DNA of 32,859 nt, from the NCBI GenBank assembly GCA_023249675.1, contig JAHFCE010000031.1, forward strand, positions 1 to 32,859, read 5' to 3'. Positions 1 to 32,859 of the stretch are shown in pieces. Position numbers and translations under genes: made by a program. Source of the stretch: Elusimicrobiota bacterium (GTDB lineage Bacteria; Elusimicrobiota; Elusimicrobia; UBA1565; UBA9628). The notes beneath the pieces are model-generated. The model was not told where the DNA came from. It made no database searches and was given only the letters and a program-made list of their open reading frames with translations. How positions within the stretch are numbered: position 1 is the first letter of the stretch; each line of letters opens with the position of its first letter.

Positions 1-252
<252 letters not shown>

Positions 253-272
<20 letters not shown>

Positions 273-729
273 GGGATTCCCTCCGGACGATGATTTCAAG
301 CGCTTCCTCGAGCGCGGCGGCGCAGGACTGGTAGGCCGCGGCATCGGCGCCGGCGGGGTCTACGACGTCGACGGGCGAGAGGCCGGCGGCCTCGCGCAGA
401 ACGAATATCTTGGTTCCAGCTTCGGGAAAATGGGCGAGGAGGTCGTCGCGGTGGGCGCGCTCCATCACGTAGACGACATCGGCCGCATCAAGGAGGGTTT
501 TGTCCACGCGGCGGGCGCGGTGCGCGACGGGTCCGATGCCCCGCGCGGCGAACACGGCGGACGCGCCGGGGGACAGGGGCGCGCCGACCGGGGCCTGCGT
601 GCCGGCGGAGGAGACGCTCCAAGCCAGACCGGCTTCATGGGCCAAGCGTAGAAAAAAATATTCGGCCATCGGGGAACGGCAAGTGTTCCCGGTGCAGACG
701 AATAAAAGACGTTTGGGTTGGGCCGTCAC
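253..729 (-). CDS. ywlE: Low-molecular-weight phosphatase, YwlE (protein-arginine phosphatase) type
   Basis: This 158-residue protein is the usual length for the LMW protein tyrosine phosphatase fold. The P-loop CTGNTCRS spans residues 12-19, with nucleophile Cys12 and Arg18. A VVDPAG segment near the C-terminus supplies the general-acid Asp. Residue 16 is Thr, where ordinary tyrosine phosphatases of this family usually have Ile. In Bacillus YwlE this Thr is known to favour phospho-arginine, so I infer a protein-arginine phosphatase. The start is GTG and overlaps the stop of the upstream Sua5-type gene (GTGA). The order Sua5, YwlE, glyA matches the Bacillus ywlC-ywlE-rpiB-glyA cluster minus rpiB. 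No McsB-type arginine kinase is in the window, so the substrate stays open; a plain tyrosine phosphatase is the alternative. Confidence 0.88.
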
Positions 730-1355
730 GCCGCAAGGACTCCTTGAATGAGTTCCGCGGAGATGAGTCCTGGACGCACGATTCGAGGCTTGTCGCCGGT
801 CGCGTCGACCACGGTCGGATCGCCGCTCGGCGCGGTCCCGCCGTCGATGAGAAGGTCGATCTCCGTTCCCAGCTCGGCCAGGACATCGGCGGCCTTGAGC
901 TTGGCGGGTTGGCCCGACTTATTGGCGCTGGTGTAGATCCAGGGCACGCCGGAGGCTTCGATCATCGCGCGCGCGGCGGGGTGCGCGGGCACGCGGATCG
1001 CGACGGTTGGGTACTCGGGGAAGGTGAGCAGGCGGCCCTGTGCTGTCGGCTTGAGCAGGAGCAGGAGCGGGCCGGGCCAGAACTTGGCGGCGAGCGCTGC
1101 GGCGAGCGGCGTCCACTCGACCCAGGTCCTGGCCGCCTCGGTCGAGTGGACGAGAACGGCGAGAGGCTTCAGCGTGGAGCGTTCCTTGACCTGCAAGACG
1201 CGGCGCGTGGCGGCTTTGATCAGGCCCGTCGATCCGACGGCGTAGCAGGATTCGGTTGGGAAAACCACGAGCTTGCAGCCCTTGCCCGCGGCGCCGGCTT
1301 TGGCCGCGTCGGACGGGGACAGCGTTTCACCCAACAGCGAGAGGGTCTCAGGCAT
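726..1355 (-). CDS. ywlC: L-threonylcarbamoyladenylate synthase (Sua5/YrdC/YwlC family)
   Basis: This enzyme makes threonylcarbamoyl-AMP from threonine, bicarbonate and ATP, the first step of the t6A37 modification of ANN-decoding tRNAs. The 209-residue protein shows the YrdC-fold marks: a PTESCYAVG segment (33-41), the K57/R59 pair followed by PLAVLV (64-69), and YTSANKSG, which carries the conserved Ser/Asn site. It is close to the short YrdC/TsaC length and lacks the extra C-terminal Sua5 domain. The open frame runs upstream to 1604, but the ATG at 1353-1355 is chosen because the extension lies wholly within rsmI and is Arg/Ser-rich noise. The gene overlaps the rsmI stop by 8 nt and the phosphatase start by 4 nt, so it is translated within one operon. 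Confidence 0.93.
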   Translation of the reverse strand: MPETLSLLGETLSPSDAAKAGAAGKGCKLVVFPTESCYAVGSTGLIKAATRRVLQVKERSTLKPLAVLVHSTEAARTWVEWTPLAAALAAKFWPGPLLLLLKPTAQGRLLTFPEYPTVAIRVPAHPAARAMIEASGVPWIYTSANKSGQPAKLKAADVLAELGTEIDLLIDGGTAPSGDPTVVDATGDKPRIVRPGLISAELIQGVLAA

Positions 1356-2031
1356 GGGATGGCTCCGGGTCGGGGTGGAAGAGCACGACGAACTCGCCGA
1401 GGATCTCGGCGCGCGCCGCGAGGTCCGCGCGCACCGAGGCGACGGTGCCGCGGATCCACTCCTCGTGAATCTTGGAGAGCTCCCGGACGGCGACGCATTG
1501 GGCCCGCTCTCCGAGTACCGCGACCGCGTCATCGAGAAATTCCACGACGCGGAAGGGCGATTCATAAACGACGATCGTCCGTTTGAGAGCCTTCGCGGCT
1601 TCAAGCGCCTTGCGGCGCTTGGACGCCGTGCGCGGCAGAAAACCGAGGAAGAGGAAGGAGTCTCCCGGCAGGCCGGAGCCCGCGACCGCAGCGCCGACGG
1701 CCGTCGGACCCGGCAGCGAAGTGACCGGCAGGCCCTCGCGCCGGGCGGCGGCCACGGCTTTGCGCCCGGGGTCGGAAACGCCCGGCGTGCCGCCGTCGGA
1801 GACGAGGCTCACCGCGTCGCCGCGGCGCACGCGCTCAAGCAGCTTGTCCACGGAGCGCGGGTCGTTCTCATCATAGCGCTCAAGCGGCGCGCCGAGGCCG
1901 AAGTGGCTCATGAGATGGCGCGTGCGGCGCGTGTCCTCGCAGAACACGACCGCAGACTCCTTGAGCACGCGCAGGGACCTCGCGGTCATGTCCTCAAGGT
2001 TGCCGAGCGGCGTGGGGACCACGAAGAGCAT
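1348..2031 (-). CDS. rsmI: 16S rRNA (cytidine-1402-2'-O)-methyltransferase RsmI
   Basis: RsmI uses S-adenosylmethionine to methylate the 2'-OH of C1402 in the 16S rRNA decoding centre. The sequence shows the tetrapyrrole-methylase fold as used by RsmI: PTPLGNLED near residues 6-14, CEDTRRTRHLM near 31-41, the SDGGTPGVSDPG loop, LPGPTA, and FLGFLPR. The 227 residues fall short of the usual 270-290, mainly because the C-terminal extension is missing. There is no convincing ribosome binding site at the ATG. A 44-nt gap separates it from the secreted protein upstream, and its end overlaps the Sua5-type gene by 8 nt. Confidence 0.94.
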   Translation of the reverse strand: MLFVVPTPLGNLEDMTARSLRVLKESAVVFCEDTRRTRHLMSHFGLGAPLERYDENDPRSVDKLLERVRRGDAVSLVSDGGTPGVSDPGRKAVAAARREGLPVTSLPGPTAVGAAVAGSGLPGDSFLFLGFLPRTASKRRKALEAAKALKRTIVVYESPFRVVEFLDDAVAVLGERAQCVAVRELSKIHEEWIRGTVASVRADLAARAEILGEFVVLFHPDPEPSHA

Positions 2032-2075
2032 CAGCGGCTCGCGGGCCGCCGGAATAGGCCGGTCATGGCCCTATG

Positions 2076-3113
2076 TTACTTCTTTTTTTCGGGGTCCAGG
2101 AGGCTGCGGGCCTCGGCCTCGCCGACCATATCGATGAGCTGGGCGGAAGCACCCTTGCGCATCATCTCATCGCCGGTTTGGCGGGCGTACCGGACGAGCA
2201 GGGGGATGATCTTGGGGCTGCGCGTGCTAAAGGCCGCGCTGGCCCAGTACAGGCGTTCGGTGTCGCTTGCGGCGGTGTCATGCTCGCGCACGAGCGCCTC
2301 GGCCTCCTCGTCATTGGAGGAGGCCCCGATCTTGAGGGCGAGGGAGTGGCGGATCTCGGCGTCGACCTTCGGGTCGCGCAGCAGCGCCAGCATCTGGGCG
2401 CGGGTCGCGCGCGCGTCCGCGAGGTCGATCGGGGCCGCGGCCGCGAGCGCCGCACGCTCACTTGAGATCAACTCGCCTGAGTCGCTCCAGGCCCGGAGCT
2501 TGGGCAAGGTCTGGCGCCAAAAATAGCGTCCAAGCAAGGCCCCGATCTTGGCGCTTTCCCGGCCTTTGCGCTCGAGCAAGGACAGGGACTTCTCTCCGTC
2601 CCATTGGGCGAGCACCGACAACGCCTCGTACTGCGTCCACCAGGCGTTGCGTTCCGACATCATCGTGGTCTCGGTGGCGCCGCTCGCGCCGAATTTGCGC
2701 TCGGCGATGGAGCGGATCAGGGGCAAGGCGGCGCGCGCGCGCAGGCGGAAGGCCCCGTTGATGCCGAACAGCTGAGCCTCGGGCTCCGGTTGGCGCAGGT
2801 AGGTCATGAACAGCGGCTCGAGCTGGGGGCTGCCGGGCGCGATGCGTTCAAGCGAGGCCATCACCGAGTCGCGCGTGTACTTATCCGTGAAGCGAGAGAA
2901 CAAGTCGAAGAGATTGGCCACGTCCTGGCCCGAGACGGGTGCCGTTTTGGCGAGCTGATCGAGTATATTGGTCCGCTGCGCGGAATCGTCAATTTCAGTG
3001 AAACGGTCCTTGAGCACGGAGACGCTGGCTGCGGCGATGGGTTCGGCGCCGGGCGCTTCCGCCGCCCGCGCGGGCGCAGACAGGAGCAGAACGAGGAGGA
3101 CAGTATTGATCAT
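2076..3113 (-). CDS. Secreted alpha-helical repeat protein of unknown function
   Basis: I do not recognise a named family. The 345-residue product begins with a clear signal peptide: a hydrophobic stretch VLLVLLLSA followed by PARAAEA with a likely cleavage after ARA. The rest is Ala/Leu/Arg-rich and predicted all-helical, with recurring paired-helix units such as AEIRHSLALKIGA and SPKIIPLLVRYAR, which resemble HEAT/armadillo repeats. It ends in a charged PEKKK tail. The start at 3113 is chosen over the longer frame to 3206 because it puts the signal peptide first, has GGAG 6 nt upstream and overlaps the nagZ stop as ATGA. Its place directly behind nagZ hints at a cell-envelope role, which is an inference. 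Confidence 0.8.
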   Translation of the reverse strand: MINTVLLVLLLSAPARAAEAPGAEPIAAASVSVLKDRFTEIDDSAQRTNILDQLAKTAPVSGQDVANLFDLFSRFTDKYTRDSVMASLERIAPGSPQLEPLFMTYLRQPEPEAQLFGINGAFRLRARAALPLIRSIAERKFGASGATETTMMSERNAWWTQYEALSVLAQWDGEKSLSLLERKGRESAKIGALLGRYFWRQTLPKLRAWSDSGELISSERAALAAAAPIDLADARATRAQMLALLRDPKVDAEIRHSLALKIGASSNDEEAEALVREHDTAASDTERLYWASAAFSTRSPKIIPLLVRYARQTGDEMMRKGASAQLIDMVGEAEARSLLDPEKKK

Positions 3114-4576
3114 GATTTTCTCCGGTCCAAAACGCGGGACAGCGCCGCCTCGAGGCTGACGAGGCGGTAGCCGGCGGCGTCCACAACGGTCATCGTCTGG
3201 GGGCAAAGGTCGAGATCCCAGGACGATCGAATCAAGACAGCCGCGGTTTTGGCCGCGGCCGTCTTGGCGAGCAGCCGCAAAGCGGCGGCCTGGCCCGGGA
3301 AGCGCCGGGCCTCGAACGAGAAAAAGACGACGCGTTTCGCCCGGCGCGTGAGCTCGGGCAGGCGGCCGAGGTCCGCGCTCGTGATCGGCGCGCGGGTAAA
3401 CGCGCAGCCGGACGCCAGACGGCGCACGAGGGCCTCGGGACCGCCGGGGCCGCCCTCGAAGGTGAAGCGCTCGCGTACTTCTTTGAAATCGGGGAGCACG
3501 ACGAGTGTTTCCGGGGAAAAGGGAATGGGAAGGCGCGTTTTTCCATGCCGTGAGATAACGACGGCCTTGTCTGCGATGCGGGCAGATAGAGTGGCGCCCT
3601 CGGAGGGTTTGGTGGCGGGTGCTATGCGTCGGTGAATCAGGCGGCTGATGCGCGCGTCAGCGGCGGCCAACTGTTCCTCGGGCGCGCCGGCCTCGCGCAG
3701 AAGAGCCGCCGCGTCGGCCATGCCCGAGAGGTCGTGCGCGATCATGAGCACGTCGTGGCCCGCGTCGAGGCACTTGAGCGCGGCCTCGGCCACTGGCCGG
3801 CGGCGGGTGATGGCACCCATGCACAGGTCGTCGCTGACGATGAGCCCGTCGTAGCCGAGCCGATCGCGCAGGAGGCCGCGCACGATCTGAGCCGAGAACG
3901 TCGCCGGCTCGGAGTCGAACGCGGGAAAGCGGACGTGCGCGGTCATCACCGCGTCGACACCCGCCGCGCAGGCGGCGCGGAAGGGGGGCAGATGCGCGCG
4001 TAAAAACGCCGCGCGCGGCAGTTTGATCGTGGGCAGGTCGATGTGGGCGTCTACGGTTGCGGCCCCCTTGCCGGGGAAGTGCTTGGCGCAGGCCGAGACG
4101 CCGCTGTCCTGCATCCCGCGGATGAAGGCCGCGCCGAGGCGTCCCGCCAAGGCCGGATCAGCTCCGAAGGACCTGATCCCGATGCCGGGATTGTAGTCCT
4201 TCGTCGCCACGTCAAGCACGGGGGCCAGGTTCATGCGGATGCCGAGCGGCGCCAGCTCGCGCGCCATCTGGCGGCCGACGGCGTAGGCGAGCTTCGGGTC
4301 GCGCGCGCGGCCCAAGGCGGCGTTGCCGGGAAACGCGGTCACTCCGCTCTTAAAGCGCAGAACCCAGCCGCCCTCATGGTCGATCGCGACGAGCAGGGGC
4401 CGGCCGAGGCGCTGCTCGAGCTCGGCGACGTAGGCCTTGGTCTGCGCGGGCGTCTCGATGTTGCGCGCGAGCAGCAGGACGCCGGTCGCCCCCGTGGACT
4501 TGAACAGGGACGCCGTCTGGCGCGACGGTTTGAGGCCGTAGACGCCGAACATGAACAAACGTCCCGGATCGGTCAC
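3110..4576 (-). CDS. nagZ: Beta-N-acetylhexosaminidase NagZ, glycoside hydrolase family 3
   Basis: NagZ removes N-acetylglucosamine from muropeptides during peptidoglycan recycling. The 488-residue protein has the family 3 barrel with AIDHEGGWVLRF, MNLAPVLDV, the KHFPG loop (165-169) and VSDDLCMGAI. By family knowledge the nucleophile is Asp249 of SDD, and Asp176/His178 (V-DAH) form the NagZ-specific acid/base dyad. Position 170 is Lys where the family usually has His (KHFPGHG). About 150 residues follow the barrel, so this is the longer two-domain form. There is no signal peptide, so a cytoplasmic location is expected. The start is GTG at 4574-4576, with no ribosome binding site and a -10-like hexamer 6 nt upstream. 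It is the first gene of the minus-strand operon ending in glyA. Confidence 0.93.
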   Translation of the reverse strand: MTDPGRLFMFGVYGLKPSRQTASLFKSTGATGVLLLARNIETPAQTKAYVAELEQRLGRPLLVAIDHEGGWVLRFKSGVTAFPGNAALGRARDPKLAYAVGRQMARELAPLGIRMNLAPVLDVATKDYNPGIGIRSFGADPALAGRLGAAFIRGMQDSGVSACAKHFPGKGAATVDAHIDLPTIKLPRAAFLRAHLPPFRAACAAGVDAVMTAHVRFPAFDSEPATFSAQIVRGLLRDRLGYDGLIVSDDLCMGAITRRRPVAEAALKCLDAGHDVLMIAHDLSGMADAAALLREAGAPEEQLAAADARISRLIHRRIAPATKPSEGATLSARIADKAVVISRHGKTRLPIPFSPETLVVLPDFKEVRERFTFEGGPGGPEALVRRLASGCAFTRAPITSADLGRLPELTRRAKRVVFFSFEARRFPGQAAALRLLAKTAAAKTAAVLIRSSWDLDLCPQTMTVVDAAGYRLVSLEAALSRVLDRRKS

Positions 4577-4588
4577 CCCGTGAGTTTA
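4577..4588 (-). promoter_or_regulatory. Candidate -10 element for nagZ, leaderless spacing
   Basis: On the minus strand TAAACT (4583-4588) matches 4 of 6 consensus positions and ends 6 nt before the GTG start. No Shine-Dalgarno sequence precedes the start. No good -35 is visible, so this is the weakest member of the leaderless set. Confidence 0.35.
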
Positions 4589-4610
4589 ACAAAGGGGCGC
4601 GTCGGTTTTG

Positions 4611-4892
4611 TTAAGGAGCTGACCGCTTCTGTGCGCCGTGCAGGACCGCCACGATGGTCAGGCTTTTTCCTTGGATTCGATACGGGAGAATAAAAGGGGT
4701 ATTCGGGATGACGAGCTCGCGCGTCCCGGCTTTTCGTCCAGGACGTCCTCGATTTGGATGGACTGCGAGATGTTCGGAGGCGAGGATGATCCGCTCCGCG
4801 ACTCGGCGAGCGGCCTCCGGTTTGTCTCGTTCAATAAAAGACCGAATCGCCGCCAAATGGCGGATGGCCCTTTGCGTCCAGATTACTTGCAT
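4611..4892 (-). CDS. RelE/ParE-family toxin of a type II toxin-antitoxin pair
   Basis: The 93-residue protein has the usual RelE/ParE size and pattern: VIWTQRAIRHLAAI at the N-terminus, an Ala/Arg-rich second helix (EAARRVAERI), HPNRGRPG, the GTRELVI strand, LPYRI and a final VAVLHGAQK. RelE members cut mRNA on the ribosome and ParE members inhibit gyrase; the sequence does not decide between them, though the GTREL and VLHG marks are common in the ParE-like branch. Its start overlaps the antitoxin stop by 10 nt, the standard order of antitoxin first. Together they form a small self-contained module between nagZ and the next divergent gene. Confidence 0.9.
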   Translation of the reverse strand: MQVIWTQRAIRHLAAIRSFIERDKPEAARRVAERIILASEHLAVHPNRGRPGRKAGTRELVIPNTPFILPYRIQGKSLTIVAVLHGAQKRSAP

Positions 4893-5167
4893 GCGGGCGG
4901 AGCTTTTTCGTTATCGGCGCCCCACGAGTTGAGCCACCGCTTGACCTCTGCATGAGGAACGACGCGGCCGGCCTCGGCGTCTTTGATGCCCTCCTCGATT
5001 TCCGCCAATTGCCAGTCTTGCTCGGTGACATAGGTTGCGACCGCGTCGGCGGCAAGCCATGAGCGCGTGCGGCTGGTTGCCTGAGCCAGCCTGTCCAGGC
5101 GCTGTTTTATAACGGTAGGAACGCGAATCGTGAAGGTGGTCGTGCTGCCCACTTTTTGTATTCTCAT
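4883..5167 (-). CDS. Ribbon-helix-helix antitoxin
   Basis: The 94-residue protein begins with a short beta strand (STTTFTIRVP) followed by two helices (VIKQRLDRLAQAT and SRTRSWLAADAVATYV), the CopG-type DNA-binding arrangement. The C-terminal half (EIEEGIKDAEAGRVVPHAEV) is the usual toxin-wrapping tail, and VVPHAEVKRWLNSW is typical of antitoxins paired with ParE-like toxins. The open frame extends to 5212, but the ATG at 5165-5167 is preferred: the extra 15 residues are Cys/Tyr-rich and an excellent promoter sits exactly upstream of this ATG. The pair is probably autorepressed through the dyad at the promoter. Confidence 0.88.
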   Translation of the reverse strand: MRIQKVGSTTTFTIRVPTVIKQRLDRLAQATSRTRSWLAADAVATYVTEQDWQLAEIEEGIKDAEAGRVVPHAEVKRWLNSWGADNEKAPPACK

Positions 5168-5201
5168 GTGTACATAATAGCACAAATGACAGAAAAAGCA
5201 A
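5166..5201 (-). promoter_or_regulatory. Promoter and candidate operator of the toxin-antitoxin operon
   Basis: On the minus strand: -35 TTGCTT (5196-5201), a 16-nt spacer, then TGC plus TATTAT (-10 at 5174-5179), which is an extended -10. Six nucleotides (GTACAC) separate the -10 from the antitoxin ATG, so transcription should begin at or next to the A of ATG. An inverted repeat ATGT-GT-ACAT (5166-5175) overlaps the -10 and the start codon and could be the antitoxin's operator. The promoter is read directly; the operator role is inferred. Confidence 0.75.
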
Positions 5202-5252
5202 GACCTGGTCAAGGTGGGCCATAGGACCCTGGTTTGAGGGCGTCCGTGAAGC

Positions 5253-5264
5253 TATCATAGAACT
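5253..5264 (+). promoter_or_regulatory. Candidate -10 element for the gene at 5265, leaderless spacing
   Basis: TATCAT (5253-5258) matches 5 of 6 positions of the -10 consensus and ends 6 nt before the ATG at 5265. No ribosome binding site is present. No convincing -35 lies at 16-18 nt. Confidence 0.5.
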
Positions 5265-5696
5265 ATGGATGCCCTGACCTTCTTGCGCGAGCAGGTGCCG
5301 CTGTTCGCCGGCGTGACCGACGAGAACCTGGCCGCTCTGGCGGAATCGTCCGCTTTGCTGCGGTTCCACGCGGGACAGACCATCCTTTTTAAGGGCGCGA
5401 CCGTCGACGGCCTCCACGTCGTCATCTCCGGCAGGGCCGGCGTTTATGTGAAAGCGACGAACAAGACCATGGTCCGTGTCGCCGAGCTCGGCGTGGGCGA
5501 GATCTTCGGCGAGGTCTCTATCGTCGAGAGAGGCACCGCGGGCGCGACGATCAAGGCCTCCGAGGACGGCATGCTCGTCTTGATGATTCCCCAGGAGTCC
5601 TTCCGCCAGGTCCTTCAGCAGGATGAGGACTTCTCCGTGCGCGTCAATCGGATGATCGCCGCGCGCAAGTCCGCCCCCGCCTCCGTGCCCGCGTAA
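5265..5696 (+). CDS. Single cyclic-nucleotide-binding-domain protein with altered phosphate cassette
   Basis: The 143 residues form one cNMP-binding beta-barrel: FLREQVPLFAGVTDENL at the start, the FHAGQTILFKG strand pair near 34-44, VVISGRAGVYV near 52-62 and the phosphate-binding-cassette region GEIFGEVSIVERG near 78-90. The FGE triad (81-83) is kept, but the Arg that normally contacts the cyclic phosphate is replaced by Ala92 (TAGAT where PRSAT is usual). Ligand binding may therefore be lost or changed. There is no helix-turn-helix, kinase or membrane domain, so it would act as a small regulator or structural module. It stands alone between the toxin-antitoxin pair, which is divergent, and a convergent secreted-protein gene. 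Confidence 0.85.
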   Translation: MDALTFLREQVPLFAGVTDENLAALAESSALLRFHAGQTILFKGATVDGLHVVISGRAGVYVKATNKTMVRVAELGVGEIFGEVSIVERGTAGATIKASEDGMLVLMIPQESFRQVLQQDEDFSVRVNRMIAARKSAPASVPA

Positions 5697-5715
5697 GCTG
5701 CCCGCGCGTCCCCGT

Positions 5716-7545
5716 CTACCGTGGCGTCTGGCTTGCCTGCCCCTGTTCCTCCTCTAGGAGCTCCTGGAGAAGGAGCAGTCCTCGCGCGAGTTTGTCGGCG
5801 GCCAGAGACGCCGGGGCCGGGCGCAGGCCGGCGTAGAAGCGGCTGAGGCTTGAGCTGCGGTTCATCGCCTGTATGATAAACTTCGCGGCCTGCCGGGCAC
5901 TGTCGGAGTTGGAAAAGCCCGGGCTTCGGAAGATGTCGTGGGCGTTGGAGATCAGTTGCCTTTCCTGGGCGGGGAGGGCGGCGACGCCGGGGGCTTTGTC
6001 CCACACCGTGTTGAAGTACGGCTTGCCCAGCCGATGCATGAGATTGCTTGCGTTGCAGCCCGCCACCGTGGCGGGCATGCTCGCCTGGGAAAAGACGTAC
6101 TCGAACAGGCTCTGGGGCAGAGCGCCGACCCGCACGATGAGGATGTCGTCGGGCTGAAGCTTCTGCAACTCGCGGGCCAGGTCCGGCGTATGGACGGAGA
6201 CGACGCGCGCCCGCGCGCCGCTAGCCAGACGCACCTCGAAGGGCAGGCCCAGCGCGTGGCGCAGCCAGGTCAGTGCCGCTCCGGCCCATCCGACTCGGAC
6301 CGCGGAAGCGGAGTCGTCGCGGCCGAGCTCCATAAGTTCCTGCGTGTTGAGGTTGGAGATGAGGGGGATAACGACGCTCCCCCGAAACGACTTGGGCGAG
6401 GACATCTGCGCCTCGTGGACCGCGCCGATCAGGTTTCTCAGCTTGTGCACCCCGTTCTCCCCGAGCCCGTAGGCCGGCAGGAGCTCGTAGCCCTCCTGGC
6501 CCGCGAGCACCGCGCTGAGCCCCGCGGCCTTACGCGCAAGTCTCTTGGTGCCCGACAGCTCCTGCTCGACGAAGGCGGCGGGGTCGGCCGGGCTGGGTAT
6601 GTCGTAGACGTAGCCGAGTTCCCGGAATTCTGGATCGAGGTCGACGAACCCGGTCTTTTTGGTCCAGAGGGAGCCGCGGGCCCAGCTCTTTGGCTGCAGG
6701 CGCAGGTATTGCTCGACGCCCGTGGGGACGTCGTAGTGGTAGCCGTCCTCGGCGCCGGTGATGCCGAGCTTCACATTCCGGCTCCCGCCATGCTTGAGAA
6801 AGGCCTTAGCGCTGATCGCCGTGACGCCCAAGGCGGCGAGCGTCTGCACGTTCTTGCCGCGCGGGTTGAAGCCCGGGAGCAGGTTGCCAAGTTTCGCCTT
6901 CGTATCCTGCTGGTAAACGAGTTCGATGCGGCCCTCGTAGCCGAGCTGGCGCAGGCGCTTGAGCACGGTCACCGAGGCGGCCTGATGGCCGTAGCCGGGG
7001 GCGGAGTTGACGAAGAGGCGTATGACCTCGTGGCCGCGCAGAAGCTGGAGGATTTTGGCGCGCGCCCGGGCTTCCCCGTCCGCGCCGTCGAAGATCGACG
7101 CCCCTTCGAGCGCCGTCGCATCCGGCTGTCCGGCGTCGCCGCTCAACGTGTTGTCATCAGTGGCAATCGGCGGTCCTCGCGGGGTCTTGCCGGAGGAAAG
7201 TGGAGCCTTTGAGGCCGCAGCCTCGTGCTCCGCGCCGGGCGAAGCGGAGCCCGTCCGGGCCGCGGGCGCCGCCACGGCAGGAGCCACGGTCAGCGCGGCC
7301 GGCATGGCCTGCGCCGGGGACGCGAGCGCGGGCGCTTGAATGGGGAGGATCGAGCCCTGTTGTAACACACCGATTTTGGGCGCGGCGCCGCCGAGCGGTT
7401 GGGCATCGAGCGTCGGGACGGTTGCCGGGGCGCCTGGGCGCCCAGGGCTCACGGAGGCGGCGCTCTCAGCGCTCGCTGTTTGCGCGGCGGCCGGGCGGGG
7501 CACCGCGCAGAGGAGCGCGGCGAGAAACGGGGACAGTCCTCTCAT
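5716..7545 (-). CDS. Large secreted protein with Ala/Pro-rich N-terminus and glycosyltransferase-like core
   Basis: I do not recognise a named family. The 609-residue protein starts with a signal peptide (FLAALLCAVPRPAAA), then has about 150 residues rich in Ala, Pro and Ser. A folded core follows. It begins with VIRLFVNSAPGYGHQAAS, in which GYGH (184-187) precedes a helix and a strand IELVYQQD. This resembles the N-terminal Rossmann half of GT-B enzymes such as MurG. Near residues 500-520, AGCNASNLMHRLGKPYF resembles the nucleotide-sugar-binding motif of the C-terminal half. Both resemblances are by eye, so enzyme activity is only an idea. The ATG at 7545 is chosen over the frame start at 7590 because of the signal peptide and the promoter 6 nt upstream. 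Confidence 0.78.
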   Translation of the reverse strand: MRGLSPFLAALLCAVPRPAAAQTASAESAASVSPGRPGAPATVPTLDAQPLGGAAPKIGVLQQGSILPIQAPALASPAQAMPAALTVAPAVAAPAARTGSASPGAEHEAAASKAPLSSGKTPRGPPIATDDNTLSGDAGQPDATALEGASIFDGADGEARARAKILQLLRGHEVIRLFVNSAPGYGHQAASVTVLKRLRQLGYEGRIELVYQQDTKAKLGNLLPGFNPRGKNVQTLAALGVTAISAKAFLKHGGSRNVKLGITGAEDGYHYDVPTGVEQYLRLQPKSWARGSLWTKKTGFVDLDPEFRELGYVYDIPSPADPAAFVEQELSGTKRLARKAAGLSAVLAGQEGYELLPAYGLGENGVHKLRNLIGAVHEAQMSSPKSFRGSVVIPLISNLNTQELMELGRDDSASAVRVGWAGAALTWLRHALGLPFEVRLASGARARVVSVHTPDLARELQKLQPDDILIVRVGALPQSLFEYVFSQASMPATVAGCNASNLMHRLGKPYFNTVWDKAPGVAALPAQERQLISNAHDIFRSPGFSNSDSARQAAKFIIQAMNRSSSLSRFYAGLRPAPASLAADKLARGLLLLQELLEEEQGQASQTPR

Positions 7546-7551
7546 GGGTCT

Positions 7552-7581
7552 AGGATAAGTCCGGAGACGGCTATTTTTCAA
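7552..7581 (-). promoter_or_regulatory. Promoter of the secreted glycosyltransferase-like gene
   Basis: Minus strand: -35 TTGAAA (7576-7581, 5 of 6), an 18-nt spacer and -10 TATCCT (7552-7557, 4 of 6). The -10 ends 6 nt before the ATG at 7545, and no Shine-Dalgarno sequence is present. The message should therefore be leaderless. Confidence 0.6.
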
Positions 7582-7617
7582 GGCCCCCAATATTTGCCGG
7601 CCTTGAGGCGGATAGCG

Positions 7618-7661
7618 AGACCTAACTCTAAAAAAGTCTTGACTTTTTTAGAGTTAGGTCT
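7618..7661. repeat. Perfect 21-bp inverted repeat upstream of the DUF4143-type ATPase gene
   Basis: The arms 7618-7638 and 7641-7661 are exact reverse complements (AGACCTAACTC, then six A, then GTC) separated by only TT. The element is AT-rich compared with its surroundings. It ends 12 nt before the ATPase ATG. A -35-like TTGACT (7639-7644) lies at the centre of the dyad, and TAATAC (7661-7666) follows after 16 nt, ending 7 nt before the ATG. It could be an autoregulatory operator, a hairpin, or the end of a transferred cassette. Confidence 0.9.
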
Positions 7662-7673
7662 AATACTATACCC

Positions 7674-8891
7674 ATGATCAAGCGCCTCATCAGCCGCCAG
7701 CTCGAGACCATCATGCGCCACGGCAAGATGGCTTTCTTAAGCGGGCCCCGGCAGGTCGGCAAGACCACGGCGGCGCGTGAGTTTCAGAAGACTTTCTCCC
7801 AAAGCCTGTATTTGAATTGGGATATCATCACGGACCAAAAGAAGCTGCTCAAGAGTCCTTACTTTTTCGAGGAAGGAAATCGCGATCCTGCCCAGCCGTT
7901 CCTCGTCGTTCTCGATGAAATCCACAAGTACGCACGTTGGAAAAATTATCTCAAAGGCGCCTATGACGGCTACCACCGGGATTTCCGTTTTCTGGTGACC
8001 GGCAGCGGTCGGCTCGATTTATTCAGAAAGGGCGGCGACAGCCTGCTGGGGCGCTATTTGGGAGCGCCGCTCTTTCCGCTCTCGGTGGGCGAGCTCTCCG
8101 GGCGCCTGCCTTCGTGGGCGCAATTTCAGGAAAGTCTTCGGGACCCTCCGGCTGCAAAGGCGGGCACCCCCGAGGCTTACCGAGGACTCTTACGCTTCAG
8201 CGGCTTTCCTGAACCCTTTCTTAAGGCGGACGCTCGATTCTATAACGCATGGTTCCAGGAGAGAAAAAGCGTACTTGTTCGCGAGGATATCCGTGACGCG
8301 GCCAATATTCGGGATATTTCCCTGATGGAAATTCTCTCGCATCTGGTCCCGGACAAAGTGGGCGCCCCCCTGTCGATCAACTCCCTGAGGGAAGATGTCG
8401 GCGTCGCTTTCGAGACGGCCCGCGATTGGCTGCTGCTTCTTGAGCAGTTCTTCTATCTTTTCCGGATCGCGCCGTTTTCGGGCTCGGTGGCCCGGGCTTT
8501 GCGGAAGGAATCCAAGGTCTATCTCTATGATTGGGTCGAGGTGCCCCAGGAGGGCTTCCGCTTCGAGAACATGGTGGCACTTCACCTGCACAAGGCCGTC
8601 CAAACCTGGCGTGCCATGGGAGAGGGAGACATCGGGCTCCATTACGTGCGAGATAAGGAAAAAAGAGAGGTGGATTTTCTTCTCACCGAGAAGAACCGCC
8701 CGATCTGCTTGATCGAGTGCAAGCTGTCGGACACGGCCCTGTCGCCGGCGCTGAGCCATTACCAAGACCGGCTCCGCGTCCCCGTAGCCGTCCAGCTCGT
8801 CCATGCCGGCGGGATATGTCGCAAGACCTCCCGCTCCGGGGCGACGCAATGGGTGATCTCCGCGGATCGGTGGCTAGGAATTCTTCCTTAA
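7674..8891 (+). CDS. AAA_14/DUF4143-type ATPase with C-terminal nuclease-like motif
   Basis: The 405-residue protein has the family's two halves. The N-terminal AAA-type ATPase shows Walker A GPRQVGKTT (24-32), Walker B FLVVLDEIHKY near 82-92 and a sensor-like FLVTGSGRLD. The C-terminal DUF4143 region has EVDFLL (332-337) and ECK (348-350), so Asp334, Glu348 and Lys350 form a PD-(D/E)XK-type signature. Such proteins are widespread and scattered between genomes; their function is poorly known and often linked to mobile or defence DNA. The coding DNA is less GC-rich than the neighbours and uses more AT-ending codons. With the palindrome immediately upstream, this suggests acquisition by transfer. 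No partner gene accompanies it. Confidence 0.93.
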   Translation: MIKRLISRQLETIMRHGKMAFLSGPRQVGKTTAAREFQKTFSQSLYLNWDIITDQKKLLKSPYFFEEGNRDPAQPFLVVLDEIHKYARWKNYLKGAYDGYHRDFRFLVTGSGRLDLFRKGGDSLLGRYLGAPLFPLSVGELSGRLPSWAQFQESLRDPPAAKAGTPEAYRGLLRFSGFPEPFLKADARFYNAWFQERKSVLVREDIRDAANIRDISLMEILSHLVPDKVGAPLSINSLREDVGVAFETARDWLLLLEQFFYLFRIAPFSGSVARALRKESKVYLYDWVEVPQEGFRFENMVALHLHKAVQTWRAMGEGDIGLHYVRDKEKREVDFLLTEKNRPICLIECKLSDTALSPALSHYQDRLRVPVAVQLVHAGGICRKTSRSGATQWVISADRWLGILP

Positions 8892-8905
8892 GCTGAAGGC
8901 GGAAG

Positions 8906-9349
8906 CTAGAAGGGAACTTCTTCGATCGTGTCGCTGTCGCCCGAGGGCTTCGACGCGGCGCCCGCGGGGCGGCTCATGCCGCCGCCCGAACCGCCTTCGC
9001 GCTTCTCAAGGAATTGGAAGTCATCGACATAGACGACCATCTTCGACGCCTTTTTCCCGTCTTCCTTGCCGGCCCACTCTTCGAGGACAAGGTGGCCCTC
9101 GACGTAGACCTGCTGTCCTTTCTTCAGGGATGACTCGACGAGGTCGGCCATCTTGCGGCCGGTCTCGCGATTGAAGACTTTCAGATCGACCCACACCGGA
9201 GCGTCTTCCCACTCACCGCTCTGCTTGTTCTTCCGGCGGTTGTTGACGGCGAAGCCGACGTTGGCGACCTTGCCGCCGTTGCCGAAGGTTTTGATTTCCG
9301 GGTCGCGGGTGAGACGGCCGATCAGCATGACTTTGTTTAAGTTCGCCAT
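8906..9349 (-). CDS. ssb: Single-stranded DNA-binding protein
   Basis: SSB coats single-stranded DNA in replication, recombination and repair. The 147-residue protein has the OB fold start NKVMLIGRLTRDPE, FAVNNRRKNK, WVDLKVFNRE and the YVEGHL strand. A Gly/Ser/Pro linker leads to the acidic tip ending EEVPF, equivalent to the usual DDDIPF partner-binding tail. The ATG has GGAG 7 nt upstream and a separate promoter, so unlike several neighbours it has a real leader. It lies convergent to the ATPase gene, 14 nt apart, with no obvious terminator between them. Confidence 0.97.
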   Translation of the reverse strand: MANLNKVMLIGRLTRDPEIKTFGNGGKVANVGFAVNNRRKNKQSGEWEDAPVWVDLKVFNRETGRKMADLVESSLKKGQQVYVEGHLVLEEWAGKEDGKKASKMVVYVDDFQFLEKREGGSGGGMSRPAGAASKPSGDSDTIEEVPF

Positions 9350-9387
9350 TGGGGGCTCCGTTGCGTCGGGATGAGTCCGTCAGGGAT

Positions 9388-9396
9388 AGAATAGCA
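9388..9396 (-). promoter_or_regulatory. Extended -10 promoter of ssb
   Basis: On the minus strand TGC is followed by TATTCT (9388-9393), an extended -10 with 5 of 6 matches. It leaves a leader of about 30 nt containing the CGGAG ribosome binding site before the ssb ATG at 9349. Confidence 0.6.
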
Positions 9397-9406
9397 GAGA
9401 GAACGC

Positions 9407-10081
9407 CTAGCGCGCCGCTTGGCCGGTCTCGGCGACGATGCGCTCGAAGGTCGCGGGGTCCTCGAACATCTGCACGCCGTGGCCGCCGGGGGCATAGAGG
9501 ACGGCAGCGGCCTTCTCCGCCTCGAGTCCCTTCACGCGGATGAAGGAGTAGCCGTCGGCCGGAGAAGCGGCGGCGAAGGTCTTGAGCCCCCGGTGCGTTT
9601 TGAGCGCGACGCCGCGGTAATTCTCCGCGGGAGAGAGCAGGAGCAGGAAGGGCGCGGACTTGCGCTCGGCGGCGACGATCGAGGCGAGGTTGGCGCCGAT
9701 CGAGGCGCCGCCGAAGGCGATGCGCGAGTCTCTCACGCCCTTCGACTTAAGCCACGCCGCCGCGGCGCGCAGGTCCTCGGCGGCGGCGGGCCAGCCGCCG
9801 TTCGCGTCAAAGCCCGTGAAGTCCGTCGCGCCCGGAGGGCCGCGGCGGCTTCCGGCGTGGCCGCGGAGGTCGAGCGCCAAAGTGCCCACGCCCGAGGCCG
9901 CGAGGCGCTCGGCGAAGCGCGCCCATTCGCCGCCCGCGCTGCCCACGCCGTGCGCGAGGATGATCGTCGCCGCGCCCCTCGACGCGGGGCGGTAGGCCGC
10001 GGCGATGGTCCAGCCGTCCTTCGTCGCGAAGGTCACGGCTTGCGCCGCGGCGAGCACTGCGGCCGCGGCCGTCACCGGCAT
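9407..10081 (-). CDS. Alpha/beta hydrolase, probably exported
   Basis: The 224-residue protein opens with an Ala-rich signal-like segment (VTAAAAVLAAAQA). The hydrolase fold shows the oxyanion HGVGSAGGEW segment, a LALDLRGHAGS strand-loop, the nucleophile elbow GGASIGAN with Ser127, and a late His201 in GGHGVQ. The catalytic acid is not evident. It resembles dienelactone-hydrolase or peptidase-type esterases; the substrate cannot be told. The open frame extends to 10639, but that part is antisense-like Arg/Pro-rich noise inside the next gene. The ATG at 10079-10081 overlaps that gene's stop by 10 nt, so the two are probably co-translated. Confidence 0.85.
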   Translation of the reverse strand: MPVTAAAAVLAAAQAVTFATKDGWTIAAAYRPASRGAATIILAHGVGSAGGEWARFAERLAASGVGTLALDLRGHAGSRRGPPGATDFTGFDANGGWPAAAEDLRAAAAWLKSKGVRDSRIAFGGASIGANLASIVAAERKSAPFLLLLSPAENYRGVALKTHRGLKTFAAASPADGYSFIRVKGLEAEKAAAVLYAPGGHGVQMFEDPATFERIVAETGQAAR

Positions 10082-10716
10082 CGCATCGTGAGCTCGTAGC
10101 CCGCGTTGTACACCGCGAACACGGAATCCTGCACGCGCACGACGCTGCGCATGAGCTCCTCGGTCTTGTGGCTGAAGTCGTTGTCGCGGGTCCATTGGTT
10201 CTCGGCGACGAGGCCGCGCACCGCGTTCATGTCGGTGTACAAAGCGTTCAGCGTCAGCTGCAGTTGCTGAACCTGTCCGAGGATCAGGAGCCCGGTCTGG
10301 TACATCTCCGGATCGGGCAGGGCCTGCGATTGGGCGATGCGCTGGCGGGCGGTCAGGTAGTAGAGGTTCTGGCGCACCTGGTCGCAGCCCGTCGTCAGCG
10401 TCTCGAAGTTGTTGCTGATCGTGTCGAGGCTCGGTTGGGGGTCGCCCTGGGCGTACGCGTAGCGCAGGTTGTCGCCTTGGGCCTTCACGTATTGATGGAT
10501 CTGGGCCAGGTTCGCCACCTGCTGGGCGACCTGTCCGGCGATGGCCTTCATCACCGGGATCATCATCGGGTCGCTTTGCTGGCGGGCGAGCCGGTCGCGC
10601 GCGGTCAGCAGAGCGTCCCAGAAAAAACGCTCCTGCCATAAGGTCGGGGCTGAGGTGTCGAGCGCCGATGCAGGCGACGCGGACGCGAGCAGGATGGCGA
10701 GAAGGACCCGGCGCAT
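10072..10716 (-). CDS. Secreted helical protein of unknown function
   Basis: I do not recognise this 214-residue protein. It has a signal peptide (VLLAILLASASPASA) and a Gln/Leu/Ala-rich, probably all-helical body (VAQQVANLAQIHQYV, LGQVQQLQLTLNAL) with a Cys in TTGCDQV and another in the final TMRCR, which might form a disulphide. An ATG at 10722 is also in frame. I choose 10716 because the -10 TATACT lies 1 nt from the former but 7 nt from the latter. It is followed by the hydrolase gene with a 10-nt overlap. The pair of exported products suggests a shared envelope task, which is an inference. Confidence 0.75.
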   Translation of the reverse strand: MRRVLLAILLASASPASALDTSAPTLWQERFFWDALLTARDRLARQQSDPMMIPVMKAIAGQVAQQVANLAQIHQYVKAQGDNLRYAYAQGDPQPSLDTISNNFETLTTGCDQVRQNLYYLTARQRIAQSQALPDPEMYQTGLLILGQVQQLQLTLNALYTDMNAVRGLVAENQWTRDNDFSHKTEELMRSVVRVQDSVFAVYNAGYELTMRCR

Positions 10717-10723
10717 GACCATC

Positions 10724-10753
10724 AGTATAGCGGAAGAACCCCTGCCGCGTCAG
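10724..10753 (-). promoter_or_regulatory. Promoter of the secreted helical protein/hydrolase pair
   Basis: Minus strand: -35 CTGACG (10748-10753, 4 of 6), an 18-nt spacer and -10 TATACT (10724-10729, 5 of 6). The -10 ends 7 nt before the ATG at 10716, with no ribosome binding site. Confidence 0.55.
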
Positions 10754-11731
10754 CTAAGGCTTTTTCAGCTCCTTTCCGATCTGCGGGTATTTCTCCGGGT
10801 GCCGGATCACGTCGGCGGCCATGGCGGCCAGTCCCGCGACGATGGCGCCGATCGGCGCCAGGGCCAGGACGCCGGCGACGGCGCCCAAGGTGCCTCCGGC
10901 CTTGGCGGCCATCGCTCCGAGGACCGCGCCGCCGAAGAAGCCGCCGATTCCTCCCAGCACCGCGCCGGCGGCGCAGATGAGTATGGCAAGAATGACTCCG
11001 AGGATGTCTTTTCCAAAGCCGACCTTGGCGCCGATCCGTAGGCCGAGATAGCCGCCCGCGGCCATTCCCAAGACGGCTCCGATGACGCCGAGACCTGAGC
11101 CGATGACGGCCCCGACGGCTCCGCCCATCGAACCGAGTAGGCCGCCGGCGATCGCGGCGGCCACGGTCCCTGCGAGGGCGGGCACGCGCGCCGTTCTCAG
11201 CAGCTGTCCCGTCTCCTTTTTTTCCTGCGCCCTTTTATCGATCGGGGGGGGAAGTGGGGCTTCCGGCGCGGAGGGAGGATCGAGGCGCGGCGCGCCGGAG
11301 TCGGACGCGGCGGTGGGGGCCGTCGTTTCGAGCGCGGCCGGGCGAAGGCCGTGCGCATTGTCGAAAGTGAGGTCCAGGGCTGTGGCGGTGTCGGCTTCGC
11401 GGCCTGTTTCAGGCTGGAGAACGGGGGCGAGCGTTTGCGCGCTGACGACGGCGGCGATCGGCGCGGCGAGCGCGGCGACGGGCGGCGCCGTCGGGGAGGG
11501 CGCGGACGGGGTTTGGAGCGTGGAGAGCCCGAGAGCGGGGGAGGCCGGCGCGGCCGCCGAGACGCCTGGAGAGAGAGGGACCTGCGAGCCGATGGCGCCG
11601 AGGCTGGGAATGAGCGTGATGCGCGCCGTGGAGCCGGCCGAGAAGGTCTGGGCCGAGGCGCCAAGAATCAGCGGCGTTGCGCAGAGCGCGACAACGACGG
11701 ACGACAGAGCGGTGAGCGGCTTTTTAAACAT
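10754..11731 (-). CDS. Secreted or envelope protein with Ala/Pro-rich region and glycine-zipper hydrophobic domain
   Basis: No named family is recognised. The 325-residue product has a signal peptide (LSSVVVALCATPLILGASA), an Ala/Pro/Ser/Thr-rich stretch to about residue 170, a short charged hinge (KRAQEKKETG), and then about 120 residues of Gly/Ala-rich hydrophobic helices. These carry repeated GxxxG-like spacing (GGLLGSMGGAVGAVIGSG, GGIGGFFGGAVLG), as in glycine-zipper membrane-inserting segments. It ends in a polar tail (HPEKYPQIGKELKKP). It could insert in the outer or inner membrane. The Ala/Pro-rich region resembles that of the secreted protein at 5716-7545. GGAGG lies 8 nt before the ATG. 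Confidence 0.8.
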   Translation of the reverse strand: MFKKPLTALSSVVVALCATPLILGASAQTFSAGSTARITLIPSLGAIGSQVPLSPGVSAAAPASPALGLSTLQTPSAPSPTAPPVAALAAPIAAVVSAQTLAPVLQPETGREADTATALDLTFDNAHGLRPAALETTAPTAASDSGAPRLDPPSAPEAPLPPPIDKRAQEKKETGQLLRTARVPALAGTVAAAIAGGLLGSMGGAVGAVIGSGLGVIGAVLGMAAGGYLGLRIGAKVGFGKDILGVILAILICAAGAVLGGIGGFFGGAVLGAMAAKAGGTLGAVAGVLALAPIGAIVAGLAAMAADVIRHPEKYPQIGKELKKP

Positions 11732-11754
11732 GAGGTATTCCTCCGAGTGCCGGC

Positions 11755-11760
11755 ATTGTA
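11755..11760 (-). promoter_or_regulatory. -10 element for the gene at 10754-11731
   Basis: TACAAT (5 of 6) on the minus strand lies 23 nt upstream of the ATG at 11731, giving a short leader that holds the GGAGG ribosome binding site. The -35 is unclear. Confidence 0.5.
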
Positions 11761-11828
11761 GCGAAGGCGCGCGATTTCACTGTGGGCCCTTGGGGCCGAC
11801 GGCGGGAAGTCTTTGGTCCCATGCGCGA

Positions 11829-11865
11829 GGCTCCCGGGTGGACCGCGATCGGGCGGTCCGGAGCC
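11829..11865. repeat. GC-rich bulged hairpin between two divergent promoters
   Basis: Outer arms GGCTCC/GGAGCC (11829-11834 and 11860-11865) and inner arms GGACCGC/GCGGTCC (11840-11846 and 11853-11859) form a 13-bp stem with a 5-nt bulge and a 6-nt loop. No T tract follows, so it is not a normal terminator. It lies upstream of both predicted flanking promoters. Confidence 0.6.
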
Positions 11866-11873
11866 CGGCACGC

Positions 11874-11903
11874 TTGGTGGTTCATCCGTTTCTTTGTTAA
11901 CAT
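11874..11903 (+). promoter_or_regulatory. Candidate promoter of the DoxX-dnaX-recR-cbs operon
   Basis: TTGGTG (11874-11879, weak -35), an 18-nt spacer and TAACAT (11898-11903, 4 of 6). The -10 ends 6 nt before the ATG at 11910, again predicting a leaderless message. This would drive the eight-gene run ending at 20642. Confidence 0.45.
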
Positions 11904-11909
11904 GGGGGC

Positions 11910-12290
11910 ATGGACACCGACGACGTGCTAGCCCTCGTGGGACGCCTGTTCGTGGCCATTATTTTCCTCGCCTCGGCGTTCGGCAAGATCACCAATTTCG
12001 ACGGGACCTGTCAGTTCATGGAGTCCCACGGCATGCCGTTCGCAAACGGCCTATGTGTCGCGGCGATTCTCGTGGAAGCGCTCGGTGCTGTGGCCCTCAT
12101 CCTCGGCTACAAGACCCGCTGGGGCGCGGCTGCGCTCGCCACATTTCTCATCGCAGTGACCTGGGTGTTTCACACCGCCCCTGATCAGCGCATCCAACTT
12201 CTGAAAAATCTCGCGATCCTGGGCGGTTTGCTCGGCCTGATTGCGCGGGGCCCGGGCGGCATCAGCCTCGAGGGCGGGGCAAGGACGTGA
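11910..12290 (+). CDS. DoxX-family membrane protein
   Basis: The 126-residue protein has the DoxX layout: a first membrane helix with GRLFVAIIFLASAFGKI, a short loop with TCQFMESHGMP, then three more hydrophobic segments (VAAILVEALGAVALILG, AALATFLIAVTWVF, NLAILGGLLGLIA). DoxX-type proteins are small four-helix inner-membrane proteins, sometimes tied to redox or thiol stress; the exact role here is unknown. It is the first gene of the long plus-strand operon, and its stop overlaps the dnaX GTG start (GTGA). Confidence 0.88.
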   Translation: MDTDDVLALVGRLFVAIIFLASAFGKITNFDGTCQFMESHGMPFANGLCVAAILVEALGAVALILGYKTRWGAAALATFLIAVTWVFHTAPDQRIQLLKNLAILGGLLGLIARGPGGISLEGGART

Positions 12291-13954
12291 GCAAGGAAAA
12301 AGCGGCCCATCAGGTTTTCGCCCGCAAGTACCGTCCTCAGGGCTTTGAGGAGCTGATCGGCCAGCCCGCCGTCTCCCAGACGCTGTCGAACGCGCTCACG
12401 GCCAAGCGAACTCATCACGCCTATCTGTTCACCGGCCCGCGCGGCTGCGGCAAGACGACCACGGCCCGCATTCTCGCGAAGGCGCTCAACTGCGCGAAGG
12501 GTCCGACGCCGACGCCTTGCGATGAGTGCGTTTCCTGCCGCGAGATCGCGCTGTCCTCAAGCCTCGACGTGCTCGAGATGGACGCCGCGTCGCACACCGG
12601 GGTCGACGACGTGCGCGAGGTGATCATCGAGACCGTGGCGCTCGCTCCGACGCGCGACCGCTACAAGGTCTTCATCATCGATGAAGCGCACATGCTGTCG
12701 AATTCGGCGTTCAACGCCCTGCTTAAGACCATCGAGGAGCCGCCGCCGCACGTGGTCTTCATACTCGCCACGACCGAGGCGCACAAGGTTCCCGCGACGA
12801 TCGCCTCCCGCTGCCAGCGCTTCAAGTTCCGTCCGATCGCGGCCGATCTGCTCGCCGAATATCTTGCCGCCGTCGCCAAGAAAGAGAAGATCGCCGTCGA
12901 GCCCGAAGCGCTCGACCTGCTTGCGCGCGCGGCCGAGGGCTCTCTGCGCGACGCGGTGAGCCTGCTCGATCAAACTCGCTCGGTCGGCGATGGGACAGTG
13001 ACGGTGGAATCCGTGCGCGAGATGTTCGGCTTCGTGCCCCAGGATCTGTTGATCGGCGTCGCCGGCGCCTTGCTCGCGCGCGATCCCAGGGCGCTTGCCG
13101 GCTGGCTCAAGAAGATTTACGAGGAAGGTATCGAGCCCGCCCAGCTGATCAAGGACCTGCGCGCGGCGATCGAGGGCGCGTACCTCGTCAAGCTCGGCGC
13201 GGGGGAACCTGTCGACGCGTTGTGGACCAAGGCGCTTTCGGGCGCGTCGGCCGAGGGCCTTGGCTTTCTCCTGCGCCGCCTCAATCGCGCGCTCGAGGAG
13301 CTTCGCTACGGGGACTCCCCGCGCCTGGCGCTCGAGCTGGGGCTGTTCTCCACGCTCGAGGCCGCGCACGATCTTGGCGCCTGGGTCGCGCGCCTCGAGG
13401 CGCTCGAGAAGCGGCTCGTCGCAGGCGGCGGGGGCAACGCGTTGTCGCCGCAAGCCGCTCGATCGACTATCCTCAAGGATAGTTGCGGCGAGGCCGAGAT
13501 AGCGGCTACGGCATCCGTCAGGCCTATTTCTTGGCCCGCGCTCGTCGAGGCTGTTTCAAAAGAGAAGATCACGCTCGGCGCCGCGTTGGAAAAGAGCCGC
13601 GGCGAGCTCAAGCCCGGCGGCGGCTACCGGATCCAGTTTTCGAAGCCCTTCGACCTCGATATGGCGAAGCGCTCGGCGGCGGTGATTGAGACCGCGCTCG
13701 CGCGCCTGGCCGGACGTCCGGTGGCGCTCGAGCTTTTGTTGGGCTCCCCCGACGCCGCCACGGCGAGCGACATCGTCGATCGCGGCATGCCCGTGTCCGC
13801 GGCCGGCGCGGACGCTCCGCCCGGCACGCGCTGGAAGGACATCGGCGAGGGAGCTTCGGGCGGCGGGGCCGGGGGCGGCGCCTGCGGCGGCCTCAAAAAC
13901 GCCGAGGGAGTCTTCGGCGGCAAGGCGCGCATCATCAAGAAAAACACGCCATGA
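12287..13954 (+). CDS. dnaX: DNA polymerase III subunit gamma/tau
   Basis: DnaX is the ATPase motor of the clamp loader. The 555-residue protein shows FARKYRPQGFEELIGQ at the start, Walker A GPRGCGKTT (50-58), four zinc cysteines (C69, C78, C81, C84), Walker B IIDEAHML and the SRC sensor (ASRCQRFKF). A collar domain follows (LLDQTRSVGDG, LIKDLRAAIEG). The C-terminus has a modest tau-like domain and ends with a Gly-rich patch. The start is GTG, overlapping the DoxX stop. I see no A-run frameshift site for making gamma. Its stop overlaps recR by ATGA. The small ybaB gene that often sits between dnaX and recR is missing. Confidence 0.97.
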   Translation: MSKEKAAHQVFARKYRPQGFEELIGQPAVSQTLSNALTAKRTHHAYLFTGPRGCGKTTTARILAKALNCAKGPTPTPCDECVSCREIALSSSLDVLEMDAASHTGVDDVREVIIETVALAPTRDRYKVFIIDEAHMLSNSAFNALLKTIEEPPPHVVFILATTEAHKVPATIASRCQRFKFRPIAADLLAEYLAAVAKKEKIAVEPEALDLLARAAEGSLRDAVSLLDQTRSVGDGTVTVESVREMFGFVPQDLLIGVAGALLARDPRALAGWLKKIYEEGIEPAQLIKDLRAAIEGAYLVKLGAGEPVDALWTKALSGASAEGLGFLLRRLNRALEELRYGDSPRLALELGLFSTLEAAHDLGAWVARLEALEKRLVAGGGGNALSPQAARSTILKDSCGEAEIAATASVRPISWPALVEAVSKEKITLGAALEKSRGELKPGGGYRIQFSKPFDLDMAKRSAAVIETALARLAGRPVALELLLGSPDAATASDIVDRGMPVSAAGADAPPGTRWKDIGEGASGGGAGGGACGGLKNAEGVFGGKARIIKKNTP

Positions 13955-14538
13955 AGGCCTTTGAGCGCTTGATCCTCGCGTTAAAGCGTCTGCCGGGCGT
14001 GGGACCCAAGCAGGCCGAGCGTTTCGCGATCCACCTGCTGCGCGCGCCGCGCACCGAGGTCGAGGGCCTCGTCGATGCGCTGCGCGAGGCGAAGGCCTCG
14101 ATGCGCTTGTGCGCGCGCTGCGGCGACTTCACCGACAAGGAAATCTGTCGCCTGTGCTCGGACCCGGCGCGCGACGCGGGCCTCCTCTGCGTCGTCGAGG
14201 AGACCCAGGACCTGGCCGCGCTCGAGCGCTCGCGAGCTTTCGGCGGCCTCTACCATGTCCTCCACGGCTCGCTGTCGCCGCTCGACGGCATCGGCCCTGA
14301 CCGCATCAAGGTCAAAGAGCTTGTCGAGCGCGTGCGCGGGGGCTTCGTGCGCGAGGTCGTGCTCGCCACCGATCCCGACACCGAGGGCGAGGCGACTGCC
14401 CTGTATCTCGCCCAGATTTTAAAACCCTTCCCGGTCAAGGTCACGCGCATCGCCCATGGCGTGCCGATGGGCGGCGACCTCGACTATCTCGACGAGCGCA
14501 CTCTGTCCTGCGCGCTGTCGGGACGGCGCGAGGTTTAG
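13951..14538 (+). CDS. recR: Recombination mediator RecR
   Basis: RecR works with RecO and RecF to load RecA at gapped DNA. The 195-residue protein is full length. It has the helix-hairpin-helix LKRLPGVGPKQAERFA (11-26), a C4 zinc finger (C54, C57, C66, C69), a Toprim domain beginning LLCVVEE and including ATDPDTEGEATALYL, and the final VTRIAHGVPMGGDLDYLDERTL characteristic of RecR. It is coupled to dnaX by an ATGA overlap, the classic dnaX-recR arrangement. The next gene (cbs) begins 8 nt after its stop, so metabolism genes are transcribed with the repair gene. Confidence 0.97.
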   Translation: MKAFERLILALKRLPGVGPKQAERFAIHLLRAPRTEVEGLVDALREAKASMRLCARCGDFTDKEICRLCSDPARDAGLLCVVEETQDLAALERSRAFGGLYHVLHGSLSPLDGIGPDRIKVKELVERVRGGFVREVVLATDPDTEGEATALYLAQILKPFPVKVTRIAHGVPMGGDLDYLDERTLSCALSGRREV

Positions 14539-14546
14539 GAGAGATC

Positions 14547-15935
14547 ATGCTCTACGAAAACGTGCTCGAAGCCATCGGCAACACGCCCTTGATCCGCATC
14601 AACCGCCTCGCGCACGGCCTCAAGCCGAAGATTTACGTGAAAGCGGAGTTCATGAACCCCGGCGGCTCGGTCAAGGATCGCATCGGCGTGGCGATGATCG
14701 ATGACGCCGAGCGCAAGGGCCTGCTCAAGCCGGGAGGCACCATCGTCGAAGGCACTTCGGGCAACACCGGCATCGGCCTAGCGCTCGTCGCGGCCCTGCG
14801 CGGCTACAAGCTGATCTTCACGATCACCGACAAGCAGTCGCGCGAGAAGATCAGCCTGCTCAAGGCGCTGGGCGCGGAAGTCATCGTCTGTCCGACCAAC
14901 GTCGAGCCTTCCGACCCGCGCTCCTACTACTCCGTCGCCGACAAGCTCACCGCGGAGATTCCCGGCGCGTACCACCCGAACCAGTACGAGAACCCGGAGA
15001 ACCCCAACGCGCACTACCGCACGACCGGCCCCGAGCTCTGGAGGGACACCGACGGCAAGATCACGCACTTCGTGGCCGGCATGGGCACGGGCGGCACGAT
15101 CTCCGGCGTCGCGAAGTATCTTAAGGAACAGAACCCGAAGATCAAGATCATCGGCGCCGATCCGGTCGGTTCGCTGTACCACGACAAGATCGTCCACGAC
15201 AAGATCGGCGTTGCCAAGCCCTACGTGGTCGAGGGCATCGGCGAGGACATTTTCCCGGGCACGATGGACCTCAAATGCGTGGACGACGTGATCGTCACGC
15301 CCGACCGGGATTGCTTTCTCATGACGCGCAAGCTTGCCAAGCTCGAGGGCATCCTGACCGGCGGCTCCGGCGGCGCTGCGGTGGTGGCCGGCCTCGCGCA
15401 CGCGAAGAAGCTCACCGCAAGGGACTTCATGGTCATCCTCGTGCCCGACACGGGCATGCGCTACCTCTCTAAGATCTACAACGACGAGTGGATGAAGGAG
15501 AACCAGTACTTCGAGAGCGAGGTTCCGCTGAAGGTCGCCGACATCCTCGCCGCCAAGCGCAAGCACGGCAAGACCGGGAAGCTCGCGACGGCCAAGCCGA
15601 CGGACACCTTGTTCGCGGCGATGGCTCTCATGCGCAAGCACGACATCTCCCAGATGCCCGTCTTTGAGAAAAGCAAGGTCGTCGGCACCGTGATGGAAGA
15701 TTCGGTGCTCAGCCACATGCTCAAGGGCCGCGACATCAAGGACATGATCGTGCGCGAGGCCATGACCCCGGCCCTGCCCGTGCTCGCCCCCGAGGCGCGC
15801 GTCGAGGCTGTCCTGCGCTACTTCACGCCCGACCGCCCGGCCGTCTTGGTCAAGACGGGCAAGGTTTCCTACGATATCGTGACCAAGTACGACGTCGTCA
15901 ATGCCGTTGCCCGCGCTTCGGAGACCCGCGCATGA
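14547..15935 (+). CDS. cbs: Cystathionine beta-synthase with C-terminal CBS-domain pair
   Basis: The enzyme condenses serine (or O-acetylserine) with homocysteine to cystathionine using PLP. The 462 residues hold a fold-type II PLP domain: GNTPLIRI (11-18), PLP lysine K43 in GGSVKDR, the phosphate loop GTSGNTG (69-75) and GMGTGGTISG. Two regulatory CBS motifs follow from about residue 340 (TDTLFAAMALMRKHDISQMP and VREAMTPALPVL). This is the domain order of eukaryotic-type CBS without the heme-binding N-terminus. The EGIGEDIFP segment is typical of CBS rather than CysK. AGGAG precedes the ATG. With the gene at 19473 it supports reverse transsulfuration. Confidence 0.93.
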   Translation: MLYENVLEAIGNTPLIRINRLAHGLKPKIYVKAEFMNPGGSVKDRIGVAMIDDAERKGLLKPGGTIVEGTSGNTGIGLALVAALRGYKLIFTITDKQSREKISLLKALGAEVIVCPTNVEPSDPRSYYSVADKLTAEIPGAYHPNQYENPENPNAHYRTTGPELWRDTDGKITHFVAGMGTGGTISGVAKYLKEQNPKIKIIGADPVGSLYHDKIVHDKIGVAKPYVVEGIGEDIFPGTMDLKCVDDVIVTPDRDCFLMTRKLAKLEGILTGGSGGAAVVAGLAHAKKLTARDFMVILVPDTGMRYLSKIYNDEWMKENQYFESEVPLKVADILAAKRKHGKTGKLATAKPTDTLFAAMALMRKHDISQMPVFEKSKVVGTVMEDSVLSHMLKGRDIKDMIVREAMTPALPVLAPEARVEAVLRYFTPDRPAVLVKTGKVSYDIVTKYDVVNAVARASETRA

Positions 15936-17377
15936 AACCGATACTCCTGCCGCTGCTGTTGTGTGCTGCGACCTCGTTTGCTCAGGAAGAGGCGTCCGCT
16001 CCTCCGGCGGCGGCCCCGTTTGCTCCTGCGGCTGAGGTCAGCGAGGCGCCAAAGGACGTTCCCGTCCCGGTCGTCGAGGTTCCGAAGGCCGAGCCAAAGA
16101 AGGAAGAGCCGAAGGCCGAGCCGAAAGAAGAAGTCAAACCGGAGCCGAAGCTCGAACCCAAGCTCAAGGCGGTTCCCGCCGCCGCCAAGGTCGTCGGCTC
16201 CGAGGAGGAATTTGCCTTCGCGAAGGCCTCGGCCGAGGACGCCGACGGCAAGGTTCAGGAAGCCGCGATGGAGGAACTCGCCGTGTTCGTGCGCCGCTAC
16301 CCCGCTTCCGAGCAGGCGCCCGAGGCCATGCTGCTCCTCGCCGGCCTCAAGCAGAAGCAGGGCGATTGGCAGCCCGCGACCGCTTCCCTGCTTCGCCTCC
16401 TTTATGAATACCCGGACACGAAGGTCGGCCTGCGCGCGAAGTCCGATTTCCTGACCGTGATCGAGAAAAAGGCGTCGCGAAAGCACCGAGCGATCCTGAA
16501 CGAGCTCGTCAAGCTCCCCGAGACCGCCGACAAGGCCGACCGTCTGTCCGCGCTGTGGCAGAAGATCGCGGAGCAAGCGCCCGACGCGCTGTACGAGCCC
16601 GTGGCCGCCGAGATCCGCGACTTCACCGTGCGTTTCCCCGGCCACAAGGACGGCGACAAGCTCCAGGGAGCGCTCGCGCGCCTGCACGCGGCCAATGACA
16701 AGCCCGCCGTGGCGCTGCTGTCGTGGCGCAAGCTGCTCGCGCTGTATCCGGAGAGCGCGTCGCGCTCCGCGGCGCAGATGGCGGTCGGCGATCTTTATTC
16801 CGACTCCCTGCGCGACCCGAAGAAGGCGATCGACGCCTATCAGGAGCTCGTCGAGAAGTATCCGAAGGCGCGCGAGGTCCAAGCGGCGCTTGAGAACTCA
16901 GCCCGGCTCTTCGATGACAAGCTGCGCCAATACTCGCTTGCCGTCGAGATGCACGAGCGGATCGTCAAGCTCTTTCCGAAGACGCCCGCGTCGCTCAAGG
17001 CGCTGAAGTCGATCGCGAGGCTCCAGCGCGATCGCCTGAGCGCGTCCGACGACGCGATCAAGACCCTAATGCGCCTGTCCTCCCTGCATGGCGGCCAGGA
17101 CGGCATCGACGCCTTGCTCCAGGCGGCGGAATACGCGCGCCGCGACTTGAAGGACTTTGCGCGCCAGGCCGAACTTCTGCGCAAGGTCTCTGAAGATTAT
17201 GCCGGCGCCAAGGAAGCGCCGCAGGCGCTGTACGACGCGGCCGGCGTCTACGAGGACGCGCTCAAGGACAACGCCAAGGCGATCGAGCTGTATAAGGCCG
17301 TCGGGAGCAAGTTCCCATCCCATAAGCTCGCGAAGAAGGCCGAGGCTCGCGCGGCCAAGCTCGGCTCGGCGAACTGA
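15932..17377 (+). CDS. Secreted TPR protein with Lys/Glu/Pro-rich linker
   Basis: The 481-residue protein has a short signal peptide (ILLPLLLCAATSFA before QEE), a linker of about 45 residues dominated by Pro, Lys and Glu (40-82), and then tetratricopeptide-like helical pairs to the end, such as AVFVRRYPASEQAPEAMLLLAGL and AIELYKAVGSKFPSHKLAKKAEA. The repeat spacing resembles CpoB/YbgF- or BamD-like envelope scaffolds. The linker could span the peptidoglycan layer. Its coupling (ATGA overlap with cbs, 1-nt overlap with E1 alpha) places an envelope protein inside a metabolic operon, which is odd. The role is unknown. Confidence 0.85.
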   Translation: MKPILLPLLLCAATSFAQEEASAPPAAAPFAPAAEVSEAPKDVPVPVVEVPKAEPKKEEPKAEPKEEVKPEPKLEPKLKAVPAAAKVVGSEEEFAFAKASAEDADGKVQEAAMEELAVFVRRYPASEQAPEAMLLLAGLKQKQGDWQPATASLLRLLYEYPDTKVGLRAKSDFLTVIEKKASRKHRAILNELVKLPETADKADRLSALWQKIAEQAPDALYEPVAAEIRDFTVRFPGHKDGDKLQGALARLHAANDKPAVALLSWRKLLALYPESASRSAAQMAVGDLYSDSLRDPKKAIDAYQELVEKYPKAREVQAALENSARLFDDKLRQYSLAVEMHERIVKLFPKTPASLKALKSIARLQRDRLSASDDAIKTLMRLSSLHGGQDGIDALLQAAEYARRDLKDFARQAELLRKVSEDYAGAKEAPQALYDAAGVYEDALKDNAKAIELYKAVGSKFPSHKLAKKAEARAAKLGSAN

Positions 17378-18411
17378 TGCCCATCGCCAAACCGGCTGCC
17401 GCCGATTTTTATAAGAAGCTCGGCGCCGCCAAGCTTCTGAAGATCCATGCGTTGATGGTCCGCGCCCGCCTACTCGAGGAGCGTTTCATCAAGATGAGCA
17501 AGGGCGGCGACGGGTTCTTCTGGATCGGAGGCCCCGGCGAGGAGGCCTTCAACGTGCCTCTCGGCCTCCAGGTCAAGAAAGGCCACGGCGTGAACTTCGA
17601 TTTTCTGCACCTGCACTACCGCTCTGCCGCCATCGTTCTGGCGATGGGTGCCCCGCCGATCGACGCGCTGCGCCAGATGCGTTCGGTCGCGACCGACCCG
17701 TACTCGAAGGGCCGAAACTTCGTCAATCACTACGCGATCCCGGAGCTCAACGTGGTTCCGATCTCGCCGACGATCGAGACGCAGTACGCGACGTCGATCG
17801 GCACCGGCATCGCGCAGGCGCGCGCTCAGACCGACGCGATCACCATCGTCAACGGCGGCGATGCCGGCACGGCCGAGGGCGATTTCCACTCCTGCCTTGT
17901 CTGGGCAAACCGCCCCGCTCTGCCGCTTCCCATCCTGATCGTCGTCGTCAACAACGGCTACGGCATCTCGACGACGGTGGGTACCCAGCACGGCGAGAGG
18001 AACATCTCCGACTGGGCGAAGGTGTTCCCGGACATGCCGGGCAAGACCATCAACGGCAACGACGTTGCTGAGTCCTGGGCCGCTCTTGAAGAAGCGTTCG
18101 CCTATATCCGCAAGAACCGCAAGCCCTACCTGCTCGAGGCGCGCTGCAGCCGCCTGTACGGGCACTCCTCCTCCTCGGGCGCCAACCGCATTTCTGAAGC
18201 GGACTGCGTTGCACTCCTTGAGAAGGCGATGGCGGACCGCGGCCTCGCTTCGGCCGCCGATTTCAAGAAGACCTGGGGCCGCGAGGCGCAAGCGCTCGAC
18301 GCGGCGCATCAGCAGGTCAAGACCGAACCCTTTCCCGCAGTCGAGACCATCTGGGAGGACGTGTTCGCCGACGGCCTGCCGCCTTCCTACCCGACGAAGG
18401 GAGGCAGCTGA
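17377..18411 (+). CDS. 2-oxoacid dehydrogenase E1 component, alpha subunit
   Basis: This is the thiamine-diphosphate half of a two-chain (alpha2beta2) E1 of the pyruvate/branched-chain 2-oxoacid dehydrogenase type. The 344-residue protein shows RARLLEERF near the N-terminus and the ThDP motif beginning GGDAGTAEGDFHSCLVWA and ending VVVNNGYGIST. The later YLLEARCSRLYGHSSSSGANR segment corresponds to the phosphorylation-loop region. Branched-chain and acetoin-type E1 are the closest guesses. Substrate choice cannot be read by eye. It is followed after 1 nt by the beta subunit; no E2 or E3 gene is in the window, so the complex must borrow these from elsewhere. Confidence 0.92.
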   Translation: MPIAKPAAADFYKKLGAAKLLKIHALMVRARLLEERFIKMSKGGDGFFWIGGPGEEAFNVPLGLQVKKGHGVNFDFLHLHYRSAAIVLAMGAPPIDALRQMRSVATDPYSKGRNFVNHYAIPELNVVPISPTIETQYATSIGTGIAQARAQTDAITIVNGGDAGTAEGDFHSCLVWANRPALPLPILIVVVNNGYGISTTVGTQHGERNISDWAKVFPDMPGKTINGNDVAESWAALEEAFAYIRKNRKPYLLEARCSRLYGHSSSSGANRISEADCVALLEKAMADRGLASAADFKKTWGREAQALDAAHQQVKTEPFPAVETIWEDVFADGLPPSYPTKGGS

Positions 18412-18412
18412 G

Positions 18413-19471
18413 ATGGCCAACATGGCGCAGGCCATCCGCATGGCCCTCCACTACGGTGAGCGGAACCTGGGCGTGACCGAGATCTTCGGCGAGGACGTCG
18501 GCCCGCCCTTGGGCGGGGTGTTCACCGCCACACAGGGCCTCGAAAAGGCGTGGAACTCGCCGCTCGACGAGCGCGGCATCATCGGCGCTGCGCTCGGCCT
18601 GGCGTGGGCCGGCGGCCGTCCCGTCGCCGAGATCCAGTTCGTCGACTACATCTTCAACGTCATCGACATGCTCAAGCTCGCCGCCAACAGCCATTGGGGC
18701 TCGGGCGGCCGCTACAAGACGCCGATGGTCGTCATGACGCCGACCGGATCTGGCATCCACGGCTCGATGTATCATTCCCATTCCTTCGACTCGATGGCGA
18801 CCAAACTGCACGGCATGAAGGTCGTCTGCCCTTCAACGCCGATCGATGCGTACGGCCTCATGATCGCGGCCATCAAGAGCGACGATCCCGTCCTCTTTCT
18901 CAAGCCGAAAGCCCTGCTGCGCGCAAAGGGCGAGGAGCTCATCCCCGGTGAGCCCGCCGATGAGAAGCTCTTGCATGGCATGATCGACGCGCCGCTGGGC
19001 GACCGCGCGAAATGGAAGGCGAAGTGGCCGAAGCTGACCGACTACACGGTCGAAATTGGCAAGGCCAAGATCGCGCAGGCTGGGACCGACGCGACGGTCG
19101 TCACGCACGGCCGCATGGCCCCGATCTGCCTCGATGTCGCGCGCAGGTTCGCGGCCGAAGGCCGCGGCGCCGTCGAGGTCCTCGATCTGCGCTCCTTGAT
19201 CCCTTACGATTGGGAGGCGATTAAGGATTCGGTCAAGAAGACCGGCCGCGTCGTCTTCATCAACGAGGAGACTGAGATCACCAATTTCGCGGAGCACCTG
19301 ATCCGCCGCCTCGTGGACGAATGCTTCTACGAGCTCAAGGTCCGCCCGCGTCTCTTGGCCGGCAAGGCCGTCCCGGGCATCGGCCTGTCGCCGAACCTCG
19401 AATACTTCACCCAGCCCCAGACCAAGGACGTTGAGCGCGCCATATCCGAACTGCTTGCGGATCCTGCCTGA
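18413..19471 (+). CDS. 2-oxoacid dehydrogenase E1 component, beta subunit
   Basis: The 352-residue beta chain has the transketolase-like pyrimidine-binding domain (TEIFGEDVGPPLGGVF, DERGIIGAALGLAWAGGRPVAEIQF) with the conserved Glu region, and the C-terminal transketolase domain (DATVVTHGRMAPICLDVA, VEVLDLRSLIPYDWEAI, INEETEITNFAEHL). These match the branched-chain/pyruvate E1 beta family. The longer open frame to 18065 is rejected because its first part lies inside the alpha gene. The ATG at 18413 follows the alpha stop at once and has GGGAGG 9 nt upstream. It ends 1 nt before the cystathionine enzyme. Confidence 0.93.
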   Translation: MANMAQAIRMALHYGERNLGVTEIFGEDVGPPLGGVFTATQGLEKAWNSPLDERGIIGAALGLAWAGGRPVAEIQFVDYIFNVIDMLKLAANSHWGSGGRYKTPMVVMTPTGSGIHGSMYHSHSFDSMATKLHGMKVVCPSTPIDAYGLMIAAIKSDDPVLFLKPKALLRAKGEELIPGEPADEKLLHGMIDAPLGDRAKWKAKWPKLTDYTVEIGKAKIAQAGTDATVVTHGRMAPICLDVARRFAAEGRGAVEVLDLRSLIPYDWEAIKDSVKKTGRVVFINEETEITNFAEHLIRRLVDECFYELKVRPRLLAGKAVPGIGLSPNLEYFTQPQTKDVERAISELLADPA

Positions 19472-19472
19472 T

Positions 19473-20642
19473 ATGGCTGATGACAAGGAGTTGGGCTTCT
19501 CGACTCGGGCCGTTCACGCGGGCCAGTCTCCCGATCCCGCGACCGGTGCGATCATGACGCCGGTCTACCTCACCTCGACCTACGTCCAGGAGTGGCCCGA
19601 GAAGCACAAGGGCTACGATTACGCGCGCACGATCCATCCGACCCGCGAAGCCCTTCAAAAAAACTTAGCGTCGCTTGAAGGCGCCGCGTTCGGCTTGTGC
19701 TTCGCGTCGGGAATGGCCGCCACGTCCACGGTCATCGAAGCTTTGTCCTCCGGCGATCATGTCGTGTGCGGCAACGATCTCTACGGCGGAACGTATCGGG
19801 TGTTCACGAAGGTCTTCGCGCGTTTTGGAGTGACGTTCTCTTTCGTGGACACCACCGATTTGAATGCCGTCGAGGCCGCGTTCACGCCCCAGACGAAATT
19901 GGTCTGGATCGAGACGCCCTCCAATCCGCTGTTGAAAATAACGGACATTCGCGCTTTGGCGAAACTGGCCCACGCGAAAAAGGCCAAACTCGTCGTCGAC
20001 AACACATTCGCATCTCCCGCTCTTCAGCGACCCCTGTCGCTTGGCGCCAACGTGGTCGTCCACTCAACGACAAAGTATCTTGGAGGTCACTCCGACGTCG
20101 TCGGCGGCGCGATCCTCACCTCCGATGAGGCACTGCACAAGGAGTACAAGTTTCTGCAGAACGCTGTGGGAGCCGTGCCCGGGCCGCTTGACTGTTTTCT
20201 TGTGTTGAGGGGAACGAAAACGCTGAGTCTCCGAATCGAGCGGCATTGCCAGAACGCGATGATCGTGGCTAAACATCTCTTGGCCCATCCCGAAGTGGCC
20301 AAGGTCCATTACCCGGGCCTCCCCACTCATGCGGGCCACGAAACGGCAAAGGGACAGATGTCGAATTTCGGCGGGATGATCTCCTTTGAGCTCAAGGGCG
20401 ACCTCGAGCGCGCCAAACGCATGATCTCGTCCTGCGAGATATTCTCTTTAGCCGAGAGCCTGGGCGGCGTCGAGTCGTTGATCGGCCACCCCGCGTCGAT
20501 GACGCACGGCGCGATCCCGCGCGAGGAGCGCCTGAAGGCGGGCCTCGCCGACGGCTTGATCCGCCTCTCGGTCGGCATCGAGGATGCGGCCGATCTCACC
20601 GCCGACCTCGACCGCGCTCTCGTGCGCAGCCTCAAAGCCTGA
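19473..20642 (+). CDS. Cystathionine gamma-lyase / gamma-synthase family PLP enzyme
   Basis: The 389-residue protein is a typical Cys/Met-metabolism PLP enzyme: FSTRAVHAGQSPDP at the N-terminus, FASGMAATSTVIEAL near residues 75-90, WIETPSNPLLKITDI, and PLP lysine K201 in HSTTKYLGGHSD. Near the end come AESLGGVESLIGHPASMTH and GLIRLSVGIED. The motifs fit both gamma-lyase (cystathionine to cysteine, 2-oxobutyrate and ammonia) and gamma-synthase. The presence of a cystathionine beta-synthase in the same operon favours gamma-lyase. The first 14 codons of the larger open frame lie within the E1 beta gene and are dropped. Confidence 0.92.
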   Translation: MADDKELGFSTRAVHAGQSPDPATGAIMTPVYLTSTYVQEWPEKHKGYDYARTIHPTREALQKNLASLEGAAFGLCFASGMAATSTVIEALSSGDHVVCGNDLYGGTYRVFTKVFARFGVTFSFVDTTDLNAVEAAFTPQTKLVWIETPSNPLLKITDIRALAKLAHAKKAKLVVDNTFASPALQRPLSLGANVVVHSTTKYLGGHSDVVGGAILTSDEALHKEYKFLQNAVGAVPGPLDCFLVLRGTKTLSLRIERHCQNAMIVAKHLLAHPEVAKVHYPGLPTHAGHETAKGQMSNFGGMISFELKGDLERAKRMISSCEIFSLAESLGGVESLIGHPASMTHGAIPREERLKAGLADGLIRLSVGIEDAADLTADLDRALVRSLKA

Positions 20643-20648
20643 GCGCGG

Positions 20649-21548
20649 CTACCAGCTGCCCGAGGAGCCGCCGCCGCCGAACGAGCCTCCGCCGCCGGAA
20701 AACCCGGAAGAGCCTCCGCCCGAGGACCAGCCGCCGCCGCCCATCGTGAACATCTCCGTATTCCCGTAGAAGACGCGGTTCCCGCCTTGAACGCGGAGCT
20801 TCTTGCCGAATGTGGTGCGGGGAAGAAAGTTTTTGACGAAGGGAAATCCGATCAGGTGGGTCATCAGGCAGTCCATGCCGATCCGGGGTCCCCAAATCGC
20901 CATCGGGAAAGCGGCCCAGAACGGGATCAGGAAAAAGTAGAGAAACCAGCCCATGCCGGGTGCGACCAGGCCCACGCACTCGAACAGACCGAGGATGCTG
21001 AAAACGAAAGCGCTCATCAGGATCTTCTCAAGGACGCCCATTCGGGCGAAGTCGTTGCGCTCCGGCCGCGGCGGCGGCGTGTAGGTCCCTTCGGCCGCCG
21101 CGATGATCGCATTCACGCCCGCCGTGATGCCAGCGTCGTAGTCGCCGGAGCGGAAGCGGGGAACGACGACGTCCGAAATGATCCGCCCCGCGAGCGCGTC
21201 GGGAACGGTTCCTTCGAGGCCGTGGCCGACCTCGATGCGCAGCTTGCGGTCGTTCTTTGAGATCAAGAACAGGATCCCGTCGTTTTGACCCTTGCGGCCG
21301 AGTGCCCAGGCGCGCGAGACCTTCAGCGAGAAGTCCTCGAGCGGCTCGCTCTCAAGGGAAGGGATGGTCAGAACCGCGGCCTGATGGCCGGTACGCCCCT
21401 CGAAGTCCTTGAGCGCTGTTTCAAGGCTCTGGCGCGACTCGTCCGAGAGCATGCCGGCGTGGTCGTTGACGCGGCCTGACAGAAAGGGGACTTCAAGTGC
21501 TGCGGCGGGCGCGACGAGGGCGAGGGCGAGAAAAAGCGCGTGCTTCAC
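20649..21548 (-). CDS. TPM-domain (YgcG-like) exported membrane protein
   Basis: The 299-residue protein has a signal peptide (ALFLALALVAPAAA), then a TPM domain: VNDHAGMLSDESRQSLETAL, IPSLESEPLEDFSLKVSRAW, NDGILFLISKNDRKLRIEVGHGLEGTVPD in sequence, and DYDAGITAGVNAIIAA. Two hydrophobic stretches follow, and the tail is Gly/Ser-rich with the typical ending GSSGSW. The family is anchored in the envelope with the TPM domain outside; some members have phosphatase activity in vitro. The start is GTG and overlaps the stop of the second TPM gene. The lemA gene that often joins such pairs is not in the window. Confidence 0.9.
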   Translation of the reverse strand: MKHALFLALALVAPAAALEVPFLSGRVNDHAGMLSDESRQSLETALKDFEGRTGHQAAVLTIPSLESEPLEDFSLKVSRAWALGRKGQNDGILFLISKNDRKLRIEVGHGLEGTVPDALAGRIISDVVVPRFRSGDYDAGITAGVNAIIAAAEGTYTPPPRPERNDFARMGVLEKILMSAFVFSILGLFECVGLVAPGMGWFLYFFLIPFWAAFPMAIWGPRIGMDCLMTHLIGFPFVKNFLPRTTFGKKLRVQGGNRVFYGNTEMFTMGGGGWSSGGGSSGFSGGGGSFGGGGSSGSW

Positions 21549-22177
21549 CGGCCGTCTCCCGTGAGGGGGTCGTCGCCGAGTTCGTTGGCGTTCGGCCTTC
21601 CCGCGAAGCCGGCGGCTGTCAAGGCGTCCGCTATTTTCTCAACGGCGGCGCACAGGCCGTCGGCGACGCGCCCTTCGGCGGCGAGGGTCGTCGTCGTGGC
21701 CACCGCGGCATCCCAGGCGGCGGGAGGAGTTTTCGCGCGGACGGCCTCGTCGGGGAGCACGACGACGCGGCGCTCGAGCAGGCTCGCGAAGATCAGCACG
21801 CCGTCGCGCCCGGCCGTGCGCGCGATGCCGCGGTCAAAGAAAATTTCTTTCGCGCGGCGCGCGACCGCCTCCTCCATGCGGCGTCCGCCGATCAAGGCGC
21901 GCTTGACGGGTCCCCACCAGCGGCCAAGCGCCGCGCCAAGCAGGCCCGCGGCGGGGACCGACAGAATAAGACGCGACAGGGGCGCCCAGAGGGGGTAAAA
22001 TACATCAAGAAGGAAAAGTGCCGCCACGGCGAGGCTCATGCCCGCGCCGGCACCCGCCCAGACCGACTCTGGATAAGGGCTGCTTTGCGCGAAGATGCAA
22101 GGCACGATCTCGGCGGTGAGTCCCGCCTCGGCCTTGGCGACGGCGGCGCGCACTTTTTCCCGCTCTTCAGCGGTCAT
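21545..22177 (-). CDS. Second TPM-domain membrane protein
   Basis: The 210-residue protein starts with a TPM-like helix (EREKVRAAVAKAEAGLTAEIVPCIF) but has no signal peptide. Two membrane spans follow (GMSLAVAALFLLDVFYPLW, LILSVPAAGLLGAALGRWW), then the remaining TPM half (GRDGVLIFASLLERRVVVLPDEAV and VADGLCAAVEKIADAL). This is the split layout of the short partner found with YgcG-type genes. Frames beginning at GTG 22183 or ATG 22177 differ by two residues; I use the ATG. Its stop overlaps the other TPM gene as GTGA, so both are made together. Confidence 0.85.
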   Translation of the reverse strand: MTAEEREKVRAAVAKAEAGLTAEIVPCIFAQSSPYPESVWAGAGAGMSLAVAALFLLDVFYPLWAPLSRLILSVPAAGLLGAALGRWWGPVKRALIGGRRMEEAVARRAKEIFFDRGIARTAGRDGVLIFASLLERRVVVLPDEAVRAKTPPAAWDAAVATTTTLAAEGRVADGLCAAVEKIADALTAAGFAGRPNANELGDDPLTGDGR

Positions 22178-22229
22178 CGACACGTTGTTTCATCCACTTA
22201 TTCGGAAGGATGCCTCATACGAACCGTTG

Positions 22230-22308
22230 CGTCAACCCCGTGAATATGGAACGGGGAGTTCGAATGAACTTGCGGACATTGACATCGGCTTGCTGTAGGG
22301 GGTTGACG
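22230..22308. repeat. 10-bp inverted repeat in the divergent region 22184-22355
   Basis: CGTCAACCCC (22230-22239) and GGGGTTGACG (22299-22308) are exact reverse complements 59 nt apart. They flank the space between the TPM genes and the barrel-like gene, each near a TTGACG hexamer. They might be paired operator sites or chance. Confidence 0.5.
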
Positions 22309-22311
22309 GAG

Positions 22312-22320
22312 TGTTATACT
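22312..22320 (+). promoter_or_regulatory. Extended -10 promoter for the barrel-like gene
   Basis: TGT followed by TATACT (22315-22320, 5 of 6) is an extended -10. No good -35 lies at normal spacing. It leaves a leader of about 29 nt before the ATG at 22356. Confidence 0.5.
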
Positions 22321-22355
22321 TGACGGCTTTCAGAAACAATCCAAGGTTCGCACGG

Positions 22356-23264
22356 ATGAAAAAAATGAACGAGAGAATGACGGCTTCCGGCCTGCTGTTC
22401 AGAGGCTTTGTCGTCTTGCTTGGGACGATTCTGTCGGGCGCCGCTAAGGCCGGCGGTCCGGCCGTCTCCGCGCTCAACGGCAAAGCGAGCGTCCAAGGCG
22501 GAGTCTTCGACGGTTATTCCGCGGGCATCGCAGACGTCAGCGTCACGATCCCCCTGGGGCGCAGTTTTGGCGCGCAGGCGGACTTCGCAAGCGGCCTCGT
22601 TCATGACCGCTCCCTCGTGGGCGTCGCCGGACAAGGATTCTGGCGCGACCCGGACAGGGGCCTGCTCGGGATTTTCAGCAGCCATCTGGAGCGGGTGGCC
22701 CCCGAGCAGAATACGATGATCCACGCCAACCGCATCGGCGGCGAGGCGGAGTACTATCGCGGACAGTTCACTGCTTCCCTTGCCGCGGGCGGGCAGAGCG
22801 GGCAGGTCAAGAAGGGCGCTTTTGCCGCCGTTACGATCGCCTGGTATCCCAACGGCAATCTCCGCCTCAGGATCGGCGCCGACATCCACCCGGGCCCGTC
22901 GCATGTCGTGCTCGGTTTTGAGAACCAGTTAGGCGCCGGGACGCTTTCGGCGCTCAGCGTGTTCGCCGACGTCGGCATCAGCGACGGCAACGGCCAGGAA
23001 GCCGGTCAGAAAAACGGCTATGCCTACACGGGCTTGCGCTACTATTTCGGCCCCGCCCAAAAATCGCTCATCCAACGTCATCGCGAGGACGACCCCCCCG
23101 CTTTCGCGCAGTCAGGCGGTGGTAGCGGCGGCGCCGCGAGCGGCCAGACGTTCAATAATTTCTCCTCGCGGCCTGCTCCTGCCGCGGTCAGCGGCGCCGC
23201 GTCTCCGTCTCCAGGTCCCTGCTCGATGATCATGTCGGGCAGGGGCAGTTCTACCGGCTGTTAG
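22356..23264 (+). CDS. Exported beta-rich, outer-membrane-barrel-like protein
   Basis: I do not recognise a named family. The 302-residue product has a signal peptide (GLLFRGFVVLLGTILSGAAKA). Alternating polar and hydrophobic strands follow (SVQGGVFDGYSAGIADVSVTI, AEYYRGQFTASLAAGG, FAAVTIAWYPNGNLRLRIGADI), closing with YAYTGLRYYFG near residue 250, which looks like a final barrel strand. The last 50 residues are a low-complexity Gly/Ser/Pro tail ending in Cys. An outer-membrane barrel is my inference. ATGs at 22356, 22365 and 22377 all precede the signal; the open frame from 22311 is rejected because that codon lies within the -10. Confidence 0.7.
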   Translation: MKKMNERMTASGLLFRGFVVLLGTILSGAAKAGGPAVSALNGKASVQGGVFDGYSAGIADVSVTIPLGRSFGAQADFASGLVHDRSLVGVAGQGFWRDPDRGLLGIFSSHLERVAPEQNTMIHANRIGGEAEYYRGQFTASLAAGGQSGQVKKGAFAAVTIAWYPNGNLRLRIGADIHPGPSHVVLGFENQLGAGTLSALSVFADVGISDGNGQEAGQKNGYAYTGLRYYFGPAQKSLIQRHREDDPPAFAQSGGGSGGAASGQTFNNFSSRPAPAAVSGAASPSPGPCSMIMSGRGSSTGC

Positions 23265-23269
23265 GGACA

Positions 23270-23290
23270 GTTTCCGGAAACAGTTATAAT
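23270..23290 (+). promoter_or_regulatory. Palindrome plus -10 element for the ABC exporter operon
   Basis: GTTTCCGGAAAC (23270-23281) is a perfect 12-bp palindrome. TATAAT (23285-23290), a full consensus -10, follows 3 nt later and ends 6 nt before the ATG at 23297. The palindrome sits in the spacer, a classic repressor position. No strong -35 is evident. Confidence 0.65.
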
Positions 23291-23296
23291 CGGCGC

Positions 23297-24187
23297 ATGA
23301 GCGGCGTCCTCGAAGCCCGCGGCTTGTTCAAGCGCTATTCCAAAGCGGCGGCGGATGCCGTCTGCGGCTTGTCCTTGTCCGTACGCGAGGGCTCCTGCTT
23401 CGGCCTGCTCGGCCCCAACGGCGCGGGTAAGACGACGACGGTCGAGATGCTCGAAGGCATCCTGAAGCCGGACGCGGGAGAGATTTTCTACCGAGGCGCG
23501 CCGATCGGCCCCGCCTTTCGCGAGCGGACCGGCATCCAGTTCCAGGATACGGCCCTTCAAGATCACCTGACCGTGCGCGAGCTGCTGAATCTGTTCGGCG
23601 CGCTGTACCCCTCGCGCCTATCCGAGGCGGAGCTCGTGAGGCTGTGCGATCTGGGTGAGCTGCTCGACCGCGATCCGCAGAAGCTGTCCGGCGGCCAGCG
23701 CCAGCGCGCTTTGCTCGCGCTGGCCCTTGTCAACGATCCCGACGTGGTCTTCCTGGATGAACCGACCACGGGGCTCGACCCGCAGGCCCGGCGCAATTTT
23801 TGGGACCTGGCGCGCTCGATCAAGGCGCGCGGCAAGACGATCCTGCTCACCACGCATTACATGGAAGAAGCCTACGCGCTGTGCGACGAGGTCGCGATCG
23901 TTGATCGCGGGCGCATCATTGCGCAGGGCGCGCCCGACACACTCCTGAAGAAACATTTCGACGGCGTCGTCATCGAGCTGCCGAAGGCCGACTTTCAGGC
24001 GCCTACGGGGGGCGTTCCGGGAGAGGTCCTCGAGCGCGGCGAGACGATGGAGCTTCTGACAAGCGAGGTCGAGGGAGCTCTCGAGGCGCTCAAGCGCGGC
24101 GGCTCGAGCTTGGCGCACCTGCGCGTGCGCCCGCGCACGTTGGAAGATTTGTTCTTGGCTCTGACTGGCCGGGAGCTGCGCGAATGA
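23297..24187 (+). CDS. ABC transporter ATP-binding protein (ABC-2 exporter type)
   Basis: The 296-residue ATPase has Walker A GPNGAGKTT (39-47), Q-loop IQFQDTALQDHLTVREL, the signature LSGGQRQR, Walker B VVFLDEPTTGLDPQ and the switch His in LLTTHYMEEA. A C-terminal extension of about 80 residues (from DTLLKKHFDGVVIELP) is typical of drug and polysaccharide ABC-2 exporters such as the CcmA/NodI group. It pairs with the membrane gene that overlaps its stop (ATGA). The substrate is unknown. The message is predicted leaderless. Confidence 0.93.
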   Translation: MSGVLEARGLFKRYSKAAADAVCGLSLSVREGSCFGLLGPNGAGKTTTVEMLEGILKPDAGEIFYRGAPIGPAFRERTGIQFQDTALQDHLTVRELLNLFGALYPSRLSEAELVRLCDLGELLDRDPQKLSGGQRQRALLALALVNDPDVVFLDEPTTGLDPQARRNFWDLARSIKARGKTILLTTHYMEEAYALCDEVAIVDRGRIIAQGAPDTLLKKHFDGVVIELPKADFQAPTGGVPGEVLERGETMELLTSEVEGALEALKRGGSSLAHLRVRPRTLEDLFLALTGRELRE

Positions 24188-25191
24188 TGCGCCGCTTTTG
24201 GGCCATCCTGATCGGGCGCAATAAGGAATTCCTGCGCGATCGCGGCGCGATGGGTTGGAATCTTCTGTTTCCATTCTTCGTGGTCTTCGGGATGGCGTTT
24301 GCATTTTCAGACAAACGGCAAGATGTGTTCAAGGTCGGCGTCATGGGGGAAGTCTCGGCGCTGCCCGTTGGTTTCGGCGCGACCAAGCACTTGAAATTCG
24401 TGCCGTTCGACGATGCGGCCGCGGCGCAGGGGAAGCTACGGCACCATCAGCTTGACATACTTGTGCGGCCGGGAAAGCCGCTGATGTATTGGGTCAACGA
24501 GAACAGTCCGAAGGGTTATCTTGTTGAGAAAATCCTGCTTGGCGCCGACGCGGGGGGACTGTCCCCAGTGCGCAAGACCGTGGAGGGACGACCGATCCGC
24601 TATGTGGACTGGCTCGTGTCCGGCCTGCTGTCGATGAACATGATGTTTTCGGCTCTATTCGGCGTGGGCTACAACCTCGTGCGGTACCGCAAGAACGGAG
24701 TGCTCAAGCGCTTGAAAGCGACCCCGCTGCGTGCCGTCGAGTTTTTGACCGCGCAGGTGGTTTCGCGTTTGATCTTGATCATGGGCGTGTTCGCCGTCGT
24801 GTATCACGGCTCGGATTTTTTCCTGCATTTCCAGAGATTGGGCTCGCTGCTCGATCTGTACCTGATCTTCGCGCTCGGCTCGGCGTGTCTGATCTCTCTC
24901 GGACTGCTCGTGGCCGCGCGCGTGACGAGCGAGGAGCTCGCGGGCGGCGTGCTCAATATGCTGTCTTGGCCGATGATGTTTCTCTCCGGGGTGTGGTTCT
25001 CTCTCGAGGGCGCGCCGAAGGCGCTGCGCCTGTTCGCCGACATGATGCCGCTGACCCATTTGATCGACGCCGCGCGTGCGGTGATGACTGAGGGGGCGAC
25101 GTTGTCGCACGTGGCGCCGCACTTGTACGTCCTTGCGGGGATGACGGCCCTATTTCTGGCCGTCGGCGCCTGGACTTTCCGTTGGGATTAG
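24184..25191 (+). CDS. ABC-2 type permease
   Basis: The 335-residue membrane protein has the ABC-2 layout. An N-terminal helix after a cytoplasmic segment (IGRNKEFLRDRGAMGWNLLFPFFVVFGMAF) is followed by an extracytoplasmic domain of about 120 residues, then five membrane helices (LLSMNMMFSALFGVGYNLV, SRLILIMGVFAVVYH, DLYLIFALGSACLISLGLLVAA, GGVLNMLSWPMMFLSGVWFSLE, LYVLAGMTALFLAVGAWTF). The RYRKNGVLKRLKATPL loop is a family mark. It forms an exporter with the ATPase upstream. Its TAG stop overlaps, by two bases, the stop of the convergent gene on the other strand. Confidence 0.92.
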   Translation: MMRRFWAILIGRNKEFLRDRGAMGWNLLFPFFVVFGMAFAFSDKRQDVFKVGVMGEVSALPVGFGATKHLKFVPFDDAAAAQGKLRHHQLDILVRPGKPLMYWVNENSPKGYLVEKILLGADAGGLSPVRKTVEGRPIRYVDWLVSGLLSMNMMFSALFGVGYNLVRYRKNGVLKRLKATPLRAVEFLTAQVVSRLILIMGVFAVVYHGSDFFLHFQRLGSLLDLYLIFALGSACLISLGLLVAARVTSEELAGGVLNMLSWPMMFLSGVWFSLEGAPKALRLFADMMPLTHLIDAARAVMTEGATLSHVAPHLYVLAGMTALFLAVGAWTFRWD

Positions 25192-25493
25192 AGAAGTGAA
25201 ACGCCTTCGGCTGTGAGCAGGCCGCGCTTCTGCGCGATGCCGCCGGCGCCGGAATAGCCGGTCAGTCGTCCATCGGCCCCGACGACTCGGTGACAGGGGA
25301 CCGTTGGGGCGAAGGGGTTCTTTCCCAGAGCCCTGCCCACCGCGCGGGCTGACTTCGGCTTGCCGATTCTTTGAGCAATCCAGCCATAGGTGCGGACCTG
25401 GCCCTTCGGAATTTCGGCGCAGGCTTTCCAGACGGCCTGATAGAACGGAGAGTACGTCTTCATCGCGGCGATTATCTTCTTGGGGAGCTTCAT
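25188..25493 (-). CDS. Minimal MGMT-type protein (DNA-binding domain with active Cys)
   Basis: The 101-residue protein matches only the C-terminal DNA-binding/active-site domain of O6-alkylguanine-DNA alkyltransferases. The marks are PFYQAVWKAC, GQVRTYGWIA (Tyr36), the arginine-finger helix SARAVGRALGKNP (Arg50) and PCHRVVGADG with acceptor Cys67, then GYSGAGGIAQKRGLL. Alkyltransferase-like proteins usually have Trp in place of this Cys, so this one may still transfer alkyl groups. The start at 25493 overlaps the anmK stop as ATGA; the larger frame upstream lies within anmK. No ribosome binding site is visible, so translation is probably coupled. Confidence 0.87.
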   Translation of the reverse strand: MKLPKKIIAAMKTYSPFYQAVWKACAEIPKGQVRTYGWIAQRIGKPKSARAVGRALGKNPFAPTVPCHRVVGADGRLTGYSGAGGIAQKRGLLTAEGVSLL

Positions 25494-26560
25494 GGGAGGA
25501 TTATTTTCCCAAGGATGCGGGGCCCGCGGGCACCCGTCGCGGACGGCGCGCTGTTTGTCTTCCCATCGAGGGCGCGTGCGGCGAGCCAGGCAAAGCAAGC
25601 GGCTTCCTTGGCCATGACCGGAAGGGTCGATGCGTTGACTCGGACGGGCGCACACAGCGCGCGCAGGCGGCGCATCAGGTGCGCGTTGAGCGCGCCGCCG
25701 CCGGAGACGACGACCTCCGACAGCGGCCCCGGCGCGTTCTCAAGGATGGAGAGCCACAGCGAGCGTGCGGTCAGTTCGCACAAGGAGGCCAGCGCGTCTG
25801 GAAGTTGCCTGGCCGTCAGGCGCGGATAAATCCGGTCGAGAAGCATCGGGCCGAAGGTCGAGCGGTCGAGGGACTTCGGCGGGGGTTCGAGGAAGTAGGG
25901 GTGCGCCAGAAGCCGCCTGACCAACGTCTGGTCGACCGTCCCCGATGCGGCGATGTGTCCGCCGGCGTCGTAGTCGCGGCGGCCTTTCGTCGCGCGGCGC
26001 ACAGCTTCGTCCAAGAGGACATTGCCGGGGCCGGCGTCGAAGGCGGCGTGGATCTTTCCATGGCCGATGAGGCTTGCGTTCGAGATGCCGCCGATATTGA
26101 TCACGGCTTTCAGCGGTCCGCGCCCGTAGAGAAAAAGGTCGAAAGCGGCAACAAGCGGCGCGCCCTGGCCGCCGGCGGCCATGTCGCGCGGACGGAAGTC
26201 GGCGACGACCGTGACACCCGTGCGTTCAGCGATGACGGCGGGTTCGGCGATCTGGAGCGTATTCGGCGGAGTTGCATTCGGGCCGTGCCAGACGGTCTGG
26301 CCATGGGAGCCGATGACGGAAGGCTGCAGGCGGCCGGCGATCTGGAGAGCGGCCGCGGCGAAGACCTCGCCGAGTTCAAAATTAAGGCGCGAGAGTTCGG
26401 CCACGGAGAGTCCGGGCGCGCCTAGGACGCGCTTCTTGAGCGCGGGGGAGTAGGGATAAGTGCGGTGGCGGATGACGCGGACCTCGGTTGCGCCGATGAT
26501 CACAAGCGCGGCCGTCACGCCGTCGGCCGAGGTTCCAGACATCAAACCGACCGCTTTCAT
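25490..26560 (-). CDS. anmK: Anhydro-N-acetylmuramic acid kinase
   Basis: AnmK cleaves and phosphorylates 1,6-anhydro-MurNAc to MurNAc-6-phosphate in peptidoglycan recycling. The 356-residue length is normal. Motifs are GLMSGTSADGV near residue 5-15, IGSHGQTVWHGP, LQIAEPAVIAERTGVTVVADFRPRD (in parts), GGQGAPLV, NIGGISN, DAGPGNVLLDE and VVSGGGALN, all family marks. The family often has Asp where this reads Thr (DGVT rather than DGVD). It partners functionally with nagZ at the other end of the window. It is followed by the MGMT-type gene, and diverges from comEC with only 41 nt between them. Confidence 0.94.
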   Translation of the reverse strand: MKAVGLMSGTSADGVTAALVIIGATEVRVIRHRTYPYSPALKKRVLGAPGLSVAELSRLNFELGEVFAAAALQIAGRLQPSVIGSHGQTVWHGPNATPPNTLQIAEPAVIAERTGVTVVADFRPRDMAAGGQGAPLVAAFDLFLYGRGPLKAVINIGGISNASLIGHGKIHAAFDAGPGNVLLDEAVRRATKGRRDYDAGGHIAASGTVDQTLVRRLLAHPYFLEPPPKSLDRSTFGPMLLDRIYPRLTARQLPDALASLCELTARSLWLSILENAPGPLSEVVVSGGGALNAHLMRRLRALCAPVRVNASTLPVMAKEAACFAWLAARALDGKTNSAPSATGARGPRILGKIILP

Positions 26561-26566
26561 GCCGGT

Positions 26567-26572
26567 ATTATG
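26567..26572 (-). promoter_or_regulatory. Candidate -10 element for anmK, leaderless spacing
   Basis: CATAAT (5 of 6) on the minus strand ends 6 nt before the anmK ATG at 26560. No Shine-Dalgarno site is present and the -35 is poor. Confidence 0.5.
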
Positions 26573-26601
26573 GAACTTTTCCGGGGGTTGAATCGTATGA
26601 A

Positions 26602-28368
26602 GTGGTGGGGATAATCCGCCGTCCGCTGTTTTGGGCCGTGGTCGCCGGGGCGTTGGCCGCTCTGATCGCGCGCCGTGTCGGCGTCCTGGCGCCCCCGCGC
26701 GACGAGGGGTGGCGGCAGGCCGGGCTCGCCGGTCCGGTGCGGGTAAGCGGGCGCCTCGATGCGCCCGTGCGCCAGACGCGCCGGGGCTGGCGTACGCGGC
26801 TGGTCTTCGCCTCGCCCACGGGAATTCAGCGCGCCCTCGTCTGGCTGCCGCATGGGCGCGGTGTCGGAGATCTAGAGAAGGGGCGCGAGGCGGTCATCGA
26901 GGGGAAGCTGCGGCCCCCGCGCCGGCCGCGCGATCCCGGAGATTTCGACGAGGCGGGAGCGCTCGAGGCCGTCGGCTGCGCATGGGTTCTTCACGCCCGC
27001 GAAGTTGCGGTATCGAGCGCCGCGGCGCCCACGCGTTTTTTGCCCTGGGCCTGGGCCCAGCGCGCGCGGTTGTCCGCCGAGGATGCCTATGGCCGGCGCC
27101 TGCCGCCGGAGCGGGCCGCCTTGCTCGCGGGGATCGCTCTTGGCGACGCAGGCGCTTTATCCGATAATCTCACCAAGGCGGTGCGCGATGCCGGGGCCAT
27201 GCATCTGCTCGTGGCGTCGGGCTCGAATATCGGCTTTGCGGCGGCGGCCGCCGCTCTGCTCGGGCTCGCGGCGGGCCTGAGGCCCGGGCCGCGCGCCGCG
27301 CTCACGCTCGCCGCCGCGGGGTTCTACACGTTGATGACCGGCGCCGATCCGCCGTGCGTGCGGGCTTGGGTGATGCTGGCCGCAGCGCTCGCGGCGCGCG
27401 CGTTCGGGCGCGAGACGACGGCGTCGGGGGCGTTGACTCTCGCGGCCGCGGTCATGCTTGTCGCGGGTCCCGCGTCGGCGCTGTCGCCGAGCGCCGTCAT
27501 GAGCGTCGGGGCCTGCGCGGCGATCATCTGGGCGGGAAATGCCGCGGAGCGCGCCGCGCCCGAGTCCTGGCCGGGATTTGTCCGCGCGGCGACGGCGTTA
27601 TGTCTGATCAGCGTCGCCATCGCCGCGGCGCTGTGGCCGCTGTGGATTTCCGTGTTCGGGCGCGCTTCGCTTGTCGGGCCGCTGGCGAATCTCATCCTGG
27701 TCCCGTTGTCGGCGCCCCTGCTCGCGGGGGGCTTCGCGCTGTGGGCGGCGGATGCGTGGCTTCCGGTCGCAGCGCCAGCGGCGGCGCAGCTTGTCGGCGC
27801 GGGACTGTGGATTTTCGAGCGCACCTGCGTGCGCGCCGCCGCTCTTCCCTGGGCGGCCGTCGAGCTGCGGCCGTGGACTGGAGCGGAGATCACGGCTTGG
27901 TTTCTGCTGCTTGCCGCATTGGGGGCTTGGCCGAGACGGCGTGCGGTCGCCGCGCTGCTGACTGCCGCACTTCTCGTATTCGCGATCGGTCGGGTCTGCG
28001 CGCGGCGCCCGCCGGTGTCCGCGCTGTTCCTAACGGATGGAAGCGTCTTGCTTCGCTTCAACGGCGGCCCCGCTTGGCATCTGGGACTGAAAGCGCCGCG
28101 TGCCAAGGCTTGGCGGGCGGCGCGTGTGCTCGGCGCCGGGGAGCTCGAGTTCCGCGCTGTGGGCGGACCGTGGCGCCTGAGGCTGGGCATGACGGAAATA
28201 CTTTTCGGCGGAGGTATAAAACCAGCCGCCCGGAGGGCGGCTGGTCCTTTTGCTATAATCGAGGCCCCTCGGGCATCTGCGTTCGAGTGGGTCACTGATG
28301 GCGACTCGTACCGTGTCCAAGACCCCCTCCGGCCGGGCGTTCGGCTCGGTCCTCATCTTTCGCAATGA
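26602..28368 (+). CDS. ComEC/Rec2-like membrane protein lacking the metallo-lactamase domain
   Basis: ComEC forms the inner-membrane channel for DNA uptake. The 588-residue protein starts with a hydrophobic segment and an OB-like DUF4131 domain (VRVSGRLDAPVRQ, VIEGKLRPPRRPRD). The Competence domain follows: ALLAGIALGDAGALSDNLTK, DAGAMHLLVASGSNIG (family mark), FYTLMTGADPPCVRAWVML and several membrane helices up to about residue 460. The usual C-terminal metallo-beta-lactamase domain is missing, a common short form. The start is uncertain; GTG at 26602 is the earliest fitting codon. The last 50 codons run through a terminator-like hairpin and overlap nadK by 71 nt, so the natural end may be nearer 28220. 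Confidence 0.85.
   Translation: MVGIIRRPLFWAVVAGALAALIARRVGVLAPPRDEGWRQAGLAGPVRVSGRLDAPVRQTRRGWRTRLVFASPTGIQRALVWLPHGRGVGDLEKGREAVIEGKLRPPRRPRDPGDFDEAGALEAVGCAWVLHAREVAVSSAAAPTRFLPWAWAQRARLSAEDAYGRRLPPERAALLAGIALGDAGALSDNLTKAVRDAGAMHLLVASGSNIGFAAAAAALLGLAAGLRPGPRAALTLAAAGFYTLMTGADPPCVRAWVMLAAALAARAFGRETTASGALTLAAAVMLVAGPASALSPSAVMSVGACAAIIWAGNAAERAAPESWPGFVRAATALCLISVAIAAALWPLWISVFGRASLVGPLANLILVPLSAPLLAGGFALWAADAWLPVAAPAAAQLVGAGLWIFERTCVRAAALPWAAVELRPWTGAEITAWFLLLAALGAWPRRRAVAALLTAALLVFAIGRVCARRPPVSALFLTDGSVLLRFNGGPAWHLGLKAPRAKAWRAARVLGAGELEFRAVGGPWRLRLGMTEILFGGGIKPAARRAAGPFAIIEAPRASAFEWVTDGDSYRVQDPLRPGVRLGPHLSQ
28221..28251 (+). terminator. Rho-independent terminator inside the comEC 3' end
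   Basis: ACCAGCCGCCC (28221-28231) pairs perfectly with GGGCGGCTGGT (28235-28245) around GGA, and CC plus four T follow (28248-28251). An A run precedes the stem, so it could also work in reverse. It separates comEC from nadK transcription although it lies within the comEC open frame. Confidence 0.75.
28251..28259 (+). promoter_or_regulatory. Extended -10 promoter of the nadK-recN-gltX operon
   Basis: TGC followed by TATAAT (28254-28259), a full extended -10, begins in the T tract of the terminator. The -35 is poor, as allowed for extended -10 promoters. It gives a leader of about 30 nt before nadK, without a strong ribosome binding site. Confidence 0.65.
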
Positions 28369-29194
28369 GGCCAAGCCCGATTCGTCGCGGACGCTCGGGC
28401 TTGTTTGCTCCCTGCTCAAGAGGCGCGGCGTGACCGTGTGCGATGCCGACCGCGCAATCGCGCGCGGAAGCGCCGCCTTCACACGCTGCTGGAAAGGGGC
28501 GGATCTTGCCATCGCGCTCGGCGGAGACGGAACCATGCTCCGCGTTGCGCGCGAAGTCGCCCCGCGCGGCATTCCGCTGCTCGGCGTCAATATCGGGACC
28601 CTGGGCTTCCTCTCCGGGACCGAGGCGGACGATTTGAAGCTCTGCGTGGACTCGGTTCTTGCGGGGCGCTTCGTCATCGAGGAACGCTCGATGCTCTCGG
28701 CGGAAGTTCTGCGCGGCGGCCGGGTCCTCTTCGGACCAGACCTGGCCCTGAACGAAGTGGTCATACGCTGCGGCGAGCAGGCGCGCGCGATCACATTGTC
28801 GACCCGCTCGGGCGAACGCTTCGTGGCCGATTACTTCGGCGACGGGCTTATCGTCGCGACGCCGACGGGGTCTACGGCCTATTCCTTGGCCGCTTCCGGA
28901 CCGATCGTCGATCCTTCCCTTGACGTCACCCTCGTGGCGCCGATCTGTCCGCACACCTTGACGCAGCGGCCGCTGATCGTCCCGGCGCACCTGCCGCTGA
29001 CGATCCGCCTCGGCAAGCGCCGCGAGGGAGAGGCGCCCGCCGTGCTCGTCTCGCTGGACGGCCGGTCGGGCTGCGAGCTCAGGATCGGCGACGAGGTGCG
29101 CGTTCGCCGCGCGCAAACGCCGCTGCGCCTGCTCCTGCCGCCGGGCCGCTCGTTCTTCGAGGTTCTGCGCCGCAAGCTCAAATGGGGCCGCTGA
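28298..29194 (+). CDS. nadK: NAD kinase
   Basis: NadK phosphorylates NAD to NADP. The 298-residue protein contains the GGDGT motif (75-79), LGVNIGTLGFLSG, ALNEVVI, DYFGDGLIVATPTGSTAYSLAASGP in sequence (the nucleotide and substrate loop) and VAPICPHTLTQRPLIVP, all diagnostic. Length is normal. The ATG at 28298 is preceded by GAGTGGG, a weak site. The frame overlaps the tail of the comEC frame by 71 nt. recN follows after 1 nt, the common nadK-recN pairing. Confidence 0.97.
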   Translation: MATRTVSKTPSGRAFGSVLIFRNEAKPDSSRTLGLVCSLLKRRGVTVCDADRAIARGSAAFTRCWKGADLAIALGGDGTMLRVAREVAPRGIPLLGVNIGTLGFLSGTEADDLKLCVDSVLAGRFVIEERSMLSAEVLRGGRVLFGPDLALNEVVIRCGEQARAITLSTRSGERFVADYFGDGLIVATPTGSTAYSLAASGPIVDPSLDVTLVAPICPHTLTQRPLIVPAHLPLTIRLGKRREGEAPAVLVSLDGRSGCELRIGDEVRVRRAQTPLRLLLPPGRSFFEVLRRKLKWGR

Positions 29195-29195
29195 G

Positions 29196-30851
29196 ATGCT
29201 CAGACGCCTGAAGGTCCTCAACTTCGCGGTGGCCGAGAAGGTCGAGTTCGAGCTCGGCGCGGGCTTCACCGCCCTGACCGGAGAGACGGGAGCGGGCAAG
29301 TCCATCCTCCTCGAGGCCCTGGCTTTTCTCCTGGGCGCGCGCGGCTCTTCGTCCTGGCTGCGCGCGGGCGCGGAGCGCCTGGAAGTCGAGGGGCTGATCG
29401 ACGCCTCCGATGTTCCGGCGGACCTGCGCCGCGAGCTTGAGATCACCGCCCAGACCGTGCAGCTCAGGCGCGAGCTCGACGCGACCGGCCGCACGCGCGC
29501 CCAGGTCGCGGGCCGCCCCGCGCCCGTCTCCGCCCTTGCCCGCGTCGGCGAATCTTTCGCCGATTTTCACGGCCAACACGAGAGCCGGACCTTGCTCAGG
29601 GCCGCCTCCCAGCTTGAGCTGCTCGATCGCTTCGGCGGCCTCGACGCCGAGCGTCGCGCGCTGTCCGGGGCGTACGCGTCATGGTCCGCGCTGAAGGCCC
29701 GTCTTGAGGCGTCGTCCTTGTCCGAGGCGGAGCGCGAGCGGCGTGCCGACCTCCTGCGCTTCCAGGTCGCGGAGATCGACAACCTTAAGCCGCGCCTGGG
29801 AGAAGACGAGGAGTTGGAGGAGAAGCTGCCTCGCCTTAAGAATGCCGAGCGCCTGCGCGCGCTCGCGGATACGGCCTACGCCCTGCTTTATGCCGAGGAG
29901 AACGCGGCGGTGGCCCGCCTCCTGAAAGCGGCGCGCGCCGTCTCCGAGCTCGCCAAGATCGATCCGGCCGCCGGCAGCCTCCAGTCGGAGCTCGAGAACG
30001 CCCGCATCGGCGCCGACTCGGTCGCGCGCGAGCTCGGCGCCTACCGGGACTCCGTTGCGGCCGATCCCGCCGCCCTCGACGCGCTGCTGTCTCGGCAGGA
30101 CGCGCTGTCTCGCCTCAAGAAGCGGCACGGCGCGAGTCTCGCGGAGGTCCTCGCCGCGCGCGAGCGCCTGGCCGTCGAGCTCGACGGCCTCGTGAATGCC
30201 GACGCCCACCTCGAGAAGACGCGCCGTGAGCTCGAGACGGCCGCGCGGGCTCTGGCCGAGCTTGCAGACGAGGTCCATGACAAGCGCGTGAAGGCGGCCA
30301 AGAAGCTCGATGCCGCCGCGCTGAAGGAACTCAAGGCTCTCGGCCTGCCCCACGCCCGCTTCGCCTGCTCTGTCGAGATGGAGGAGGGGAACTGGTCTCA
30401 ATCGGGAGGGGATGCCGTGGAGTTCTTGTTGGCGCCTAACCCCGGCGAGGCGCTGCGTCCCGTGAAGACCGCGGCTTCCGGGGGCGAATTGTCGCGCGTG
30501 ATGCTGGCGCTTAAGACCGTCTTCGCGAAGGCCGACCGCACGGCTCTCTTGGTCTTCGACGAAGTCGATACGGGCATCGGCGGCGAGGTCGCGCGCGCCG
30601 TCGGCGAGCGCTTGGCGGCGCTCGCTCAAGGACGCCAGGTGCTGTGCATCACGCATCTTCCCCAGGTCGCCTGCTTCGCGCAGGCCCATTTTCACGCCGT
30701 CAAGGACGTCGCGGCGGGACGCACGCGCCTGCGCGTCGATCGCCTTGACGGCGCGGGCCGTCTTGAGACCGTGGCCGGGATGCTGGGCGGCCGCGCCACG
30801 GGGGCCAGCCGCAAGCACGCCCAAGAATTACTGGAGAGCTCCCTCACATGA
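29196..30851 (+). CDS. recN: DNA repair protein RecN
   Basis: RecN is an SMC-like ATPase for double-strand break repair. The 551-residue protein has Walker A GETGAGKS (29-36), the FHGQHESRTLL segment, a long heptad-rich coiled coil through the middle (about 150-350), the ABC signature SGGELSRVMLALK and Walker B LLVFDEVDTGIGG, then ITHLPQVACFA. This order and size are standard. It starts 1 nt after the nadK stop and its stop overlaps the gltX start (ATGA), placing tRNA charging in the same transcript. Confidence 0.97.
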   Translation: MLRRLKVLNFAVAEKVEFELGAGFTALTGETGAGKSILLEALAFLLGARGSSSWLRAGAERLEVEGLIDASDVPADLRRELEITAQTVQLRRELDATGRTRAQVAGRPAPVSALARVGESFADFHGQHESRTLLRAASQLELLDRFGGLDAERRALSGAYASWSALKARLEASSLSEAERERRADLLRFQVAEIDNLKPRLGEDEELEEKLPRLKNAERLRALADTAYALLYAEENAAVARLLKAARAVSELAKIDPAAGSLQSELENARIGADSVARELGAYRDSVAADPAALDALLSRQDALSRLKKRHGASLAEVLAARERLAVELDGLVNADAHLEKTRRELETAARALAELADEVHDKRVKAAKKLDAAALKELKALGLPHARFACSVEMEEGNWSQSGGDAVEFLLAPNPGEALRPVKTAASGGELSRVMLALKTVFAKADRTALLVFDEVDTGIGGEVARAVGERLAALAQGRQVLCITHLPQVACFAQAHFHAVKDVAAGRTRLRVDRLDGAGRLETVAGMLGGRATGASRKHAQELLESSLT

Positions 30852-32305
30852 CGAACAAGATCCGCACTCGCTTCGCCCCGTCCCCGACCGGCTTCCTGCA
30901 CATCGGAGGCGCCCGCACCACTTTGTACAACTGGCTGTTCGCGCGCCGCCACAAGGGCGACTTTATCCTGCGCATCGAGGACACCGACGAAGTGCGCTCG
31001 ACCGACGATTCCGTGACCGCGATCCTGGACTCGGTGAAGTGGCTCGGCCTCGACTGGGACGAGGGTCCCTTGGACGAGCATCGCGACCACGGGCCTCACG
31101 GGCCTTATTACCAAATGAAACGGATCGACATCTATCGGCGTTATCTCGATCAGCTTGTGCAGGACGGCAAGGCCTATCGCTGCTACTGTTCTAAAGAGGA
31201 GCTCGAAGAGCTCCGGCGCGTGGCCCAACTCGAGAAGCGCCCGCCGCGCTATGAGGGGCGCTGCCGGGCGCTGAGCGGCGCGCAGCGCGCCGCGATGGAG
31301 GCGTCGGGCAAGAAGTTTTCGATCCGCTTTAAGATGCCGACGAGCGGTGCGACCATCGTCGACGACCAGATCCGCGGCAAGGTCTCCTTTGAGAATAATC
31401 TTCAGCAGGATCTTGTGATCTGGAAGACAACCGATGGCCCGACGTACAACTTCTGCTGCGTCATCGACGACCACCTCATGGAGATGACCCACGTGGTGCG
31501 CGGCGACGAGCATCTCTCGAACACCCCGTCGCAAATCCAGATCTATTACGCGCTTGGCTGGACCCCGCCGCTGTTCGCGCACCTGTCCATGATCCTGGGG
31601 CCTGACGGCTCGAAGCTCTCGAAGCGTCATGGCGCGACCTCGGTGCTTGAGTACCGCGACCAGGGCTACCTGCCGCACACGATGCGCAACTACCTCGCCC
31701 TGCTCGGCTGGTCCACGTCGGAGTCCCAGCAGCTCTTTACCGATGAGGATTTGATTGCGAAGTTCGATTTGGAGGGCTGCCAGAAGAGTCCCGCGACGTT
31801 CGACACGGTCAAGCTCAACTGGATGAACGGCGAGTATATCCGCCAAACCCCGGTGGACGATCTCGTGAGTTTGGCCAAACCGTTTCTTGAAAAGGCCGGC
31901 CTGCTCGGCCTGCCCGGCCCGGAGCTCAAGCGCGTGATCGCGCTTGAGCACGAGAAATTCAAGCTGCTTTCCGAGATCCCGACCTTGATCGAGTTCTTTT
32001 ACAAACCGGTCCAATTCGATCCGAAGGCGTTCGACAAGGTCCTTAGGGCGCCGGGCGCCAAGCAGATTTTGACGGACCTTGCGGAAGTCCTCAGGGGCTT
32101 GCGGCCCTTCGAGGCCGAGGCTCTCGAGGCGCGCATCCGCAATTTTGTCGCGGAGAGGGGCCTCAAGAACGGCCAGGTCTTCCACCCGATCCGCGTGGCC
32201 GTGAGCGGCCGCACCGAGGGCCCGACCTTGTTCTCGATGCTTGAAATCATGGGCGAGGACATGGTCGTCGCCCGACTCAAGGATGCCGCCGCCCGCCTGC
32301 CCTAG
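30848..32305 (+). CDS. gltX: Glutamyl-tRNA synthetase
   Basis: This class I synthetase charges tRNA-Glu. The 485-residue protein has the HIGH-type motif HIGG (18-21) in FAPSPTGFLHIGGARTTL and the KMSKS-type motif KLSKR (256-260). Between them are the Glu-binding RIEDTDE segment, YRCYCSKEELEEL and VRGDEHLSNTPSQ. The C-terminal anticodon-binding helical domain is present, ending RVAVSGRTEGPTLFSMLEIMG in sequence, which is normal for the bacterial enzyme. The tRNA-Gln amidotransferase question cannot be settled from this window. It ends the nadK operon; the DksA-like gene has its own promoter downstream. Confidence 0.97.
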   Translation: MTNKIRTRFAPSPTGFLHIGGARTTLYNWLFARRHKGDFILRIEDTDEVRSTDDSVTAILDSVKWLGLDWDEGPLDEHRDHGPHGPYYQMKRIDIYRRYLDQLVQDGKAYRCYCSKEELEELRRVAQLEKRPPRYEGRCRALSGAQRAAMEASGKKFSIRFKMPTSGATIVDDQIRGKVSFENNLQQDLVIWKTTDGPTYNFCCVIDDHLMEMTHVVRGDEHLSNTPSQIQIYYALGWTPPLFAHLSMILGPDGSKLSKRHGATSVLEYRDQGYLPHTMRNYLALLGWSTSESQQLFTDEDLIAKFDLEGCQKSPATFDTVKLNWMNGEYIRQTPVDDLVSLAKPFLEKAGLLGLPGPELKRVIALEHEKFKLLSEIPTLIEFFYKPVQFDPKAFDKVLRAPGAKQILTDLAEVLRGLRPFEAEALEARIRNFVAERGLKNGQVFHPIRVAVSGRTEGPTLFSMLEIMGEDMVVARLKDAAARLP

Positions 32306-32308
32306 GTC

Positions 32309-32363
32309 TTGCGCGGTCCGGGTATTCTCGTATACTATCACGTTTCAATTTTCCGGAGGCGTT
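32309..32363 (+). promoter_or_regulatory. Promoter and ribosome binding site of the DksA-like gene
   Basis: -35 TTGCGC (32309-32314, 3 of 6), a 16-nt spacer and -10 TATACT (32331-32336, 5 of 6). A leader of about 20 nt follows, with GGAGG (32355-32359) 4 nt before the ATG at 32364. This is a classic leadered start. Confidence 0.65.
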
Positions 32364-32849
32364 ATGACGAAGAAAATCATGAAGAAAGCCGCAAAGTCAT
32401 CGGCGAAGACGAAGGCCTCGGCCGGGACGTCTGTTAAGGATTTGGCATGGCTGACGCCGGCGAAGCTCAGGTCGATCCGGGGAGCGCTCGTCTCGATGCG
32501 CGACGACATCTTGCGCACCGTGCGCAAGCAGGGCATTCATGAGGTCGACAACGGCGACTCCGTCGACCAGGCGAGCCAGTCCATCGAGAAGGAGCTGATG
32601 TTTGAGCTCTCGGACAACGAGCGCACCACGCTCGACATGGTCGAGGCCGCGATCCGCAAGATCGACAACGGAACCTACGGCCTGTGCGAGGCCACGCGAC
32701 GCCCGATCAGCCGCATGCGCTTGGAAGCCATCCCATACTGCCGGTACTCCATCGAGTATCAGAACCAGCTCGAGCACAAGGAGACCGAGGCCGAGCCCGG
32801 CCCGGACTTCAGCACGATCGGCGAGTTCAGCGGCGGCGCCGAGTCGTAA
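32364..32849 (+). CDS. DksA/TraR-family protein with degenerate zinc finger
   Basis: DksA-type proteins bind RNA polymerase through its secondary channel and tune transcription with ppGpp. The 161-residue protein starts with a Lys/Ala-rich basic tail (MTKKIMKKAAKSSAKTKAS), then a coiled-coil pair whose tip keeps Asp65, Asp68 and Ala70 (GDSVDQAS), the family's working DxxDxA. The finger region YGLCEATRRPISRMRLEAIPY is recognisable, but the four zinc positions read Cys108, Thr111, Ser129 and Tyr132, so zinc binding is probably lost. Cys126 is off-register. The larger frame upstream overlaps gltX and is rejected. The gene is complete, with TAA near the window end. Confidence 0.9.
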   Translation: MTKKIMKKAAKSSAKTKASAGTSVKDLAWLTPAKLRSIRGALVSMRDDILRTVRKQGIHEVDNGDSVDQASQSIEKELMFELSDNERTTLDMVEAAIRKIDNGTYGLCEATRRPISRMRLEAIPYCRYSIEYQNQLEHKETEAEPGPDFSTIGEFSGGAES

Positions 32850-32859
32850 TCCGGCGCCG

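Follow-up and report, generated by a model that had tools for sequence, protein, structure and literature searches.

What does a long perfect palindrome do directly in front of a DUF4143-type ATPase gene? In the window, by which we mean the whole 32,859-nucleotide stretch of the Elusimicrobiota contig JAHFCE010000031.1 that was analysed, the palindrome occupies 7618-7661, between a leftward gene starting at 7545 and the ATG at 7674 (Table 1). Its two arms of 21 nt each are 100% complementary around a 2-nt loop (TT), and when the 100 nt in front of the gene are shuffled 60 times with dinucleotides preserved, the real dyad exceeds the shuffled sequences by 14.7 s.d., so that the preliminary description was right to place it beyond chance. 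The same holds for the promoter proposed there, with a -35 spanning the dyad centre and a -10 abutting the right arm: the TTGACT/AATACT pair has 9/12 consensus matches, and promoter-like sites in 7400-9000 number 2 against a shuffle mean of 0.3. The first of the two central bases is T in 45/63 aligned operators. Given the positions of the -10 and the ATG, transcription would begin roughly where translation does and the mRNA is probably leaderless. A dyad that overlaps the core promoter of its own gene has the layout of an autoregulatory operator, and we consider it likely that the palindrome is the site to which the DUF4143 protein binds to repress transcription of its own gene.

Table 1. Features of the palindrome, the promoter and the gene, in window positions.
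Feature	Position	Strand	Remark
Left arm (candidate operator)	7618-7638		outer AGACC 7618-7622
Central TT	7639-7640		not symmetric; gives TTGACT its direction
-35 element TTGACT	7639-7644	+	across dyad centre
Right arm	7641-7661		outer GGTCT 7657-7661
-10 element AATACT	7662-7667	+	17-nt spacer from -35
AAA_14/DUF4143 gene, 405 aa, PDC-S01-like	7674-8891	+	mRNA probably leaderless
Residues 1-205, AAA/STAND-like nucleotide-binding part	7674-8288	+	Walker A 24-31, D81-E82
Residues 206-292, winged-helix part	8289-8549	+	AlphaFold model
Residues 246-258, predicted recognition helix	8409-8447	+	246, 247, 248, 252 covary with operator bases
Residues 293-403, PD-(D/E)XK-like nuclease domain	8550-8882	+	E298, D334, E348, K350

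The assignment of the gene to a DUF4143-type ATPase, made at first from the translation, is confirmed by Pfam matches to AAA_14 (1.7e-25; 90 bits, gathering 27) and DUF4143 (6.2e-24; 85 bits, gathering 28.1). All seven PADLOC models of PDC-S01 matched as well, four at E values of 8e-49 to 2e-17 and the others weakly, and the best of them (8.2e-49, residues 1-286) places the protein in that family by profile. An AlphaFold model built from 36 sequences (pLDDT 92, pTM 0.92) predicts an AAA/STAND-like part, a winged helix that contains helix 246-258, and a nuclease-like domain. Residues 293-403 carry what we take to be a PD-(D/E)XK motif, the motif that the literature also gives for PDC-S01; its four catalytic residues are invariant in 36 aligned sequences, pointing to a putative nuclease. 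The gene had been called an orphan, which is correct in that it belongs to no operon and incorrect in that the genome holds 6 DUF4143 matches. Its lower GC, from which transfer had been suggested, is real in 300-nt windows (0.51-0.61 in the gene, 0.65-0.76 on the left side), but it is weak evidence of transfer because the ssb gene to the right is also at about 0.59-0.64.

The preliminary description had suggested searching relatives for copies in front of AAA_14/DUF4143 genes, and this search bears the association out: when as many as 3 mismatches are allowed, 7 of 196 relatives carry a single copy of the palindrome each (reversed-pattern control 0), and all seven copies adjoin a DUF4143 gene or a remnant of one. 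Three stand just before orthologues that are 85% and 78% identical (G000, G071, G047) and one precedes a DUF4143-type gene of 371 aa (G125); another lies before an internally deleted copy (G011) and another is fused to a decayed copy (G053), while in G045 the palindrome stands by itself, the DUF4143-type gene that follows after about 100 nt being a member of a distant subfamily. A scan of a genome collection for AAAAAAGTCNNGACTTTTTT returned at least 112 sites. Among the matches listed, a DUF4143-type ORF starts within 60 nt downstream in 50/112, one further DUF4143 ORF is cut by a contig end (L105) and two sites have a remnant (L053, L091); the other 59/112 listed have neither a DUF4143 gene start nor a remnant, some of them lying inside ORFs or between genes, and are surely in part chance or terminator-like. 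The record titles among these listed sites name Deltaproteobacteria, Betaproteobacteria, Acidobacteria, Myxococcota, Ignavibacteria, Aminicenantes, Elusimicrobia and others; most of the records are metagenome bins, so that single taxonomic assignments may be wrong. A protein search added a chlamydial plasmid gene with a similar element upstream. Viral contigs gave 0 matches to the exact patterned palindrome and 13 distant relatives. Judged from the company that its copies keep, the palindrome belongs to the DUF4143 family and not to this genome.

We note in passing that decayed copies of the gene often keep a near-intact palindrome (L053, L040, L043, L041, L049; at L041 and L049 the palindrome has no gene of its own), and that two of the deletions begin near the right arm. 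In an elusimicrobial record (L089) the palindrome pattern lies at 1896-1915 and is followed, 91 nt downstream, by an ORF (2006-3388) for another ATPase, which has the P-loop GRRRCGKS and perhaps belongs to a related family of archaeal-type ATPases.

The association was also examined from the side of the gene, in 114 homologue loci (34 + 80) that were not chosen for a dyad; the gene was located in 112 (2 were missed), and in 111 of them it is preceded by 100 clean bases. A dyad at p<=0.01 was found in 50/111 of these upstreams as compared to 31/400 control genes, a contrast that is conservative since the controls came partly from loci picked for palindromes, and dyads with z>8 in 16/111 as compared to 2/400; the other 61/111 had no dyad at p<=0.01. 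The right ends of the DUF4143 dyads mostly fall within the last 30 nt. The core AGTCNNGACT is present in 19/112 homologue upstreams, in 18 of them at -38 to -40 from the start codon, and each of 23 permuted palindromes is present in 0 or 1 of the 112. A replication on 56 further genes (55 loci and the chlamydial plasmid gene; one of the loci, L384, is the G125 gene already met) gave the core motif in 18/56 and all permutations in 0. Several dyad types can be told apart, namely AGTC-NN-GACT with varied arms, GCAAA/TTTGC, TGGTTG and others, and they cluster on the protein tree (37 changes, as compared to 80.5 in shuffles). One genome, G026, holds three of them: a first-type element (AGTC-NN-GACT) at L016, a second (GCAAA/TTTGC) at L194 and a third (TGGTTG) at L249. 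Two other loci (L024, L196) have in place of a dyad a direct repeat of about 20 nt, of the GACTTTCTACCGGCCATACCAT type, whose second copy lies over the -35.

The geometry of the first-type elements (n=67) is that of a promoter. Counted from the dyad centre, an outer GACT lies at -31 in 27/67 and an AGTC at +27/+28 in 23/67, giving four symmetric half-sites, TAAAAT lies at +21/+22 in 17/67, and the start codon at +33/+34 in 44/67, some start codons having been chosen by script and a minority of them being probably wrong. From these positions the -35, the -10 and the start of transcription all fall within the operator. In the window the arm ends are AGACC/GGTCT in place of the outer GACT/AGTC.

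Are the arms themselves under selection as a pair? In 63 distinct elements of the 67, arm complementarity at 10, 11, 12 and 13 nt from the centre is 79, 84, 83 and 62%, against an expected 28, 32, 57 and 29% (p 0.002 each), and the compensatory signal continues at 14-17, 19-21 and 28-31 nt. Compensatory changes of this kind, together with 21 perfect pairs, would also fit a selected hairpin, acting either as an RNA terminator or attenuator or as extruded DNA cut by the nuclease domain. We consider this very unlikely. The promoter starts inside the palindrome, so that the gene's own mRNA would be without it, and none of the 4 terminator-like sites listed by an intrinsic terminator scan lies at the palindrome; many operators are moreover imperfect beyond 13 nt from the centre, and the covariation with helix residues described below points to the reading of bases.

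Alternatively, the palindrome might be an end or a target site of a gene that moves as a compact element, which the preliminary description had offered as its second explanation. In the window, homology with three other loci (L008, L009, L043) begins with the left arm, and in general the homology between copies runs from the outer edge of the operator (-53 to -75) to a point near the stop codon, also where the copies are 90-94% identical in DNA and the flanks unrelated (L031-L199, L012-L014, L029-L192); up to 22 matches are found per genome. These edges at first seemed decisive for a mobile element. That reading was dropped after the ssb gene was used as a control: in the genus its homology breaks off just as abruptly (about -50 to stop) between copies that are 83-94% identical, and the edges at the DUF4143 gene are therefore not special. 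The inverted repeats of a transposon are likewise wanting, with the palindrome absent from the 3' end and present only once in the genome, where it matches nothing but itself, and a transposon end would not need the conserved promoter spacing. Attempts at empty sites showed no precise excision. The left neighbour (5716-7545) had no match in 18 other genomes of the genus and the flanks of L031 scatter over contigs; the loci of G026, G032 and G036 have undergone rearrangement, and at L334, the only candidate for an empty site, about 180 and 330 nt of flank are missing as well. We accordingly hold a role of the palindrome in the movement of the gene to be quite unlikely.

Several observations were made on the neighbourhood in the course of these comparisons. 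The leftward ORF at 5716-7545 (609 aa) has a signal-peptide-like start and no Pfam match. Of the ssb gene (8906-9349 in the window; L158-L168), only about 50 nt upstream and the ORF are common between species, while the neighbours change; a second ssb copy is syntenic, and the first may itself travel. In G032 there are two near-identical DUF4143 copies (L332, L333 and L288, on C30, C38 and C59) whose flanks seem to be exchanged relative to G036, which would seem to be recombination or misassembly.

Residue-level covariation of half-site bases with protein columns was run after a domain-wise correlation and was not preregistered, and phylogeny was corrected for by simulating characters on a tree from which the winged helix had been left out. 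After correction, residue 248 covaries with base 12 (z 7.6), 252 with base 13 (z 5.9), 264 with base 11 (z 4.3) and 247 with base 11 (z 3.2), and by summed covariation residues 248, 247, 252 and 246 rank 1, 5, 6 and 8 of 405. The predicted recognition helix 246-258 holds 4 of the top 20 covarying residues (p 0.0023); we quote this whole-helix value, since the span 246-252 that gives p 1.4e-4 was picked after the ranks had been seen. The pairings behind these values are simple: T248 occurs with A12 in 33/35, A248 with C12 in 4/4, E247 with G11 in 9/9 and N247 with C11 in 7/8. The helix letters HKT pair with GGA at L137, L207 and L124, which lie on separate branches, and in the GCAAA/TTTGC type, outside the covariation set, HRA is found in 18/25, in line with TGC. 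Residues outside the helix (308, 165, 219, 52) covary too.

The code was then applied to 23 first-type elements of the replication, with near copies (>75% identity) and unpaired positions left out. For base 11 it was correct in 10/12, as compared to 5 for the majority base and 8 for the nearest protein; for base 12 in 9/13, as compared to 10 and 9; and for base 13 in 5/11, as compared to 3 for the majority base and 5/11 for the nearest protein. This partial replication makes the code a lead, strongest for base 11.

It might be argued that the palindrome is bound by a transcription factor of the host instead of the DUF4143 protein. Repressors of any kind usually have a palindromic site over the promoter, and the domain-wise correlation, in which the winged helix had been expected to lead, shows no preference for it: the N-terminal AAA half tracks the operator best (beta 0.43 as compared to 0.17), and the winged-helix domain gave the largest value in 10/200 half-samples. 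A host factor would nevertheless have only one site in the genome, the same core stands before DUF4143 genes in many phyla, and the bases of the half-sites vary together with the helix that the gene itself encodes; we regard a host factor as unlikely. The operator for self-control, the first of the two explanations in the preliminary description, fits the promoter overlap, the covariation within the dyad and that between operator and helix.

We thus return to the autoregulatory operator. As far as sequences can speak, it has in its favour the dyad, its link to one gene across phyla, the promoter geometry, the compensatory arms and the half-site/helix covariation. On this model a symmetric oligomer of the DUF4143 protein would bind the palindrome, with the recognition helix of the winged-helix domain making the contact. 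The bound protein would lie over the -35 and, in many homologues, over the entire core promoter as far as the start of transcription, and we infer that the outcome would be repression and not activation of its own leaderless mRNA. Repression would be released once the ATPase engages its trigger. More tentatively, we speculate that the gene is a self-wired cassette, a possible but doubtful extension, in which a code pairing residues 246-248 and 252 with half-site bases 10-13 lets every ATPase-nuclease recognise the operator of its own gene, diverged codes stop the paralogues of one genome from cross-repressing one another, and each copy works at once in a new host.

The DUF4143 family is very common, uncharacterised and suspected of phage defence. 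A conserved operator would serve as a DNA ligand in work with the purified protein, as a reporter of its state and as a route to the derepression signal, while the covarying residues represent a testable specificity code that could explain the spread of one gene across phyla and the coexistence of many copies. The available parts of the literature on DUF4143, COG1373, AAA_14 and PDC-S01 describe no operator for the family. PDC-S01 itself, a single-gene PADLOC candidate, resembles the protein in its profile matches and in the fusion of an ATPase to PD-(D/E)XK (PMC12988326); the accessible portion of that paper gives it fourth place in frequency among defences across prokaryotes as a whole, does not mention regulation or an operator, and describes experimental validation as pending for most such candidates, whose defence activity is itself unproved.

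Structural comparison places the model near archaeal Walker ATPases: its residues 1-292 align with 2qen (Z 15.7, rmsd 4.8, 252 residues) and 2fna (Z 14.7, rmsd 4.7, 249 residues), at 14-17% identity and in rows that stop short of the C-terminal nuclease part. The order of STAND/MNS proteins, nucleotide-binding and then helical and winged-helix domains, is found here (NLR cores reach a Z of about 12-13); the C-terminal sensor repeats of that class are not, residues 293-403 forming a single alpha/beta nuclease-like domain and the chain ending at 405. The top Foldseek rows were Orc1/Cdc6 initiators on origin DNA (2v1u, 2qby; E 8e-8, 3e-7), which combine AAA+ and winged helix with DNA. Their TM-scores are low (0.27-0.33), making them a loose fold parallel only, and a replication role for the DUF4143 protein is not implied.

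For the regulatory arrangement itself, the nearest parallels are the autoregulated operators of toxin-antitoxin and restriction-control systems, where a dyad overlapping the module's promoter is bound by one of the proteins that the module encodes. Here, in contrast, regulation would fall to the effector ATPase-nuclease itself, and no partner gene would take part.
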